A DNA stretch of 64,000 nucleotides from Mycolicibacterium alvei (lineage in GTDB: Bacteria > Actinomycetota > Actinomycetes > Mycobacteriales > Mycobacteriaceae), in contig NZ_AP022565.1 in the NCBI RefSeq assembly GCF_010727325.1, positions 868,001-932,000 of the forward strand, given 5' to 3'. The notes beneath the pieces are model-generated. The model made no database searches and had not been told where the DNA came from. It saw only the letters and a program-made list of their open reading frames with translations. Below, piece by piece: positions 1 to 64,000 of the stretch. The position numbers and the translations under genes were made by a program. Each line of letters opens with the position of its first letter. Positions within the stretch are counted from its first letter, which is position 1.

Positions 1-526
1 CGCGCACGGAGGTACTCGACAGAATGGGACATTAGTGGGTGGTGCAGGCGGCCGCGCCACGAGCCGGGTCAGCGACAGCACTGAGTCCTCCCCGCACGAT
101 ACGGCTTTGCTGATAGTCACCTCGGGCGATACCGAAGCGACCGCATGTGGCCGAATGTAATCGGCTGAATAGCGTTAAGCCCGCGGCGGCGGATGATCCG
201 GCCGGGCAATCCGCCGTATGTGGCGAAGTGATGGTGCCTCAATCGGTTGGCGGAGGCCTGAAACGGGTATTACTCAACCACGGAGTTGTGTGCTGCCGGC
301 GGCCCAGAACGCTGAGGTTCCGGTGGTTCAGAACGCAGCTGCCGGGACCGACGTCATCCTGCCTTCACGTTGTGTGCAGTGGCAACGCCCCCCAGGGTTT
401 GCGCTCCCGCCCCGCGGCAACCCCCTGAGTTCGTCGTACCGGCTCGCCGCCGCTTAGCGATCGGAGTAACTGACCCGGGCATACCTGCCCACAAACAAAC
501 ATCTACACCGAAACTAGGTAAATGCC
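1..526. other. Gene-free 5' region
   Basis: No convincing coding region is seen in these 526 bases. The reading frames that stay open are rich in Arg/Pro/Ser with no recognisable family and lack ribosome binding sites, as expected for chance frames in GC-rich DNA. The stretch holds a SigF-like promoter (separate entry) and otherwise looks like a long leader of the small membrane gene beginning at 527. The upstream neighbour lies outside the window. Confidence 0.5.
245..270 (+). promoter_or_regulatory. SigF-like promoter
   Basis: GGTTG at 245-249 and GGGTAT at 265-270 are separated by 15 bases, matching the mycobacterial SigF pattern (GGTTT, about 15-17 bases, GGGTA) except for the last -35 base. 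It points toward the DUF6131-type gene at 527, about 255 bases downstream. SigF controls general stress genes in mycobacteria, which would suit the small membrane and stress-type genes that follow. The long distance to the first start codon is a weakness. Confidence 0.4.
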
Positions 527-706
527 ATGATCATCGTCGGAATCATCATGATCGTTCTGGGGCTACTCCTCCCCAGTCTCGTCCCCACGTTCGCCTTCGC
601 CCATGTCGTACTTGTCATCGGGGTCATCCTGCTGGTCGTCGGCCTGCTCATGATGCTGATGGGGCGGACGGGTCACGCCGTCGGCGGTCGACGCCACTAC
701 TACTGA
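527..706 (+). CDS. DUF6131-like small membrane protein
   Basis: A 59-residue protein made almost entirely of two hydrophobic stretches (about residues 2-22 and 26-46) followed by a basic tail ending GGRRHYY. This layout, including the terminal aromatic pair, is the one I know from DUF6131 proteins, which are abundant in mycobacteria and have no assigned biochemical role. It should sit in the cytoplasmic membrane. The start ATG at 527 is chosen because the hydrophobic reading begins there; the Shine-Dalgarno (AGGTAA just upstream) is modest. A SigF-like promoter lies upstream, so stress induction is plausible but inferred. Confidence 0.7.
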   Translation: MIIVGIIMIVLGLLLPSLVPTFAFAHVVLVIGVILLVVGLLMMLMGRTGHAVGGRRHYY

Positions 707-858
707 CCGACCCGCGGTCATAGCCGACGACACGGAGCCGACGGCTGCAATCAGGTCTGTGCCTGTCCCGCGCTGAGCCGCAGATGGTACGACAACGCAC
801 TGGGGCGCAACCGATTTCACAGTCGACCTCGCGTTCCGGCAAGTCCGAAGGAGCCAAG

Positions 859-1100
859 ATGGAGACCAGCAGTAACGTTTTCATCGTCTTCGTGGTGTTC
901 GCGGTGGCAATGCTCATCGCGGTCTTCGCGTGGGTGGCGGGCAACAAACGCTGTCAGAAGCCGACATCTGTGCGGCCCCAGACTGGGGTCTGCCCCAGCG
1001 GGACGACATCCACCGCAACGCGGCGCCGACCTCCCCTGAGCAGTTCAACGACCCAGTGGGACCACGCTATCCAGCTGGTCATCAGCAGCATTTTCACTGA
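859..1100 (+). pseudogene. Small membrane protein, apparent frameshift
   Basis: ATG at 859 follows a good AAGGAG site at 848-853 and encodes a signal-anchor type N-terminus (METSSNVFIVFVVFAVAM..., about 33 residues ending GNKRCQ). The same frame then becomes low-complexity Arg/Ser/Thr and runs on into the next gene. In the -1 frame from about 957, a much more protein-like reading appears (SEADICAAPDWGLPQRDD, then HRNAAPTSPEQF) ending in TGA at 1098-1100, twelve bases before the next start. I read this as one gene of about 80 codons broken by a one-base indel near 945-960. A sequencing error is an alternative. Family unknown. Confidence 0.5.
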
Positions 1101-1111
1101 CTGGAGGATAG

Positions 1112-2233
1112 ATGCCACGGACGGTCGGCATTGAGGAAGAGTTCCACCTTGTCGACCTCACGACCAGGCGGTTGGCAGCGCGTGCACCAGAGCTGCTGCA
1201 ACTTCTGTCTGACAGTTATGTGGCCGAATTGCAGGGCTGCGTCGTGGAGACGAACGGCAGCGTGGTCAGTACCCTTACGGAACTGCGGGCTGATCTGACA
1301 GCGAGACGCCGAGTCCTAGTCGATACGGCGTCTACTCTCGGGTTGGGCGTGGTTGCCGCAGGCGCTGTTCCATTGTCGGTGCCCAGTGAGATGCGCGTGA
1401 CCCAGACTTCCCGCTATCAGCAGATGCTTGCCGACTATCAGCTGTTGGCGCGCGAGCAACTGATCTGCGGTACCCAGATTCACGTAGGAATCGACGACCG
1501 CGACGAGTCGGTCCTGGTGGCCGGCCGGGTGGCGGCATATGTTCCGACTCTGCTCGCATTGAGTGCGAGTTCACCATTCTGGTCCGACGGATCTGACACC
1601 GGCTACAGCAGTGTCCGCACACTGGTATGGCAACGATGGCCCACCACCGGTTTGGCTCCCCCGGCCAAGTCAGCCGCGGAGTACGACACGTTGATCTCCA
1701 ATCTGGTTGCGACCGGGGTGATTAGCGACGCAGGGATGTCGTACTTTGACGTTCGCCCGGCCCTGCGAACGCCCACGTTGGAACTGCGCGTGTGTGACAG
1801 CTGTCCGCGGGCCGACACCATCGTCCTGATCGCGGCCCTGTTCCGCGCGCTCGTCGAACGCGAAGTCGAGGGCCTACGCGCCGGGGTGCCTTCCGCAATA
1901 GTGGTGCCCCCGCTCGGCCGCGCCGCGTTGTGGCGTGCTGCTCGATCAGGATTGGAAGGCGACCTCGTGGACTTGATAGGTCCGGCGAGTCGCCCTGCGG
2001 GCGATGTGGTCACCGACTTGGTGCAGATGCTCCGCCCACAGCTGCAGGCTTCCGGAGATTGGCGGGTCGTTGAGGAGTTGGCTCAACAGGCGCTGGCAGA
2101 CGGCAGCTCAGCGGCCCGGCAGCGTCGCGCCATGCGCATGCGCAACAGTCTGCTCGACGTCGTGGACCACCTCGTCGCAGAGACCGCGGGGGTCGGGTCC
2201 GATGCGCACTGCAGTCAAGCCGGATCGGCGTAG
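1112..2233 (+). CDS. YbdK-family carboxylate-amine ligase (GCS2)
   Basis: A 373-residue protein of the glutamate-cysteine ligase type 2 (YbdK) family, which joins a carboxylate to an amine with ATP. Members have weak gamma-glutamylcysteine ligase activity in vitro and mostly unknown true substrates. Visible signatures are the N-terminal VGIEEEFHLVD with the metal-binding glutamates, CGTQIHVGI near residue 121, and the C-terminal half FDVRPALRTPTLELRVCD. Length is normal for the family. ATG at 1112 follows GGAGG at 1103-1107. It lies directly after the frameshifted small membrane gene. Actinobacteria make mycothiol rather than glutathione, so a role in glutathione synthesis should not be assumed. 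Confidence 0.85.
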   Translation: MPRTVGIEEEFHLVDLTTRRLAARAPELLQLLSDSYVAELQGCVVETNGSVVSTLTELRADLTARRRVLVDTASTLGLGVVAAGAVPLSVPSEMRVTQTSRYQQMLADYQLLAREQLICGTQIHVGIDDRDESVLVAGRVAAYVPTLLALSASSPFWSDGSDTGYSSVRTLVWQRWPTTGLAPPAKSAAEYDTLISNLVATGVISDAGMSYFDVRPALRTPTLELRVCDSCPRADTIVLIAALFRALVEREVEGLRAGVPSAIVVPPLGRAALWRAARSGLEGDLVDLIGPASRPAGDVVTDLVQMLRPQLQASGDWRVVEELAQQALADGSSAARQRRAMRMRNSLLDVVDHLVAETAGVGSDAHCSQAGSA

Positions 2234-2338
2234 GATCACAACTATCGGCGGTACTTCGTACACGCAACCAATTTCGAGTGTGTCATCGCTGATTTGAAGG
2301 ATAGGACCGCTTCACGCAGTCCAGACGGGAGCGTCGTC

Positions 2339-2896
2339 ATGACGCCACAGCAGACACGCAAAAATGATCAGAACTCGACCGTGCCGGCGCGTACACCACG
2401 CCTGCGGTTGAAAGCCAAGGCGCCCCAAAGCGGCTATGTTGACGGGGCTTGGTGGCCGCACAGCGATGACCTCAGCGCCGAGCTGCCGGACCTGTTGGCC
2501 GTGCTCTCGGTACGTCTGGGCCGCATCGACCGGGTGATGTATCACCTTAAGGCATGGGCCACCGCACCACGAAAGGTCACCACCGGTGGGCGAGCGGTGC
2601 GCCTGGATGGCTATCGGCTTCAGTCGATTAACACCATTGAAGTTCTCGGGCTCGACGGTGACCGGCTCACCCTACTGGTGATTCCGCCCCATACCGACGC
2701 CGACGACGCTCACCGCACCATGATGACCGCAGCGCAACCCCACAACGCCGCGACCGTCGACGGATTGCTCATGATCAGCCAGCGAGACCGTGACAGGCGC
2801 ACGCAGGCATCCAATGCTCAAGAGCGCTGGGAATCAGAAGGCGGAATGACGGGGCGAGTGTATGTCGAACGTGACTCGATGCTCAGGCTGCACTAG
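2339..2896 (+). CDS. DUF5994 family protein, copy A
   Basis: A soluble protein of 185 residues with the DUF5994 core: RLRLKAKAPQSGYVDGAWWP, SDDLSAELPDLLAVLSVRLG, then KVTTGGRAVRLDGYR. The family is common in mycobacteria and has no known activity. Start ATG 2339 is preferred over an upstream TTG at 2294 because GGGAG sits 8 bases before it and because the same start context is conserved in the second copy (3148-3699). It ends just before a small gene on the other strand. Low-complexity polar residues fill the first ~20 positions. Confidence 0.75.
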   Translation: MTPQQTRKNDQNSTVPARTPRLRLKAKAPQSGYVDGAWWPHSDDLSAELPDLLAVLSVRLGRIDRVMYHLKAWATAPRKVTTGGRAVRLDGYRLQSINTIEVLGLDGDRLTLLVIPPHTDADDAHRTMMTAAQPHNAATVDGLLMISQRDRDRRTQASNAQERWESEGGMTGRVYVERDSMLRLH

Positions 2897-2901
2897 CCAC
2901 A

Positions 2902-3105
2902 CTATGTGCGGTGATGAAATAGCCTGTGAGGCTTGCGCTTCTCGTCTCCGGCCACATCAGTCCAGCCGTCCGCCGGATAGGTCGCGGGCTGCATTGTTCC
3001 GGCTCGGACAACCTCTAGTGATCCGTCAGAGTGTTTGACATAGCGATCGCCGAAGCGTGCAAATTCATCAGTGACGCCGTCGGTGCGTGTTACTTGTACA
3101 GTCAT
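2902..3105 (-). CDS. Small conserved protein between DUF5994 copies
   Basis: A 67-residue soluble protein (MTVQVTRTDGVTDEFARFGD..., ending FHHRT) with alternating charged and beta-prone residues. I do not recognise the family with confidence. It resembles short mycobacterial proteins that begin with a beta-strand reading TVQVTRTDG. An in-frame TTG two codons upstream (3111) is an alternative start. It is transcribed in the same direction as DUF5994 copy B, about 40 bases downstream of it, so the two may be co-transcribed. Confidence 0.55.
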   Translation of the reverse strand: MTVQVTRTDGVTDEFARFGDRYVKHSDGSLEVVRAGTMQPATYPADGWTDVAGDEKRKPHRLFHHRT

Positions 3106-3147
3106 GGTCAAATCCGATCCCTGACGATTTCGCCAGCGTTTTGGTCC

Positions 3148-3699
3148 TCAGAAGGCGGTCACCGGATGGGCATTCGGGGACGCACTGCGTGGTTTGGAGA
3201 TTTCTGATCCCCAGCGCTGCTGGGCAATGCTGGCTCGGTCCAAGCTGATCCGGACGCGCGGGTCGATTCCAAGAAGGCGATCCACCCGGGTGTCGTCGCA
3301 GGGATGTGCGGCTCTCATCATCGTCGCGTGCGCATCGGAGGCTTCCGTATGCACAGCCAAGACCAGCAAATCGAGTCGATGAAATCCAGGTCCGAGCAGA
3401 CTGATGGTTGAGATCGGTTGACGCTCATACCCGTCCAGCTTTACTAGACAGCCGTCAACGTAGATCTTTCGCGGCGCGGGCCGCCAGTCAGACAATCGGT
3501 AGAGCACTCGTTCAACATGCCCCAGCCTGACGGACAGCCCCGCTAGAAGGTCGGGAAGTTCGGCACAGAGATCATCACCGCGAGGCCACCATGCTCCGTC
3601 GACGAACCCACTGCGTGGCGCCGTCGGTTTCAACCGCAACCTCGAAATACGTGACAAGCCTTGCGGCCGTTCCCCATTCTCAACCACTTGTAGCGTCAT
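3148..3699 (-). CDS. DUF5994 family protein, copy B
   Basis: A 183-residue paralog of the product at 2339-2896, with the same blocks in order: RLRLKPTAPRSGFVDGAWWP, GDDLCAELPDLLAGLSVRLG, then KIYVDGCLVKLDGYERQPIS. Copies A and B face each other with one small gene between. Their start contexts are alike at base level (GGGAGCGTC a few bases before ATG ACGC in both), which fixes the start at 3699 rather than 3792. Function unknown. A 17-bp palindrome lies about 19 bases upstream of the start. Confidence 0.75.
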   Translation of the reverse strand: MTLQVVENGERPQGLSRISRLRLKPTAPRSGFVDGAWWPRGDDLCAELPDLLAGLSVRLGHVERVLYRLSDWRPAPRKIYVDGCLVKLDGYERQPISTISLLGPGFHRLDLLVLAVHTEASDAHATMMRAAHPCDDTRVDRLLGIDPRVRISLDRASIAQQRWGSEISKPRSASPNAHPVTAF

Positions 3700-3717
3700 G
3701 CGGACGCTCCCATCTAT

Positions 3718-3734
3718 GGCCGATCGAATCGGCC
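3718..3734. promoter_or_regulatory. Perfect palindrome before DUF5994 copy B
   Basis: GGCCGAT, CGA, ATCGGCC form a perfect inverted repeat 19-35 bases upstream of the start of the DUF5994 gene at 3699. It could be an operator or a 5'-leader hairpin near the ribosome binding site. Copy A has no matching element, so it is not part of the duplicated unit. Confidence 0.3.
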
Positions 3735-3962
3735 TTATTGAATTGATGCCCTCAAGTCCGAACAGGCAATCGGGATGACGGAGCACCAACACGTTTAACG
3801 GTACTCGCAGTCACATGAAAAAGCGACAGCCGAGACTTCACAAGCGTCTGTCGGGCCGGCAGCGAAAAGCGAAGGGAGTATCAATCCTCAACGGAGCGAG
3901 CATTATTGAAGTCGATCATCACGAATCGTGTTGCATGGAGGGCAATCGTGCACGGCAATGCG

Positions 3963-4817
3963 TCAGATTGACTGCGCACCCGGCTCGAGCAGACGCTTGG
4001 GGTGCATGCCGTCGACCTGACCGATGAACGGCGGGTGGATGCTGTAGCCGAGCATGCGGCGGATGTCCTCGGAGACGGCCCGCACGGTGTCGCGGGTCAT
4101 CGACAAGGTGAACGCTTCCTGCGGGCGCAGCCACGGCTCGCAGTACTGCGCGGTCAGCGCCAGGCGAGCGCTCGGGGATCGGTTGGCGCCTCCCCCGTGC
4201 CACAAGGTCCCGGGAAAGAACACGCACGACCCGGCGCTCATCACCACCGGTTCACGTTCGGCGGGCTCGGGCAGTCGATCGCCCCACTCATGGCTGCCCG
4301 CGACGATGTCGGTGGCACCGTTATCGGCAGTGAAGTCATCGATCGCCCAGATCGTGGCTGCGCCCAGCGCTTTCCGTGGTCTGGGTAACGGGTAGAAGCC
4401 GTCGTCGGTGTGCAGCATCTGGGCCTGCTCCCCCGGCAGGATGTTGATCACCTGCAACATCGACAACAGGTAGTTCGGCATGAACATCCGATCCAGCAGC
4501 GCCAGCACCCGCGGATGGTCGGCGATCCGGTCGCAGCTGCGGGTCTTGTTCAGCACGCTGTACACCCGCTGCGTGGCGTGTCCTTCAAACCCGTTGCGGC
4601 CCAGCAGGTCCAACAGTGGTCCCACGGATTCCCGAATCTCGTCGAACTCAGCCGCAGTGAGCAGATCAGGCAGGATCACGTATCCGTCGCGCAGCACCGC
4701 GGCCAGGTCTGCCTCGGCTACGGCAGGGTCCACCTGCTCACCACTGCTGGCGGTCCGCCGATAGGTGCCGGCCAGGTCACCGGCCAGCTCCGTCAACGAG
4801 TTCACTTCAGTGCTCAT
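3963..4817 (-). CDS. Phytanoyl-CoA dioxygenase (PhyH) family oxygenase
   Basis: A 284-residue Fe(II)/2-oxoglutarate-dependent oxygenase of the PhyH family. The facial triad is visible as H136-x-D138 in LHTDD and distal H207 in GTLWHGGGANRS. R218 in PSARLAL is the likely 2-oxoglutarate anchor. The substrate cannot be told from sequence; family members hydroxylate lipids, halogenated compounds and natural products. ATG 4817 follows GAGGG. The gene diverges from a TetR gene, and the 32-bp dyad in the gap strongly suggests that repressor controls it. No catabolic partner is adjacent, so it seems to be a stand-alone, ligand-induced enzyme. Confidence 0.88.
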   Translation of the reverse strand: MSTEVNSLTELAGDLAGTYRRTASSGEQVDPAVAEADLAAVLRDGYVILPDLLTAAEFDEIRESVGPLLDLLGRNGFEGHATQRVYSVLNKTRSCDRIADHPRVLALLDRMFMPNYLLSMLQVINILPGEQAQMLHTDDGFYPLPRPRKALGAATIWAIDDFTADNGATDIVAGSHEWGDRLPEPAEREPVVMSAGSCVFFPGTLWHGGGANRSPSARLALTAQYCEPWLRPQEAFTLSMTRDTVRAVSEDIRRMLGYSIHPPFIGQVDGMHPKRLLEPGAQSI

Positions 4818-4827
4818 ATCGCCCTCA

Positions 4828-4859
4828 CCGAAACATAACTGACTTCTGTTATGGTTCGG
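4828..4859. promoter_or_regulatory. TetR operator between phyH-like and tetR genes
   Basis: Arms CCGAAACATAAC (4828-4839) and GTTATGGTTCGG (4848-4859) are reverse complements with one mismatch, separated by 8 bases. The dyad starts 11 bases before the PhyH ATG (4817) and covers a possible ATG of the TetR gene at 4851. Size and position are typical for an autoregulated TetR operator that also represses the divergent enzyme gene. Confidence 0.75.
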
Positions 4860-4862
4860 ACT

Positions 4863-5450
4863 ATGGCACGCGCGCCGGTCGGACGTCAACAACTACTCGA
4901 GGCGGCCCGCGACGAGCTCGTACACGGAAACGGTGCCTTCGAACTCAGTGGGCTGACCCGTCGCGCCGGACTGAGTACCGGCGCCCTCTATCACCACTTC
5001 GGATCGAAGAGCGGTCTGCTGACCGCGATCTATGACGGCTTCTACGACGGGTTGCGCCACGCCATCGCCGATGCCCACTTGCCTGCAGGCGACTGGGCCA
5101 CCCGCGAGCGCGACCGCACCCACCGCTTCGTCGCCTATCACCTGGCCGACCCGCTGGCGCCGATCCTGCTCAACCGCACCGCAAGCGATCCGCAGCTCAC
5201 CGAGCTCGAGGCCGCCTATGTGCACAACCTCATCGACAACGCTGCCGCCAACATCCGCCACGGGCAGCAACTCGACGAGCTCCCAACGGATCTGGACCCC
5301 GACAGCGCAGCCGCATACGTCATCGGCGGCCTGCGCCACGGCATCGCACAACAACTCCGAGCCGTCCCGACACCGAGTTCCGATCAAGCCACACAAACAC
5401 TTTGGCGCTATACCGCTGCCGTTCTCGGTATCGGCCAGGCCTACAGGTGA
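4863..5450 (+). CDS. TetR family regulator
   Basis: A 195-residue one-domain repressor. The N-terminal helix-turn-helix is clear (LLEAARDELVHGNGAFELSG, then LTRRAGLSTGALYHHFGSKS), and the C-terminal ~130 residues are the variable ligand-binding helical domain. ATG 4863 is preferred because the 32-bp operator runs to 4859 and would otherwise lie inside the coding region; ATG 4851 in the same frame is possible. Neither has a Shine-Dalgarno, so a leaderless transcript is likely. It probably represses itself and the PhyH-type oxygenase gene. The effector is unknown. Confidence 0.88.
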   Translation: MARAPVGRQQLLEAARDELVHGNGAFELSGLTRRAGLSTGALYHHFGSKSGLLTAIYDGFYDGLRHAIADAHLPAGDWATRERDRTHRFVAYHLADPLAPILLNRTASDPQLTELEAAYVHNLIDNAAANIRHGQQLDELPTDLDPDSAAAYVIGGLRHGIAQQLRAVPTPSSDQATQTLWRYTAAVLGIGQAYR

Positions 5451-5457
5451 ACCGGGG

Positions 5458-5844
5458 TCAGCTTCGGTTGTCCTGCCCGCGGCCGGCAATCCGATTCAGG
5501 GTGGAGATGCCCGGAAGGCTGGTCAACGTCCGGAAGACGTCGTTGCCCGTATTGATCAACGATTCGAGTTGCGGCAGGAGTCGGTCGAGCGTGCGGAACA
5601 TCGGGTCGGCCATGGCCAGATACCGTTCGGTCCGATCGATCGTGGTGTTGAGCCGTTCGGTCGCGATCGCGAGGTTCTCCAGCAAATCGGGTAGTTGGGC
5701 GGCGAGTTGGGCCGACGCCGGCGGAATGCGCATCGCACCGCTCGCCACCGCCTGCGCAGCCCCCACGGCGGACTGGGCCGTCTCCACGGCCGCCTGAGCG
5801 GCCGATTTGAGGTCGCTGGGCTTCGGTACCTTCTGGCTACTCAT
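5458..5844 (-). CDS. Hypothetical helical protein
   Basis: A 128-residue protein starting MSSQKVPKPSDLKSAAQAAV, nearly all alpha-helical by eye. It is rich in Ala/Leu with regular heptad-like spacing (QLPDLLENLAIATERLN, then DPMFRTLDRLLPQLESLI). There is no signal peptide or membrane segment. It resembles short mycobacterial helical proteins of unknown role that are encoded next to dehydrogenases. It converges on the TetR gene with only 7 bases between stops and diverges from the SDR gene at 5919. An upstream in-frame start cannot be excluded, but sequence quality falls off before 5844. Confidence 0.6.
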   Translation of the reverse strand: MSSQKVPKPSDLKSAAQAAVETAQSAVGAAQAVASGAMRIPPASAQLAAQLPDLLENLAIATERLNTTIDRTERYLAMADPMFRTLDRLLPQLESLINTGNDVFRTLTSLPGISTLNRIAGRGQDNRS

Positions 5845-5918
5845 AGCGCTAACTGTCCCCCACATCGGGCACGTCGTCACCAATATGATCGAGCTGACCC
5901 GCAGGAGAGGAACCCGCC

Positions 5919-7001
5919 ATGAGCACACCCAGCACCCAGATCGACCCGGACGCGCCGGTCCTGGTGACTGGTGCCAGCGGCTACATCGGGAGCTGGATCG
6001 TCCGGTGTCTCCTCGAAGCCGGCCAGACCGTCCGCGGCACAGTGCGCAACCCGCAGAAGTCGTCCGGTCTCGAGCATCTGCACAAGCTCTCGGCTGACCA
6101 TCCCGGCCGGCTGACACTGTTCAAGGCGGACCTGCTCGAGCCCGGCAGCTTCGACGAGGCCATGGCCGGATGCCAGCTCGTCATGCACACCGCGTCGCCC
6201 TTCCTGCTCTCCGGCTACCAGGATGCGCAAGAGGCGCTGATCCGCCCGGCGCTGGAGGGCACCCGCAACGTCTTGGACTCGGTCAACCGCACGGAGAGCG
6301 TCAAACGCGTGGTGTTGACCAGCAGCGTGGTCGCGATCTACGGAGATGCCCGTGAGTCACGGGACATCCCCGGTGGCGTTTTCACCGACGAACACTGGAA
6401 CAGCACCAGCAGTGTCGAGCATCAGCCGTACCCCTACTCCAAGACCGTGGCCGAGCAGGAGGCCTGGCGGTATCAACAGGCGCAGGACCGCTGGGACCTG
6501 GTGACTATCCACCCGGGACTGGTGCTCGGCCCTGCCCTGACCACTGCCAGCGACTCGGCCAGCCTGAGCACGATGAAGCAGTTCACCGACGGCACCCTGC
6601 TGGCGGGGGCACCCGCACTGACCATGGGCGTGGTGGACGTGCGTGACGTCGCCGATGCTCACCTACGGGCCGGCTTCACCCCCGAGGCGCACGGCCGCTA
6701 CATCGTCAACGCCGAATCGCTGACCCTCCTGGACATGGGCAAGGTGCTGCGCCGCCGGTTCGGCCCCTGGTATCCGTTCCCGAGGATGACCGCACCCAAG
6801 GCGGTCATAAAGGCCATCGCTCCGCTCGCCGGGTTGACCCGAAAGTTCGTCGACCGCAACGTCGGATACCCGTTGCGATTCGACAACAGCCGCAGCCGCA
6901 ACGATCTCGGACTGGCCTACCGGCCCACGGAGCAGACCATCACAGAGCACTTCCAGCAGATGCTCGACGACGGGCTGGTTCGCAGGTTGCCGGGTAGCTA
7001 G
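5919..7001 (+). CDS. Extended SDR NAD(P)-dependent reductase
   Basis: A 360-residue extended short-chain dehydrogenase of the dihydroflavonol-reductase/epimerase type. The N-terminal Rossmann motif TGASGYIGSW starts near residue 18, the TSS triad serine sits in VVLTSSVVAIYG, and the catalytic Tyr/Lys pair is in YPYSKTVAEQ. It should reduce a ketone or aldehyde on a bulky substrate using NAD(P)H. AGGAGAGG just upstream gives a strong start. Its stop overlaps the stop of the convergent TetR gene at 6998, and that regulator may control the reductase at 7783 rather than this one. Confidence 0.85.
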   Translation: MSTPSTQIDPDAPVLVTGASGYIGSWIVRCLLEAGQTVRGTVRNPQKSSGLEHLHKLSADHPGRLTLFKADLLEPGSFDEAMAGCQLVMHTASPFLLSGYQDAQEALIRPALEGTRNVLDSVNRTESVKRVVLTSSVVAIYGDARESRDIPGGVFTDEHWNSTSSVEHQPYPYSKTVAEQEAWRYQQAQDRWDLVTIHPGLVLGPALTTASDSASLSTMKQFTDGTLLAGAPALTMGVVDVRDVADAHLRAGFTPEAHGRYIVNAESLTLLDMGKVLRRRFGPWYPFPRMTAPKAVIKAIAPLAGLTRKFVDRNVGYPLRFDNSRSRNDLGLAYRPTEQTITEHFQQMLDDGLVRRLPGS

Positions 7002-7678
7002 TCCGCAGGTTCCGGCGGAAGCCCGTACTGCACCGCGATACCGGTGAGCAACATGGTCATTCGCTGTTGGAAGCTGTCTTCGCTGAACGGATCGAACCCG
7101 GACTGGGCGACGGCGCGCAACGCCGGATAGTCGGACGCGGAACGTTTCGCCGTGAGTTTGAAGATCCGGGCCAGCCACGGCTGTCCGCTTTCGGCGTGGA
7201 GGTGTTCACGGTGCGCCTCGGTGACACTGCCGATCGCCATCGCGCTCACCGCGGCCCAGACCGCCATCGCGTCGTCGGGTGCGAGACCGTGCTCAGTCAG
7301 TGCCTCGACCGCAGCGCCGTTGCACTCCATCTCCATTTCATCGCGCACCCCGCCCGAGACGAACTTCTCCACCAACGCCGGCTGCGATGCCAGTACGGTC
7401 CGGATGTATAAGGCGTAGCTACGCATCCACGTCGCCCAGTGTTCGCCGGCGTACCGAGGTGGCGGCGACGTGACCAACGCGCTCTCGGCGGCCAGGAGCA
7501 ATAATTCGTCCTGGTTCTTCACGTGGTGATAGAGGCCGGGCACGCTGACGCCGAGATGCTCGGCGACCAGGCGCATGGTGACATTCTCACTCCCGATCTC
7601 CACCACGGCCGCGACGATGGCGCGCTTGTCGATGCGGGGCGGCCGACCGCGGCGCGGCGCTACGTCGTTGGAGGTCAC
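6998..7678 (-). CDS. TetR family regulator
   Basis: A 226-residue TetR repressor. A basic leader (RRGRPPRIDKRAIV) precedes the helix-turn-helix NVTMRLVAEHLGVSVPGLYHHV. The longer C-terminal ligand domain includes YALYIRTVLASQPALVEKFV and is of the TetR_C type seen in large-ligand sensors. It diverges from the MDR-type reductase gene at 7783 with a 104-base gap, the usual arrangement for direct control. I see no strong long dyad in that gap. Confidence 0.87.
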   Translation of the reverse strand: MTSNDVAPRRGRPPRIDKRAIVAAVVEIGSENVTMRLVAEHLGVSVPGLYHHVKNQDELLLLAAESALVTSPPPRYAGEHWATWMRSYALYIRTVLASQPALVEKFVSGGVRDEMEMECNGAAVEALTEHGLAPDDAMAVWAAVSAMAIGSVTEAHREHLHAESGQPWLARIFKLTAKRSASDYPALRAVAQSGFDPFSEDSFQQRMTMLLTGIAVQYGLPPEPAD

Positions 7679-7782
7679 GAAATCCTCCTACCAGGCGGGA
7701 CATTCTCGGGCTGAGGGTTGACGCTATTCGATGTGAGTTCTGATAATCAATATGGAAATTCGGATGACTACGGGAGACGTGA

Positions 7783-8808
7783 ATGACTGACGCCGCACAT
7801 CGCCAGAACCGCCAGATCCTGTTGCGCCGCCGCCCGGATGGGCTGGTCTCCCCCGATGACACGGAGATGGTGACCACATCCGCTCCGGTCCCCGCCGACG
7901 GTGAGGCACTGCTGCGGACGACGTATGTGGGTATCGATGCCGCCGCGCGCACCTGGCTGGACGGCGAACCCGGCTACCTACCGGCCCTCGAATTGGGCGA
8001 GGTCGTCCGGGCGGCCGGTATCGGTGAAGTTGTCGAATCACATTGTGACGCCTACAAAGTCGGCGATATGGTCACCACCTTGACCGGATTGCAGGACTAC
8101 GCGATCATCCGCGACGACCTGTTCAGTACGCCGGTGGTCGGTTACACCGATCCGCTCGCGGTGATGTCGATCTACGGTCCGACGGGCGCCACCGCGTACT
8201 TCGGCATGAAGGGTGTCGGCAAACCACAAGCCGGTGAGACCGTCGTGGTGTCGGCGGCCGCCGGTGCCACCGGGTCGGTCGCCGGCCAGATCGCCAAGAT
8301 CGCCGGTGCCCGGGTGGTCGGTATCGCGGGTGGCTCCGAGAAATGCCGGGTCGTGGTCGAGGATTTCGGCTTCGACGCGTGCGTCGACTACAAGGCCGGC
8401 GACCTGACCGCCGCGCTCAGAGATACGTGCCCGGGCGGCATCGACGTCTACTTCGACAACGTCGGTGGGGACGTCCTCAACGCCGTGCTGGCCAACCTGG
8501 CCCACAAGGCCCGCGTGGTGATGTGCGGCATCATCTCCAGCTATCTCAACGGCGATCACCCGGGCCCGTCCAACTACGTCAACCTGCTCGCCACATCCTC
8601 GACGATGCAGGGCTTCATCGCACTCGAGGAGTGGGCACACTTCGATGAGGCCTTCGCCGCCCTGAGCGAATGGGAGCAACAAGGTCTGCTCGTCCATCGT
8701 GAAACCGTCTACGAGGGACTCGAATCCAGTATCGACGCCCTCAACGGACTGTTCACCGGCGCCAACATCGGCAAGATGCTGGTGAAGATCAACGAGTCGG
8801 GAAGCTGA
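7783..8808 (+). CDS. MDR-family NADP-dependent oxidoreductase
   Basis: A 341-residue zinc-independent medium-chain reductase of the leukotriene B4 dehydrogenase / CurA branch, which reduces carbon-carbon double bonds of enones with NADPH. The nucleotide-binding motif AAAGATGSVAGQIAKIAGA lies near residues 160-180, with DNVGGDVLN and RVVMCGIISSY of the same family downstream. The catalytic zinc cysteines of true alcohol dehydrogenases are absent. A GGGAGACGTGA site precedes ATG 7783. Three bases separate it from the next gene at 8812, so the two are translationally linked and probably act in one pathway under the divergent TetR. Confidence 0.85.
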   Translation: MTDAAHRQNRQILLRRRPDGLVSPDDTEMVTTSAPVPADGEALLRTTYVGIDAAARTWLDGEPGYLPALELGEVVRAAGIGEVVESHCDAYKVGDMVTTLTGLQDYAIIRDDLFSTPVVGYTDPLAVMSIYGPTGATAYFGMKGVGKPQAGETVVVSAAAGATGSVAGQIAKIAGARVVGIAGGSEKCRVVVEDFGFDACVDYKAGDLTAALRDTCPGGIDVYFDNVGGDVLNAVLANLAHKARVVMCGIISSYLNGDHPGPSNYVNLLATSSTMQGFIALEEWAHFDEAFAALSEWEQQGLLVHRETVYEGLESSIDALNGLFTGANIGKMLVKINESGS

Positions 8809-8811
8809 CCC

Positions 8812-9930
8812 GTGCTGACGCCGTTCGACGACTATCCGATTCACGCCTCGGCTGATCCGGTCGCCACACCGGTGAGTGCTGACCCCAACCACTACGACCG
8901 CTACTGGTTCAACGGTCATCAGCGCGACGGCGAGTTCTACTTCGGTGCGGCGATGGGCCACTACCCGGTTCGCGGGATCATCGATGCCGCCTTCAGCCTG
9001 GTCAAGGACGGCGTGGAACATTCGGTGTTCGCCTCAGGGGCCATGCCGCTGGACCGTTCGGCGACCATCGGCCCGTTCCGCATCGAGGTTGTCGAATCGC
9101 TGCGCACCATCCGCTACATCGTCGATTCCAACGAGCACGGCATCTCCTGCGATCTGACCTTCCGCGCCACCACCGTCGCCATCGAGGAACCGCGCCAACA
9201 GCGGCGTACCGCCGAAGGCATCGTGCTGACCGATCACACCCGGCTCACCCAGTGGGGATCCTGGGAAGGAACGATCTGTGTCGACGGTGAGGATCTGACC
9301 GTCGAAGCCGGCGCGGTTCCCGGAACCCGCGACCGGTCCTGGGGAGTCCGGCCCATCGGTGAGCAGGTGCCTGTGCTCCGCGAGCCGATGCCGTTCCAGG
9401 TGTTCTGGCTCTGGGCACCTTTACATTTCGGTGATCGATTCACGCACTACGCCTTTCATGAGCACGAAGACGGCCGCCGGTGGTTGGAGACGGCCCAGAT
9501 TCTCGACCCGATACCGGCGGGCGCCTCTCCGTGCAGCCGGGTCGGTGTACGCGAGTGCTACGACATCGGCTATGAACTCGAGTGGGAACCGGGAAGACGC
9601 GAGATCCGGCGGGCTCACCTGTGGTTCACCGATCCCATCGAAGGCGAAACCCATATCGAGGTCGAGAAGCTGTTCACCTTCCGGATGCGCGGGCTCGGCT
9701 ACTGGCATCCGCAGTGGGGACACGGTTCCAATCATGGACAGTTCGAGATCGGCCGGGAGTCCATCGATCTCGACGACTTCGATCCCATCGACTTCTCTTC
9801 GATTCACCTGCAGAACGTCGTCAAAGCCACCATGGGTGATCGCACCGGAATCGGTGTGGTCGAGCAGATCGCGATCGGACCACATACACCGTCAGGGCTC
9901 ACGGGATTCATCGACGGCTACCAACCCTGA
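8812..9930 (+). CDS. Conserved protein, lipocalin-like (CrtC-like) fold likely
   Basis: A 372-residue soluble protein rich in beta-strands with many Trp/Tyr/His/Asp residues, for example HYDRYWFNGHQRDGEFYF, VPGTRDRSWGVRP, FWLWAPLHFGDRF and GLGYWHPQWGHGSNHG. The pattern of paired aromatic strands resembles the lipocalin-like fold of hydroxyneurosporene synthase relatives and uncharacterised actinobacterial proteins of that type. I cannot name a reaction. The GTG start is 3 bases after the reductase stop, so the pair is co-translated. The context suggests it binds or isomerises a hydrophobic enone-type substrate of that reductase (inference). Confidence 0.6.
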   Translation: MLTPFDDYPIHASADPVATPVSADPNHYDRYWFNGHQRDGEFYFGAAMGHYPVRGIIDAAFSLVKDGVEHSVFASGAMPLDRSATIGPFRIEVVESLRTIRYIVDSNEHGISCDLTFRATTVAIEEPRQQRRTAEGIVLTDHTRLTQWGSWEGTICVDGEDLTVEAGAVPGTRDRSWGVRPIGEQVPVLREPMPFQVFWLWAPLHFGDRFTHYAFHEHEDGRRWLETAQILDPIPAGASPCSRVGVRECYDIGYELEWEPGRREIRRAHLWFTDPIEGETHIEVEKLFTFRMRGLGYWHPQWGHGSNHGQFEIGRESIDLDDFDPIDFSSIHLQNVVKATMGDRTGIGVVEQIAIGPHTPSGLTGFIDGYQP

Positions 9931-9960
9931 GGCTGCGGTGTGGAAATGAGCAACCAACCA

Positions 9961-11262
9961 TCAGAAATTCCCGTCCAGGAACTCCGCGTACGCCGGCAGA
10001 TCGAGTTGGCCGTGACCTGACAGCCCGATGACGACCACCTGCTCGGCCGGATCGTCGGCGACGTGCTGGGCAGCGGCCGCAATCGCGTGGGTGGATTCCG
10101 GCGCCGGGACGATGCCCTGAGTCCGCGCGAACAGCACACCCGCGGAGAACGCGTCATGCTGACCGACGGCGATTCCCTCGACCAGTCCCAGTTCGACGGT
10201 ATGGCTGAGTGCCGGCGCCATGCCGTGGTAGCGCAGTCCACCCGCATGGATCGGGTCCGGCACGAAATCCATTCCGAGCGTGTGCATCTTGAGCAGCGGG
10301 GTCAGGCCCGCCACATCACCGTGGTCGTAGCGGTACTCCCCCTGCGTGATCGACGGGCACGCGGTCGGCTCTGCAGCCACCACCTTCGGATTGGACCGTC
10401 CGTGAATCTTCTCGCGCAGGAACGGGAACGCCAGCCCGGCGAGGTTGGAACCACCACCGGCACAGCCGAACACAACGTCGGCACCGTTCGGCTCGACGGC
10501 GGCGAGCTGCGCCACGGCCTCCTGGCCGATCACGCTCTGGTGCAGCACCACGTGGTTCAGCACGCTGCCCAGCGCGTAGCGGGTGTCGGGATCGCCGGCC
10601 GCGACCTCGACCGCCTCACTGACGGCCATCCCGAGACTGCCGGTGGTGTTCGGGGTCGCTGCGAGGATCGCGCGCCCCGCGGCGGTGAGATTCGAGGGAC
10701 TTGAGTGCACGGTGCCGCCGTACGTCCGAATCAGGTGACCGCGGTACGGCTTCGACTCGTAGGACGCACGCACCTGCCAAACCTCGATCTCGAGACCGAA
10801 CTGGGCCCCGGCGAACGCCAGCGCGCTACCCCACTGCCCGGCGCCGGTCTCCGTCGTCAGCTTTCGAACCCCGTCGATGCTGTTGTAATAGGCTTGCGCC
10901 ACAGCCGAATTGGTCTTGTGGCTGCCGACCGGGCTGACACCCTCGTATTTGATGTAGATATGGGCACCGGTGTTGAGTGCCTGCTCGAAGCGCCGGGCCC
11001 GGATCAACGGGGACGGTCGCCACATCGAGTAGATCTCCCGCACCGCATCCGGGATCGCAAAGTAGGGCTCGGTGGACACTTCCTGCGCGATCAACCCGCT
11101 CGGGAACAGCGCAGCAAGGTCGTCCGGGCCGACCGGCTCCTTGGTCCCTGGGTGCAGATGCGGCGGGATCGGCTGATCGAGTTCGGCCGGCAGGTTGTAC
11201 CAGTGCGTCGGCACCTCGACCGTGACCAGATCGGGATGGGCGGCGTCGGCGGGCAGCGTCAT
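9961..11262 (-). CDS. TrpB2-type tryptophan synthase beta-like protein
   Basis: A 433-residue PLP-dependent enzyme of the TrpB2 group, longer than canonical TrpB (~400 aa). The PLP lysine is in SPVGSHKTNSA near residue 115. GAGQWGSALAFAGAQFGLEI, the glycine-rich phosphate loop FGCAGGGSNLAGLAF and the TrpB2-typical GGLRYHGMAPALS follow. TrpB2 enzymes make tryptophan from indole and serine, or dehydrate phosphoserine-type substrates, without a bound alpha subunit. No trpA is nearby. ATG 11262 overlaps the stop of the rhomboid-like gene by 4 bases (ATGA), which sets this start and indicates translational coupling. Confidence 0.87.
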   Translation of the reverse strand: MTLPADAAHPDLVTVEVPTHWYNLPAELDQPIPPHLHPGTKEPVGPDDLAALFPSGLIAQEVSTEPYFAIPDAVREIYSMWRPSPLIRARRFEQALNTGAHIYIKYEGVSPVGSHKTNSAVAQAYYNSIDGVRKLTTETGAGQWGSALAFAGAQFGLEIEVWQVRASYESKPYRGHLIRTYGGTVHSSPSNLTAAGRAILAATPNTTGSLGMAVSEAVEVAAGDPDTRYALGSVLNHVVLHQSVIGQEAVAQLAAVEPNGADVVFGCAGGGSNLAGLAFPFLREKIHGRSNPKVVAAEPTACPSITQGEYRYDHGDVAGLTPLLKMHTLGMDFVPDPIHAGGLRYHGMAPALSHTVELGLVEGIAVGQHDAFSAGVLFARTQGIVPAPESTHAIAAAAQHVADDPAEQVVVIGLSGHGQLDLPAYAEFLDGNF

Positions 11263-12053
11263 GCGGCCACTGTAGCCAGGTCGGCGCTGACGCTCGCCGG
11301 CCTGGCGAACCAGCGCCCCCGAGCCCACGTGGCAATCAGTGCGACGGCCACACCCGCGGGCAGCGCAATCGGCGCCACCTGCGGCGAAACTCCGACGAGT
11401 AGCAGCAGTCCAAACGCGATACCGATCGCCAGCAAGGACAGCCGGGGCGGCGTCCAATGCGAATCAGAGCTGAACCGGATCGACAACAGAATCCCCAGTA
11501 TCAAGGCGACAGCGTGGCCGGCGGCGGCGAAATCTGACCCCGCAACCGTGACCACCAGGGCAATGGTGGTCCAACCGCCGATCCAACCCGGGCGCCACCG
11601 GGCCGGTATCGCCGCGGTCAGGGTGCCGAGGACGGCGAGAGCGCCGTAGCTCAACCCCACATCGTTGGCGTGTGCCACAGAGATGGGCAGCCAGCCGAGT
11701 TTGATCGCGGTGGCCAGTCCGGCCGCCACGACCAGGGTGGCCCCGATGTGGCCGAGCGCGAATGCCTGGATCAACCGCGTGCTGCGCCAGTGCAGCTCTG
11801 CCAACGCGAGCAGGCACACCAGGCCGGGCAGCAGCAGATATGTATATCCCTCGGCAGTGACGAAGGCGCTGCCGAGGAGTGTTCCCAGATTGCCCCGCCC
11901 AAGGTTCTCCAGGTTGGTGCTCAGCTGGCCGACCACACGGTCCTGCGCCTGGGGCCCGAGGAGCAGCAGCAGCGACGCGATCACGAACAGTGCCGTCGCG
12001 TACGTCAGGGTGACTCGGACCCGGACCAGACTGGAGAAAAATCGCGACAACAT
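11259..12053 (-). CDS. Rhomboid-like integral membrane protein
   Basis: A 264-residue protein with about 6-7 membrane segments. The middle holds rhomboid-like features: FALGHIGATL, then DVGLSYGALAVLG with a Ser in the position of the catalytic GxSx serine, and GHAVALILG with the partner His. The usual GASG is replaced by LSYG. It may be an active intramembrane serine protease of divergent type or an inactive relative. Its stop overlaps the TrpB2-like start, so the two are one transcription unit. A C-terminal basic tail follows the last helix. Confidence 0.7.
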   Translation of the reverse strand: MLSRFFSSLVRVRVTLTYATALFVIASLLLLLGPQAQDRVVGQLSTNLENLGRGNLGTLLGSAFVTAEGYTYLLLPGLVCLLALAELHWRSTRLIQAFALGHIGATLVVAAGLATAIKLGWLPISVAHANDVGLSYGALAVLGTLTAAIPARWRPGWIGGWTTIALVVTVAGSDFAAAGHAVALILGILLSIRFSSDSHWTPPRLSLLAIGIAFGLLLLVGVSPQVAPIALPAGVAVALIATWARGRWFARPASVSADLATVAA

Positions 12054-12079
12054 CTCGGTCCAGCATACCGTCGGTGCGA

Positions 12080-13504
12080 CTACCGAAACGCGCTGGTCAA
12101 TTGCGTCGGACGGTGTGGAGCGAGTTCCAAAGTCAGCAATGCGGCCGCCGCGGGAAGGATATCGACCAGTGGCAGCAACACGTAGCGCCGCTCGCCCAAC
12201 GCGTCGAACTTCCGGACGTAGCGATACAGCGATTCCAGCTTGATGAGCCGGTCGCCGACGTGTGCCAGGGTCCGCACTGCCCGCACGCCGACCTCATCGC
12301 GGTGGTCTCCCCCGAAGAGATCGGGGAACGGCGCGAAGGCCAGCGAGATGCGCTCTCCCCCGTGCAGTTGGGCCCAGGTGATCATGTCGACGGTCAGCCG
12401 CTCGTCGATCCCGTTGGGTGCGCCCGAGCGGCGCCACGGCAGGTCAAGGCTCAGCTCGGTGCCGCCACCTGCGCTGGCGTAACGCTGGAATGCCTGTATC
12501 CGTCCATCACGATCACGTGCGTAGATCAGCCACACACCCGGGTAGCGGCCGGTCAGGGCACCACCGAGCATCATCGAGAACCCTCGTTCAGAACTGACCG
12601 CCTTGCCCGACTGCCGCATCACGTCGAGGAGTTCGGCCCGCAGCGCACTATCGACATCGGATTCGGCGACCACCTCCGTGGTGATCCCGGCGTTACGGGT
12701 CCGCTGGACCGCCTGCCTGAGATTGCGCATGCGCCGGCCGACGAGATCGAAACCGCTGACTTCCACCACGACGTCACGCCCGATCGGAATGGCCCGCAAC
12801 CTGTCGCCGGTCACAGCCCGGCTACTCCACAACGTCAACAGACTCTCCGAGGCGCCCAGCACGACGATTCGCCATCCCCGAGTCCGGCACAGGGTGGTAA
12901 AGGCAGCGACCACCTCCGGGTGGCGGGTCCGGTTACCGATCGGATCGCCGCTGACCACCGCCAACCCGGCCAGGGAGCGGTAGGCCAATGCGGCCGTGCC
13001 ATCCGCGGAGAACACGTAGCTCTTGCCCGCAGCCATCGCGAACGGCGCCAGCGGATCACCTTTTGTTTCGTTGACCAGCGATGACACCGCGGGTAGCGCG
13101 TCTGGTTGCGCTATCGACGCCCTCGGCCTGACCAACATCGCCGCGGCGAGTACCAGGCAGATCCACCCGTCCGCCGGGTGACCGATCACCACGGCGACCG
13201 CCCCGAGCAACACGGCCGCCGCCGCGGTGGCGCCGTGGGCCACGGTCATCGGGCGCCCTAGAAGCAGACCGTGCAGCAGAACCGTCGCGGCCAATGACAC
13301 CGCGATCAGACTCATCAGCGCCGACTCGTGACCGATCCGTCCCGTGCCGTGGTCGACGACCAGTGCTGCCACGCTGCCCGCGAAGGTCAGCATCACCACG
13401 CCGCGCAGAAAGTGCAGCCGTAGCCTGCGGTGCGCGTCGACACCGGCAGCATTCGCCGTCACGCCGGTAGGTGGGCGTGAGGCCGGTGCCGGTGACGGAG
13501 TCAC
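12080..13504 (-). CDS. DUF2156 phosphatidylglycerol lysyltransferase-type membrane protein
   Basis: A 474-residue protein. About 4-5 membrane helices fill residues 25-140, followed by a cytoplasmic DUF2156 (MprF C-terminal, GNAT-like) domain with FAMAAGKSYVFSADGTAALA, VVSGDPIGNRTRHPEVVAAF and RMRNLRQAVQRTRNAG. MprF-type enzymes move lysine or alanine from tRNA to phosphatidylglycerol. In mycobacteria LysX does this and also has a lysyl-tRNA synthetase domain, which is missing here. It is therefore a short relative whose activity is not certain. GTG 13504 follows GGGGAG, and the frame upstream is not protein-like. Confidence 0.75.
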   Translation of the reverse strand: MTPSPAPASRPPTGVTANAAGVDAHRRLRLHFLRGVVMLTFAGSVAALVVDHGTGRIGHESALMSLIAVSLAATVLLHGLLLGRPMTVAHGATAAAAVLLGAVAVVIGHPADGWICLVLAAAMLVRPRASIAQPDALPAVSSLVNETKGDPLAPFAMAAGKSYVFSADGTAALAYRSLAGLAVVSGDPIGNRTRHPEVVAAFTTLCRTRGWRIVVLGASESLLTLWSSRAVTGDRLRAIPIGRDVVVEVSGFDLVGRRMRNLRQAVQRTRNAGITTEVVAESDVDSALRAELLDVMRQSGKAVSSERGFSMMLGGALTGRYPGVWLIYARDRDGRIQAFQRYASAGGGTELSLDLPWRRSGAPNGIDERLTVDMITWAQLHGGERISLAFAPFPDLFGGDHRDEVGVRAVRTLAHVGDRLIKLESLYRYVRKFDALGERRYVLLPLVDILPAAAALLTLELAPHRPTQLTSAFR

Positions 13505-13750
13505 ATCTATGTCTCCCCGTGCTGCCCAAAGGAATGGATCTTTCCCTCTGTCACCAATATACGAACCGGAACCGAATCCCGCAGACGTTCCGTTTGCAGC
13601 CGGATGATTCGTAGGAGTCGTTACGCGAGAGCAGGTTTCAGCGGTACGGCTCCGCGCCGCGTCACCGTCCTGGGCTTCTACCGGGCGCGATGTTCCATGA
13701 GGTGGGACCGCCGAGGATCCTGCCCTCAGGCAACCCGTAGGTTGGTCGCC

Positions 13751-14596
13751 ATGACCGAGCTGGAACTGAAGCAGATCGACACCTCCGCCGGAGTGCTGCG
13801 GTATTTCGACACTGGCGACGGACCGGCACTGCTGTTCCTGCACGGCTCTGGCCCCGGAGTCACCGGTTGGCGCAACTTCCAGGGAATTCTGCCCACCTTT
13901 TCCCAGCAGTTCCGTTGTCTCATCCTGGAATTCCCTGGATTCGGGGTCACCGATGACATTGGCGGCCACCCCATGATCACCGCCCAGGGCGTGGTCGGAC
14001 CCTTCGTGGATGCCCTCGGTATCGACCGCGTCCACATCGTCGGCAACTCCATGGGCGGCGGCGTCGGGATCAACTTCGCCATCCGTCACCCCGACCGTAT
14101 CGGCAAGCTCGTCACCATCGGGGGAATCGGCACCAACCTGTTCAGCCCGGGCCCCAGCGAGGGCATCCGGTTGCTGCAGGAGTTCACCGAAGACCCGACC
14201 CGCCAACGCCTGATCGACTGGCTGAACTCAATGGTCTACGACCCGGCGCTGGTAACCGACGAGTTGATCGAACAGCGCTGGGAGTTGGCGACCGACCCCA
14301 CGACGCTTGCTGCTGCCAAACGTATGTACGGCAAGGCGGCCTTTGCGGGAATGATGGCCGCCATGCGGTCGTCCGATGCCCCGATGGCCTGGGCGCAGAT
14401 GCACAAGGTAGCCGCCCCGACGCTGCTGACCTGGGGCCGAGATGACCGGGTCAGCCCCCTCGACATGGCCCTGGTCCCCATGCGAACGATCCCGAACGCC
14501 GAACTGCACGTATTCCCCAACTGTGGGCACTGGGCCATGATCGAGGCGAAAGGAGCCTTCGAGCAGACCGTGCTGGGATTCTTGACCCGCAGCTAG
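13751..14596 (+). CDS. Alpha/beta hydrolase, meta-cleavage-product hydrolase type
   Basis: A 281-residue alpha/beta hydrolase close to the BphD/HsaD group that cleaves carbon-carbon bonds in ring-fission products. The oxyanion loop is HGSGPGVTGW (residues 31-40), the nucleophile is S100 in GNSMGGG, the acid is in TWGRDDRVSP and the base in NCGHWAMIE. All triad residues are present. The HGSGPG loop is the family hallmark. It is separated from the NTF2-like gene at 14721 by 124 bases and has no ring-cleavage dioxygenase beside it, so the exact substrate is open. ATG 13751 has only a weak ribosome binding site. Confidence 0.83.
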   Translation: MTELELKQIDTSAGVLRYFDTGDGPALLFLHGSGPGVTGWRNFQGILPTFSQQFRCLILEFPGFGVTDDIGGHPMITAQGVVGPFVDALGIDRVHIVGNSMGGGVGINFAIRHPDRIGKLVTIGGIGTNLFSPGPSEGIRLLQEFTEDPTRQRLIDWLNSMVYDPALVTDELIEQRWELATDPTTLAAAKRMYGKAAFAGMMAAMRSSDAPMAWAQMHKVAAPTLLTWGRDDRVSPLDMALVPMRTIPNAELHVFPNCGHWAMIEAKGAFEQTVLGFLTRS

Positions 14597-14635
14597 CGTG
14601 CCTGGCGCCGGTATAAATCCATCGTTGAATCTGCG

Positions 14636-14649
14636 ATACAGCTATGTAT
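14636..14649. promoter_or_regulatory. Short inverted repeat before NTF2-like gene
   Basis: ATACA, GCTA, TGTAT form a perfect 5-bp dyad about 70 bases upstream of the start at 14721, in an A/T-rich patch that also includes a -10-like TATATT. It may be a small operator or part of a promoter. The evidence is positional only. Confidence 0.25.
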
Positions 14650-14720
14650 ATTAAGCGTGTGTGCCACGCCAGATGAGCTGCTGGCCGCTCCTATCGCTCC
14701 CCCAATGGAAAAGGATCGCA

Positions 14721-15242
14721 ATGGATCTGGTCGATCGAATCGCCAAGCACCGCCGTATGGCCGAGAGCTACCGGGACAAATACGTACTGCGGAAGGTCCA
14801 GGCAGGCGAGTCCTATGACGAGTGGGAGTTCACCGACGACGCCGTGTACACCTCCCCCTACTTCGTAGCCGGGCAGGAACTTGTCCTCAAGGACGTGGCG
14901 ACGTCCTTCGACGTCGCGGCCACCGTCGAAGCGAAGGCCTACTCGGTGGTCTTCCCGGACTGGAAACCCGTCGACCACAAGTTCTGGCCGGCCGAGAACG
15001 GCCTTGTCATGCGCTACCGCTGGGAAGGCACCACTGCCGACGGCGAGACGATGGGCTTCTACTCGATCAGCTTCATCGACACCAACGAGGACGGCCAGAT
15101 CACCCACTGGTCGACCTACGTCAACGACGAGGAGTACGGGCCTTTCCTGGAGAAGGCGATCGGCGCTCGCGGGCCGTTCCACGGCGACGAGTACATGGAG
15201 GCGCTGGCCCGCCACTTCGAAAAGCACAACCTGACCTGGTGA
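14721..15242 (+). CDS. NTF2-like (SnoaL-type) protein
   Basis: A 173-residue protein of alpha+beta cone type. Helical residues 1-28 are followed by strands with AYSVVFPDWKP, LVMRYRWEGTT and FYSISFIDTNEDGQITHWST, the curved sheet expected of an NTF2/SnoaL-like pocket. Such proteins act as isomerases, dehydratases or small subunits of oxygenases, and none of these can be chosen here. ATG 14721 is preceded by AAAAGGA at 14709. It is similar in architecture to the NTF2-like gene in the Rieske locus at 30673. Confidence 0.65.
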   Translation: MDLVDRIAKHRRMAESYRDKYVLRKVQAGESYDEWEFTDDAVYTSPYFVAGQELVLKDVATSFDVAATVEAKAYSVVFPDWKPVDHKFWPAENGLVMRYRWEGTTADGETMGFYSISFIDTNEDGQITHWSTYVNDEEYGPFLEKAIGARGPFHGDEYMEALARHFEKHNLTW

Positions 15243-15371
15243 GCGGTTTTCATCTCGTTACCGACCACACAGCCCCTCCCCACAGTCAGCGCAGGGCAAA
15301 CACAACCCACCGAAGTAGCTTTGCTCTCCGTGCGGCACCGTCGTCGCACTGGTCAGAAACGGAGTAAAGCA

Positions 15372-15680
15372 ATGCGTTTCAGAAAATCCGTGGGCATATC
15401 GGCGATGGCGGCAGGCATCGGTATGGCCGGGTTACTCGGTCTTGGCATCGGCACCGCCAACGCCGAACCGGGACCTGGCTGCGACCGTCCGGGTGCACCG
15501 CAGTGCGACCGTCATGATGACCGTGGCGCCCGGCCCGGCGACTGGCACGGTCGGGGCATCGACGCGGGGCGACGCGATCATCGACCGTTCGAGTGGAACG
15601 GCCAGCGGGTGACCCCGATGCCTTCCGGTGACGGCCGCGGTTGGGGCTTCTGGTTCCTCGACCGTTGGGTTCCGATGTAG
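15372..15680 (+). CDS. Small secreted protein
   Basis: A 102-residue exported protein. A basic start (MRFRKS), a hydrophobic core and an Ala-x-Ala cleavage site (GTANAEP, after about residue 32) form a Sec signal peptide. The mature ~70 residues are rich in Gly, Arg, Asp and Trp, with two cysteines (GCDRPGAPQCD) that could form a disulphide, and end GWGFWFLDRWVPM. I do not recognise a family; several mycobacteria carry similar short Gly/Arg/Trp secreted proteins. GGAG lies 8 bases before the ATG. A strong hairpin terminator follows at once. Confidence 0.72.
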   Translation: MRFRKSVGISAMAAGIGMAGLLGLGIGTANAEPGPGCDRPGAPQCDRHDDRGARPGDWHGRGIDAGRRDHRPFEWNGQRVTPMPSGDGRGWGFWFLDRWVPM

Positions 15681-15687
15681 CCGATCC

Positions 15688-15729
15688 GATTCCGGTGGGG
15701 CACTCATCCCCTAGTGCCCCAACGGAATC
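15688..15729. terminator. Bidirectional hairpin terminator
   Basis: Arms of 17 bases (15688-15704 and 15713-15729) pair with a single mismatch around an 8-base loop. It lies in the 63-base gap between the stops of two convergent genes (15680 and 15744), so it can end transcription from both sides. There is no U-run, which is usual for mycobacterial terminators. Confidence 0.8.
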
Positions 15730-15743
15730 CGGAATGGGTGCGG

Positions 15744-16610
15744 TCAACGCGGCGTGGAGCAGGCCGCCTTCACCGCACCGTCCATCGCGATGGCCGCAGT
15801 CCAGTTCGCGTGATCTGCGGGCTCGAACTTCGGCAGCTTGTTGGCGTAGTTGTCCACGTACCGGGACTGTGCGCGCAGCAGGCCGGTCAGCAGTGGATCG
15901 GTGGCCTTGTCTGCCAAGCGGCGCAGTTCATCGGCCTCCTGCCGCATGACCGGGATGACCGACATCGTCACCGACCGTTGTTTGCGAGACCAGCGCGCAG
16001 CCGCGACGCGATGATCGGTCTTCGCCCACGCCTGCTGCTTGCCGTCGTACCCGGCGCTGGCCCGTTGCCATTGAGCGCAGACCGCATCCGGCTTCTGTGC
16101 GGCAAATGCCTGAGCGGATTTGCTGCCGGGCTCATCCGTCACCGCTGACGTAACCGCCTCGACAGGAACGGGTTTCGCACTCGACGATGCCGCCTGAGTG
16201 GGGGGGTGCTGATCGTGGCGGCCTGTCGTCGTGACCGCAACCACACCGCCGACGAGCAGTGCGGCCGCGGTGGTCACGCCGACCGTTTTCCAGACCCGTG
16301 TACCGGTCAACCTGACACGCAGCGGCCGGTGACCGGTACCACCCGCGCCGAGTGCCACGTTGAACGCTGCGTCCGGGCGGGCCCGCAACTCGGCGACAGC
16401 CACTTCGACCGCGGCGGTCGGCGTCCCGAGATCGGTGAGCGCCTTGACGAATCGGGCGATCGAGACCAGGTCCCGGGCGTACAGATTCTCCTGCGGTGGT
16501 ATGGCCGGCAGGAACCGCTCTACCAGGTCCTCGCGCAGCTCCGATGCCCGTGCGACTTCGGCTGCGGTCAGCCAGTGCCCCGGAACGTCTTCTACCCCAA
16601 ACCCGGTCAT
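15744..16610 (-). CDS. Membrane-anchored protein with MerR-like N-terminus
   Basis: A 288-residue protein. The N-terminal ~90 residues look like a MerR-type helical unit (HWLTAAEVARASELREDLVE ... LVSIARFVKALTDLGT). One membrane segment follows near residues 115-135 (TVGVTTAAALLVGGVVAV). The ~150-residue part beyond the membrane carries paired cysteines (DAVCAQW, KAACSTPR) and a helical region. It may transmit a signal across the membrane or bind DNA at the membrane. ATG 16610 was chosen over an earlier start at 16670 because homology-like content begins at MTGFGVEDVPGHW. Confidence 0.6.
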   Translation of the reverse strand: MTGFGVEDVPGHWLTAAEVARASELREDLVERFLPAIPPQENLYARDLVSIARFVKALTDLGTPTAAVEVAVAELRARPDAAFNVALGAGGTGHRPLRVRLTGTRVWKTVGVTTAAALLVGGVVAVTTTGRHDQHPPTQAASSSAKPVPVEAVTSAVTDEPGSKSAQAFAAQKPDAVCAQWQRASAGYDGKQQAWAKTDHRVAAARWSRKQRSVTMSVIPVMRQEADELRRLADKATDPLLTGLLRAQSRYVDNYANKLPKFEPADHANWTAAIAMDGAVKAACSTPR

Positions 16611-16670
16611 CGCTTCGCCCCTCGCACCCGCACCTGATGATTGGTACCGGATCCTGTGCACGTTCGGCAA

Positions 16671-17035
16671 CCGGGAAGCACTGCTACCTCACCACATTGC
16701 AGTCACAAGTTGGCTACCGAAAGATCACGGTGTCTCAAGGCAATTGCAAATTGGGATTACTTGGCAAACAACCACTCTCGACCACGACGGGGTGTTCACG
16801 CCGGGAAGTGCAGCGCCTGATTCGTGAACCACGTATGCGGGCGGCTGAGGTAGTTGGCCGCTGCAGCAACTGCTGACCGCGTGCGGCATCGATCAGATCA
16901 GGGTCGGATCCACCGACAGAGATGAGGTAGCGCACTACGCGTGTCCCTACCCACCGACCTGGCCATGCTGTGAAGTGCTCGACCTGTCAGTTCACATGCC
17001 TGGACGGTGATGACGATGACGTATGGGATGCGGAC
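16671..17035. other. Intergenic region without a clear gene
   Basis: The gap between the divergent genes at 16610 and 17036 holds no convincing coding sequence. The frame of the downstream gene is open back to ATG 16970, so up to 22 codons of that gene might start here. The left part (about 16680-16800) is relatively A/T-rich, as expected for two outward promoters. No strong dyad was found by eye. Confidence 0.4.
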
Positions 17036-18058
17036 ATGACCGCGCTGGCCTCGCAGCACTCCGCGGCAGTTGATCGTCCGACGCTCGCACTTGCCGGTGC
17101 CGACGCGCCCTCGCCCGGCGAGAGGCACGCCGGTGCCTCGCCTCGGGGCGCGTTGCGCCGCCGACCGTTATCGGTGTGGCGCGAAGTTGCGCGGGGGCGG
17201 CTCGCCGATCTCCATGTCGATCTCGACGGACTCCCGGTCGACTGCCGCGACGACCCGCGCTACCTCGATGCACAGCACAGGCTCAAGGAGGCGAACGAGA
17301 TCCTCGACGCGTCGTGCAGCTTCCGCAGCCTGCTCAACGGGGCCGCCGTGGAAGCCGCCTGGCTTCGAATACACGCCGTGGAAGTCACGGTCATCCGGCT
17401 GGCGACACCCGGAGTGGTTCGGGCACGAATACCCGAAATCATCTCCACCGGAAAGGAATTGCTCGGTGACAACCATGAGTCGGTCATGGCGCTCCGCGAA
17501 ATTCTGGGGCACTCCAAATGGACGGAACACGACCGGGAAGCCTTGGCACACAGTGTCAAGGCGGTACATGCCGCCTCCGACGGCGAGAGTATGCGGCTGC
17601 GCAGTTTCCGTAACATCCTGCTTGGCGGCACCGCCGTGTTGGCGCTGTTGGCGATATGTTTCGGGGTGGTCGGCGCTTGTCGTCCCGACACCTTCGGTCT
17701 GGTCACAACCGGTGCGTCGATGTCCCGTGCGGACATCGCCATCGCCGAGCTCCTGGGCCTGGTGAGCGCCAGCCTGGTGGGCGCGGTGGCCATTCGCCGG
17801 ATGACGGGAACATCCACGGCTTACGCGGTGCCGATGGCCTCGCTATTGCTGAAGCTCCCTGCAGGCGCATTGACCGCTGTCGCTGGATTGCTGATGGTCA
17901 AGGCCGGGATCGCCGGTGACGGGGTCAGCGTCACCACCAACGCCCACGTAGTCGGCTACTCGTTACTGTTCGGAGCGTCGCAGCAGGGCATCACCGGGAT
18001 GGTGGACCGCCAGGCGCAAAGCGTGCTCAACAACATCTCATCCAAGGACAATGCGTGA
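17036..18058 (+). CDS. Membrane protein of unknown function
   Basis: A 340-residue protein. The N-terminal ~190 residues are soluble and helical (CRDDPRYLDAQHRLKEANEI and following). About four membrane helices come next (ILLGGTAVLALLAICFGVVG, ELLGLVSASLVGAVAI, LLLKLPAGALTAVAGLLMV, AHVVGYSLLFGASQQ). The end, FGASQQGITGMVDRQAQSVL, matches a type of actinobacterial membrane protein where a short tail follows the last helix. No function is known to me. An earlier ATG at 16970 adds an acidic, Cys-containing leader. Confidence 0.62.
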   Translation: MTALASQHSAAVDRPTLALAGADAPSPGERHAGASPRGALRRRPLSVWREVARGRLADLHVDLDGLPVDCRDDPRYLDAQHRLKEANEILDASCSFRSLLNGAAVEAAWLRIHAVEVTVIRLATPGVVRARIPEIISTGKELLGDNHESVMALREILGHSKWTEHDREALAHSVKAVHAASDGESMRLRSFRNILLGGTAVLALLAICFGVVGACRPDTFGLVTTGASMSRADIAIAELLGLVSASLVGAVAIRRMTGTSTAYAVPMASLLLKLPAGALTAVAGLLMVKAGIAGDGVSVTTNAHVVGYSLLFGASQQGITGMVDRQAQSVLNNISSKDNA

Positions 18059-18089
18059 TTGACGGGCGTGATCGACGCGCTCGGTTGGC

Positions 18090-18959
18090 ATGATGCTGAA
18101 TATGGATCAATACCGCCGCGGGGAATTCATATTCGACGTCACCGACAGCGGACCTGCTGACGGGCCGGTGGTGGTGCTGCTGCACGGGTTTCCTCAGCAG
18201 AACAGCAGCTGGGAGCAGATCATCCCGCTGCTCACCGCCAAAGGCTTCCGGTGTCTGGCACCCAATCAGCGCGGGTACTCGCCCGGCGCCCGGCCAACGC
18301 GGCGCCGCGACTACCGCGCGACAGAATTGGTGAAGGACATCCTCGCGCTGATCGACGCCAGCGGTGCGGACCGGGTTCACCTGGTCGGTCACGACTGGGG
18401 CGCGGCAGTGGCCTGGGGCGTGGCCGGCACCGCGCCCGAGAGATTGGCCTCGATGTCAGCCCTGTCGGTGCCCCACCCGATGGCCTTCATGCGGTCCATG
18501 CTGACCAGCCGACAGGGACTGGCCTCCTGGTACATGTACGTCAATCAACTGCCCTGGGTGGCCGAGCGTTTCATGCTCGGGCGCGACGGCAAGGGAAAGA
18601 CCATGGCCAAGGTGCTGACCCGTAGCGGGTTGCCGCCGGAGGCGGCGGCCCGGGATGCCCGGTCCATGGCCGAACCCGGGGCGCTCACGGCCGCGCTGAA
18701 CTGGTACCGGGCCACGCCGATGGACTTCTCCGGTCTGGGAGTGCGCTCGAAGGCCCAGAAGATCACCGTGCCGACGCTCTATGTCTGGAGCGACCGCGAT
18801 ATAGCTCTGACCGCCAAACCCGCGCGCGACACCGCCAACTATGTGAGCGGCCCCTACCGCTTCGAAACGCTCGCCGGCGCGTCGCATTGGCTTCCGGAGG
18901 AGAAGCCCGCCGAGGTCGCGGAGCTGTTGCTGCAGTGGTTCGCGGCCCATCCGGTGTGA
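18090..18959 (+). CDS. Alpha/beta hydrolase, epoxide hydrolase type
   Basis: A 289-residue hydrolase with an Asp nucleophile: [10 protein letters not shown] for the oxyanion loop and [10 protein letters not shown] for the nucleophile elbow (D about residue 102), then [11 protein letters not shown] and GASHWLPEE with the catalytic His. The HGFPQ and GHDWGA pair points to the epoxide hydrolase / haloalkane dehalogenase superfamily. Mycobacteria carry several such Eph proteins. Three in-frame ATGs lie at 18090, 18093 and 18102. It is followed 15 bases later by a dehydrogenase gene, probably the same transcript. Confidence 0.8.
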
Positions 18960-18974
18960 GCGGAAGATGACACT

Positions 18975-20039
18975 GTGCTGACTCTGGGAGTGCTTCGCGG
19001 CGACGGGATCGGGCCGGAGATCGTGGACTCGGCCACCAGGATCGTCGAACGGGCCGTGGCAGGCGGGTCGGTCGACGTGCGCTGGTGCGAACTGCCCTTC
19101 GGACTCGAGGCGATCGGTGAGTTCGGAACTCCCCTGCCAGAAACGACTCTGGCCGAACTGGCCGGGCTGCCCGGATGGATCCTCGGTCCGCACGACAACG
19201 CCGGATACCCGGATCGATTCCGGGGCACGCTGTCGCCCGGCGGGACAATCCGCAAGCACTTCAACCTGTTCGCCAACATCCGGCCTGCGCGGTCGCTCAG
19301 TACAGCCGTCCCTGCGGTATGCCCCGATCTCGACGTCGTCATCGTCCGGGAGAACACCGAAGGGTTTTACGCTGACCGCAATATGTACGACGGCGCAGGC
19401 GAATTCATGCCCACGCCCGATATCGCGCTGGCGGTCGCGGTCTTCACCCGCACTGCCTGTGAACGGATCGCCCATCAGGCATTCCAGGTGGCCACTGTCC
19501 GACGGAAGTCGGTCATCGTCGCCCACAAGGCGAATGTCCTGGCCAAGACCACCGGTTTGTTCCGCGACGCGTGCCTGGCGGTCGCCGAGCACTATCCCGA
19601 TGTCGAAGTGCGAGGCGAGCACATCGACGCACTCGCGGCTCGACTGGTGAGTCATCCCCGCGATTTCGATGTGATCGTGGCGGAGAACATGTTCGGCGAC
19701 ATCTTGTCCGATCTGGCCGGCCAGCTGAGCGGCTCGCTCGGGATGGCCCCGTCGATCAACACCTCGCAGATCCACGCGATGGCGCAGGCCGCACACGGAT
19801 CGGCGCCCGATATCGCCGGACGAGACATCGCCAATCCGGTGGCGATGATCCTGTCCAGCGCGATGTTGTTGCGTTGGCTGGCCGGCCGCGACGGCGGTAT
19901 TCGCGCACTCGGCGACGCCGCCGACCGTATCGAAGTTGCCGTCGGACGCGTCCTTGATGCGGGTGTCGGGACGCCTGACGTCGGCGGTAGCGCGTCGACG
20001 TCGTCCTTCACCGAGCACGTACTCGCCGCACTGAAGTGA
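18975..20039 (+). CDS. Isopropylmalate/tartrate-type beta-decarboxylating dehydrogenase
   Basis: A 354-residue member of the isocitrate/isopropylmalate dehydrogenase family, which oxidises a hydroxy-acid with NAD(P) and removes CO2. Signatures are GDGIGPEI near the start, VIVRENTEGFY, the KANVLAKTTGLF lysine region and the family pattern NMFGDILSDLAGQLSGSLGM. The substrate loop (GPHDNAGYPDRF) differs from classical LeuB, so tartrate, homoisocitrate or a related acid is possible. GTG start. It follows the epoxide hydrolase-like gene after 15 bases. Confidence 0.8.
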   Translation: MLTLGVLRGDGIGPEIVDSATRIVERAVAGGSVDVRWCELPFGLEAIGEFGTPLPETTLAELAGLPGWILGPHDNAGYPDRFRGTLSPGGTIRKHFNLFANIRPARSLSTAVPAVCPDLDVVIVRENTEGFYADRNMYDGAGEFMPTPDIALAVAVFTRTACERIAHQAFQVATVRRKSVIVAHKANVLAKTTGLFRDACLAVAEHYPDVEVRGEHIDALAARLVSHPRDFDVIVAENMFGDILSDLAGQLSGSLGMAPSINTSQIHAMAQAAHGSAPDIAGRDIANPVAMILSSAMLLRWLAGRDGGIRALGDAADRIEVAVGRVLDAGVGTPDVGGSASTSSFTEHVLAALK

Positions 20040-20042
20040 CCG

Positions 20043-21431
20043 TCAGGGTCGGCGAGACGGCTGCGTCAGCAGCCGGTAGCCACCGTAAAGCATCAGCGCT
20101 GCAAGGAAATTGACAAAGTAGGCAATGTCGGCGCCGTGCCATGCGGTCGCCACGGCACCCTGGATCAGGGTGGTGTTCATGAACGGCACCGCCACCACGT
20201 ACGCCACAACGAACGCGATCAGGGCCGCCACCGCATCACGGCGAACCGTGGATTCGTTACTCGGATCGATGCTCGGGCGGCCCCGGGTTCGATGGATCCA
20301 ATCCACCACGACCACCGCGACAAACGCCGGAATCCAGTAGCTGACCAACAGCAGGACATCGGTGAACCGGGTGGCCGTATCGGCAGCGTGCAGCCACAGG
20401 ATCAACCCGAACGCCAGCACTGTCACGATGATCGCCGACACCGGCCGGCGCACGCGCACACCGATGGTCTGCAACGCCAACGAGCCGCTGTAGTCGTTCA
20501 TCACCCCCGACCCGATCGCCGCGAGGGCGATCACCAACAAGGCGAGACCGCCGAGCAGACCACCGCCCATGACGGCGTGAACGCCGTCGGCGGTGTGCTC
20601 ACCGATAACAGTTGCCGCTGCGATCCCGATGCCCTGAACGAAGATGTAACCCAACACGATTCCGCCGAACGAGTATCCGAACACCTGCCACCGCGACGAA
20701 TCTGTCGGGAGATAGCGACTGAAATCGGCGGCATAACTGGCCCACGAGATCGTCAGACTCAGGGCGATCGTGACCTCGAAAACGAAGGCCCCAGCCAGAT
20801 CCGCACCGGCAACCGATGGCGGCACCACGATGTCATGACCGCTGACCAGTTTGACGGTGAACACCGCGAACGTGAGGAACAGGATGACGGTCAACACCGC
20901 CTGCAGGCGGTGGATCAACTCGTAGCCGAAAACCCCTACGACGCCCTGAACTGCCAGCACGATCAACACCGCACTCCAGAACGGGATGCCGAGCAGCGCC
21001 GCGAGTGCCTCTCCGCCGAACAAGCCGACAAGGGCGTCCCAGGCGATCGATGATCCCCACTGCAGGACACCGGGTACCACGACCAGACCGCCGAATGCCA
21101 TGCGTGCGTTGGGAAGTTGACCAGCGCCAGTGCGCGGTCCCCACGTCGAGAGGTAAGCGACCACGGCTGAACCCAGGACGGTGCCGATCACCATGGCCAG
21201 CAGGCCCAGCCAGAATCCCAACCCGAGCGTGATCGCCAAGGTGCCGGTGAAAACTCCGGTCATGTTGACCTGCGGCGCGAACCACACCGTGAACAGCCGA
21301 GACGGATGTCCGTAGCGTTGGTCGGCGGCCAGAGGCGCGATTCCGTGGGTCTCCACGGTCAGATCGCCCGAACCGGTCGGGCGGCGCCCACTGAACGCGG
21401 AAGCGTTGAGCGCACTGACTCCGAAAACCAT
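20043..21431 (-). CDS. NCS1 purine-cytosine permease family transporter
   Basis: A 462-residue transporter with about 12 membrane helices. The entry region LAADQRYGHPSRLFTVWFAP, followed by TLGLGFWLGLLAMVIGTVLG, is typical of cytosine/purine (NCS1) symporters. Further family features are WASYAADFSRYLPTDSS and GSGVMNDYSGSLALQTIG. It should import a nucleobase, hydantoin or similar compound with a cation. The start at 21431 (MVFGVSALN) is preferred; the frame continues upstream to 21500 over the divergent MFS gene's leader. It converges with the dehydrogenase gene, with three bases between stops. Confidence 0.82.
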   Translation of the reverse strand: MVFGVSALNASAFSGRRPTGSGDLTVETHGIAPLAADQRYGHPSRLFTVWFAPQVNMTGVFTGTLAITLGLGFWLGLLAMVIGTVLGSAVVAYLSTWGPRTGAGQLPNARMAFGGLVVVPGVLQWGSSIAWDALVGLFGGEALAALLGIPFWSAVLIVLAVQGVVGVFGYELIHRLQAVLTVILFLTFAVFTVKLVSGHDIVVPPSVAGADLAGAFVFEVTIALSLTISWASYAADFSRYLPTDSSRWQVFGYSFGGIVLGYIFVQGIGIAAATVIGEHTADGVHAVMGGGLLGGLALLVIALAAIGSGVMNDYSGSLALQTIGVRVRRPVSAIIVTVLAFGLILWLHAADTATRFTDVLLLVSYWIPAFVAVVVVDWIHRTRGRPSIDPSNESTVRRDAVAALIAFVVAYVVAVPFMNTTLIQGAVATAWHGADIAYFVNFLAALMLYGGYRLLTQPSRRP

Positions 21432-21524
21432 TCGTCTATTCGACCACGCACCCGGTGTGCGGGCACGTGCCGGACCAACGACATAATCGACAAACACCAA
21501 GGTGAGCTAAGGATCGGAGGGGAA

Positions 21525-22991
21525 GTGGCCAGGACCGAAGCTGACCGGTCCGTCTCCCCCGCGCTTCCGGCACCGCGCCGCGCCGGTGTCCTCATTGCCG
21601 GCCTGAGCCTGGTGGCTCTCACCGTCGCCATCCTGCAGACCGCGGTGGTCCCGATCCTCGGGATCATCGCCCAGCAGCTGAACACCACTTCGGTGTCGGT
21701 CAGCTGGGCCGTCACCGCGAACCTGCTGGCCGCAGCGGCCACGACCCCACTGATCGGGCGCCTTGCCGACCTCCACAGCAAGAAGCGTGTCCTGCTGGGC
21801 GTACTGGTGGTCGTGCTGGCGGGTTCCGTGCTGGCTGCGGTCACCGCCTCGGTGCCGCTGCTGATCGCGGCACGCATTCTGCAGGGCGCGTCCTATGCGC
21901 TCTATCCGATCAGCATTGCGATCCTGCGTGAGGAACTCCCCGAAGAGCGATTGGTCAGTGCGATGTCTGTGCTGTCCGGAACGCTGGGATTCGGCGGCGG
22001 CGTCGGCCTCGTCGTCACCGGCCTACTGATGTCGGGCGACGCCGGGTACCACCGGGTGTTCTGGCTGACCACCGCCTTCACCGCCGTCGTCATCGTGGTC
22101 GCCATCGTGATCGTGCCCAACCGCCGACCGGACGCGGCTGGGGCGATCGACTGGCTGGGTGCCGTCGGCCTGGCGATCGGCCTGTCGTCGATGCTGCTGG
22201 CGATCACCCAGGGCAACTCGTGGGGATGGAGTCATCCGGGCACGGTCGGCTTCCTCGTCGGCGGGGTCGGTGTGCTGATCGGCTGGTGGTGGTGGGAGCG
22301 ACGGGCGGCCGATCCCCTGGTGTCGACCACGATGCTGGCCCGCAGACCCATTCTGCTCACCAACTTGGCCACGATCCTGGTCGGAATGGGCCTGTACTTC
22401 GCCTTTCTCGGTCTCACCCAGTTCGTGCAGATGTCGCGTGAGATGGCCGGCTACGGATTCGGCGCCACCGTGCTGGAGGCAAGCGTCTACTTCCTCCTTC
22501 CCGGAGCGCTCACCGGTTTCCTGGTGGCGTTGGTCAGTGGCCGCTACATCGACCGCTACGGCGCGCGGCGAGTGCTGGTGGTGGCCGCCCTGGCCGGCAT
22601 CGCGGGATTCGTCATGCTGGCCGTCGCGCACGACCGTCCCTGGCAGGTCGTCCTGGCCGGAGTACTGGCCAACGCCTACATCAGCCTCGGATACGGCGCG
22701 TTGCCCGCGCTCGTGGTCAGTGAGGTGGACACCGGTGAGACGGGCATCGCCACGAGCATGAACGCCATTGCACGAACCATCGGCAGTTCGGTGGCGGCGG
22801 CGGTCGTGGCGGTGCTGCTCGGGCATCAGATGGTGCCTTCGGAAGTCAGCTTCGTGACGATCTTCGTCGCGGGTGCGGTCACCGCGGCACTGGCGATGGC
22901 GCTGATCGCGGTATCCCGGGCACCGGACCGCCACGGTGACTCCGTGCAGACCCTGTCCGAATCCCGTGCGATGAACCACGAGTGGGGCTGA
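21525..22991 (+). CDS. MFS drug/H+ antiporter (DHA2 type)
   Basis: A 488-residue major facilitator with about 14 membrane helices, the DHA2 arrangement of EmrB/QacA-type exporters. Motif A appears as GRLADLHSKKRVLLG between helices 2 and 3, and the antiporter motif region GGGVGLVVTGLLM follows in helix 5. It likely exports hydrophobic or cationic compounds. GTG 21525 follows GGAGGGGA, the best ribosome binding site in the region, which fixes the start although the frame is open much further upstream. Confidence 0.85.
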   Translation: MARTEADRSVSPALPAPRRAGVLIAGLSLVALTVAILQTAVVPILGIIAQQLNTTSVSVSWAVTANLLAAAATTPLIGRLADLHSKKRVLLGVLVVVLAGSVLAAVTASVPLLIAARILQGASYALYPISIAILREELPEERLVSAMSVLSGTLGFGGGVGLVVTGLLMSGDAGYHRVFWLTTAFTAVVIVVAIVIVPNRRPDAAGAIDWLGAVGLAIGLSSMLLAITQGNSWGWSHPGTVGFLVGGVGVLIGWWWWERRAADPLVSTTMLARRPILLTNLATILVGMGLYFAFLGLTQFVQMSREMAGYGFGATVLEASVYFLLPGALTGFLVALVSGRYIDRYGARRVLVVAALAGIAGFVMLAVAHDRPWQVVLAGVLANAYISLGYGALPALVVSEVDTGETGIATSMNAIARTIGSSVAAAVVAVLLGHQMVPSEVSFVTIFVAGAVTAALAMALIAVSRAPDRHGDSVQTLSESRAMNHEWG

Positions 22992-23215
22992 CTCGCGCAG
23001 TGGCCGGTTTCCTGCCGTGACACCCGCTGAGCTGCGAAACTTGACATCAGCCCGTCGCTGCAACCACCACGCAATGGGATTGCGCTGTCATGGCCCCGCT
23101 AGACGAAGGATTCCATTGTAGAAATGTTAAATCGTTGCGGAATCGCTTGCGAAGGTCGGAGCTATCCGCAATCGTTTACCGACAGCTCATGCGGCTGCAC
23201 TGGAGGAGGATTCCG

Positions 23216-24421
23216 CTGACCGGCCCAGACATCACCACCGTCGACACATCGACGCGACACGACGGCTCGCCACGCATCGGCGCGCCTGTCATCGAGATCG
23301 ACCACGTCACGAAGCGATTCGGTGACTACATCGCCGTGTCTGAGGCGGACTTCTCCATCGCGTCGGGTGAGTTCTTCTCGATGCTCGGCCCCTCGGGGTG
23401 CGGGAAGACCACCACACTGCGCATGATCGCCGGATTCGAAAGCCCGACCGAGGGCGCCATCCGACTCGAGGGTGTCGACGTCTCCCGCGTGCCACCGCAC
23501 AAGCGCAACGTCAACACGGTCTTTCAGCACTATGCGCTGTTCCCGCACATGACGGTGTGGGACAACGTCGCCTACGGGCCGCGCAGTAGAAAGAAATCCG
23601 CCAAGAAGAATGCCGCCGAAATCAAGCGCAGCGTCGACGAGCTGCTGGAGATCGTTCGGCTCACCGACTTCGCCAAGCGCAAGCCCGGCCAGCTCTCGGG
23701 CGGTCAGCAGCAGCGGGTGGCACTGGCCCGTGCCCTCGTCAACTATCCGAGCGCACTCCTGCTCGATGAGCCGCTGGGCGCCCTGGATCTCAAGCTGCGG
23801 CACGCGATGCAATTCGAGCTCAAGCGGATCCAGCGCGAGGTCGGCATCACGTTCATCTATGTCACCCACGATCAGGAAGAGGCGCTCACCATGAGCGACC
23901 GGATCGCGGTGATGAACAACGGCAATGTCGAGCAGATCGGCAGCCCCACCGAGATCTACGACCGCCCGTCAACGGTTTTCGTCGCCAGCTTCATCGGGCA
24001 GGCCAACCTGTGGGCGGGCCGGCAGACCGGGCGGGCCAACCGCGACTTCGTCGAGGTGGAGGTCCTCGGCTCCACACTCAAGGCCAAGCCCGGCGACACC
24101 ACGATCGAACCCGGCGGCCACGCGACACTGATGATCCGCCCGGAGCGGGTCCGCGTCTCGATGGACGTTCCCGCCGGGGATGTGGCCACCGTGCCCGCCA
24201 CCGTCAAGGACCTGACATTCCAGGGTCCGGTCCTGCGGGTATCCCTTGCCGCACCCGATGATTCGACAATCATCGCCCACGTCGGGCCCGAGCAGGACCT
24301 GCCGTTGCTGCGGCCCGGCGATCAGGTCCACGTGGGTTGGTCGCCCGACGCGTCGCGGGTGCTCCCGGCCGCGGACATTCCCACCACCGAAGACCTCGAA
24401 GAGATGCTCGACGACGCCTGA
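23216..24421 (+). CDS. potA: Polyamine-type ABC transporter ATPase
   Basis: A ~401-residue PotA-like ATPase. Walker A is [10 protein letters not shown], the Q-loop is [12 protein letters not shown], the signature is [15 protein letters not shown], Walker B is [12 protein letters not shown] and the H-loop is [11 protein letters not shown]-terminal TOBE region runs from about residue 270. It energises uptake of spermidine/putrescine or a related solute with the three genes that follow. The start is odd: the strong GGAGGAGGA at 23202-23210 points to CTG at 23216, while ATG 23189 lies upstream of that site. Homologous sequence begins near [15 protein letters not shown], so either start gives a working protein. 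Confidence 0.87.
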
Positions 24422-24482
24422 TCCCCACCGCCGCACCGCCACCTCCATCGACCGAGCGCCCGAACTGACCGAAAGGCAGCCC

Positions 24483-25676
24483 ATGTCCGACTCCACCGAT
24501 CCCCGAGTGCTTGCCCGGTTTGCCTCCAACCGCACCTCACGTCGTCGCTTCCTGGGCGGCGGCGCCGCGGCCGCCGCTGCCCTGGCGCTGGGCCCCTCGG
24601 TCCTGGCCGCGTGCAGTTCGGGAGGGGAATCCGGCAGCCCGACCACCTCGGCGGCGCCGGACGACAGCTCACCCGCGAGTGGCCTGCTGCGGGTGTCGAA
24701 CTGGCCGCTGTATATGGCTCCCGGATTCATCGAGGCATTCCAGAAATCCTCGGGCCTGCAGGTGGATTACAAGGAGGACTTCAACGACAACGAGCAGTGG
24801 TTCGCCAAAGTCAAGGAACCGCTGTCGCGTCAGCAGGACATCGGCTCCGATCTCGTGGTCCCCACCGAGTTCATGGCCGCCCGGATCCACGAACTGCACT
24901 GGCTCAGCGAAATTCGGGATTCGCGGGTGCCCAACAAGAAGAACCTGCGCCCGGATCTGCTGAACTCCAAGATCGATCCGGGACGCAAGTACCTCGCGCC
25001 GTACATGTCCGGCATGGTGGGCCTGGCCTACAACAAGGCCGCGACCGGGCGCCCCGTAACCAAGGTCGAGGACCTGTGGGACCCGGCCTTCAAAGGACGG
25101 GTCAGCCTGCTGTCGGACCTGCAGGACGGGTTGGGCATGGTGATGCTCTCGCAGGGCAATTCCCCCGAGAACCCCACCACTGACAGCGTCAAGAAGGCCG
25201 TCGACACGATTCGGGAGAACAAGGACAAGGGACAGATCCGCAAGTTCACCGGCAACGATTACGCCGAGGAACTTGCATCGGGCAATGTCGTTGTCGCCCA
25301 GGCATATTCGGGTGATGTGGTGCAGCTCAAGGCCGACAATCCCGACATCGAGTTCATCGTTCCGGAGGCCGGTGGCACCTGGTTCATCGACACCATGGTC
25401 ATTCCGTACACCACCCAGAACCAGAAGGCCGCCGAAGCCTGGATCGACTACATCTACGACCGGGGCAACTACGCCAAGCTGATCGCCACAACCCAGTTCG
25501 TCCCGGTGCTGTCCGGTATGACCGACGAGCTGAGCAAGATCGACCCGTCGCTCGCGGGCAATCAGCTGATCAACCCGCCGGCCGCGATGCTGGACAACCT
25601 CAAGTCCTGGGCCGCCATGACCGACGAGCAGACCCAGGAGTACAACGAGCTCTACGCCGCAGTGACCGGAGGCTGA
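24483..25676 (+). CDS. potD: Polyamine-type ABC transporter binding lipoprotein
   Basis: A 397-residue periplasmic-type solute-binding protein of the PotD family. The N-terminus combines a twin-arginine motif (TSRRRFLGGG) with a lipobox (LAAC, Cys44), so it should be exported folded by Tat and lipid-anchored. The mature domain shows LRVSNWPLYMAPGFIEAFQK, VGLAYNKAATGRP and AQAYSGDVVQLKADNPDI, all typical for the polyamine-binding family. It sits between the ATPase and two permease genes. The exact solute (spermidine, putrescine or another) cannot be set by eye. Confidence 0.87.
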   Translation: MSDSTDPRVLARFASNRTSRRRFLGGGAAAAAALALGPSVLAACSSGGESGSPTTSAAPDDSSPASGLLRVSNWPLYMAPGFIEAFQKSSGLQVDYKEDFNDNEQWFAKVKEPLSRQQDIGSDLVVPTEFMAARIHELHWLSEIRDSRVPNKKNLRPDLLNSKIDPGRKYLAPYMSGMVGLAYNKAATGRPVTKVEDLWDPAFKGRVSLLSDLQDGLGMVMLSQGNSPENPTTDSVKKAVDTIRENKDKGQIRKFTGNDYAEELASGNVVVAQAYSGDVVQLKADNPDIEFIVPEAGGTWFIDTMVIPYTTQNQKAAEAWIDYIYDRGNYAKLIATTQFVPVLSGMTDELSKIDPSLAGNQLINPPAAMLDNLKSWAAMTDEQTQEYNELYAAVTGG

Positions 25677-25680
25677 TCGC

Positions 25681-26556
25681 GTGGCAGGCGCAGCCACCAG
25701 TAACCGGCAGCGGAGCAGGATCGCCCCGTATCTGATGATCCTGCCCGCGCTCGTGTACCTCGGGATCTTCTTCGTCGTGCCGTTCGTCTCGCTGGCTCGG
25801 ACCTCGCTGTCCACCTCCGGCGGGTCGATCTACCTTCCGACGCTGACCTTCGACTGGAACTTCGGCAACTACGCCCACGCGTTCCGCGAGTACCAGGACC
25901 AGATCCTGCGGTCCTTCGGATACGCGCTGATCGCAACGGTCGTGTGCGCAATGCTGGCGTTCCCGCTGGCCTATGTGATCGCGTTCAAGGCAGGCCGTTA
26001 CAAGAACCTCATCCTCGGCTTGGTCATCCTGCCGTTCTTCGTCACCTTCCTGATCCGGACCCTGGCCTGGAAGACGATCCTGGCCGACGACGGCCTGGTG
26101 GTCAGCGCGCTCGGCTCGATCGGGCTGCTGCCCAGCGAGGGACGGCTGCTCTCGACCAGCTGGGCGGTGGTCGGTGGCCTGACCTACAACTGGATCATCT
26201 TCATGATCCTGCCGCTGTACGTGAGTCTGGAGAAGATCGATCCACGCCTGATCGAAGCGTCCAAGGACCTCTATTCGTCCAACCGTCGCAGCTTCACCAA
26301 AGTCATTCTGCCGCTGTCGATGCCGGGTGTGTTGGCCGGCAGCATGCTGGTGTTCATTCCCGCGGCCGGCGACTTCATCAATGCCGACTATCTGGGCAGC
26401 ACCCAGACCAGCATGATCGGCAATGTGATCCAGAAGCAGTTCCTGGTGGTCAAGGACTATCCCGCCGCCGCGGCGCTCAGCATGGTGCTCATGGGCATCA
26501 TCCTGGTCGGAGTACTGCTCTACACCCGAGCCCTGGGAACCGAGGACCTGGTATGA
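25681..26556 (+). CDS. potB: Polyamine-type ABC transporter permease B
   Basis: A 291-residue inner-membrane permease with six helices and a large loop after helix 1. The coupling EAA-type loop is IEASKDLYSSNRRSFTKVIL before PLSMPGVLAGSML. It forms the channel together with the second permease. GTG 25681 comes 4 bases after the binding-protein stop. Its own stop overlaps the start of the next gene in ATGA, so the two permeases are made in equal amounts by coupled translation. Confidence 0.87.
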   Translation: MAGAATSNRQRSRIAPYLMILPALVYLGIFFVVPFVSLARTSLSTSGGSIYLPTLTFDWNFGNYAHAFREYQDQILRSFGYALIATVVCAMLAFPLAYVIAFKAGRYKNLILGLVILPFFVTFLIRTLAWKTILADDGLVVSALGSIGLLPSEGRLLSTSWAVVGGLTYNWIIFMILPLYVSLEKIDPRLIEASKDLYSSNRRSFTKVILPLSMPGVLAGSMLVFIPAAGDFINADYLGSTQTSMIGNVIQKQFLVVKDYPAAAALSMVLMGIILVGVLLYTRALGTEDLV

Positions 26557-27398
26557 CAGCCGCCGCCATCGAAGCCGCCGTCAACCCGGCGGAACCGAAA
26601 TCGGTCAAGGGATCACCCAAGTGGGGCGACCTGGTGCTGCGACTGGTCGCCGGGCTGGTCCTGCTCTACCTGTTCCTGCCCATCTTTGTCATCGTGCTCT
26701 TCTCGTTCAACAAGCCGGCGGGCAAGTTCAACTACACCTGGCAGGGATTCACCCTGGACAACTGGGCCGACCCGTTCAAGTACCCGGCGCTGACCGAGGC
26801 CTTGAAGATGAGCCTCAACGTGGCCGCGGTCTCCACCGTGATCGCACTGGTACTGGGCACAATGGTGGCAATTGCCCTGGTGCGTCAACGATTCCGTGGC
26901 CAGAAAGCAGTCGACACGTTCCTGGTGCTGCCGTTGACCGCCCCGGAGGTCGTCATGGGCGCCTCATTGTTGACCCTTTTCCTCGATCTGGGCTGGGCCA
27001 CCGGATACACCACGATCGTGCTGGCGCACATCGCGTTCCAGGTCAGCTTCATCGCGCTGACGGTGCGGGCGCGGGTGCGCGGTTTCGACTGGACGCTCGA
27101 AGACGCCTCGATGGACCTGGGTGCCGGACCCACCCGGACGTTCTTCAAAGTGACGCTGCCGCTGATTGTTCCGGGCATCGTGGCCGCGGCGATATTGTCG
27201 TTCGCCTTGTCGTTGGACGACTTCATCATCACCTACTTCGTCAGTGGTTCCACCGTCACCTATCCGCTGTACGTCAATGCCGCGGTCAAGGCCGCGGTGC
27301 CACCGCAGATCAACGTCCTGGCCACGGTGATCCTGGTGGTCAGCCTGCTGCTACTCATGGTCGGAACGCTCTACCGGCGCAAGCGCATCGACATCTGA
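26553..27398 (+). CDS. potC: Polyamine-type ABC transporter permease C
   Basis: A 281-residue partner permease with six helices. The first helix is LVAGLVLLYLFLPIFVIVLF, and the EAA loop is LEDASMDLGAGPTRTFFKVT followed by LPLIVPGIVAAAIL. LSLDDFIITYFVSGS is a hallmark of PotC-type proteins. ATG 26553 overlaps the upstream stop. It is the last gene of the four-gene operon; the next gene is on the other strand 16 bases later. Confidence 0.88.
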   Translation: MTAAAIEAAVNPAEPKSVKGSPKWGDLVLRLVAGLVLLYLFLPIFVIVLFSFNKPAGKFNYTWQGFTLDNWADPFKYPALTEALKMSLNVAAVSTVIALVLGTMVAIALVRQRFRGQKAVDTFLVLPLTAPEVVMGASLLTLFLDLGWATGYTTIVLAHIAFQVSFIALTVRARVRGFDWTLEDASMDLGAGPTRTFFKVTLPLIVPGIVAAAILSFALSLDDFIITYFVSGSTVTYPLYVNAAVKAAVPPQINVLATVILVVSLLLLMVGTLYRRKRIDI

Positions 27399-27414
27399 GC
27401 ACGGCCCGGGTCGG

Positions 27415-28287
27415 TCAACCGATCTCGGCCGGAACCGGTGCCGCCCGCGCTCCCGTGCGTGCGGCACCGATGCCGGCGACCACCACCAGACAGATGCCGA
27501 TCACCGCGGCGACGGACGGAACCTGCTGCAGCATGAGGAGACCGATCAGCATCGCGAATGCCGGTTCGAGGGCCATCAATGTGCCGAAGGCGGCGGTGCT
27601 CAGGTAACGCAGTGCAGTCATCTCCAGGGCGAACGGGACAACCGGCAGCAGGAGCGCCAGGCCGGCGCCGATCATCAGGAGCTGAGGCGTCATCTGGTCG
27701 AACACCGAGGGGCCCACGGCCGCGGTGCTGACCAGCCCGGCGACCGGCATGGACACGGCCAGGCCCTTGACCCCGGCAACTTCGTCCCCCACCCGTTGGG
27801 TCAGCAGGATGTAGCCGGCCCAGCAGAGTGCGGCGCCCAGCGCGAAGGCCACGCCGAGGACATCCACGTCACCCGACCACGGCTCGGTCAGCAGCACCAC
27901 CCCGACCGCGGCCAGCCCGGGGTAGAGAACACGACCACGGCCCCGGCCGTGAGCCACGGCGACTCCGAGCGGGCCGAGGAACTCAAGCGCGCTTGCCGTG
28001 CCGAGTGGGATCCGCGACAGGGCGGCCATGAACAGCATCGTCACCCCGGCCGTAACCACCCCGAGCACGACGCAGGTCCAGAAGGCCGACCTGGTGAACG
28101 CTGACGGCCGTGGCCGCACGATCGCCAGCATCAGAACCCCGGCCCAGGCCAAGCGGAGCCACGCGGCGCCCTCGGCGCCGATGTCGTCGATCAGGCCGAC
28201 GGAGACCGCCAGCCCGATCTGCACGCACACCATCGAGGCCACCGCCATCAATGCGCCGGTACGCGCTGGCTGTGGCGGCCCGGTCAT
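27415..28287 (-). CDS. EamA (DMT) family exporter, RhtA-like
   Basis: A 290-residue protein with ten predicted membrane helices in two EamA repeats. The phrases [40 protein letters not shown] and [20 protein letters not shown] are typical of RhtA-like threonine/homoserine exporters of the drug/metabolite superfamily. It starts 3 bases after the TetR gene (28291) on the same strand, so that regulator likely controls it. It may export a product or toxic intermediate of the neighbouring Rieske pathway (inference). Confidence 0.82.
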
Positions 28288-28290
28288 GAG

Positions 28291-28902
28291 CTATTGCGCT
28301 TTGGGCACAACGATGTTGGACAGCACCATACGAAGGAACGGGCGGTACACCGGCTGCCCGTCGATCAGGCTGTTGAGCGTCACCCCGTCGTTGGCGGCCA
28401 AGATCACCCGGGCCAGATCCAGTGCCGAAACGCTCAGCTGCCCACCCAGGCGTGCAGCGCCCTTGGCGATGTAATCGGCCAGTGCGTGCGCCGTCTCCTC
28501 CCGTTGGGCTGCCACCCGATCTCGCGCCTCGGGATTGCGGAGCAGGTACAGCGTGTATTCGGATCCCAGCGCCGCGCGATCCGAGCCCTCGCCGCCGACC
28601 AGATCGCGCCACCGGTCGCCGAGCTCATCGGCATCCAGATCGTCGAGCCGGTGGAAGGTGGCGATCACATCGGCGAAGCCGTCGAGAAACAGCTGGCGCC
28701 GGCGTTCCACCACCGCGAGAAACAGCTCTGCCTTGCTGCCGAAATGGGAGTAGATGGCGCCGCGGGTGTACCCGCCGATCTCGGCGATGTCCTCGAGGGC
28801 GGCGCCGTCGAATCCCTTGCGCGCGAACACCTCCTCGGCAGCGTCCAGCAGGACGTTTCGGGTGTGCTCCAAGCGGCGTTGCTTCGTCCAGCGTTCGGCC
28901 AT
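28291..28902 (-). CDS. TetR family regulator (AcrR-like)
   Basis: A 203-residue repressor with helix-turn-helix TRNVLLDAAEEVFARKGFDG, then AALEDIAEIGGYTRGAIYSH and FGSKAELFLAVVERR. The C-terminal domain is of the AcrR type. It lies third in the row of genes reading left from the divergent gap at 29.12-29.29 kb, after the 65-aa gene and before the EamA gene. The 40-bp dyad at 29167-29206 is its most likely operator, controlling itself and the Rieske oxygenase operon on the other strand. The ligand is unknown, probably an aromatic or steroid-like acid. Confidence 0.86.
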   Translation of the reverse strand: MAERWTKQRRLEHTRNVLLDAAEEVFARKGFDGAALEDIAEIGGYTRGAIYSHFGSKAELFLAVVERRRQLFLDGFADVIATFHRLDDLDADELGDRWRDLVGGEGSDRAALGSEYTLYLLRNPEARDRVAAQREETAHALADYIAKGAARLGGQLSVSALDLARVILAANDGVTLNSLIDGQPVYRPFLRMVLSNIVVPKAQ

Positions 28903-28921
28903 GGTCCCATCCTGTCAAACG

Positions 28922-29119
28922 TCAGCGAACTTGTACTGCGGACGCCTGGTCGAACGTGTCGATCCCCCACCGCTGATCGGTGGGCCGGAAGGTTTCGGAT
29001 TCCTCCACCGCCGCGTCGCTTCCGCTGGCGCGTAACGCGTGGGTCTTGAATGCCCTCGCAGCGGTACTGAGCACCGCCTCCGCCGGGCTACCCGCGACGA
29101 CCTCCAATTGGGACCGCAT
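28922..29119 (-). CDS. Small hypothetical protein, Rieske locus
   Basis: A 65-residue soluble protein (MRSQLEVVAGSPAEAVLSTA ... DTFDQASAVQVR). No family is recognised and there is no membrane segment. The case for reality is the strong GGAGG placed 7 bases before ATG 29119 and its position as first gene of the leftward unit, 19 bases before the TetR start. The first half is helical; the second half is acidic then polar. Confidence 0.55.
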   Translation of the reverse strand: MRSQLEVVAGSPAEAVLSTAARAFKTHALRASGSDAAVEESETFRPTDQRWGIDTFDQASAVQVR

Positions 29120-29166
29120 CAGCGCACCTCCACAGCCGTTGACATGTGAGCCAAACCATATATATT

Positions 29167-29206
29167 CATCACTGTATTACATATACGGGCATGTATAACA
29201 GTGATG
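29167..29206. promoter_or_regulatory. 40-bp dyad operator of the Rieske locus
   Basis: Arms CATCACTGTATTACAT (29167-29182) and ATGTATAACAGTGATG (29191-29206) are reverse complements with two mismatches around 8 bases. It sits in the gap between divergent starts at 29119 and 29292, in an A/T-rich patch with -10-like hexamers. Length and symmetry fit a TetR operator, presumably bound by the TetR product at 28291-28902. Confidence 0.75.
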
Positions 29207-29291
29207 CCAGTCAAACAGCCGGCAGGCGGCGTGAACGGCCGCGGAGAGTGTCAACACCTCACAGCCAGTAGAGAAACGAGGAGGTCCGCAC

Positions 29292-30644
29292 GTGCAGACA
29301 GCACGCCCCGGAAATTGGGTCGAGAACGCCACCGGCCTGGACGATATCGCCCCCGATGCATATCGGATGGAGATCCCGACCAGTCGCTACATAGCATCGG
29401 AATTTGTTGGCCAGGAACGTGATTCGATTTGGATGAAAGTCTGGCAGGTGGTCGGCCGGTGCGACGATTTGACCAAGGCCGGCGACTGGAAGCAGTACCA
29501 GATCTTCGATCAGTCCTACCTCATCGTGCGCGGTAAGGACGACAAGATCCGCGGCTTCGTGAACGCCTGCCGGCACCGGGGCAACGTGCTCTGCCGGGAA
29601 CCCCGCGGCAACGCCAAACGGGGCTTCCTGTGTCAGTACCACCTGTGGTCATACGACCTGGACGGGCGACTCAGGGGGATGCTGCGGGAGGCGCTGGCCG
29701 GTCCGATCGACAAGGACACCCACGGTCTGATCGAGGTGTCGGTGGACACCTTCGCCGGGTTCATTTTCCTCAACCCGGATCCGGACGCGGAACCTCTGGC
29801 CGACTTCATCGGCGAGGAGGTCGCGACCCTGCTCGAGCCGTACCGCCTCGACGAGATGGTCACCGTGATGGACGTGACCGAGGCCGTCGACTGCAACTGG
29901 AAGGTGGTCCTCGATGCCTTCCAGGAGGGCTACCACATTGACGGCATTCACCCGCAGTTGCTGCGGGTGATCAACATCGACCCGGCCACCAGCCGCTACC
30001 GGTTCTTCGAGCGACACAGTGTGGCGATGGCGCCGTTCGACGTGGTCGGAGCAAGTCCTGAGGCCCAGGTCGACGGGATCATGGACCTGCCCGAAACGTT
30101 CCCGTCGACGGTCGCGGTACTGCCCCGTTTCCAGGAGCTGGTGGCCGAATACCGCGGCGAGGACGGTGCGTTGAACTTCCCCGACGGCGTGACGGCCCGC
30201 ACCTTGCTGCAGCGGGCAACGCGAGACACGTTGACCGGCATGGGCCTCGATGTCAGCGGGTTGACCGACGCCCAGATGAGCGACAACCACGGCTGGGTGT
30301 GGTTCCCGAATTTCTTCATGACGATCCGTGCCGGCGAAGCTCACATCATCATGTCGCTGCCCGACCCGGACGGCGATCCCAACCGGTGCATCTGGCATGT
30401 CGCCAGCTACATGTGGTTGCCCGACGAGATGAAAGCCGCGTTCACCGCCGAGCCGATCGTGGTCGACGAGGCCGGTAGCTACAAGTATTTCGAGGCGCTG
30501 CAACAGGATTACGAGCAGATGCCACGCCAGCAGCTCGGATTACGCAACACCGCGTTGACGCACATGGCACTGGTGAAGGAAGAGGTCGTCATTGCGCACT
30601 TCCACTCGGTTGTCGACAGGTACCTGCAGACCACGAACGCCTGA
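29292..30644 (+). CDS. Rieske ring-hydroxylating oxygenase alpha subunit
   Basis: A 450-residue oxygenase. The Rieske [2Fe-2S] ligands are C93-x-H95 in NACRHRGN and C114-x2-H117 in CQYHLWSY. The mononuclear iron site is D208, H215 and H220 in LDAFQEGYHIDGIHPQ. It should hydroxylate an aromatic or steroid-like substrate using electrons from a separate reductase, which is not encoded nearby. GTG 29292 follows GAGGAGGT. The NTF2-like gene at 30673 may supply the small beta-type partner or a downstream isomerase. No ring-cleavage gene is adjacent. Confidence 0.88.
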   Translation: MQTARPGNWVENATGLDDIAPDAYRMEIPTSRYIASEFVGQERDSIWMKVWQVVGRCDDLTKAGDWKQYQIFDQSYLIVRGKDDKIRGFVNACRHRGNVLCREPRGNAKRGFLCQYHLWSYDLDGRLRGMLREALAGPIDKDTHGLIEVSVDTFAGFIFLNPDPDAEPLADFIGEEVATLLEPYRLDEMVTVMDVTEAVDCNWKVVLDAFQEGYHIDGIHPQLLRVINIDPATSRYRFFERHSVAMAPFDVVGASPEAQVDGIMDLPETFPSTVAVLPRFQELVAEYRGEDGALNFPDGVTARTLLQRATRDTLTGMGLDVSGLTDAQMSDNHGWVWFPNFFMTIRAGEAHIIMSLPDPDGDPNRCIWHVASYMWLPDEMKAAFTAEPIVVDEAGSYKYFEALQQDYEQMPRQQLGLRNTALTHMALVKEEVVIAHFHSVVDRYLQTTNA

Positions 30645-30672
30645 ATTGCTTGAGGAAAGAGGACTTCTACCG

Positions 30673-31137
30673 ATGAAAGCTGTCAGTGACGTGGTCGGTG
30701 AGTACACCGGCCGACCCCGGGTGGCGCTGGAGTACGCGGTGCGCACCAAGCGCATTGTCGACAGTGCCAAGCAGTCCGGTTTCGGCAGGGAAAGCTGGGC
30801 TCCGTTGGCCGAATTGCTGGCCCTCGACGAGTTCGAGCGGATCGGCAATTTCAAGGAGGTGATGGACTGGCCGCAGTATGTCGAGTTCCTAACCAACTGG
30901 GCGGTCTCGGCGGAGTGGGACGGGCTGTTCAAACGCGTCAGCGAGGTCGACGGAGTGGTCTTCCTCGAACTCGAAGAGCGTTCGCGGATGGGTGATTTCG
31001 AATCCGTGGTCAACTCGGTGTCGGTATACGAATTCACCGCCGACGAGAAGGTCCGCCATATCGACGTCTATCTTCAGATGGAGCTGCCCGGCATGGACAT
31101 ACCGACCAGTCATGAGGGAGTGGCGATCGCGGAGTGA
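30673..31137 (+). CDS. NTF2-like (SnoaL-type) protein of Rieske locus
   Basis: A 154-residue protein with helical first half (LAELLALDEFERIGNFKEVM) and strands GVVFLELEERSRM, SVVNSVSVYEFTADEKVRHI ending DVYLQMELPG, the cone-shaped NTF2 pattern with a substrate pocket. The lengths of Rieske beta subunits (~170-190 aa) and SnoaL isomerases (~140-150) both come close. It starts 28 bases after the oxygenase stop behind AGGAAAGAGG, clearly in one operon. Either a beta-like subunit or an isomerase is possible. Confidence 0.65.
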   Translation: MKAVSDVVGEYTGRPRVALEYAVRTKRIVDSAKQSGFGRESWAPLAELLALDEFERIGNFKEVMDWPQYVEFLTNWAVSAEWDGLFKRVSEVDGVVFLELEERSRMGDFESVVNSVSVYEFTADEKVRHIDVYLQMELPGMDIPTSHEGVAIAE

Positions 31138-31183
31138 GTCGCAGCGTCCCGTCAGTTCGACCGGTCTGACGGCCGCCAAACCT

Positions 31184-32002
31184 CTACCTCGGTCCGGAGC
31201 GGTCCGGAAACGGGTCGTTGTTGAAATCGATCTGCACCGCTGGATTGCTGATCGCCGTGACGAGGCCGGTGCCGAATGCCCCGGCACTGTCGTACAGCGT
31301 CGAAGCGCCGACGGCGACGCCATCGGCTGCCCAGTGCGAATCGGCCTGGACGCCGATCCACTCGTCACCGGGTAACCGCGACAGCGCGACCGTGAGGTCA
31401 CCGTTGATGTAGCCGACGCCGGCGGTGCCGAGGTTGGTGACCAGGCTGGTGCCCTCGGCAGCCATGGCCGCCCGGACGAACGGCGAATTCGGATGGCCCT
31501 GCACCACAGTGATGGTGCGGTTCATGAACCGCTTCCTCGAGGCGTTCTGATGCTCGGCGATGGCCCTACTCCAACCTCCCTCGTCACTGCCCATGTACGT
31601 CTTGCTGTCCCCGTCGAGGGCGGCAGGCGGTTCGAAACCCGTTGCGGTGGTCCATTCCTCACCGCGCGGGGGCGCGCTCAGCCGGTATTGGACCAACGTC
31701 GCGCGTGCCACGGTGACGCCGTCCTGCACCAGTTCGCATTCGGAGTTGCGGACCCGCCTGCCGTCACGGATCAACGCCACCTTTGTCGTGGTGGGTAATC
31801 CGCGCGCGGCCTTGAACAGGTCGACCGTCAACCGGGCCGGCAGAAACTCGGGAAGCCCGAAGGACGACTCCAGCGCCCGCGCCGCCAGCCCGACCAGTGC
31901 CGGCCCGTTGAGGTGGTCCTCACCCCAGTGGCTCTGTGCAAAGCGGGTCGGCTGGAATCTGTCCTGCTCGGACTGCACGAAATGGGCGTCAACCTCGGTC
32001 AT
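31184..32002 (-). CDS. Acyl-CoA thioesterase-like double hotdog protein
   Basis: A 272-residue protein resembling TesB-like acyl-CoA thioesterases with two hotdog units. The first unit has SHWGEDHLNGPALVGLAARA then ESSFGLPEFLPARLTVDLFK; the second has NRTITVVQGHPNSPFVRAAM and DSHWAADGVAVGASTLYDSA. It probably hydrolyses or binds an acyl-CoA intermediate. It converges with the oxygenase operon, 46 bases between stops. The MBL-fold gene lies 48 bases upstream on the same strand, so the two may form a unit. Confidence 0.72.
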   Translation of the reverse strand: MTEVDAHFVQSEQDRFQPTRFAQSHWGEDHLNGPALVGLAARALESSFGLPEFLPARLTVDLFKAARGLPTTTKVALIRDGRRVRNSECELVQDGVTVARATLVQYRLSAPPRGEEWTTATGFEPPAALDGDSKTYMGSDEGGWSRAIAEHQNASRKRFMNRTITVVQGHPNSPFVRAAMAAEGTSLVTNLGTAGVGYINGDLTVALSRLPGDEWIGVQADSHWAADGVAVGASTLYDSAGAFGTGLVTAISNPAVQIDFNNDPFPDRSGPR

Positions 32003-32050
32003 CGGCGAATCGTCGCATATGGGCTAACTAAATCTGTGAGCGGGGATCAG

Positions 32051-32746
32051 CTATCGCGCCTGGGCGCTGAGCCAGCGTTGTTGGAACCGGACGAAATGGG
32101 CGTCGACGACGGCACCGTGCCCGGGAACGAACACCCCGTGCTCACCGCCCGCGGCCAGTACGGTCTCAAGCGTCGTCGGCCAAGCCTCCAGATCGGAATC
32201 GGCGTCGATGACCGGATCACCGGACTGTTCGACAAGATCACCGCAGAACACCACCGGGTGCTCGTTCGGCACCGTCACGATCAGGTCGTGGGTGGTGTGG
32301 CCGGCACCGGGACGGCAGATACTTACGATTCGGCCGCCGAGATCGATATCACCACGGGCCACCTCGTGTGTGGGAACCGGCAGTGCCGCGATCGCCCGGT
32401 CGACGTCGTCGGCGTCGGCGCCGTGGTGGATCGCATCCGCCCTCAAGTGCGCTCGGCCGACAGACATGGCCGCCGCAACCTCTGGTGCACAGTAGATTTC
32501 GGCCTCCTTGAACCAGGGGCAACCCAGGACATGGTCGAAATGGTTGTGCGTCAGGATGATACGTGTGACATGCTGCCCCGTCAGTGCCCTGACATCGGCC
32601 TCGATACCGCGGGCCTCGGCCAATGTCGTACCGGCATCGACCAAAAGAGCGTGAGTGTTGCCGCTGACCAGACCGACCGTGACATCGAGAAACGGAAGGC
32701 GGGTGCGCCACACACCCGTACCCAGCTGTTCCCAGTCGTAGTTCAC
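32051..32746 (-). CDS. MBL-fold metallo-hydrolase
   Basis: A 231-residue metallo-beta-lactamase-fold enzyme. The zinc motif H67-x-H69-x-D71-H72 is seen in LTHNHFDHVLG. Other ligands are the His of AGHTTHDLIV, the Asp of FCGDLVEQ and the terminal His of FVPGHGAVVD. Family members hydrolyse thioesters, lactones or other esters. There is no lactamase context. Transcribed toward the thioesterase-like gene. Confidence 0.85.
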   Translation of the reverse strand: MNYDWEQLGTGVWRTRLPFLDVTVGLVSGNTHALLVDAGTTLAEARGIEADVRALTGQHVTRIILTHNHFDHVLGCPWFKEAEIYCAPEVAAAMSVGRAHLRADAIHHGADADDVDRAIAALPVPTHEVARGDIDLGGRIVSICRPGAGHTTHDLIVTVPNEHPVVFCGDLVEQSGDPVIDADSDLEAWPTTLETVLAAGGEHGVFVPGHGAVVDAHFVRFQQRWLSAQAR

Positions 32747-32859
32747 AGCCCGTCGCCGGCCAGCCGATCCACCCCTGCGAAGTTACTCCTGGGTGTCGCT
32801 TGGCCGCAGTGACCTGGCCGGAGAGGTTTGCCCTGGCGAGCTGTGGGAACTCCTAGCCC

Positions 32860-33612
32860 ATGTTGATCAGACGAATCGCCCGGCCCATGCTGTCTGCGAC
32901 CTTCATCGCTCGGGGCGTCGACACCCTGCGCGACCCGAGTACCTCCACCGAGACGACCCGCAGAACGCTGGGTGCGTTGAGTGCACTGCCCGGCCCGGTG
33001 GGGGCCGCGGTCCCGAGCAACGCCGACACGCTCACGCGGGTCAACGCGGCGGTACAGGTGGCAGGTGGGCTCCTGTTCGCGCTCGGCCGGGCACCGCGGC
33101 TGACCGCGGCGACCCTGGCTGTCACGATGATTCCGAGGGCTGTGGGTTCCCAAGCCTTGACGAAGGATTCCGACCCGCAACACGCCGCGACTCAGCGCCG
33201 GGAGTTTGTCACCGACGTGAGTCTGTTGGGCGGCCTGATCATCGCTGCGGCCGACACCGCCGGCAAACCGTCGCTGGCCTGGCGCGGACGCCGTGCCGCT
33301 CGGCAGGTCTCGGCCGGCCTCGCCGCTGCGGTTCCCGGTGTGACGGCCGGCGGCCTCAACAACAATGCCCTCAACATCAATGCCCTCACCGACAGTGCGC
33401 TCGCCGAGAAGGTCGGACACGGCCTGGTGGTCGGTGCCGAACGGGGCCGCGAACTGGCCGATGCGGCGATGGAGCGGACGAGTGAACTGGCTGCAGAGTT
33501 GGCGCACCTTGCGCGTGAACACGGACCTGAGGTTGCCGAGGCGGCCCGTGAACGCTCTGCCGCGCTCGCCGACATCGCCCGATCCCAACTTGACCAGCTC
33601 CGCGATCGGTAG
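32860..33612 (+). CDS. DoxX-family membrane protein with helical tail
   Basis: A 250-residue protein. The first ~130 residues carry the DoxX pattern (MLIRRIARPMLSATFIARGV, VNAAVQVAGGLLFALGRAPR, EFVTDVSLLGGLIIAAADTA), about four membrane helices. The last ~80 residues are a charged amphipathic helix rich in Ala/Glu/Arg (ELADAAMERTSELAAELAHL). DoxX proteins are linked to redox and thiol stress in mycobacteria. A short Asn/Leu repeat (LNNNALNINALTD) joins the two parts. The RDD gene follows 10 bases later. Confidence 0.75.
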   Translation: MLIRRIARPMLSATFIARGVDTLRDPSTSTETTRRTLGALSALPGPVGAAVPSNADTLTRVNAAVQVAGGLLFALGRAPRLTAATLAVTMIPRAVGSQALTKDSDPQHAATQRREFVTDVSLLGGLIIAAADTAGKPSLAWRGRRAARQVSAGLAAAVPGVTAGGLNNNALNINALTDSALAEKVGHGLVVGAERGRELADAAMERTSELAAELAHLAREHGPEVAEAARERSAALADIARSQLDQLRDR

Positions 33613-33622
33613 CGTTGACGGC

Positions 33623-34153
33623 ATGAGCACCGGTGACTATCAATCGGAATTCGGTCAGCACGGACAACCCGGCGGCTACCCACCGCCCTATGGCGGGCAG
33701 GTACCGGGTGGGTATCCCCCGCCCTACGGCACGCAGGCACCGGGCGGTCTGGGTCGGCGTTGGTTCGCCAGGGTGATCGACGGCATCCTCGTCGGGATCG
33801 TGGCGTTCTTCCTGGGCTTCTTCACAGACTCGCTGTCGAACTACTGGGTGACCGGCCTGTTCACTGGGCTGCTGATGTTCGTCTACTACGTGGCCTTCGA
33901 GGTGGGGATGGGCGCGACGCCCGGCAAGAAGATGCTCGGGCTCGCCGTGCATGGTCCGGGCAACGCGCCGAAGCCGACGGCCGCTCAGTCGGCGATTCGC
34001 AATGCCTTCACGCTGCTTACGATCATCCCGTTCGTGGGCGGGTTCCTTGCCGTTGTCGCGATGATCATCATTGCGGTGACCATCAGCGGCAGCCCCACCA
34101 AGCAGGGCAAGCATGACGAACTCGCCGGTGGAACACAGGTAACCCGGGGCTGA
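33623..34153 (+). CDS. RDD-family membrane protein
   Basis: A 176-residue membrane protein. The N-terminal ~45 residues are a Gly/Pro/Tyr-rich repeat (GGYPPPYG twice), common in actinobacterial membrane proteins. The RDD domain follows: RWFARVIDGILVGIVAFFLG, FEVGMGATPGKKMLGLAV and IRNAFTLLTIIPFVGGFLAV. RDD proteins have 3-4 helices and mostly unknown transport roles. Strong hairpin terminator downstream. Confidence 0.82.
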   Translation: MSTGDYQSEFGQHGQPGGYPPPYGGQVPGGYPPPYGTQAPGGLGRRWFARVIDGILVGIVAFFLGFFTDSLSNYWVTGLFTGLLMFVYYVAFEVGMGATPGKKMLGLAVHGPGNAPKPTAAQSAIRNAFTLLTIIPFVGGFLAVVAMIIIAVTISGSPTKQGKHDELAGGTQVTRG

Positions 34154-34162
34154 AAACCGTTG

Positions 34163-34194
34163 CGTGAGGTGCCTGTTCGCCCAGGCACCTCACG
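34163..34194. terminator. Bidirectional hairpin terminator
   Basis: A 13-bp perfect stem (core GTGAGGTGCCTG at 34164-34175 with its complement at 34182-34193) closes a 6-base loop. It lies between stops of convergent genes (34153 and 34214) and should end transcription from both. Confidence 0.82.
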
Positions 34195-34213
34195 TCGGGC
34201 TCGGTTCACCGGC

Positions 34214-35644
34214 TCAGATCACCAGTCCCAGCAGGAGAACGAAAACCAGGCCGGTCACCGACAGCACGGTCTCCATCAACGACCAGGATTTGATGGTCTG
34301 CCCCACCGTCATTCCGAAGTATTCCTTCACGAGCCAGAATCCGGCGTCATTCACGTGTGAGAAGAACAACGAGCCGGCACCGACGGCGAGCACCACCAGG
34401 GACACTTCCCCGGTACTCATTCCCTCGACCAGGCCGAGCATCAGCGACGAGGCGGTAATCGTGGCCACGGTCGCCGACCCGGTGGCTAACCGGATCAACA
34501 CGGCCAGCACCCAGGCCAGCAGTACCACCGACAGGTTGGCGCCCTTGGCCCATTCGGCGAGCAGGGTGCCGATCCCGGTGTCGACCAGAACCTGTTTGAA
34601 TCCGCCACCGGCCGCGACGATCAGGATGATGCCTGCCACCGGCGGAAGCGATGACTCGATGCATGTGACGATCTGGTCGCGGGTCATCTTGGCACCGCCA
34701 CCGAGAGTGAACATTCCGACCACCACCGCGATCAGCAACGCCATCAGAGGCTGACCGAGGATGTCGAACGTCTGCCGCAGCAGGTGGGACTTGTCGTCGA
34801 CGAAGATGTCGACGAGCGCCTTGCCCATCATCAGCGCCACCGGCAACAGAACGCTGAACATGGTGACGGTGAAGGTCGGTCGCGCCTTCGTCACGGTCGT
34901 CGTAGCCGCACCGGCCGCTCCTGCCGCTCCGACCGTGGCGTCCGCCGCGTCGAACCGGTCCGGAACCTCCAGGACCACCCAGCGACCGGCCAGTTTGCCG
35001 AACAACGGACCTGCCACCACGATCGTCGGGATTGCCACCAGCACGCCCAACGCCAGCGTGACGCCGAGATCGGCGTTGAGCAGGGAGATCGCCGCGACCG
35101 GTCCCGGGTGGGGCGGTACGAATCCGTGCATGGCCGACAGGCCTGCCAGAGCCGGGATGCCGACGGTGATCAGCGACAGTTGCGAACGTCGGGCCACCAG
35201 GTAGATCACCGGCATCAACAGCACCAGGCCGATCTCGAAGAACATCGGCAGGCCGATGATCGCGCCCACCAACGCCATTGCCCACGGCAGCGCCCTCGGT
35301 GACGCATGCCCGACGATGGTGTCCACGATCTCGTCGGCTCCCCCGGAGTCTGCCAACAGCTTGGCGAACATCGCGCCGAGCGCGATCAGTATCCCGACGC
35401 TGGCAGCGGTGGACCCGAAGCCGCTGGAGAATGAGGCGAGCACGTCGCTGATGTTCTCGCCCGCAGCCATGCCCACGGTCAGTGCACCGAAGATCAGGGC
35501 CAGGAACGGATGCAGCTTGACGATCGTGATCAGTACGACGATCAGGGCAATGCCGGCCAGTGCGGCCAGGACCAACTGCGCGCCGCCCGCCACGGGCTCG
35601 ACCAGGTCCGTCCCGGCCGCGAGATGAGTGAGGGCCGAGGTCAT
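34214..35644 (-). CDS. Gluconate:H+ symporter (GntP family)
   Basis: A 476-residue permease with 12-14 helices of the GntP family. Typical stretches are LHPFLALIFGALTVGMAAGE, SGGADEIVDTIVGHASPRAL, PMFFEIGLVLLMPVIYLVAR and HGFVPPHPGPVAAISLLNAD. It takes up gluconate or a related sugar acid. The start ATG 35644 overlaps the gluconokinase stop by 4 bases, so the kinase and permease are co-translated, kinase first. Control is probably by the divergent GntR gene at 36279. Confidence 0.88.
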   Translation of the reverse strand: MTSALTHLAAGTDLVEPVAGGAQLVLAALAGIALIVVLITIVKLHPFLALIFGALTVGMAAGENISDVLASFSSGFGSTAASVGILIALGAMFAKLLADSGGADEIVDTIVGHASPRALPWAMALVGAIIGLPMFFEIGLVLLMPVIYLVARRSQLSLITVGIPALAGLSAMHGFVPPHPGPVAAISLLNADLGVTLALGVLVAIPTIVVAGPLFGKLAGRWVVLEVPDRFDAADATVGAAGAAGAATTTVTKARPTFTVTMFSVLLPVALMMGKALVDIFVDDKSHLLRQTFDILGQPLMALLIAVVVGMFTLGGGAKMTRDQIVTCIESSLPPVAGIILIVAAGGGFKQVLVDTGIGTLLAEWAKGANLSVVLLAWVLAVLIRLATGSATVATITASSLMLGLVEGMSTGEVSLVVLAVGAGSLFFSHVNDAGFWLVKEYFGMTVGQTIKSWSLMETVLSVTGLVFVLLLGLVI

Positions 35645-36156
35645 CGGTTCTCCTGTTCCGTTGTCTCCGTGTCGCATTGGGCCATGTATTCGTCGACTAT
35701 GGCGTCGATGCTCTGATCCACATCGATGGCGACACCGGCTTCATCGGGTCCGAGCGGTTCCAGCGTCGCGAATTGGGAGTCCAGCAGCGCAGCCGGCATG
35801 AAATGCCCCGGTCGGCTGGCCTGGCGCCGGCGGATCACCTCGGGTGAACCGCTCAGATACAGAAACGCGACGTCGGGGCAGTGTCGCCGCAATTGGTCGC
35901 GGTATTTGTGTTTCAGTGCCGAGCAACTCATCACGCCGCCGTCGTGGTGCTTGGCGAGCCACTCTCCGATCGACTCCAGCCACGGATACCGGTCCTCGTC
36001 GTCGAGGGCGTGTCCCGCAGACATCTTGGCGATGTTGGCGGCGGGGTGAAAATCGTCGGCGTCGGCGAACGGCACCCGTATCCGCTGTGCCAGCGCGGCG
36101 CCGATCGTCGACTTTCCCGATCCCGATACGCCCATGACCACGACTGGTGAACCCAT
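35641..36156 (-). CDS. gntK: Gluconokinase
   Basis: A 171-residue P-loop kinase that phosphorylates gluconate to 6-phosphogluconate for the pentose phosphate pathway. Walker A is MGVSGSGKST. DADDFHPAANIAKMSAGHAL and SCSALKHKYRDQLR are diagnostic for gluconokinases. ATG 36156 matches family length; a GTG four codons upstream (36168) is an alternative. The kinase gene is the first of the two-gene gluconate unit and is adjacent to the GntR operator region. Confidence 0.88.
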   Translation of the reverse strand: MGSPVVVMGVSGSGKSTIGAALAQRIRVPFADADDFHPAANIAKMSAGHALDDEDRYPWLESIGEWLAKHHDGGVMSCSALKHKYRDQLRRHCPDVAFLYLSGSPEVIRRRQASRPGHFMPAALLDSQFATLEPLGPDEAGVAIDVDQSIDAIVDEYMAQCDTETTEQENR

Positions 36157-36243
36157 ACTCCGCCTCACGATATGTGTCTGCCGTCACAAATCATGACTTA
36201 AAGATCATACGTTTGCAAGAGTTGCGCGTTTAGATCGGTTCTT

Positions 36244-36264
36244 ATATTGCATTGTCCGCAATAT
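36244..36264. promoter_or_regulatory. Candidate GntR operator
   Basis: ATATTGC (36244-36250) and GCAATAT (36258-36264) form a perfect 7-bp dyad around 7 bases, 14 bases upstream of the GntR start codon and in the gap shared with the gluconate kinase/permease genes. Position and symmetry fit the regulator's own operator. Confidence 0.55.
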
Positions 36265-36278
36265 GACACGATGTAACC

Positions 36279-36995
36279 GTGTCCTCACCATCAAACGTCG
36301 GCGCGTTGCATGACAACGTGTTGACCGCGCTCGGTACCGGCATCGCCTCCGGTGAACTGGCGGCCGGTCAGGTGCTGACCCTGGACCGGCTCAGCGCCGA
36401 GCACGAGGTGTCCCGCAGCGTGGCACGTGAGGTGATCCGGGTGTTGGAGTCGATGGGCATGGTGGAGTCGCGACGCCGGGTCGGGATCACGGTGCAGCCG
36501 TCACACAAGTGGAATGTGTTCGACCCCAGACTGATTCGCTGGCGCCTGCATGCCGGGGACCGCGCGGCGCTCCTTGCCTCACTGTCGGAGCTGCGCCGAG
36601 GTTTCGAACCGGCTGCCGCGGCACTCGCCGCACGGCGAGCCGACCCCGATCAATGCCGGATCCTGGCCGCCGCCGTCTCCGACATGGTGGTGCACGGACG
36701 ATCCGGCAACCTCGACGCATACCTGCTGGCGGACAAGGTTTTCCATCAAACACTGCTGGAGGCCAGCGGCAACGAGATGTTCCGCGCGCTCAACGACGTG
36801 GTGGCCGAGGTCCTCGCCGGGCGTACCGAGCACGGCTTGATGCCGGACTCACCGAACCCGGCGGCCATCGAGTTACACGACCAGGTGGCCCGGGCGATCC
36901 GGTTGCGCGACGAGGACGCCGCCGAACGGGCGATGCGGGCCATCATCGACGAGGCCGCGACCGCGGTGATCGTCGGTGGCGGCCCCGATGCTTAA
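36279..36995 (+). CDS. GntR/FadR-type regulator of gluconate genes
   Basis: A 238-residue regulator. The winged-helix N-terminus (LTLDRLSAEHEVSRSVAREV then IRVLESMGMVESRRRVGITV) is of GntR type. The C-terminal FCD domain has FEPAAAALAARRADPDQC and ADKVFHQTLLEASGNEMF with metal-binding His. It diverges from gluconokinase and permease, and a dyad lies just before its GTG. It probably represses the gluconate genes until gluconate or its phosphate binds. Confidence 0.85.
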   Translation: MSSPSNVGALHDNVLTALGTGIASGELAAGQVLTLDRLSAEHEVSRSVAREVIRVLESMGMVESRRRVGITVQPSHKWNVFDPRLIRWRLHAGDRAALLASLSELRRGFEPAAAALAARRADPDQCRILAAAVSDMVVHGRSGNLDAYLLADKVFHQTLLEASGNEMFRALNDVVAEVLAGRTEHGLMPDSPNPAAIELHDQVARAIRLRDEDAAERAMRAIIDEAATAVIVGGGPDA

Positions 36996-37003
36996 CTTGC
37001 CGC

Positions 37004-37891
37004 ATGGCTCGCATTCCCGCGGTGGCACGGCGTTTCTTCGATCGACTGGAGCCCGTGCACGCCGTCACCTACTTCGCCGCGGAACCACGCGCGGCGCTCG
37101 ACTCCCTGGGCTATCCCGGCTTCTGGATGAGCTACTTCGCCGCCCGCTCGGCTCCGCTGGGCATCGTGCCGCCAGAGGTCGTGACGGCCGCGTTCTACAA
37201 CTTCACCGCCGAGCAGGTCGCCAAGGCGCTGCCGGCCGCCTGGGACATAGCAAGTCCGGCAACGCTTCTGCAGATGCGATCGGAAACGGCCGTCGCGGCG
37301 CTGCGCCGGTCCGGGGTGGCCGACTCCGAGTCCACTCGCCTGGCCGCAGAGCTGACCGCGAAAGCGGCTCGCACCGCACCGCTGGACGGGCGGCCGCTCT
37401 ACGCCGCCAACCGAGCCCTGCCGTGGCCCGAGGAACCGATCGCGAAACTCTGGCACGCGGTCACTTTGTTGCGAGAGCAACGCGGCGACTCCCACATCGC
37501 CGTGTTGATGGCCGAGGGCATCGGCGGCCGAGAGAGCAACGTGCTGCACGCCGCGGCCGGTCGCGTGCCGCGCGAGATGATCATGCGTAGCCGCGACTAC
37601 GACGACGAGCAGTGGGAGCATTACGTCGAACGACTGCGTTCCCGGGGCTGGCTGGATGCCCGGGGCGAGCTCACCGACACCGGGCGCGACATCAAGCAGA
37701 CCATCGAGGACCGCACCGACGAATTGTCCCTGGCGGCGTTGGACGCGTTGACCGACGACGAGATCACCACCCTGTTCGCGGTGCTGACCCCGATCACCCG
37801 GCAGGTCGTGGCCGCCGGTGATATCCCGGCCGCCACTCCGATGGGCCTGCGCCGCGACGATCTCGACGACGACAGTGCCCGCTTGGGCTGA
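37004..37891 (+). CDS. SCO6745-family helix-turn-helix protein
   Basis: A 295-residue protein with two similar helical halves. The first carries FFDRLEPVHAVTYFAAEPRA, LGYPGFWMSYFAARSAPLG and PPEVVTAAFYNFTAEQVAKA. The second holds a winged-helix-like stretch (HYVERLRSRGWLDARGELTD). This is the SCO6745 family, common in actinobacteria and annotated as MarR-like, with no proven role. ATG 37004 begins 8 bases after the GntR stop. It may be co-transcribed with it. Confidence 0.8.
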   Translation: MARIPAVARRFFDRLEPVHAVTYFAAEPRAALDSLGYPGFWMSYFAARSAPLGIVPPEVVTAAFYNFTAEQVAKALPAAWDIASPATLLQMRSETAVAALRRSGVADSESTRLAAELTAKAARTAPLDGRPLYAANRALPWPEEPIAKLWHAVTLLREQRGDSHIAVLMAEGIGGRESNVLHAAAGRVPREMIMRSRDYDDEQWEHYVERLRSRGWLDARGELTDTGRDIKQTIEDRTDELSLAALDALTDDEITTLFAVLTPITRQVVAAGDIPAATPMGLRRDDLDDDSARLG

Positions 37892-37896
37892 GGAGC

Positions 37897-38223
37897 TCAG
37901 CGCGGCGCGTACATGATCAGCCCGACGCCGGCGAGCGCGACGAGGGCGCCGGTGACGTCCCACCGGTCGGGCCGGAAACCGTCGGCGGCCATCCCCCACA
38001 ACAACGACCCGGCGATGAACACCCCGCCGTAGGCGGCCAGGACCCGGCCGAAGTGGGCGTCGGGCTGAAACGCCGCGACGAATCCGTAGGCGCCGAGCGC
38101 GATCACCCCGGCACCCATCCACATCCAGCCGCGGTGCTCGCGCACGCCCTGCCACACCAGCCAGGCTCCGCCGATCTCCAGCACCGCGGCGAGGATGAAC
38201 AGCGCGATCGATTTACCTACCAT
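37897..38223 (-). CDS. YnfA-family (UPF0060) membrane protein
   Basis: A 108-residue protein with four membrane helices. It matches the UPF0060/YnfA pattern: [57 protein letters not shown] and [20 protein letters not shown]. The family is related to small multidrug resistance exporters and its substrate is unknown. It converges with the SCO6745-type gene, 5 bases between stops. Start ATG 38223 is preferred over two GTGs just upstream. Confidence 0.85.
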
Positions 38224-38240
38224 CACCACCCCAGCGTGCC

Positions 38241-38296
38241 GTGAACGTGCACAAATGTCGGCTTTAGCGCGGCGTGTCGTCGGCAGACACGTTCAC
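38241..38296. repeat. Spaced 9-bp inverted repeat
   Basis: GTGAACGTG (38241-38249) and CACGTTCAC (38288-38296) are perfect inverses separated by 38 bases, in the gap between the YnfA start and the livF stop. A single GTGAACGTG also occurs at about 55587 in another gap. It could form a long-armed hairpin ending the liv operon transcript, or be one of the dispersed mycobacterial intergenic repeats. Confidence 0.35.
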
Positions 38297-38330
38297 TCTC
38301 GCGGTGCCAAAGGGGGCCAGGGGCAGGTGG

Positions 38331-39077
38331 TCAGGCGACTCCGAGGTAGGCGGCACGAATGCTGTCGTCCGCCAACAACTCCCGCGCATCACCGCTTCGG
38401 GTGACATTCCCGGTCTCCAGGATGTAGGCCCGGTCCGAGCGGCTCAGCGCCTGTTGGGCGTTCTGCTCCACCAGCAACACGGTGGTGCCCTGGGAGTTGA
38501 TCTCGGAGATGATCTTGAAGATCTGCGAGATCACCATCGGCGCCAACCCCATGGACGGTTCGTCGAGCAGCAACACCCGGGGTCGCGACATCAGCGCGCG
38601 GCCGATGGCCAACATCTGCTGCTCCCCGCCGGAGAGGGTGCCGCCCAACTGGGAGCGTCGCTCGGCCAGCCTTGGGAACGTCGTGAACACCCAGTCCAGC
38701 CGCTCGTCATGCTCACCGCGGGACGGGAATTTGCGTCCGTAGCAGCCCATCTCCAGGTTCTCCACCACCGTCATGCCGGGAAAGACCCCGCGCCCCTCGG
38801 GGGCCTGGATGAGCCCGTCGATGACGCGCTGGTGGGCTTTCACGCGCGAGAGGTCGCGACCCTCGAACCACACCGAGCCCGAGGTCAGCGGACGCAGGCC
38901 CGAGATCGCCCGCATCATCGTGGTCTTGCCGGCCCCGTTGGAGCCCAGCAGTGTGACCAACTCCCCCTCGTGCACCACGAGCGAGACCCCGTGCAACGCC
39001 TTGATGCGGCCGTAGTGCACCACCGCGTCGCGCACCTCCAGCAGCACCGGGCGACTGGTCTCAGCCGAGTTCGTCAT
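38331..39077 (-). CDS. livF: Branched-chain amino acid ABC ATPase LivF
   Basis: A 248-residue ATPase of the LivF type. Walker A is LGSNGAGKTTMM, the signature is LSGGEQQMLAIGRAL, Walker B is RVLLLDEPSMGLAP and the H-loop follows in TVLLVEQNAQQALS. RVIDGLIQAPEGRGVFPGMT is typical of this family. It pairs with LivG. Its start overlaps the end of livG by 17 bases. It is the last gene of a five-gene operon reading leftward. Confidence 0.9.
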   Translation of the reverse strand: MTNSAETSRPVLLEVRDAVVHYGRIKALHGVSLVVHEGELVTLLGSNGAGKTTMMRAISGLRPLTSGSVWFEGRDLSRVKAHQRVIDGLIQAPEGRGVFPGMTVVENLEMGCYGRKFPSRGEHDERLDWVFTTFPRLAERRSQLGGTLSGGEQQMLAIGRALMSRPRVLLLDEPSMGLAPMVISQIFKIISEINSQGTTVLLVEQNAQQALSRSDRAYILETGNVTRSGDARELLADDSIRAAYLGVA

Positions 39078-39915
39078 CGGGCACCCCCAGATACGCGGCG
39101 ATGACCTTCGGGTCCTCGCGGATTTCGTGTGGCAATCCGTCGGCGATCTTGCGGCCGAATTCCAGCACCACGATGCGGTCGGTCACGCCCATGACCAGGC
39201 GCATGTCGTGTTCGATCAACAGCACGGTGTAGCCGTCGTCGCGGATCTTTCGGATCAACTCGATCAGCGCGGACTTCTCGGCCGGGTTGAACCCGGCGGC
39301 CGGTTCATCCAGACACAGCAACTTGGGCTCGGTGGCCAGTGCGCGGGCGATCTCCAGGCGCCGCTGGTCCCCGTAGGGAAGGTTCTTGGCCTTCTCCTCG
39401 CCGCGGTGGGCGATTCCGACGAAATGCAGGAGTGCAGCCGCTCTTTCGATCGCCGACCGTTCCTCGCGCCGGTGCCGTGGCGAGCGCACCAGGGCCCCCG
39501 GCACCGAGGTCTTGTGCCGGGCATCGGTTCCCACCATCACGTTCTCCAGCGCGGTCATCTCACCGAAGAGCCGGATGTTCTGGAAGGTGCGGGCAATGCC
39601 GCGTCGGGTGATCTGGTGACGTTTGGTCCGGCCCAGCGGGGCGCCGTCGAAGACCACCGACCCCGAGCTGGGTCGGTACACCCCGGTGATCGCGTTGAAG
39701 CAGGTGGTCTTGCCCGCACCGTTGGGGCCGATCAGACCGAGGATCTCCCCGCGGCGGATGTCGAAACTGACCGAGTCCAGCGCCACCAGGCCGCCGAACT
39801 TCACCGTGAGTTCCTTTGTTTCCAACAGGATCTCACCCTCGGCCGCCTGGATGTCACGGTGTACCCCGGCCAGCTCCTCGACGCTCTCGGTGACACCGGG
39901 CATGGGCTCGCTCAT
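39061..39915 (-). CDS. livG: Branched-chain amino acid ABC ATPase LivG
   Basis: A 284-residue ATPase of the LivG type. Walker A is IGPNGAGKTTCFNAITG, then GIARTFQNIRLFGEMTALEN. The signature is YGDQRRLEIARAL, Walker B LLCLDEPAAGFNP and the H-loop LLIEHDMRLVMGVTD. It has a ~20-residue N-terminal extension before the ATPase core. The start overlaps the livM stop by 4 bases. Confidence 0.9.
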   Translation of the reverse strand: MSEPMPGVTESVEELAGVHRDIQAAEGEILLETKELTVKFGGLVALDSVSFDIRRGEILGLIGPNGAGKTTCFNAITGVYRPSSGSVVFDGAPLGRTKRHQITRRGIARTFQNIRLFGEMTALENVMVGTDARHKTSVPGALVRSPRHRREERSAIERAAALLHFVGIAHRGEEKAKNLPYGDQRRLEIARALATEPKLLCLDEPAAGFNPAEKSALIELIRKIRDDGYTVLLIEHDMRLVMGVTDRIVVLEFGRKIADGLPHEIREDPKVIAAYLGVPDDELG

Positions 39916-41114
39916 CGCACCGGCTCCTTGTCGATCGCGCCGCGCAACAACGCTCGGGCCGATTTGGCGTAGGTCAACAGGTGCTGGCGCACCGGGAAGA
40001 GCCCCTGCGGCCGGAAGATCATCAACACCACCAGCGCCAGACCGAAGAACAGGTACTTCAGGTCACCGAGGTTGATCCCGAGGAACTCGACCCCCAGCAG
40101 CCGGTTGGGCAGATACACCACGATGAAGGCGCCGAAGATCACGCCGAGCTTGTTGCCCTGCCCGCCGAGCACCACCGCGCAAAGGAACAGCATCGAGTTG
40201 ATGATGTTGAACGTCGGCGGCGCGACGTACTGCACCTGGCCGGCGTAGAGCGCGCCGGAAAGCCCACCGATCGCGGCGCCGATCACGAAGGCCCACAGCT
40301 TGAACCGGAAGGTGTTGACGCCCATCACCTCCGCGGCGTCCTCGTCCTCGCGGACAGCAACCCAGGCACGCCCGACCCGGCTGCGCTCCAGGTTCCCGAC
40401 CAACAGCAGGATTCCGACCATCAGAATCAGGCCGAGCCAGAACCACCACGTGCCATAGTTGGCGTCACCGACCGAGTTGCCGCTGGAGAACACGCCGTTG
40501 GGCAGCTTCTCGCTCTCCCCGACCCGCGGATACGCGACCTGATTGAGCCCACGCGAGCCGTTGGTGACGTCGGAAAGATTGTCGGCCAGCAGTCGGATGA
40601 TCTCACCGAAACCGAGGGTGACGATGGCCAGATAGTCGCCGCGCAATCGCAGCGTCGGGGTTCCCAGGATCAACCCGGCGAGCGCGGTAACGGCCATGGC
40701 CAACGGCACACAGGACAGCCAGGCCCAGTCCTTGCTGAAGAAACCGTTCGGGCCCACCTGATTCCACGGGCTGTCAGGGCTGGTCAACAGGGCGACGGTA
40801 TAGGCGCCGACGGCGTAGAAGCCGACATAGCCGAGGTCGAGGAGGCCGGCCTGACCGACGACGACGTTGAGCCCGATCGCGATGATGCCGACCATCGCGA
40901 ACTGGGCCATGGTGCCGCCGAAACTGATGCCCGGGGTGTCGAGGAAGCTCGGGGTGAACAACGGCAGCAGCGCCAGCAACCCGAAACCCGCCACGCCGAC
41001 AACCCATTTGGCTGCCCGCGGCAAGGTGGACCATGATTCGCGCAGGGCATCGCCGGGGGCCAGCAGTGTCTTGGTCACCGAACCGGCGGATTGTGGACCG
41101 TGCGACTCGCTCAT
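39912..41114 (-). CDS. livM: Branched-chain amino acid ABC permease LivM
   Basis: A 400-residue permease with about 10 membrane helices. GLNVVVGQAGLLDLGYVGFY and TPTLRLRGDYLAIVTLGFGE are hallmarks of LivM. LERSRVGRAWVAVREDEDAA, followed by EVMGVNTFRFKLWAFVIG, is the coupling loop. The first ~30 residues are cytoplasmic. The start overlaps the livH stop by 4 bases, and the stop overlaps livG. Confidence 0.9.
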   Translation of the reverse strand: MSESHGPQSAGSVTKTLLAPGDALRESWSTLPRAAKWVVGVAGFGLLALLPLFTPSFLDTPGISFGGTMAQFAMVGIIAIGLNVVVGQAGLLDLGYVGFYAVGAYTVALLTSPDSPWNQVGPNGFFSKDWAWLSCVPLAMAVTALAGLILGTPTLRLRGDYLAIVTLGFGEIIRLLADNLSDVTNGSRGLNQVAYPRVGESEKLPNGVFSSGNSVGDANYGTWWFWLGLILMVGILLLVGNLERSRVGRAWVAVREDEDAAEVMGVNTFRFKLWAFVIGAAIGGLSGALYAGQVQYVAPPTFNIINSMLFLCAVVLGGQGNKLGVIFGAFIVVYLPNRLLGVEFLGINLGDLKYLFFGLALVVLMIFRPQGLFPVRQHLLTYAKSARALLRGAIDKEPVR

Positions 41115-42148
41115 ACCCGTGCCTTCCCGAGGCTTTCACCGAGTATTCCGGTCGGCCGGAACAACAGGACCAGCACCAGCAGGACGAACGCCACGACGTC
41201 ACGCCATTGCGTTCCGAACACCGCCTGCCCGTAGTTCTCCATGACGCCCAGCAGCAGACCGCCCAGCAGGGCTCCACGGAGATTACCGATCCCGCCGAGC
41301 ACCGCCGCCGAGAACGCCTTGATGCCCAGGAGGAATCCGCCCGAGTAGATGATGCCCTGAGGCACCTTCAGCGTGTAGAGCAGTGCCGCCGCCCCGGCCA
41401 GCAGACCACCGATGAGGAAGGTCCGCATGATGATGCGTTCGCGGGACACGCCCATCAGCGTGGCGGTGGTCGGATCCTGCGCCACGGCACGGATCCCGCG
41501 GCCGAACTTCGTGCGGTTGATCGCGATGTCGGTCAGGAGCGCCAGGACCAACGCCGCACCCACGACCACCAACGTCACGTTCGACACCGTCGCGCCGAAA
41601 ATCGTGAACTGCACTTTCGGCTGGACCAGGACGATGGGTTGTTGCGCGTTGCTTCCGCCGTAGCCCTTCATCAGCTTCGGCAACACGAAGTGCACGAACT
41701 CCTGCAGTACGAAAGACATGCCGATGGCCGTGATGAGGAAGGTGAGCGCGCGGGCATTGCGTTTTCGCAGCGGTCGATAGGCGACGAGTTCCAGACCTAC
41801 CGCCGCGGACCCCGAGACCAGCACGGCGAACAACAAGGCGATGCCGAGATACAGCACGGTCAACCCGACGCCCTTGTTATAGGCGTTACCGCTCGCGGTG
41901 AAACCGAGAATGACATCCAGGCAGAAGTACGCGCCGAACATCCCCAGCATGAAGATCTCGGAGTGGGCGAAGTTGATCAGGCGCAGCACGCCGAAGACCA
42001 GCGTGTAGCCCACCGCCACCAACGCATAGATCGCACCCCAGGACAGACCGTCGATCGTCAACTGCCAGAACCCGTCTCGCAGGCCATCCAGGTTGAAACT
42101 GATGTTGGCTGCCAGGCAGGCGGACTGCTCGACGCACTGGTGAATCAT
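41111..42148 (-). CDS. livH: Branched-chain amino acid ABC permease LivH
   Basis: A 345-residue permease with about 8-9 helices. WGAIYALVAVGYTLVFGVLR and LINFAHSEIFMLGMFGAYF are the family entry motif, and GIRAVAQDPTTATLMGVSRE is the coupling loop. It is slightly longer than E. coli LivH (308 aa), with an insert near residue 70. A strong hairpin separates it from livK, 84 bases upstream. Confidence 0.9.
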   Translation of the reverse strand: MIHQCVEQSACLAANISFNLDGLRDGFWQLTIDGLSWGAIYALVAVGYTLVFGVLRLINFAHSEIFMLGMFGAYFCLDVILGFTASGNAYNKGVGLTVLYLGIALLFAVLVSGSAAVGLELVAYRPLRKRNARALTFLITAIGMSFVLQEFVHFVLPKLMKGYGGSNAQQPIVLVQPKVQFTIFGATVSNVTLVVVGAALVLALLTDIAINRTKFGRGIRAVAQDPTTATLMGVSRERIIMRTFLIGGLLAGAAALLYTLKVPQGIIYSGGFLLGIKAFSAAVLGGIGNLRGALLGGLLLGVMENYGQAVFGTQWRDVVAFVLLVLVLLFRPTGILGESLGKARV

Positions 42149-42181
42149 CCGGTGGCGGCTCCTAACTGAAGTGATATGAAG

Positions 42182-42224
42182 CGAAACGCGTCCGAGTTCC
42201 GGTTACGGTCTCGGACGCGTTTCG
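42182..42224. terminator. Intra-operon hairpin between livK and livH
   Basis: A perfect 15-bp stem (CGAAACGCGTCCGAG at 42182-42196, its complement at 42210-42224) closes a 13-base loop, within the 84-base gap between the binding-protein gene and the permease genes. It lies just past the livK stop, so most transcripts may stop there, leaving more binding protein than membrane parts. It may also protect the livK mRNA end. Either reading is inferred. Confidence 0.7.
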
Positions 42225-42232
42225 TCTGGCGG

Positions 42233-43444
42233 TTACTTGACTTCGTACATCCAGATCAAATTGGTGGTCAGCTCACCCTTGTCGCTCCACTGGTACTTGC
42301 GTGCCACACCTTGGCCCTCGTAGGTGCGGACGTAGTCCAGCAGCGCCGGTCGGGTGATGGCGCCGGAGTCGATGCCCTTGAGCAGGATGGTGCCCAGGTC
42401 ATAGCCCTCGGTGCTGTAGGTGCCGGGCGCCTGCCCGAACTTCTGCGTGTACTCATCGGCGAACGCCCCGGTGGCCGGGCCACACGGGCAGGACAGCAGC
42501 GCGCCCTTCGAGGATTCGCCGGCCTGATCGACGAACTGCTGGTCCTTGGTGCCGTCGGCGCTGACGAAGGTTGCCGCCACACCACCGTCCTTGAGTTGCT
42601 GGACGAACGGTGCGGCCTCGGAGTAATAGCCGCTGTAGAACACCGAATCCGGGGCAGCATTCTTGATCTGGGTGACAGCGGCCGAGAACTCTTTGTCACC
42701 CTTCTTCACCGAGATGTTGCACGACGAATCAGCAACCGGGCCAAGGGTTTCACGCACAGCTTGGGCCAGGCCGAGACCGTAGTCGGTGCTGTCGTCGACA
42801 ACGCACACCTTCTTGTTGCCGAGGGTGTTCTTGAGGTAGTTGGCCACCGAGGGGCCCTGCACGCCGTCATTGGCCAGGCCGCGGAAGAACGTCCGCCACC
42901 CGTTCTCGCTCAACGTGACGTTGGTGGCCGACGCGGTGGCGGCGACCAGTCCGGCCTGGTTGAACACGTCACCGGTGGCCTTGGTCTCGCCGGAGAACGC
43001 GGGCCCGATCAGGCCGATGATGAACGCCTCGTCGACGATCTGCGGCGCCACGCCGGTGGCCTTCTGCGGATCACCCTCGGTGTCGAAGCTCTTGAGTTGC
43101 ACCTGGCAGCCGGCGTTGGCGGCGTTGTGCTTGTCGATCGCCAGCTGCACACCGTTCTTGATGTTGATGCCCAGGGCGGCATCCGGACCGTTGAGGGCAC
43201 CCATCATGCCGATCATCACCGGCGGGCAGGTGGCCTTCCCGTCGCCGGCGGGATCGGCCGGGGTGACGCCTTCGGCGGCCTTGACCTCGGCACCGTTCTC
43301 GTCGATCTGGACCTTCTCGACGATCATCAAATCGGTCTGCGATGCCCCGTCTTCCGGCGAGGACTGGTTGCAGCCGGCAATCGCCAGGGCAACCACACCC
43401 GCACTTCCGAGAGCAAATGCTTTCCGTGCCACGCGACCGCGCAC
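42233..43444 (-). CDS. livK: Branched-chain amino acid ABC binding lipoprotein
   Basis: A 403-residue lipoprotein of the LivJ/LivK (periplasmic binding fold I) family. The signal peptide ends in the lipobox AIAGC (Cys25). The mature part includes PPVMIGMMGALNGPDAALGI, GVQLAIDKHNAANAGCQVQL and the central VGLIGPAFSGETKATGDVFN-like segment. It binds leucine-type amino acids or related solutes outside the cell. It is the first gene of the operon; about 200 bases of gap separate it from pdtaR. Confidence 0.88.
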   Translation of the reverse strand: MRGRVARKAFALGSAGVVALAIAGCNQSSPEDGASQTDLMIVEKVQIDENGAEVKAAEGVTPADPAGDGKATCPPVMIGMMGALNGPDAALGINIKNGVQLAIDKHNAANAGCQVQLKSFDTEGDPQKATGVAPQIVDEAFIIGLIGPAFSGETKATGDVFNQAGLVAATASATNVTLSENGWRTFFRGLANDGVQGPSVANYLKNTLGNKKVCVVDDSTDYGLGLAQAVRETLGPVADSSCNISVKKGDKEFSAAVTQIKNAAPDSVFYSGYYSEAAPFVQQLKDGGVAATFVSADGTKDQQFVDQAGESSKGALLSCPCGPATGAFADEYTQKFGQAPGTYSTEGYDLGTILLKGIDSGAITRPALLDYVRTYEGQGVARKYQWSDKGELTTNLIWMYEVK

Positions 43445-43641
43445 GCTTCACCTCCGGGTCAGAGTTGTCAGCGGCACCGGCGCACTGACCTGACAAGGGG
43501 CCAGGCGCCGGAGCTTCGGGTAGAACATAGCCAACCACCGGCCCGAGTGCGGGATGTTGAGCGAGGCTCCTTGGGCGTGTGCTGGCTGAACGCGGAATTT
43601 CGGCCCGGCAGAAACCCACAATTAACAACCGGGCCGGTCGG

Positions 43642-44268
43642 TCAGTTCTCTGGAGTGGGCGCTTCCTCGGTTTCTTCCAACGTTTCCAGCACCACCTCGG
43701 CCACCCGTTTCATCGTGGTCCGGCGGTCCATCGCGGCCCGCTGAATCCACTTGAATGCCTCGGGCTCGGTCATCTGATGTTTGCTCTGCAGCAAACCCTT
43801 GGCCCGCTCAACAAGCTTGCGGGTCTCCAGTCGGTCCCCCAACGTCGCCACTTCGTTCTCCAACGCGGCGACCTCACCGAACCGGCTGACCGCCACCTCG
43901 ATGGCGGGAACCAGGTCGGTGATGCTGAAGGGCTTGACGAGGTAGGCCATCGCCCCGGCATCGCGGGCACGCTCGACCAACTCACGCTGGCTGAAGGCGG
44001 TCAAGATCACGATCGGGGCAATGCGCTTACTGGCGATCTCCGAGGCCGCGTCGATACCGTCGCGCCGGGGCATCTTCACGTCCATGATCACCAGGTCCGG
44101 ACGCAGGGCCTCGGCGAGTTCAACGGCCTCCTGCCCATCACCGGCCTCGCCGACGACCTCGTAGCCCTCTTCACGGAGCATCTCGGCGAGGTCGAGGCGG
44201 ATGAGCGCCTCATCCTCGGCGATGAGCACACGGCGGGGGCTGTCAGCGTCGTTCGGTGACCCGGTCAT
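43642..44268 (-). CDS. pdtaR: ANTAR response regulator PdtaR
   Basis: A 208-residue two-domain regulator. The receiver domain has VLIAEDEALIRLDLAEML, phospho-acceptor D63 in LVIMDVKMPRRDG and the switch Lys in AYLVKPFS. A coiled linker (VAALENEVATLGDRLETRKL) leads to the ANTAR RNA-binding domain: VERAKGLLQSKHQMTEPEAF followed by KWIQRAAMDRRTTMKRVAEV. PdtaR prevents transcription termination by binding paired hairpins and is activated by the kinase PdtaS, not encoded here. Upstream of the ATG is the tRNA gene on the opposite strand. Confidence 0.92.
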   Translation of the reverse strand: MTGSPNDADSPRRVLIAEDEALIRLDLAEMLREEGYEVVGEAGDGQEAVELAEALRPDLVIMDVKMPRRDGIDAASEIASKRIAPIVILTAFSQRELVERARDAGAMAYLVKPFSITDLVPAIEVAVSRFGEVAALENEVATLGDRLETRKLVERAKGLLQSKHQMTEPEAFKWIQRAAMDRRTTMKRVAEVVLETLEETEEAPTPEN

Positions 44269-44351
44269 GGGGAACATTGTGTCGTGGAGGCCGCCGTTCG
44301 GCGACCGCGGGGCCATCCTCTAAGGTGATAGGCCGCAGTACCGATCGGGAC

Positions 44352-44425
44352 GCCCTCGTATCCCAACTGGCAGAGGAAACGGATTCAAAACCCGTACAGT
44401 GTGAGTTCGAATCTCACCGAGGGCA
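44352..44425 (+). tRNA. tRNA with CAA anticodon (Leu), short variable loop
   Basis: A 74-base cloverleaf. The acceptor arm is GCCCTCG with CGAGGGC, the D-arm TCC/GGA, the anticodon loop TTCAAAA read as CAA, the variable loop five bases (ACAGT), the T-arm GTGAG/CTCAC around TTCGAAT and the discriminator A. CCA is not encoded. CAA means leucine, but bacterial tRNA-Leu normally has a long variable arm. There is also an A-C mismatch at the base of the anticodon loop. It is the probable integration site of the element beginning 28 bases downstream. Confidence 0.85.
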
Positions 44426-44452
44426 CTTTTTCGCTGCGCTTATCAACGCAGG

Positions 44453-45583
44453 TCAGACAGATTTCAGAGCAGTCGATTTCGGTTTCTGGGCACCGTCTGG
44501 GCACATTTTGGGCACAAGTGCATCCAACCGATCCGCAACCGCGTTCAGGTCGTCGTCAAACAGGTCGGCATAGGTGTCCAGCGTCATTGCCGCGCTCGCG
44601 TGTCCAAGCATCCGCTGAACCACCAAAACGTTCGCCCCGGCGCTGATGGCCAATGACGCCGCTGTGTGGCGCAGATCGTGCGCTGTGATGCGCGGAAAAG
44701 TGGAATCTGCGGCCTGACAACGCGCAACCGCGCCAGACAGCCACGATTTGTTTCCCGCTGGCGGGCCTAAGTAGTCACCGCTGGCAGACGGCCAAATCAG
44801 ATTCTCGCGTTCTTTACCCTCACACGTTTTTGCAATCGCTTCGGCAGCAAACAGCGACAGCGGAACCACGCGGTTGTGGCCGGTCTTGAGTGAACCGACG
44901 TGCGTCGTGGCACCGATACGAACCGCGTTCTCGTGCAACGTGATTCGACGCCGTAAGAAATCCACGTCAGACACGCGCAACGCTGCGGCTTCGCCCCACC
45001 GCAGGCCGACCGTACCCAGTAGCAACACCAGCGAGCGATACCTACCGCTCTCGTCTGCCAATGCAAAAAGCTGCTCGCGAGTCAGATACACATTTGGCTT
45101 TTTCGTGCGTTTGGGCAATCTCACGCCACGCGCCGGATTGCTTGGAATCGAACGATCCCTTACGGCGTCGTCCAAAATGCGTGCGAGCACTGAGTAAACG
45201 TTCGCAATCATAGAAGCCGAAAGTTTCGTAGACAGCGACGTAATCCACGCTTGTACTTCGGAATATTTCACGTCGGAAATCTTCACGTCTGCCCAACGCG
45301 GTTCGACGTGGTTACGCCAACAGCTTTCATACGAACGAAAACCGGACGGTTTCATGTGTCCTTTTTGGCGTTCCAGCCACCCCGGTCCAAGTGAGCCAAT
45401 CGTGACTTTTCCCAGCGACGGTGCGATGTACTCCCCCGTCATCTTTTTCACTTCTACCGACGCCGCAAAAGCGTTCGCGTCTCGCTTGGTTGTAAAACCT
45501 CGCTTCTTGGTTTGTTTGTTTTCTGGCGTGCGATACCGAACCATGTAGGTTCCGGTTTTCTCGTCTTTGCTGACGGTAGCCAT
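44453..45583 (-). CDS. int: Tyrosine recombinase/integrase
   Basis: A 376-residue phage-type integrase. An N-terminal AP2-like arm-binding stretch (KDEKTGTYMVRYRTPENK) is followed by a SAM-like core-binding region (residues ~60-150). The catalytic domain has Arg in GLRWGEAAALR, H-x-x-R in AHDLRHTAAS, the His of MLGHASAAMTLDTY and nucleophile Tyr338. All key residues are present. Start ATG 45583 is at MATVSK; the frame runs further upstream but is not protein-like. The stop is 28 bases from the tRNA, the usual spacing for a tRNA-specific integrase. Confidence 0.9.
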   Translation of the reverse strand: MATVSKDEKTGTYMVRYRTPENKQTKKRGFTTKRDANAFAASVEVKKMTGEYIAPSLGKVTIGSLGPGWLERQKGHMKPSGFRSYESCWRNHVEPRWADVKISDVKYSEVQAWITSLSTKLSASMIANVYSVLARILDDAVRDRSIPSNPARGVRLPKRTKKPNVYLTREQLFALADESGRYRSLVLLLGTVGLRWGEAAALRVSDVDFLRRRITLHENAVRIGATTHVGSLKTGHNRVVPLSLFAAEAIAKTCEGKERENLIWPSASGDYLGPPAGNKSWLSGAVARCQAADSTFPRITAHDLRHTAASLAISAGANVLVVQRMLGHASAAMTLDTYADLFDDDLNAVADRLDALVPKMCPDGAQKPKSTALKSV

Positions 45584-45794
45584 ATTTTTCCCGATTCTTT
45601 TTAGTTGAGCTGAAACTTTTCGTTGTCGGTGAGCCGCTGACCTGCGACTTAGCTCTAGTCTACACGTTCGGTGTGACGCCGCTTGACCAATCACAGAAAT
45701 CCCGGCAGGATTGCTAGAACAACGGAGAACCGGGACGCGCTCGGCGGCGTACGGCAAATATGGACTGAAAACTTTCACACTTCGGGAAAGAACT

Positions 45795-45995
45795 ATGTCT
45801 GTACTGCCAGAACTTTTGACGCCGGAAGAAACCGCCGACTGGCTCGGAATGTCCGTCGATTCGCTTTCGCAAAATCGCTATCTGCGAAACGAGCACAGTA
45901 TCCCTCACGTAAAAATAGGGGGACGTGTGCGTTATCTCAAAGACGACTTGATCGAGTACGTCAAGAAAAACCGTCGCGTCAGCAACGGGGCGTAA
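45795..45995 (+). CDS. Excisionase-like HTH DNA-binding protein
   Basis: A 66-residue protein with a MerR/excisionase-type winged helix: LLTPEETADWLGMSVDSLSQ then RYLRNEHSIPHVKIGGRVRY and LKDDLIEYVK. The HTH_17 pattern (choice of helix, then a positively charged strand pair) is clear. It is divergent from the integrase, GGGAAAG before ATG 45795, and ends 2 bases before the primase start. It could direct excision, replication control or both. Confidence 0.85.
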   Translation: MSVLPELLTPEETADWLGMSVDSLSQNRYLRNEHSIPHVKIGGRVRYLKDDLIEYVKKNRRVSNGA

Positions 45996-45997
45996 AC

Positions 45998-48226
45998 GTG
46001 GCTCTGTATCCCGAGCATCTAAAGATGCTCGCGCACTCTGGCATTTCGTCAGAGTTCGCCAATCAACGCGGCTACGAAACCATCGTTAACAGCCAACTTC
46101 TAAAACCGTTGGGATTCAACCAAGCCCAACAAAAACTAGGGCAAGGTCTCCTAATACCGCTTCTGCGTGCCGATGGCACCGTGTCGGGTTACCAATTTCG
46201 ACCCGACACCCCGCGTCAACATCAGAACGGCAAAGACAGAAAGTACGAAACGCCATCGCGTCAGCGCAACGTTCTGGACGTACCTCCCGGCGTAGGCGGT
46301 TGGCTGGACGATCCCAGTTTTGATTTGTGGATTACCGAGGGAACGAAAAAAGCCGATTGCGGGGCAATCCACGGTTTGTGCATCGTGGCGTTGTCCGGCG
46401 TCTGGAACTGGTGCGGTACCAACGACTTTGGCGGAAAAACCGTGCTGGCTGACTTCCATGACATTGCCCTAAACGGCCGACGTGTGGTCCTGGCGTTCGA
46501 CGGTGACGCAGCGAGAAACCCTGACGTGTTTCAAGCAATGTGCAGTCTTGCGGATTGGCTCAAAACAAAAGATGCCCGCGTCGAGTATTTGCACTTGCCT
46601 GACAACGGTGATTCCAAAGTTGGGTTGGATGACTACCTCGCCGAACACTCGCTTAGCGACCTATTGAAATTGGTAAAGAACCATCCGCCGGTCGCTGACG
46701 GGGGAAAACATGTTGCCGATGAACACAGATTCAAAGACGCTTACATAGGGCAGGAAATCGCAGATACCTACCTAAAACGCGAATACATCTACACCGGTTC
46801 GTTCGGATGGATGAAATTCGACAGCAGACGATGGACGCCGATAAGCCAACCGGTCGTTGAGGACGTTGTTCGTCGTGCGGTTATCGACATGCTCGAAAAA
46901 GCATCGAACAAAAATCTCGGCGTCCATGTGTTGAAACCACTCGCCGCGCTTCTGTCAGCTAGCCGCATTGCCGCAATTTTGCGAATCATCAAGGGATACC
47001 TTGCAACTGACGCCGAAGATTTCGACGCGCACCCACATTTACTAAATGTAAAAAACGGCGTGGTGGATCTTCGTAATGGAAACTTGAGGCCGCACGATCC
47101 AAACCTGAAACTCACAAAAGTCACGATGGTTGATTACGTCAAAGATGCCATACACGAAGACTGGAATGCTGCCCTTACTGCATTACCCGAAGACGTGACG
47201 CACTGGCTGCAAATGAGATTCGGTCAGGGCATAACTGGCCATCCGGTTCCCGATGATAAATTGGTGATTCTGAAAGGCTCTGGCGAGAACGGAAAGACAA
47301 CTGTTGTTGACGGCGTGCGGTTCGCACTTGGAAGTGACTACGCCGTGACGCTGCCGGATCGTGTTTTGTTAGCACGCAACGGAGACCACCCAACAGAAAT
47401 GATGGTTCTGCGTGGTGCACGCTTGGCGTTCATGGAGGAATTTCCAGAGTTGGGACATTTGAACGTTAAGCGTTTGAAAGACTTGCACGGAGTTGGGCAG
47501 ATTTCGGCGCGATACTGTGGAAAAGATACGGTGTTCTGGGAACCAAGTCACACAATCTTTGTGACAACGAACTATCTGCCGAGAGTTGACGAATCCGACC
47601 ACGGAACGTGGCGACGTTTAGCACTAGTGCCGTTTCCCTACAAATATGTAAAGCCAAACAAGCCGATTACAAACGAGAACATGGAAAGAACTGGCGATCC
47701 TGACTTGCGTACTCGCCTACGGAACGGTCGTAACGGTCAGCATGAAGCCGTACTTTCTTGGCTAGTCGCGGGGGCGGTTCAGTGGTACAGAGGAGAACAG
47801 ACTATGCCTGACGAACCACAATCGGTGATTACAGCTACGCGTAAATGGCGTGCCAGCGCTGATCTGTTATTGCGATTCTTCGACGACAAGATAGTTTTCG
47901 ATCCCGAAGCGCACGTGATAAGTACCGAACTATACGCGGTTTTTGCAGACTGGTTGAAGTCACACGGTCACGTTCCTTGGGGTGACCAAAATTTCAGTGC
48001 GCGGCTGAGTCAACATAGTGAGATTTCGCTACGTGGTGTTGAAAAGAAACAGATCAGAAAAAACCAAAATCTCTCTAGAAACGGCTACGCCTTCGCTTCG
48101 ACGGAGCCTGTTCCGGCCCGCTACACCGCGTGGGCAGGGATTCGGTTTCGTCGTGCCGACGACAGGGGTCAGGACGAGCCTGACCAGCACAAATGGAAAG
48201 TGGTGAGGGGTGGCAAGGGGCTCTAG
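45998..48226 (+). CDS. DUF3854-Toprim / SF3 helicase primase protein
   Basis: A 742-residue replication protein. The first ~220 residues are a DUF3854 (Toprim-like) unit with WITEGTKKAD (E114) and the D168-x-D170 pair in VLAFDGDAAR. A D5_N-like region follows at about 260-400. The SF3 helicase core comes next: Walker A GSGENGKTTVVDG near 427, Walker B-type FMEEFPE near 479 and the sensor TIFVTTNYLPRVD. The tail (~600-742) is winged-helix-like. It should prime and unwind element DNA, as in P4-type satellites. GTG 45998 follows the HTH stop by two bases. Confidence 0.85.
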   Translation: MALYPEHLKMLAHSGISSEFANQRGYETIVNSQLLKPLGFNQAQQKLGQGLLIPLLRADGTVSGYQFRPDTPRQHQNGKDRKYETPSRQRNVLDVPPGVGGWLDDPSFDLWITEGTKKADCGAIHGLCIVALSGVWNWCGTNDFGGKTVLADFHDIALNGRRVVLAFDGDAARNPDVFQAMCSLADWLKTKDARVEYLHLPDNGDSKVGLDDYLAEHSLSDLLKLVKNHPPVADGGKHVADEHRFKDAYIGQEIADTYLKREYIYTGSFGWMKFDSRRWTPISQPVVEDVVRRAVIDMLEKASNKNLGVHVLKPLAALLSASRIAAILRIIKGYLATDAEDFDAHPHLLNVKNGVVDLRNGNLRPHDPNLKLTKVTMVDYVKDAIHEDWNAALTALPEDVTHWLQMRFGQGITGHPVPDDKLVILKGSGENGKTTVVDGVRFALGSDYAVTLPDRVLLARNGDHPTEMMVLRGARLAFMEEFPELGHLNVKRLKDLHGVGQISARYCGKDTVFWEPSHTIFVTTNYLPRVDESDHGTWRRLALVPFPYKYVKPNKPITNENMERTGDPDLRTRLRNGRNGQHEAVLSWLVAGAVQWYRGEQTMPDEPQSVITATRKWRASADLLLRFFDDKIVFDPEAHVISTELYAVFADWLKSHGHVPWGDQNFSARLSQHSEISLRGVEKKQIRKNQNLSRNGYAFASTEPVPARYTAWAGIRFRRADDRGQDEPDQHKWKVVRGGKGL

Positions 48227-48290
48227 TGAGGTGCCTCGCGATATAGCTCTCGTACAAACCTCCCAACTACCCCTTGCCGCCCCTTGCCAC
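48210..48290. repeat. CCCCTTGCC repeats with inverse copy
   Basis: GTGGCAAGGGG (48210-48220, inside the end of the primase gene) is perfectly inverse to CCCCTTGCCAC (48280-48290). A second CCCCTTGCC sits in tandem immediately before the right arm (48270-48278). The arrangement may form a hairpin ending the primase transcript or serve as a binding site or origin of the element. Confidence 0.5.
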
Positions 48291-48331
48291 AAGACTTATA
48301 AGACCAACGGAAAAGAATTGGAGAGTGAGAA

Positions 48332-48390
48332 ATGACAGCCGTCAGCGTGGAAGATCGCGGCGTGGCATTCACTCTACGAAGTGCCTACGA
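48332..48390 (+). pseudogene. 5' fragment of an element gene, cut at the deletion point
   Basis: ATG 48332 is preceded by a strong GGAGAGTGAG and begins MTAVSVEDRGVAFTLRSAYD, about 20 codons with element-type base use. The open frame then continues to 48538, but only as the antisense of the mmpL fragment (many Gln/Arg/Asp, low complexity). The real gene is therefore truncated near 48390. The family cannot be told from 20 residues. Confidence 0.55.
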
Positions 48391-48523
48391 TAGTCAAGAT
48401 AACCGTGATCGCCAACCAGCCCAGGATGATGGGCACCGCCAGCAGGCGGACCATGCGCGCGATGAACGGCGGGCGCTGGGCTACCGGCAAGGGCTCTGTC
48501 AGAGGTTCGTCGTCGGTGCTCAT
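48374..48523 (-). pseudogene. mmpL: mmpL 5' fragment (truncated)
   Basis: A 49-codon remnant: a polar leader, then RPPFIARMVRLLAVPIILGW and LAITVILTI, the first membrane helix of MmpL transporters (normally ~950-1000 aa). The match to MmpL ends near 48390, and four unrelated codons and a TAG follow. ATG 48523 overlaps the mmpS stop in ATGA, the normal mmpS-mmpL coupling. The remaining ~900 codons are absent to the left, where the mobile element lies. Confidence 0.85.
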
Positions 48524-48951
48524 GCTGCCTTCAACTGACAGAAGGTGAATGCGCTCACGCCGGTTCGAACCTTCTCGTCTTTCACCTCATCGCCGACGAG
48601 GATGCGGCAACCGATGGAATCAGAGTTGCCCTGTGCGCTGAGATTTCCCATCGCCGTCGCATCGGAGATGGGGAACTCCACTGACCACGGCAGGGTTGCT
48701 TCCCTGATGAGTTGCGGCTCGGCATCAGCATCGAAATAGCTGATGGTCGCAACGGTCCCGGGCGGGCCGAACACCTCGTACACCAGGTGCTTGGGATCGT
48801 GGGGCCGCTTCTCTTCACGTTCGGCGCTGGTGTATGCGGGGCGGCTCTCGCTGCCGAAGACGCCGTGCAGCCGTGACACGGTAAATCCGCCTGCAACCCC
48901 TACCACCACGAGCACCAGTGGAATCCACAGCCGCTTCAGGATCCTGAAAAT
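48520..48951 (-). CDS. mmpS: MmpS family protein
   Basis: A 143-residue single-span protein: FRILKRLWIPLVLVVVGVAG as membrane anchor, then a beta-rich domain with VYEVFGPPGTVATISYFDAD, SVEFPISDATAMGNLSAQGN and a C-terminal RILVGDEVKDEKV ... AFTFCQLKAA. MmpS proteins partner MmpL lipid/drug exporters. The partner is broken here, so this one is orphaned. The best ribosome binding site (GGAGGA) points to an ATT start at 48951, the usual MmpS first residue; GTG 48984 is the nearest ordinary start and gives 154 residues. Confidence 0.82.
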   Translation of the reverse strand: MFRILKRLWIPLVLVVVGVAGGFTVSRLHGVFGSESRPAYTSAEREEKRPHDPKHLVYEVFGPPGTVATISYFDADAEPQLIREATLPWSVEFPISDATAMGNLSAQGNSDSIGCRILVGDEVKDEKVRTGVSAFTFCQLKAA

Positions 48952-48984
48952 CGCGAGTTCCTCCGCCTGTCTCCGTGCCGGCAC

Positions 48985-49453
48985 CCTGTCAGGTGCTCAT
49001 ACATGCATTTGCGGATCGGATGCGAACGATCGAGCCCCGAATGCGGTGGCATCCGAGGCCTGACCCTGCACGAAGCTACCGCAAACGTGCGGTGCGCCCC
49101 GATGAGCGCACCCGATCCCGAAGAGTAAACCATGCCGATGCGTCAATATGGCGCAAACGGGTCAGATCATCGGAATCGGTTCAACGCCTTGACAAGTACT
49201 CAAAAGACCTACTGCTGGTTCGTCAACCGATTGCCACCGTTGATCACCGCTGTTCAGGCACCGTCAGGCGAGACCCTAACCGCGCCGGATACAGCGACCA
49301 GCTATGAAACACCCATGAAAGGACCATGGAATGAGCCATTGCTACCGGCTGGCCCGCGGATGCTATCTCGTTGCGATGAATCCATCCAAACGCGTCACGT
49401 GGATGTTCGCCCGTTGCGACGGTCGCGCTCGTCGTACGTTGTTTGCTGTGCCG
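48985..49453. other. Gap without a clear gene upstream of mmpS
   Basis: No family-like coding sequence is seen between the mmpS gene and the Pro/Ala-rich gene. A frame with ATG at 49331 preceded by AAAGGA encodes a basic, Cys-containing peptide, but from 49454 on it only runs antisense to the neighbouring gene and it resembles no known protein. The mmpS promoter should lie here. The region from about 49130 is less GC-rich than average. Confidence 0.4.
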
Positions 49454-50407
49454 CTACGGCAGGAATCGGGCGATCTGCGGCGACGGCAGTGTCTGTGCGG
49501 CACGCGCCTGCCGGAAGCCCACCGCTCCCCCTGCGGCCGTCATCACCAGCATTCCGCCCAGTCCGGGCAGCACGGCGAGCAACAACTCGCTTGGGCTGGC
49601 CGTACGTAGATAGTCGGCGTATCCCAGCCGGATGGGCTCCGGCGCCGCAGGCGTCGAAAGTATCTGTGCCTCTGGTGGTTCTGACCGTGGTGTGGGAGAG
49701 ATCGGCGGGTTCGCGACCACTGGCGGCGCCCCCGCAGGCGACGCCGTCGGTGCCGGGATCGTGGGAGGAACCACCACAGGCACCGCGACGACGGGAGCAG
49801 CCGGTGCCGCACCGATCATCGGAGTGGGTGCGGCGGGAATCGTGGAGGGGGCCGACCGGATGACGATCGCCCGACCGCTCGGGGCCGTTGGCACCGGCGC
49901 GAGGTTGGGGGCTCGGCCGATGTTTCCGTTGATCGGAGCCCCGGCCGCTCCACCTCCTCGGACACCGCTGGTCACAGCGGCCGCCGGTGCCTGCACGGTC
50001 CCGCCCGACAGGACTGTCGATGGAACCCGCCCGACCGTTCCGACGCGGGCTGACTGAGGTGATTCGGCGAATGATCCGCGGGTCGCAGTCACCGGGGCCT
50101 CACCGACACCTACCTGATTGGTCCCGATCTTGCTGGTCGCGATCTTCGATTCGGGTTTCGAGCCTGTGGCGGCCCCCGGACCGAGGGCTCCACCGGAATT
50201 CTTGACTCCGCCGGCGCGGTGCGAGCCCAGCCTGGCCACGGGATTGGACTTCTTGTTCTTCTTCTTGTGATCGAAGAGATCGTGGATATCCACACCGAAC
50301 AAATGAGCCGAGGCCACCGCGGTGCCGGCCATGCCAGGTCCAACCACCATGGCACCACAAGCGATCGCACAGCCGGCTGCGGTGTTCCGCACCCATGACC
50401 GGTCCAC
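49454..50407 (-). CDS. Exported Pro/Ala-rich protein with C-terminal anchor
   Basis: A 317-residue protein. A signal-like N-terminus (AAGCAIACGAMVVGPGMAGT, A-x-A site) is followed by a short HLFGVDIHDLFDHKKKNKKS with a lysine-rich patch. About 180 residues are rich in Pro, Ala, Val and Gly (VVAVPVVVPPTIPAPTASPA). One hydrophobic helix near the end (LLLAVLPGLGGMLVMTAAGG) precedes a short tail. It looks like a cell-wall-spanning, membrane-anchored protein. No function is known. It lies between mmpS and the divergent adenylyl cyclase gene. Confidence 0.65.
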   Translation of the reverse strand: MDRSWVRNTAAGCAIACGAMVVGPGMAGTAVASAHLFGVDIHDLFDHKKKNKKSNPVARLGSHRAGGVKNSGGALGPGAATGSKPESKIATSKIGTNQVGVGEAPVTATRGSFAESPQSARVGTVGRVPSTVLSGGTVQAPAAAVTSGVRGGGAAGAPINGNIGRAPNLAPVPTAPSGRAIVIRSAPSTIPAAPTPMIGAAPAAPVVAVPVVVPPTIPAPTASPAGAPPVVANPPISPTPRSEPPEAQILSTPAAPEPIRLGYADYLRTASPSELLLAVLPGLGGMLVMTAAGGAVGFRQARAAQTLPSPQIARFLP

Positions 50408-50569
50408 GAAAGATCCCCCCAGACGAGATCGGCGGCCGTATTGGCGCGCTCACTGGAACAAGTTCCCATTGTGGCATACCGATAATTGTCGGGTTTGCTG
50501 GACCATCGCCGGGACGGCAGCGAGACCAATGTCGGCCGGCTGGGTGGTCGACGGCGATACGCTTGATAC

Positions 50570-51856
50570 GTGGTGGTCAGCGAGTTCCGCCGCTCGGTGT
50601 GTATGCCCGAGATGGCCCTGAACAACCGCATGTCGGCGCGCACTCGGCACTACGCGGAGAGCGTGTCGAGCCGACTACGCGTGTTGACCATCGCGACGTG
50701 GATCGCCGCCGCTGTGACCACCGGTTTCGGGATCTTCCAGTTGGCCTTGGACGGACCAATGTGGCGACTCGGGTTCTTCAACCTCGTTTCCGCAGGTCTG
50801 TTCGTTGTGGTGCCACTGTTGTACCGGTTCGGCGAGCTGATCGCGCCGCTGACGTTCTTCCTGATCGCCTACCTGTCGGTGTCCGTGATGTGTTTCGCGA
50901 TCGGGACCGGTTCGGGTTTGCAGTTCTACTTCGTGGTCGCGGTATCGCTGGTGGTCCTGGTGCTGGGCATCGAGCGCATCGTGCTCGCCGCGTCGTTGGC
51001 GGCCTTGGCCGTGGCTGCCACCATCGCGTTGCAGGTCCTGGTTCCACAGGATCGAGGCGTCGGGCCGCCGTGGGCGCTGACCGCAGGCTTCGTGGTGTCG
51101 GCGGTTTCCGCGGCCGTGATGGTATTTGCCACAGTCTGGACGTCGCTGCGCGAAATGGCCCGGGCCGAACAGGCCATGGACGCCGAATACCAGCGGTCCG
51201 AGCAGTTGCTGAGCAACATCCTGCCCGCCACGATCGCGCAGCGGCTCAAGGAGCCCTCACGGACCATCATCGCCGACAACTACGACGACGCCTCGATTCT
51301 GTTCGCCGACATTGCCGGCTACACCGAACGGGCCAGCGATCTCACCCCGACCGATCTGGTGCGCTTCCTCGACCGGCTGTTCACCGACCTCGACGCGTTG
51401 GTGGACCGTCACGGACTGGAGAAGGTGAAGACCAGCGGTGACTCCTACATGGTGGTGGCCGGGGTGCCCAAACCGCGTGCCGACCACATCGAGGCACTCG
51501 CCTGCCTGGCGCTCGATCTGGCGGACGCGGTCGCCGACCTCAAGGACCCGCGTGGGCGCGAGGTGCCGTTGCGGATCGGCCTGGCAGCCGGACCCGTGGT
51601 GGCCGGGGTGGTCGGCGCCCGCAAGTTCTTCTATGACGTCTGGGGCGATGCGGTCAATATCGCCGCACGGATGGAGACCACCGACGTTGCCGGCCGAATT
51701 CAGGTGCCGCAGAACGTCTATGACCGCATCAATCACGCGTTCGTGCTCGAGGAGCGCGGCGATGTCGAGATCAAGGGCAAGGGCGTGATGCACACCTGGT
51801 ATCTGGTCGGGCGGCGCGACGACGAGGCGGTTCCGGCCCGACTGGAGACTGCCTGA
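50570..51856 (+). CDS. cya: Membrane adenylyl cyclase (class IIIa, Rv1625c-like)
   Basis: A 428-residue cyclase that makes cAMP from ATP. Six membrane helices (about residues 40-200) are followed by a helical linker (EYQRSEQLLSNILPATIAQR) and one class III catalytic domain. Metal Asp residues are in FADIAGYTERASD, the adenine-binding Lys in EKVKTSGDSYMVV, and the Asp, Asn and Arg in YDVWGDAVNIAARMET. One domain with six helices means it works as a homodimer. Length and motif order match M. tuberculosis Rv1625c. The start is uncertain; ATG further in (near MSARTRHYAES) is possible. Confidence 0.9.
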   Translation: MVVSEFRRSVCMPEMALNNRMSARTRHYAESVSSRLRVLTIATWIAAAVTTGFGIFQLALDGPMWRLGFFNLVSAGLFVVVPLLYRFGELIAPLTFFLIAYLSVSVMCFAIGTGSGLQFYFVVAVSLVVLVLGIERIVLAASLAALAVAATIALQVLVPQDRGVGPPWALTAGFVVSAVSAAVMVFATVWTSLREMARAEQAMDAEYQRSEQLLSNILPATIAQRLKEPSRTIIADNYDDASILFADIAGYTERASDLTPTDLVRFLDRLFTDLDALVDRHGLEKVKTSGDSYMVVAGVPKPRADHIEALACLALDLADAVADLKDPRGREVPLRIGLAAGPVVAGVVGARKFFYDVWGDAVNIAARMETTDVAGRIQVPQNVYDRINHAFVLEERGDVEIKGKGVMHTWYLVGRRDDEAVPARLETA

Positions 51857-51893
51857 CCCGGGCGTACCGCCGGGTCGGACGCGTCGCCGCGGT

Positions 51894-53687
51894 TCACACG
51901 GACCGCTCGACGGCCACCCGGTCCTGTTGATTGAGCAGTCGCGCATATCCCGCCCCCATCCCCAGCAGTGCCAACCCGACCACGATGAACACCACGACGC
52001 GGAAGATTCCGTCGAGCGTCCCGAGGTCGAACAGGAACAGTTTGGCCATTGCCGCCGCCACCAGCGCCATACCGCCGCCGATCGGCAGCGACCGCTGCGC
52101 CTTAGGACGTCGCGCCGCATAGGCCAGCAGGCCGGCCGCCACCCCGATCCAGCAGATGGTCGCCACCATGTGACCACCGAAAAAGCCGGCGCGGGTGCCG
52201 GCGACGGCGACGCCGGCCGTTACGGCAAACACGGTCAGCGCATATCCGGCCACCAGGGCGGCCACCGCCCACACCAGCCGGAGTACCTCCTGATCCGCGG
52301 CACCCTCAACCGACCAGGCCCACGAGATCGCAGCAGCCGCGGCGATCGCCAGCAGACTGCCGATCAACACCGAAACCGTAAGCTCTGCAGATAGTTTCGT
52401 AGCGTGAACCAAAATGTCGGGTCCCGCGGCATCGAGGTAGATCAGACCCCCGACCACGGCCAGCCCGATGGCAATCCACCGCGTCACACCGTGGCGACGC
52501 CCGGCGACGCCGACCACTGTGGCCATCGCCAACAGCACCGGACCCGCTACCGGTCCGTCGAAGGCCACCAGCACCGCGATGAGAGCGGCCACGGCCGCCA
52601 GTACCGACCAGATCTGGCGGACCACGACGCTCACCCCGGGAATTCGCTCGCCGAACGCCACGATCATCGACAAGGCTGCCGTCAGCGCCACCGCCATGAG
52701 GGCTGCGATCGTGCGATCAACGCCGGCCGCGACACACAACACCGGAAGAACGCCGCAGGCCGTCAGGGCCGCCGTCGCCGACGGCCTGGTGGTCCAACGC
52801 AACACGAGCAACCCACCCACCAGGGCCAGCGCTGCAGCGAGCCCGCAGGCCAGCGCGAGCAGGAGATCGTGCCGACCATCGATTGCGGCCGCCGCCAGCG
52901 CGAGCAACAACGGCAGCGTGGCCGCGGCGATACGCGCGGCATACAACCAGGTCCAGTCCCGACCGAGCTGGACCGGAAGTGCGGCGGCCGACAACGCCAG
53001 CATGAATCCGATCAGCAGCAGGGTCACCCCATCGGTGACGACGGGCGCCAGGGCGATCAGCGGTACCAGGACCAACAAGCCGAGTTGTTCAGAGTTCCAC
53101 CGCCGCGCCAGCATCAGACCACCACCACCGATTCCGGCGGCCAACATCAGACCGACCGGCGTTGACACCCAGTCATAGATCGTGGTCACGGCGATCACGT
53201 CCATGTATGCGGCGGCAACACCGGTCGCGGCCAGCGCGATCGCCCCGACCCGGCCACCCGGCCGGCGAGACAGCCACCACCCGGCGCCGACCAGGCCGGC
53301 GGCCAACGCCGCACCTGCCGCGACCCGGAACTCCGGTCGCAGGATCCCCGCCTGGGCGGCCAGCACCAGCAGCAGCACCACACCGGTGAGCGTCACGGCC
53401 ACCCCGGCGACCGCGAGCGCCTTGCCGATCCAGCCCTCGGAGCGATCCGACCGCAATGCGGGCACCGTCCCGGGCGGCACCGGCGCGGGCGCTGCGGCGG
53501 GCACCGGAACAGGGGTGACGGGCCAGGTGGCAGGTGCGGCAGGCATCGGGGGCAGTACCGCCGCCGGAGCCTGATCGAGCATCCGCCCCAACTCCCCCAG
53601 ATCCATGGACACCCGGTGCGTATACGCCGAGATCGCCGCCAGATCCGAGGACATCCGGGCGATCACGGCGCGATGAGATTCGCTCAT
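51894..53687 (-). CDS. DUF2339-type polytopic membrane protein
   Basis: A 597-residue protein. About 30 residues of helix (SSDLAAISAYTHRVSMDLGE) precede a Pro/Ala/Val-rich stretch (residues 40-75) and then a long series of 13-16 membrane helices, mostly Ala/Val/Leu/Gly. WIGKALAVAGVAVTLTGVVL and MLARRWNSEQLGLLVLVPLI fit DUF2339. No transport or catalytic residues stand out. It converges on the cyclase gene, 37 bases between stops. The response-regulator gene lies upstream on the same strand. Confidence 0.75.
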   Translation of the reverse strand: MSESHRAVIARMSSDLAAISAYTHRVSMDLGELGRMLDQAPAAVLPPMPAAPATWPVTPVPVPAAAPAPVPPGTVPALRSDRSEGWIGKALAVAGVAVTLTGVVLLLVLAAQAGILRPEFRVAAGAALAAGLVGAGWWLSRRPGGRVGAIALAATGVAAAYMDVIAVTTIYDWVSTPVGLMLAAGIGGGGLMLARRWNSEQLGLLVLVPLIALAPVVTDGVTLLLIGFMLALSAAALPVQLGRDWTWLYAARIAAATLPLLLALAAAAIDGRHDLLLALACGLAAALALVGGLLVLRWTTRPSATAALTACGVLPVLCVAAGVDRTIAALMAVALTAALSMIVAFGERIPGVSVVVRQIWSVLAAVAALIAVLVAFDGPVAGPVLLAMATVVGVAGRRHGVTRWIAIGLAVVGGLIYLDAAGPDILVHATKLSAELTVSVLIGSLLAIAAAAAISWAWSVEGAADQEVLRLVWAVAALVAGYALTVFAVTAGVAVAGTRAGFFGGHMVATICWIGVAAGLLAYAARRPKAQRSLPIGGGMALVAAAMAKLFLFDLGTLDGIFRVVVFIVVGLALLGMGAGYARLLNQQDRVAVERSV

Positions 53688-53730
53688 GCGTTCATAGTGG
53701 CAACTGGAGCGGTTGCCGGGATGAGTAGGA

Positions 53731-54387
53731 CTACTCGTCGAGCCCGTGTTCGATCGCGTAGCGGGCCAGTTCGACGCGGTTGGCGACCTGCAACTTGCGG
53801 AACGTCGCCTGGACGTGATTTTCCACCGTGCGGTGACTCAGCGACAGACGCGTGGCAATCTGCTTGGCCGTCAACCCTTTTGCCACAAAACGCAGCACCT
53901 CGGTCTCCCGTTCGGTCAAGCTGGGGGTGGCCGGACCGTCATCCGGACGTTGAGAGATACGCCGGTACTCGCCCAGCACCAACCCGGCCAACCCCGGGGT
54001 GAACACCGCACGCCTCTCCGCAGTGGCCCGCACCGCAGCCGTCAATTCGGCTTTCGACGCACTCTTCACCAGATATCCGGTGGCCCCGGCTTTCACCGCT
54101 TCCAGAACGTCGTCACGCTCATCGGAGGCCGAAAGCACCAGTACCCGCGACGACGGCGACACCGTGAGCACCTCCGCGGTGGCCGTGGCACCACTGCCGT
54201 CGGACAGGCTCATGTCCATCACCACCACGTCTGGCAGCACCACCTCGGCTCGTCTACGCGCCGAAGCCACCCCGTCGGCCGTGGCCACGACATCGAACCC
54301 CTCATCGGCGAGATCGCGTGCCACCGCGTCGCGCCAGATCGGATGATCGTCGACGACCATCACCCTCAGTGCGGTCTCCGTCATCAC
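53731..54387 (-). CDS. LuxR/NarL-type response regulator
   Basis: A 218-residue regulator. The receiver domain has VMVVDDHPIWRDAV, phosphorylation site D58 in VVVMDMSLSDG and the switch Lys in GYLVKSAS. The C-terminal LuxR helix-turn-helix is SLTERETEVLRFVAKGLTAK then QIATRLSLSHRTVENHVQAT. ATG 54387 overlaps the stop of the kinase gene by 4 bases, so kinase and regulator are made together. Targets are unknown; the DUF2339 gene next to it is a candidate. Confidence 0.88.
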   Translation of the reverse strand: MMTETALRVMVVDDHPIWRDAVARDLADEGFDVVATADGVASARRRAEVVLPDVVVMDMSLSDGSGATATAEVLTVSPSSRVLVLSASDERDDVLEAVKAGATGYLVKSASKAELTAAVRATAERRAVFTPGLAGLVLGEYRRISQRPDDGPATPSLTERETEVLRFVAKGLTAKQIATRLSLSHRTVENHVQATFRKLQVANRVELARYAIEHGLDE

Positions 54388-55541
54388 TGCCCCCTCTCGC
54401 CGGTGTCACGGCCTGCCGACGGGCGGGGCAGCGTGAGTTCCCATTCGGTGCCACATCCTGGCGCGGTATTCAACTGCGCCTGGCCACCCAGCCAATTCAT
54501 TCGTCCCACAATCGATTTCGCGATTCCCACATGACCTTCGCGGACCGCCTCGTCCAGCCGTCCGGAATCGATGCCGATACCGTCGTCGCGAATGCTCACC
54601 GTCACCGAATCACCGAGATCTTCCAGCAGGACGAATACCCGGGCATCAGGTCCGGCGTGCGCGGCGGCATTGTCGAGGGCATTGCCGGCCGCGGCGAACA
54701 ACTCATGGGCGGCATCGTGGTCCAGCAGCACGGGTTCGGCAGGCAGGCTGACCGAAACCCGATCGGAGGCCCGAGACCGCAGCAGGGCACCGATATCGGT
54801 GACGCCCCCGGTGTGCGCCTCCGGATCGGGTGCGCTGACCAACCTGCGCAACGCTCGCTCCTGCTCGCCGGCGAGTTCAGCCAACTGAGCTGTCTCACCA
54901 CCGATTTCACGGCCCCGCCGCGAAACCAGGGCAAGCACCTGAATGGCGCCGTCGTGGACCCGTCGTGACAACCGCTCGCGTTCCTCCAACGCAGCCGCCA
55001 ACCGGACCGCACGCTCCAACTCGGCATGTGCCCGACGCGCCGTTTGAGCGGCCATCCCCACCGCCAGACCCACCGCCAGCTCGATGACGATGGTGGCGTT
55101 GCGGCCGAGATTGATGCTGACGTAGCCCTTCAATGCGGCTGCGGCGGCCATCACCGCCAACCCGGCTCCCATCCCCCCGACCGGACCGAATTGCAGTGCC
55201 GCCGAAATGGTGGCGTTCGTTGCCCACAACGTGGTCGGCCAAGACTGGTTGTCTGCGATCCAGTGCGCGGATGCCACCAATTCGGTGGAGAGCATGAGCG
55301 CCAGGACCACCACGATCTCCGCGATCACCCACGAGGGACGACGGCCGAAACCCTGCAGGTAGGCGATCGCACAGGCGATGCTCCACACGATCAGCACCGC
55401 GCACAGCACGCCGGCCAGCACCGGACGCGTCAGGTCGTCGTTGATCGCGATCTGAAACCCCAGCGCATACAGGCAGCTCAGCAACCGGAAGATCTGCGCA
55501 GCACGCCACAACGGAATAACCGGATCCGGGCGGCGCTGCAT
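54384..55541 (-). CDS. MacS-type sensor histidine kinase
   Basis: A 385-residue membrane kinase. PLWRAAQIFRLLSCLYALGF near the start is the hallmark of MacS-family kinases. About six helices (residues 10-180) carry the sensor. The HisKA_3 phosphorylation segment is ERERLSRRVHDGAIQVLALV with its His. The ATPase part has NALDNAAAHA (N box), DDGIGID (G1) and GHVGIAKSIVGRMNWLGG. Start 55541 is chosen at MQRRPDPVIPLW; the frame continues upstream to 55580. Confidence 0.85.
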   Translation of the reverse strand: MQRRPDPVIPLWRAAQIFRLLSCLYALGFQIAINDDLTRPVLAGVLCAVLIVWSIACAIAYLQGFGRRPSWVIAEIVVVLALMLSTELVASAHWIADNQSWPTTLWATNATISAALQFGPVGGMGAGLAVMAAAAALKGYVSINLGRNATIVIELAVGLAVGMAAQTARRAHAELERAVRLAAALEERERLSRRVHDGAIQVLALVSRRGREIGGETAQLAELAGEQERALRRLVSAPDPEAHTGGVTDIGALLRSRASDRVSVSLPAEPVLLDHDAAHELFAAAGNALDNAAAHAGPDARVFVLLEDLGDSVTVSIRDDGIGIDSGRLDEAVREGHVGIAKSIVGRMNWLGGQAQLNTAPGCGTEWELTLPRPSAGRDTGERGQ

Positions 55542-55598
55542 CGGCCCAGCATAAAGTCGCTCACAGCCACGCAGGTGCACCGATCGTGAACGTGCGGG

Positions 55599-56456
55599 CT
55601 ACGACTCCCCTCGCGCCACCGGCCGCCCCGGATCTGACGCCCACTCCGACCATGACCCGGGATAGAGCGCGGCATCCACCCCGGCGGCAGCCAGGCCGGC
55701 CACCGCGAGCGCCGCGGTGACCCCCGACCCGCAGTAGGCGCCGATATCGGCGCTGTCGGCCACGCCCCGATCGGAGAGCAGCGCGTGTAACCGGGTGTCC
55801 GGGAGCAGCGTGCCGTCCGCGGCAAGCAACTGCGTGCTGGGCAGATTGACGGCCCCGGGGATGTGGCCGGCCACCGGGTCCACGGGTTCGACGTCGCCGC
55901 GGAACCGTTCCGGCGCCCTGGCGTCCAGCAACACCTCAACCTCGGTCGTCGCCTGTTCGGCGGTCAGGGTGCGCAGGGCCCCGCGGTACAGGTCGTCATG
56001 GCGCACCTCGACATCACCACTCGGGGGTGTGACCGGCCCGGTGTCCAGAACCTCCCCCGCCGCCGACCACGCCGCCAGACCCCCGTCGAGAATGCGGACG
56101 TCGTCGATCCCGGCCGCGGTCAAAACCCACCAGGCCCGGGCCGAACCGGCACGGTTCCAATCGTCGTAGACCACGGTGGGCACACCGGTGCGGACGCCCC
56201 AACGGCGCGCCGCCGCCTGCAGATCAGATCCCGACGGCAGCGGATGACGCCCCCGGCCGTCGACGCGATGGTCGGTCAGATCCGCGTCCAGCGAGACATA
56301 GACCGCGCCGGATAGATGACCGTTCAGATAGGCCTGTTCACCGTCGGGTTCGGCCAACGACCACCGCACGTCCAGCACCGTGACCGGGTTCCCGGAATCG
56401 ATGAGTCGGCGGAGTTCGCCGGCCGTGACAAAGACGTTCTGCCGTGTGCGACCCAC
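55599..56456 (-). CDS. Thiosulfate/3-mercaptopyruvate sulfurtransferase
   Basis: A 285-residue two-rhodanese-domain enzyme. The first (inactive) domain has VTVLDVRWSL and YDDWNRAGSARAWW. The second holds the active-site Cys242 in AYCGSGVTAALAVAG. The CGSGVT loop points to a mercaptopyruvate-type enzyme rather than a thiosulfate rhodanese (CRKGVT). It moves sulfur to cyanide or thiol acceptors. It lies between the kinase and the amino-acid ABC operon on the same strand, 10 bases from the latter's last gene. Confidence 0.87.
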   Translation of the reverse strand: MGRTRQNVFVTAGELRRLIDSGNPVTVLDVRWSLAEPDGEQAYLNGHLSGAVYVSLDADLTDHRVDGRGRHPLPSGSDLQAAARRWGVRTGVPTVVYDDWNRAGSARAWWVLTAAGIDDVRILDGGLAAWSAAGEVLDTGPVTPPSGDVEVRHDDLYRGALRTLTAEQATTEVEVLLDARAPERFRGDVEPVDPVAGHIPGAVNLPSTQLLAADGTLLPDTRLHALLSDRGVADSADIGAYCGSGVTAALAVAGLAAAGVDAALYPGSWSEWASDPGRPVARGES

Positions 56457-56466
56457 GCGGTCGAAG

Positions 56467-57237
56467 CTACATCACTTTCGACAGAAACTCCTTTGTGCGT
56501 GCATGTTTGGGGTTGGCCATCACTTCACGGGGATTCCCGCTCTCCACGATGACGCCACCATCCATGAACACCAACTTGTCGGCGACCTCACGGGCGAAAC
56601 CCATCTCGTGGGTCACGACGACCATTGTCATACCCTCGCCCGCGAGTTTCTTGATGACCGCCAGCACCTCACCGACCAGCTCGGGATCGAGCGCCGACGT
56701 CGGTTCGTCGAACAGCATCAACTTCGGATTCATCGCCAGCGCGCGGGCGATGGCGACCCGCTGCTGCTGACCGCCCGACAGCTGTGCGGGGTACGCGTCG
56801 GCCTTGGCGGCCAAACCCACCTGCGCGAGCAGATCCTTGGCTCGGGCCAACGCGGCATCCTTCTTCACCCGTTTGACGCGCATGGGCGCCTCGACGATGT
56901 TCTCCAACGCGGTGCGGTGCGGGAACAGGTTGAAATGCTGGAACACCATGCCGATGTCGCGACGCTGCCGAGCGGCATCCCGCGGAGCCATCTCGTGCAA
57001 CTTGCCGTTACGTTCGCGATAACCGATCAGCTCGCCGTCGACGTAGAGACGACCGGCGTTGACCTGCTCGAGATGATTGATACACCGCAGGAACGTCGAC
57101 TTGCCCGACCCCGACGGACCGACCATGCACAGCACCTCACCCCTGCCGACGTCCAACGTGACGCCTTTCAGGACGTGCAGGGCGCCGAAGTTCTTACAGA
57201 CACTCTCGGCCCGCACCATCGGCTCGGCGGCGATCAT
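56467..57237 (-). CDS. Polar amino acid ABC transporter ATPase
   Basis: A 256-residue GlnQ-type ATPase. Walker A is [13 protein letters not shown], the Q-loop is [18 protein letters not shown], the signature is [15 protein letters not shown], Walker B is [14 protein letters not shown] and the H-loop is [15 protein letters not shown]. It energises uptake of glutamate, glutamine or another polar amino acid. ATG 57237 overlaps the permease stop by 4 bases. The frame stays open far upstream but that part is antisense-like reading over the permease. Confidence 0.88.
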
Positions 57238-58139
57238 GGATGTGGCTCTCCCATCTGCGCTTTGGCGAGGGCCTCGAGTTGTTTGGACGTCAGCTTGCGC
57301 GATGCACCGCGCGCGTAATGCCGCTCGAGGTAGTACTGGCCGACCATCAGGATGCTGGTGATCGCCAGGTACCAGGTGGACGCCACCAGTAGCAGCGGGA
57401 CCGGTTGAAACAGATCTACACCGATATCCTTTGAGCGGCCATACAACTCGAAGCTGTAGGGAATGGCCGTGACCAGCGACGTCGTCTTCAGCATGCTGAT
57501 GAACTCGTTGCCGGTCGGCGGGATGATGACCCGCATGGCCTGAGGAAGCACAATCCGTCGCATGGTCATGGTCCATGACATGCCCAGTGCGACCGAGGCT
57601 TCCGTCTGCCCTTCGGGCACCGAGTTGATGCCTGCTCGGATGATCTCCGCCATATAGGCGGCCTCGTTGAGGCCCAGGCCGAGTACCGCAAGCCAGAACA
57701 CATTCGGATCGGACAGGGTGAACTCGAAAAGCTTCGGTCCGAAAGGTACGCCGATCTGAATGTTCTTGTAGATCACCGGGACCAGGCCCCACAGCACCAA
57801 CTGGACATAGATCGGCGTTCCACGGAAGACCCACAGGTACGTCCAGGACACGGCTTTGAGCACCGGGTTCGGTGACAACCGCATCACCGCGAGGAGCACA
57901 CCCAGGACGAGCGCCAGGATCATCGAATAGATGGTCAGTTGCAAGGTGTTCCAGGCGGCTTGCGAGATGCGCTGATCGAAGAGGTACTTGCCGTACGTCT
58001 GCCACCCGTACGCCTCGTTGGTCGCCGCGCCCCACACGAACAGTCCGATCAGGACGACGATGACGATCGCCGCCACCCAACGCCACGGATGTCTCAGTGG
58101 GACGGCATCGATAGCGGCCGGCGACGATTCAGCACTCAT
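57234..58139 (-). CDS. Polar amino acid ABC transporter permease
   Basis: A 301-residue HisM/GlnP-type permease with about five helices. [20 protein letters not shown] opens the core, and [15 protein letters not shown] is a family signature. The coupling loop is [20 protein letters not shown] then [21 protein letters not shown] single permease gene means it acts as a homodimer. ATG 58139 follows the binding-protein gene by 7 bases. Confidence 0.88.
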
Positions 58140-58146
58140 GGACGGC

Positions 58147-59064
58147 TCAGCTGGTCGCACCGTTGATGACCGGCTTGTCGATCATCCCGTTCTGTGCACC
58201 CCAGTTCGCAGCCACCTGCCGGTACACACCGTTGTCCATCAGGTGCTGAAGCGCCTGCTGCAGCGACGCGGCCAGTGCCGATCCCTTCTGAACTGCCCAG
58301 CCGTAGGGAGCGGAGTCGAAGATCTCCCCAGCCGCTTCGAGCTTTCCGTTGCTCTGTTTGATTGCGTATGCCGTCACCGGTGAATCGGCCGACATGGCGT
58401 CGGCCTGCCCCAGCATCACCGCACTGGTGGCGGCGGTCTGGTCGTCGAACTTGATGACGTTGATGGCGGGCTTACCCGTTTCGGCGCACTTCTGGTTGCG
58501 CGCGGGCATTTCCTCGGTGTCCTGCACCGTTGCCGTCTGCACCGCAACCTTCTTGCCGCATGCGTCGTCCGGGTTGATTCCCGCACCGACCTTCTGCGCC
58601 CACGCCGAACCGGCACTGAAGTAGTTCACGAAGTCAACCTGCTCTTCGCGCTTCTTCGAGTCGGTGAACGACGACATGCCGACGTTGTAGTTCCCGCCCT
58701 GGACCGACGGGATGATCTTGTCGAACAACGACGCCCGGTACTCCGGGGTGAGACCCAGCGTGGCGGCGATCGCGTTCATCAGATCGACGTCGAAGCCGAT
58801 GATCTGGCCGCCGGGATCCTTGAATTCGTTGGGCGGATAGGACGGGTCGGTCCCGATGATCAGCTTGCCACTCGACTTGATCGGCTCCGGCACCGAATTG
58901 GCGATCGCGTCGACCTTGTCCACCTTTGCCGCGGTCGTCTTGGTTTCTGATCCACCCGATTCGGTGTTGTTCGCGCAGCCCGACATTGCCAGTGCGCCGC
59001 TGGCGGCAATCACGACCGCGATACGCCACATCTTGCTTCGTCGTGGACGACATCCAACTGTCAC
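58147..59064 (-). CDS. Polar amino acid ABC transporter binding lipoprotein
   Basis: A 305-residue lipoprotein of SBP_bac_3 type. The signal is VVIAASGALAMSGC with lipid Cys30. The mature domain begins KSSGKLIIGTDPSYPPNEFK, followed by IIGFDVDLMNAIAATLGLTP, the ligand-binding pattern of glutamate/glutamine-type proteins, and AAGEIFDSAPYGWAVQKGSA. GTG 59064 follows GAGGCAACC; ATG 59031 (MWRIAV) is possible. It is the first gene of a three-gene operon (binding protein, permease, ATPase). Confidence 0.87.
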   Translation of the reverse strand: MTVGCRPRRSKMWRIAVVIAASGALAMSGCANNTESGGSETKTTAAKVDKVDAIANSVPEPIKSSGKLIIGTDPSYPPNEFKDPGGQIIGFDVDLMNAIAATLGLTPEYRASLFDKIIPSVQGGNYNVGMSSFTDSKKREEQVDFVNYFSAGSAWAQKVGAGINPDDACGKKVAVQTATVQDTEEMPARNQKCAETGKPAINVIKFDDQTAATSAVMLGQADAMSADSPVTAYAIKQSNGKLEAAGEIFDSAPYGWAVQKGSALAASLQQALQHLMDNGVYRQVAANWGAQNGMIDKPVINGATS

Positions 59065-59238
59065 GGTTGCCTCGTTTCTCTGTCTGCGGCTGCGGTCAGG
59101 CTGTTCCAGATCGAAGACGTTAACGGCCGCCGGCCGGGGTTGCAGCGCCGGTAACGGAACCTTAACTACCAGGCCGCGACACCACAGCCGTAACGCCAAA
59201 ACCGCGATCTACATCTGTGTTTGTGTCAAACTGCCTGC

Positions 59239-59829
59239 ATGGAAAGCACTGCTACCCCAAGCTTGTTGCCACATCTGTGGAAATCGACGCTGGTTTCGGG
59301 AATTCTCGCCGTCATCCTCGGCATCCTGGCGTTGGCATGGCCCGGTATCACCATTCTGGTCGCCGCGATCTTCTTCGCCGCCTACCTGTTGATCACCGGT
59401 ATCTCACAGCTCGTCCTGGCGTTCAGCATCCGATCGTCGGTCGGTGGGCGGGTGTTGCTGTTCATCGGTGGCGCGGCGGCCCTCGTTTTGGCTGTGCTCT
59501 GTTTCGTCAGCCTGCAGAATTCGTTCGAGTTGCTGGCGATCTGGATCGGTGTCGGGTTCATCTTCCGCGGTGTCGCAACCGCGATGTCGGCCATCGGGGA
59601 TCCCTCGCTGCCCGGGCGGGTCTGGGAAATCATCATCGGCATCGTCAGTGTCATCGCCGGCGTCATCATGTTCGTCGCGCCCGCGGAAGGCTTGGTCGCC
59701 CTGGCTCAGGTCACCGGCGTCATCCTGATCGTCGTCGGGGTGTTCGAGGTGATCTCGGCCTTCGCGATCCGCAGCGAGGGCAAGAAACTCCACGCCTTGA
59801 TCTCACCGGAACCCCCCACCGTGACGTAA
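59239..59829 (+). CDS. HdeD-like (DUF308) membrane protein
   Basis: A 196-residue protein with six membrane helices in paired repeats: VSGILAVILGILALAWPGIT, AIFFAAYLLITGISQLVLAF, GVGFIFRGVATAMSAIGDPS and VIAGVIMFVAPAEG. These repeats define HdeD/DUF308 proteins, first linked with acid resistance in E. coli. Position immediately before cydA and length match M. tuberculosis Rv1624c (195 aa), which I believe is its ortholog. Promoters for it and for the divergent ABC operon share the gap at 59.07-59.24 kb. Confidence 0.8.
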   Translation: MESTATPSLLPHLWKSTLVSGILAVILGILALAWPGITILVAAIFFAAYLLITGISQLVLAFSIRSSVGGRVLLFIGGAAALVLAVLCFVSLQNSFELLAIWIGVGFIFRGVATAMSAIGDPSLPGRVWEIIIGIVSVIAGVIMFVAPAEGLVALAQVTGVILIVVGVFEVISAFAIRSEGKKLHALISPEPPTVT

Positions 59830-59863
59830 CACACCGGTCAGGTCGGCGGTCGGCCCCGGAATG

Positions 59864-59884
59864 TCTACTACACTTCGTCGTAGA
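59864..59884. promoter_or_regulatory. Imperfect dyad upstream of cydA
   Basis: TCTACTACAC and the opposite TCGTCGTAGA are close inverses (TCTAC and GTAGA pair exactly, with further matches inside), 30 bases before cydA. TACTACA half-sites resemble those bound by mycobacterial BlaI-type repressors, which also act on respiratory genes. The match is partial. Confidence 0.4.
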
Positions 59885-59913
59885 TTGATCTGAGACCTCG
59901 AAAGTAGGGCCAG

Positions 59914-61389
59914 ATGGACGCTTTGGACGTATCGCGGTGGCAATTCGGAATCACCACCGTGTACCACTTCATTTTCGTTCCGCTGACGATCGGGTTGGCG
60001 CCGCTGATCGCCATCATGCAGACGGTGTGGGTGGTCACCGGAAACGACAGCTGGTACCGGTTGACCCGGTTCTTCGGCAAGCTCTTCCTGATCAACTTCG
60101 CGATCGGCGTCGCGACCGGTCTGGTCCAGGAGTTCCAGTTCGGGATGAACTGGAGCGAGTACTCGCGATTCGTCGGAGACATCTTCGGCGCCCCACTGGC
60201 CATGGAAGGCCTCGTCGCATTCTTCTTCGAATCCACGTTCATCGGATTGTGGATCTTCGGCTGGTCGCGGCTGCCCCGACTGGTTCACCTGGCCTGTATC
60301 TGGATCGTCGCCCTGGCGGTGAACATGTCGGCGTTCTTCATCATCGCCGCGAACTCGTTCATGCAGCATCCGGTCGGGGCACGGTTCAATCCGGAAACCG
60401 GCCGCGCCGAATTGACCAGCATCGTCGCGCTCTTCACCAACAACACCGCGATCGCCGCGTTCAGTCACGCTGTCGCGGGCGCATTTCTGACCGCGGGCAC
60501 GTTCGTGGCATGTGTGTGCGCGTGGTGGATGGTGCGCTCGCGCAGTCATGCTGAGGGTGCGGAGGACACGAAGCGCGACGACGCCGTCCGGATGTACCGC
60601 CCCGCCACCATCCTGGGCTGCTGGGTCGCACTGATCTCCGCGGTCGCGTTGTTCTTCACCGGAGACGCGCAGGGCAAGCTGATGTTCCAGCAACAGCCCA
60701 TGAAGATGGCCTCGGCAGAATCGTTGTGTGACAGCGAGACCGACCCCAATTTCTCGGTGCTCACCGTCGGGACCCACAACAACTGCGACAGTGTCATACA
60801 CCTCATCGAGGTGCCGTATGTGCTGCCGTTCCTGGCCGAGGGCACGTTCACCGGTGTTCACCTCGAAGGTGTCAACGACCTGCAGGCGCAGTTCGAGGAG
60901 AAGTTCGGGCCCGGTGACTACCGTCCGAATCTCTTTGTCACCTACTGGTCATTCCGGGCGATGATCGGACTGCTGGCAGTGCCGGGGTTGTTCGCGCTGG
61001 CCGCACTCTGGCTGACCCGCGGCGGGAGAATTCCCCGGCACCGCTGGTTCAGCTGGTTCGCCCTGCTGACGATCCCCACCCCGTTCCTGGCCAACAGCGC
61101 CGGCTGGGTGTTCACCGAGATGGGTCGCCAGCCGTGGGTCGTGGTGCCGAATCCGACAGGCGATCAAGACATCCGGTTGACCGTCGCCCAGGGTGTCTCC
61201 GGGCATTCTGCAGGGTTGGTGTGGCTCTCCCTGATCACTTTCACCCTCCTGTATGCCGTACTGGCGGTCGTGTGGTTCTTCCTGCTGCGTCGCTACATCG
61301 TCGAGGGACCGCTGGAACACGACGCCGAACCTGCCCCGCCGACGCCACCCGACGATGACGAAGTCGCGCCGTTGTCGTTTGCCTACTGA
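59914..61389 (+). CDS. cydA: Cytochrome bd oxidase subunit I
   Basis: A 491-residue membrane protein with nine helices that carries haems b558, b595 and d and oxidises menaquinol with O2. Haem-binding His18 is in VYHFIF, the quinol-loop part is AMEGLVAFFFESTFIGLWIF, a second His in AAFSHAVAGAFLTAG and the Met of FTEMGRQPWVV. GRQPW is the family signature. The Q-loop is short, as in actinobacterial enzymes. It is followed by cydB after 11 bases. Confidence 0.95.
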   Translation: MDALDVSRWQFGITTVYHFIFVPLTIGLAPLIAIMQTVWVVTGNDSWYRLTRFFGKLFLINFAIGVATGLVQEFQFGMNWSEYSRFVGDIFGAPLAMEGLVAFFFESTFIGLWIFGWSRLPRLVHLACIWIVALAVNMSAFFIIAANSFMQHPVGARFNPETGRAELTSIVALFTNNTAIAAFSHAVAGAFLTAGTFVACVCAWWMVRSRSHAEGAEDTKRDDAVRMYRPATILGCWVALISAVALFFTGDAQGKLMFQQQPMKMASAESLCDSETDPNFSVLTVGTHNNCDSVIHLIEVPYVLPFLAEGTFTGVHLEGVNDLQAQFEEKFGPGDYRPNLFVTYWSFRAMIGLLAVPGLFALAALWLTRGGRIPRHRWFSWFALLTIPTPFLANSAGWVFTEMGRQPWVVVPNPTGDQDIRLTVAQGVSGHSAGLVWLSLITFTLLYAVLAVVWFFLLRRYIVEGPLEHDAEPAPPTPPDDDEVAPLSFAY

Positions 61390-61400
61390 GGAGCGGACCG

Positions 61401-62450
61401 ATGGGACTACAAGAACTCTGGTTCATCCTGCTGACAGTCTTGTTCCTGGGATTCTTCATCCTCGAGGGATTCGACTTCGGCGTCGGGATGCTGATGGCAT
61501 TCTTCGGCCGGACTGCCGCAGGCCGGAACGAAGACCCCGAACCGTATCGCCGTGCCGCACTCAACACCATCGGCCCGGTATGGGACGGCAACGAGGTGTG
61601 GCTGATCACCGCGGGCGGAGCGATGTTCGCTGCCTTCCCGGAGATGTACGCCACGGTGTTCTCCGGCCTCTATCTACCGCTCCTGGCGATCCTGTTATCG
61701 ATGATCGTGCGCGTCGTGGCGATCGAATGGCGGGGGAAAATCAATGATCCCGGGTGGCGGCGATGGGCCGATATCGCCATCGCGATCGGTTCCTGGACGC
61801 CGGCGATCCTGTGGGGTGTCGCGTTCGCCGGGTTGGTGCGCGGCCTGCCGGTCGACGGCGACCGACAGATGCACCTGTCGTTCGGCGATGTTCTCAACTC
61901 CTACACGCTGCTCGGCGGACTGGCGACCGGCGCTCTGTTCGCACTGCACGGCGCGGTGTTCGTCGCACTGAAGACCAGCGGCCAGATCCGCACGGACGCT
62001 TTCCAATTCGCGACGCGGCTGGCGATTCCGACCACGGTCCTGGTGGCCGGGTTCGGCATCTGGACACAATTGGCCCACGGCAAGAGCTGGACGTGGTTCC
62101 TGCTCGCCGCTGCCGTGCTGGCACAACTCGCGGCGGTCGCCCAGATCTACCGCCGCAGCGGCGAAGGCTGGGCCTTCATCTACACCACGATTGTGGTTAC
62201 CGCCGTGGTGCTTCTGCTGTTCGGATCGTTGTTCCCGAATCTGGTGCCTTCGACCCTGAACCCGGACTGGAGCCTGACCATCCACAATGCCTCGTCCTCG
62301 CCGTACACCCTCAAGATCATGACGTGGGCGGCACTGGTGTTCGCACCACTGGTGGTGATCTATCAGGCCTGGACGTACTGGGTTTTCAGCAAGCGGATCT
62401 CCGCCGATCGGATACCCGCGCCGATCGGACTGTCACGGCGGTCAGCCTGA
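61401..62450 (+). CDS. cydB: Cytochrome bd oxidase subunit II
   Basis: A 349-residue partner of CydA with eight to nine helices. The entry LEGFDFGVGMLM and GPVWDGNEVWLITAGGAMFA are diagnostic for CydB. It stabilises the haem-carrying subunit. The start ATG 61401 is preceded by GAGGAGCGG. Its stop TGA overlaps the presumed CTG start of cydD, so the two are probably translated together. Confidence 0.95.
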   Translation: MGLQELWFILLTVLFLGFFILEGFDFGVGMLMAFFGRTAAGRNEDPEPYRRAALNTIGPVWDGNEVWLITAGGAMFAAFPEMYATVFSGLYLPLLAILLSMIVRVVAIEWRGKINDPGWRRWADIAIAIGSWTPAILWGVAFAGLVRGLPVDGDRQMHLSFGDVLNSYTLLGGLATGALFALHGAVFVALKTSGQIRTDAFQFATRLAIPTTVLVAGFGIWTQLAHGKSWTWFLLAAAVLAQLAAVAQIYRRSGEGWAFIYTTIVVTAVVLLLFGSLFPNLVPSTLNPDWSLTIHNASSSPYTLKIMTWAALVFAPLVVIYQAWTYWVFSKRISADRIPAPIGLSRRSA

Positions 62451-64000
62451 ATCTCTGGCGGGCGCTGGGCATCCGGGGAGCCACCGGGTCCACCACGGCG
62501 CTGCGGCGTCACCTGTTGGCGACCGTCGCCTGCGGCGTGACCATCAGCGTCTGCACCATCGCCGCGGCGATTGTGCTGGGACACATCGTTGCCGCGATCA
62601 TTGTCGACCCGGGTTCGGCAGCCCGCCACGGCGGTGCCCTCGTCGCGTTGTCGGCGCTCTGGATACTGCGAGCCGCCGCGCACTGGCTGCAGGGCCGTCT
62701 CTCCCAGCGCGGTGCCACCGCGGTAATCGGAGAGTTGTCCAGTCAGGTCCTTCGCGCGGTAACCGCGCTACCGCCAAGACAATTGGCGGCAGACCGTGAT
62801 TCCGCCGCCGCAGTGGTCACCCGTGGTCTCGACGGACTGCGGCCCTACTTCACCGGCTATCTGCCCGCGGTGGTGCAGGCGGCGGTCCTCACCCCGTTGG
62901 CAGTGGTGGTGATAGCCTGCTACGACCTTCAGGCCGCGGCGATCGTCGTGATCGCACTCCCCCTGGTCCCGGTGTTCATGGTGTTGATCGGACTGGTCAC
63001 CGCCGAGCGGTCGGCGGCCTCGTTGGCCGCCATGACGACGTTGCAGGCCCGGCTACTCGATCTGGTGGCCGGCATTCCGACGCTGCGTGCCCTCGGCCGC
63101 GCTGCTGGTTCGGTCCAACGGATCACCGAATTGACTGCCGCGCATCGACGTTCCGCGATGGCAACGCTGCGGATCGCATTCCTCTCCTCGTTGGTGCTCG
63201 AACTGCTGGCGACTCTGGGTGTCGCACTGGTGGCCGTCAGCGTCGGCCTGCGACTCGTCTACGGCGAGATGACCCTGACCGCGGGTCTGACGGCGCTGCT
63301 GCTGGCCCCCGAGGTGTTTTGGCCGTTGCGCCGGGTGGGTGCGGCTTTTCACGCGGCGCAGGATGGCAAAACAGCAGCCGAACAGGCTTTTCGGTTGTGC
63401 GAGACGCACCCACCGACCGAAGGTGGGCTGCGCCCGAAGAATTCCGCACCGACGATCGAGTTGACCGGCCTGGGACCGGCGGCCGAACCCGGTCGGGTCA
63501 CCGTGCTGACGGGACCCAACGGGGCGGGAAAGTCGACAGCGCTGCAAGCCATCCTCGGATTGGCCACCCTGCCATCGGGGCCCGTACGCGTCGACGGAGT
63601 CGAGGTCGCCGACCTGGACCTGACGGCCTGGTGGCACAGCCTCGCCTGGCTGCCCCACCGACCGGTGCTGATCCCGGGGACCGTCCGTGACAACCTCGAA
63701 CTACTCGGTCCCCTGGCCGACCCGGACCGGGCCTGCCGCGATTCCGGATTCGACGATGTTCTCGATGACCTTCCCGACGGACTGGACACCACGATCGGCC
63801 GCACGGGAGTCGGACTGTCCCTCGGGCAGCGACAACGGTTGGGGCTCACCCGGGCACTCGGGTCGTCGGCACACGTGCTGCTGCTGGACGAGCCCACCGC
63901 CCACCTTGATTCCGCTCTGGAACAGAGGGTGTTGCAGGCCATCGTCGCCCGGGCACGAGCCGGCGCCACGGTCGTGGTGGTCGGGCACCGGGATCCGGTG
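62447..64000 (+). CDS. cydD: Thiol reductant ABC exporter CydD (partial at window end)
   Basis: The first 518 codons of an exporter ATPase. Six membrane helices (about residues 20-300, with VVIACYDLQAAAIVVIALPL, VFMVLIGLVTAERSAASLAA) are followed by an ATPase with Walker A LTGPNGAGKSTALQ, signature LSLGQRQRLGLTRAL and Walker B HVLLLDEPTAHLD. CydDC exports cysteine/glutathione-type thiols or haem-related cargo needed for bd oxidase assembly. No ATG, GTG or TTG is placed suitably near the start. CTG 62447, in overlap with the cydB stop and five bases after GGCGG, is the best candidate. The gene continues past 64000. Confidence 0.87.
   Translation, partial: MNLWRALGIRGATGSTTALRRHLLATVACGVTISVCTIAAAIVLGHIVAAIIVDPGSAARHGGALVALSALWILRAAAHWLQGRLSQRGATAVIGELSSQVLRAVTALPPRQLAADRDSAAAVVTRGLDGLRPYFTGYLPAVVQAAVLTPLAVVVIACYDLQAAAIVVIALPLVPVFMVLIGLVTAERSAASLAAMTTLQARLLDLVAGIPTLRALGRAAGSVQRITELTAAHRRSAMATLRIAFLSSLVLELLATLGVALVAVSVGLRLVYGEMTLTAGLTALLLAPEVFWPLRRVGAAFHAAQDGKTAAEQAFRLCETHPPTEGGLRPKNSAPTIELTGLGPAAEPGRVTVLTGPNGAGKSTALQAILGLATLPSGPVRVDGVEVADLDLTAWWHSLAWLPHRPVLIPGTVRDNLELLGPLADPDRACRDSGFDDVLDDLPDGLDTTIGRTGVGLSLGQRQRLGLTRALGSSAHVLLLDEPTAHLDSALEQRVLQAIVARARAGATVVVVGHRDPV

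What the first reader, a model, noticed from the sequence alone, without database searches (positions are those of the whole stretch)
48326..48523. One deletion point that cuts an element gene and mmpL head-on
Seen: a gene starting at 48332 with a strong ribosome binding site keeps a protein-like reading for about 20 codons and then becomes the antisense of mmpL. From the right, an mmpL reading from 48523 leftward is normal up to about residue 45 and then ends in four odd codons and a stop. Both breaks fall at about 48385-48395. MmpL proteins are normally close to 1000 residues, so some 900 codons are missing. This explains why no attR is found: one deletion removed the element's right part, attR and most of mmpL.
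Basis: partly seen in the sequence, partly recalled or inferred. Interest (0 to 1): 0.7.

Follow-up and report, generated by a model that had tools for sequence, protein, structure and literature searches.

The report
Deletion fusing mobile element to mmpL
A mycobacterium lost the right end of a mobile element together with a neighbouring gene cluster for a surface glycolipopeptide, probably in one deletion, leaving a half element joined head-on to the first 45 codons of a transporter gene; its sister species shows a similar loss with a different join.

Summary
On the minus strand, mmpL similarity runs from 48523 and stops at about 48388. All 15 intact clade relatives have a full mmpL (open frames of 983 to 1001 codons); here a 49-residue stub remains. 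On the left lies an element in tRNA-Leu(CAA) with integrase, HTH protein and D5-type primase-helicase. A further gene, starting at 48332, runs into the same junction. No second att copy exists in the genome. The deletion reading is supported, but the loss is larger than thought. In ten linked relatives, 30 to 58 kb separate the tRNA from the start of mmpL. That stretch holds peptide synthetases, glycosyltransferases, methyltransferases and mmpL genes. It matches a second glycopeptidolipid (GL8P-type) locus better than the classical one, and the parts tested have no ortholog left in this genome. The sister species G123 also lost it, with a different element fused to a break inside mmpS. Three further relatives lack the locus at this place. 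So: an ordinary mechanism with an instructive outcome, a locus beside an integration hotspot, lost twice in the sister pair or lost once and trimmed again. The assembly was not checked with reads, and the parental element is unknown.

The parts
44352..44426 (+). tRNA-Leu (CAA); its 3' end is attL of the element
   Evidence: ARAGORN. With a query running to 44432, the best alignments of 14 of 14 relatives and 12 of 12 end at 44426; 26-base core unique in own genome
44453..45583 (-). tyrosine integrase, intact; R195, H302, R305, H328 and Y338 present (motif recalled, read by eye)
   Evidence: Pfam PF00589 E 2e-22, phrog_1 integrase, translation, numbering
45795..45995 (+). small HTH_17 protein (excisionase-like)
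   Evidence: PF12728 E 4.4e-10, phrog_668 and phrog_66
45998..48226 (+). D5/P4-type primase-helicase, open frame of 742 residues
   Evidence: PF08706, PF12965, PF03288; TIGR01613; translation
48332..48387 (+). first about 19 codons of a further element gene, cut at the junction; ribosome binding site GGAGAG at 48320-48325
   Evidence: no match of its first 22 residues in 50,697 phage records (a short query of low sensitivity)
48387..48388 (.). deletion junction (uncertain by about 6 bases or slightly more)
   Evidence: column-by-column comparison with 15 relatives
48388..48523 (-). remnant of mmpL, first 45 codons; the stub frame ends with a stop at 48374
48520..48984 (-). mmpS, open frame; part similar to relatives 48523-48945
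   Evidence: ORF; PF05423 E 8.1e-57

Best explanation
An integrative element (integrase, HTH protein, primase-helicase) entered the 3' end of tRNA-Leu(CAA), next to a second-GPL (GL8P-type) lipopeptide locus. A later deletion, probably of 30 to 70 kb, ran from inside the element to about codon 45 of the mmpL next to mmpS. It removed the right part of the element, attR, the peptide synthetases, glycosyltransferases, methyltransferases, the other mmpL and most of this mmpL. What remains should be unable to excise for want of attR, and the strain should not make the lipid of this locus. Shown: both truncations at one point, absence of attR, absence of orthologs of the tested parts of the locus, and the intact arrangement in relatives. 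Inferred: order of events, a single step, size of the deletion, repair by end joining without long homology, and the effects.
For: Junction placed with 15 relatives. 15 of 15 intact clade relatives show similarity to the synthetase end of the G118 locus 0.1 to 4.6 kb after the tRNA, or after attR in G020 (gaps), and full mmpL. From tRNA end to the start of mmpL it is 30.5 to 58.5 kb in 10 linked relatives against 4.0 kb here. Own genome: one 185-base match at 85% (window 48402-48586) to the G118 mmpL query; the next best is a 73% paralog of a kind that relatives also carry. A 3.9-kb methyltransferase block has no better match than 473 bases at 73%, against 82 to 84% over the full block in 4 of 4 other intact genomes. 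Element-bearing relatives show the site with a second att copy. mmpS has 1 private replacement and 7 private silent codons, no sign of decay.
Against: No read data, so an assembly join is not excluded. No close intact relative of this element was found in the genus sample (best primase by score 55%); 85% and 70% proteins exist without context. So the element-side break and any microhomology cannot be fixed. Both G000 and its sister G123 lack the locus (tree support 100/100), so an older loss with later changes is possible. The mmpS counts do not separate the cases: over 94 codons G000 has 0 replacements and 4 silent, G123 4 and 5, but the intact relative G280 has 4 and 6. For this reason, and because my first odds summed to more than one, I lowered this confidence from 0.87.
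Confidence: 0.73

Rival explanations
1. The locus was lost first, in the common ancestor of G000 and G123, and the element entered later, or several nested deletions produced the present join.
For: G000 and G123 are sisters (100/100) and both lack the locus.
Against: Breaks differ (mmpL codon 45 against mmpS codon about 95 to 99) and the fused elements differ. An element entering after the loss should leave attR between itself and mmpL, which is absent; this does not speak against nested deletions.
Confidence: 0.2
2. The join is an assembly artefact.
For: Not excludable without reads.
Against: The genome is in 2 contigs; the junction query has a single match there at E 1e-60; tested parts of the missing locus are found nowhere else in the assembly; a sister species has a comparable state.
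Confidence: 0.04
3. The element ends naturally near 48387 and its integrase joined it to a secondary att-like site in mmpL.
For: A 7-base GGCACTT occurs at the join on the minus strand, as at the tRNA end; noticed by eye.
Against: Local alignment of the tRNA end with the junction region scores no better than shuffles on either strand (995 and 791 of 1000 shuffles as high). The gene starting at 48332 is cut. Elements at this tRNA in G020 and G327 are 10.6 and 15.1 kb long with 47- and 24-base att repeats.
Confidence: 0.02
4. Inversion or translocation moved the rest of mmpL and the locus elsewhere.
For: None found.
Against: Own genome searched with mmpL, methyltransferase and peptide-synthetase parts of the G118 locus; only paralog-level matches, at most 73 to 75%.
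Confidence: 0.01

Closest known systems
Second GPL locus (GL8P) of Mycobacterium abscessus, MAB_4689c to MAB_4705c (PMC11978893; abstract, outline and passages seen)
   Same: The locus intact in relatives has two adjacent peptide synthetase genes, glycosyltransferases, methyltransferases and MmpS/MmpL. 14 of its 15 compared G118 proteins have a match, 50 to 84% identical (8 of 14 above 70%), in a locus of G091 that lies about 600 kb from the classical-type GPL locus of that genome.
   Different: In this clade it lies at tRNA-Leu, has two mmpL genes and differs in synthetase size; in the window genome it is deleted. That the G091 locus equals MAB_4689c to MAB_4705c is inferred from content and spacing; G091 is unnamed.
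GPL locus deletion of M. massiliense type II, 24.8 kb, 10 genes (PMC3878547; abstract and one section read)
   Same: A surface lipopeptide locus with peptide synthetases lost by deletion.
   Different: There the classical GPL locus, with mmpS4-mmpL4a-mmpL4b kept; here the second-type locus, the break inside mmpL, and an integrated element as the other end.
Integrative elements at the same tRNA-Leu in the clade (G020, G327, G123)
   Same: Tyrosine integrase near the tRNA end or att copy, and a repeat of the tRNA end.
   Different: Here attR and the right part are missing; integrases are only 28 to 50% identical.

Membership tests
Integrative element at a tRNA gene | integrase next to the tRNA 3' end | tested here: met
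Integrative element at a tRNA gene | att repeat at both ends | tested here: not met
   one copy only in the genome: a truncated element, not an intact one
Second GPL (GL8P-type) locus, in relatives | peptide synthetases, glycosyltransferases, methyltransferases, mmpS/mmpL with best similarity to the second rather than the classical locus | tested here: met
   Pfam and NCBIfam on G118 genes (2 of the 10 proteins have no Pfam match). For 13 of 15 G118 proteins with a hit in the five compared loci the best identity is to the G091 second locus, 50 to 84%. Exceptions: the TylF-like protein (matches only classical-type loci) and the mmpL farther from mmpS (best to the third locus).
Second GPL (GL8P-type) locus, in relatives | lipooctapeptide product | not testable with these tools
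   lipid analysis needed; products vary between species according to PMC11978893 (passages)
Classical GPL locus | gene set mmpS4 to gap as in PMC3878547 Table 1, highest similarity to it | tested here: not met
   the classical-type locus of G091 matches 8 of 15 G118 proteins, at 56 to 68%
Deletion allele | flanks and intervening DNA together in relatives, intervening DNA absent from own genome | tested here: met
   three parts of the locus were searched in the own genome, not every gene

The most novel reading that the evidence does not exclude
Elements at this tRNA-Leu promote or stabilise the loss of the neighbouring surface-lipid locus, for instance because losing a phage receptor or surface coat protects the lysogen. 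Two sister species would then show recurrent, element-linked loss rather than coincidence.
Probability: 0.06. Interest if true: 0.7.

Novelty: new member of a known kind. Interest (0 to 1): 0.42.

Why it matters
Loss of surface glycopeptidolipids changes colony form and host interaction in related species (abstracts of PMC3878547 and PMC11978893), and the second locus was described in 2025. Here it sits beside an integration hotspot. Among 20 examined clade genomes it is present in 15, truncated in 2 and absent at this place in 3, and in both truncated cases the left end of the deletion lies in an integrated element. This gives a concrete genetic basis for a patchy lipid trait and two losses that can be compared.

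Tried and rejected
Classical GPL identity of the lost locus was my first reading; it was rejected after comparing both loci of G091. A secondary att site at the join was tested and not supported. The mmpS substitution counts first seemed to show an older loss in G123 than in G000; the intact G280 has as many replacements, so they do not. Close relatives of the element: none in IMG/VR with the primase; phage and plasmid records are all under 60% for the primase; the best listed phage integrase is 54%, and 2 records in the 60-80% band of that call were not inspected. The cut gene at 48332 has no phage match and only chance-level matches in 14 fetched loci. The G327 element matched the window element in 150 bases of DNA and, by protein, in integrase and HTH only, not the primase. 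Of 25 named mmpS loci, 24 have an mmpL frame of 967 codons or more; the exception, L161 (M. talmoniae, a 4.4-kb contig, mmpS 62% identical), was not followed up. Of 90 genomes with the right-flank gene at E 1e-150 or better, own included, only the top 20 were examined. Reports on lipids of this complex (PMC4021744, passages) say that GPL are found in some species and strains and other lipids in M. fortuitum; they cannot be tied to this genome. PMC1885439 and PMC7396536 were seen as passages only and carry no claim here. Searches for a report of this deletion (titles and abstract beginnings, apart from the papers named) gave none.

Full report
What is there. tRNA-Leu(CAA) lies at 44352-44426. 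It is followed by a tyrosine integrase on the minus strand, a small HTH protein and a D5/P4-type primase-helicase. A further gene opens at 48332 behind a GGAGAG site. From the right, mmpS is an intact frame (PF05423) and mmpL starts at 48523 but ends after 49 residues.

Where the break is. Aligned without gaps to 15 relatives, mmpL columns agree up to 48394 and again at 48390-48388, with 0 of 15 at 48393 and 48391; then 0, 1, 0, 0 of 15 at 48387, 48386, 48384, 48382. Scattered agreement continues (48385 and 48381 15 of 15; 48379-48377 14, 15, 12 of 15). Of 396 genus genomes searched with the junction, own included, 23 match at E 1e-60 or better; the 22 others all begin at 48388 or to the right of it.

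attL and attR. The 26-base tRNA end occurs once in the genome with up to 2 mismatches. Relatives with an element at this tRNA keep a second copy: G020 47 bases, G123 26 bases, G327 24 bases. The G327 element of 15.1 kb has an integrase 49.6% identical to the window's over 379 aligned columns, in the same orientation beside the tRNA, and an HTH protein at 33%. It is the nearest complete comparator, although it lacks this primase.

What is missing. In 15 clade genomes the tRNA (attR in G020) is followed after 0.1 to 4.6 kb by similarity to the synthetase end of the G118 locus. In the 10 where both ends lie on one contig, tRNA end and start of mmpL are 30.5 to 58.5 kb apart; here 4.0 kb. In the other five (G020, G176, G336, G134, G192) the two ends lie on different contigs. 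In G118 the stretch holds peptide synthetases, glycosyltransferases (two tested), three methyltransferases (one TylF-like), an SfLAP-family protein, two genes without a Pfam match and two mmpL genes. Fifteen G118 proteins had a hit in the five loci compared. Fourteen match a locus of G091 (C1:4815-4850 kb) at 50 to 84%, and for 13 it is the best (for example synthetases 62 and 77%, glycosyltransferases 63 to 81%, the mmpL next to mmpS 83%). The classical-type GPL locus of the same genome (C1:4208-4248 kb) matches 8 at 56 to 68%. By eye its gene order agrees with PMC3878547 Table 1. PMC11978893 describes such a second locus in M. abscessus, 600 kb from the first, making a glycosylated lipooctapeptide, with products that vary between species (passages). 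Exceptions: the TylF-like protein matched only classical-type loci, and the mmpL farther from mmpS matched a third locus best.

Deletion, not displacement. In the own genome the G118 mmpL query finds a 185-base match at 85% (window 48402-48586) and otherwise paralogs at 73% or less. The methyltransferase block is absent (best 473 bases at 73%; 82 to 84% in 4 of 4 other intact genomes). Not every gene of the locus was searched. The genome does keep another locus with synthetases, a Pks2-like polyketide synthase (NCBIfam score 2399.9 against a cut-off of 2400 on a part of the protein) and two mmpL at C1:4422-4476 kb; G118 has a comparable one. So the strain is not free of lipopeptide genes.

The sister. 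G123 is the sister of the window genome (100/100 on 3.2 kb of chromosomal DNA). It has also lost the locus. At its tRNA lie two elements in tandem, separated by the 26-base copy. The second one (integrase; an HTH-like and a DnaB-like gene named by eye) has no att copy at its right end and runs into mmpS at about codon 95 to 99. Breaks and elements differ from the window, which leans to two separate events; an older shared loss trimmed later is possible. The mmpS counts do not decide: over 94 codons 0 private replacements and 4 silent in the window, 4 and 5 in G123, but 4 and 6 in the intact G280. Three more relatives (G140, G327, G048) have the flanks but neither the locus nor mmpS at this place; whether they lost it or never had it is open, as the deep branches of the tree are weak.

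How it most likely came about. A deletion with one end inside an integrated element and the other inside mmpL. Because tRNA-Leu and the genes left of it are conserved, a deletion that clears the locus must end in the short spacer or, where there is one, in the element; this alone may explain why both truncated genomes have an element at the join. End joining is the likely repair route (inference; recalled that mycobacteria have Ku/LigD); no similarity to the att core was found at the join, and a repeat between the two original ends cannot be tested because the parental element is unknown. The remnant integrase has its catalytic residues but no attR, so the element is probably locked in place.

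Verdict. Observation confirmed, reading supported and enlarged: a partly deleted element and a lost second-GPL-type locus share one junction. The mechanism is ordinary; the linkage to an integration hotspot and the parallel in the sister species make it worth recording.

Noticed in passing
G123 C2:535638-564890 (L108, L075): Two different elements in tandem at the same tRNA-Leu with a 26-base att copy between them; the second is truncated and fused to mmpS, a parallel to the window.
   Followed up: partly
L232/L231 (G327 C1:4541179-4556250): 15-kb element at the same tRNA-Leu with a 24-base second att copy and an integrase 49.6% identical to the window's.
   Followed up: partly
G140, G327, G048 at tRNA-Leu: Flanking genes present but no second-GPL-type locus and no mmpS at this place, so the locus is present or absent as a block in this clade.
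   Followed up: partly
G000 C1:4422001-4476000 (L246, L247, L220): Another locus in the own genome with synthetase-like frames of 7595 and 3804 residues, a Pks2-like polyketide synthase and tandem mmpL.
   Followed up: partly
G280 and G296, between tRNA-Leu and the synthetase end of the locus: About 4.5 kb where the other 13 relatives have 0.1 to 1.1 kb; no att copy and no match to the window's element proteins.
   Followed up: no
window 45998-48226: Primase relatives of 85% (P0004) and 70% (P0005) identity sit on short contigs of 4,066 and 10,994 bases that could hold complete elements.
   Followed up: no
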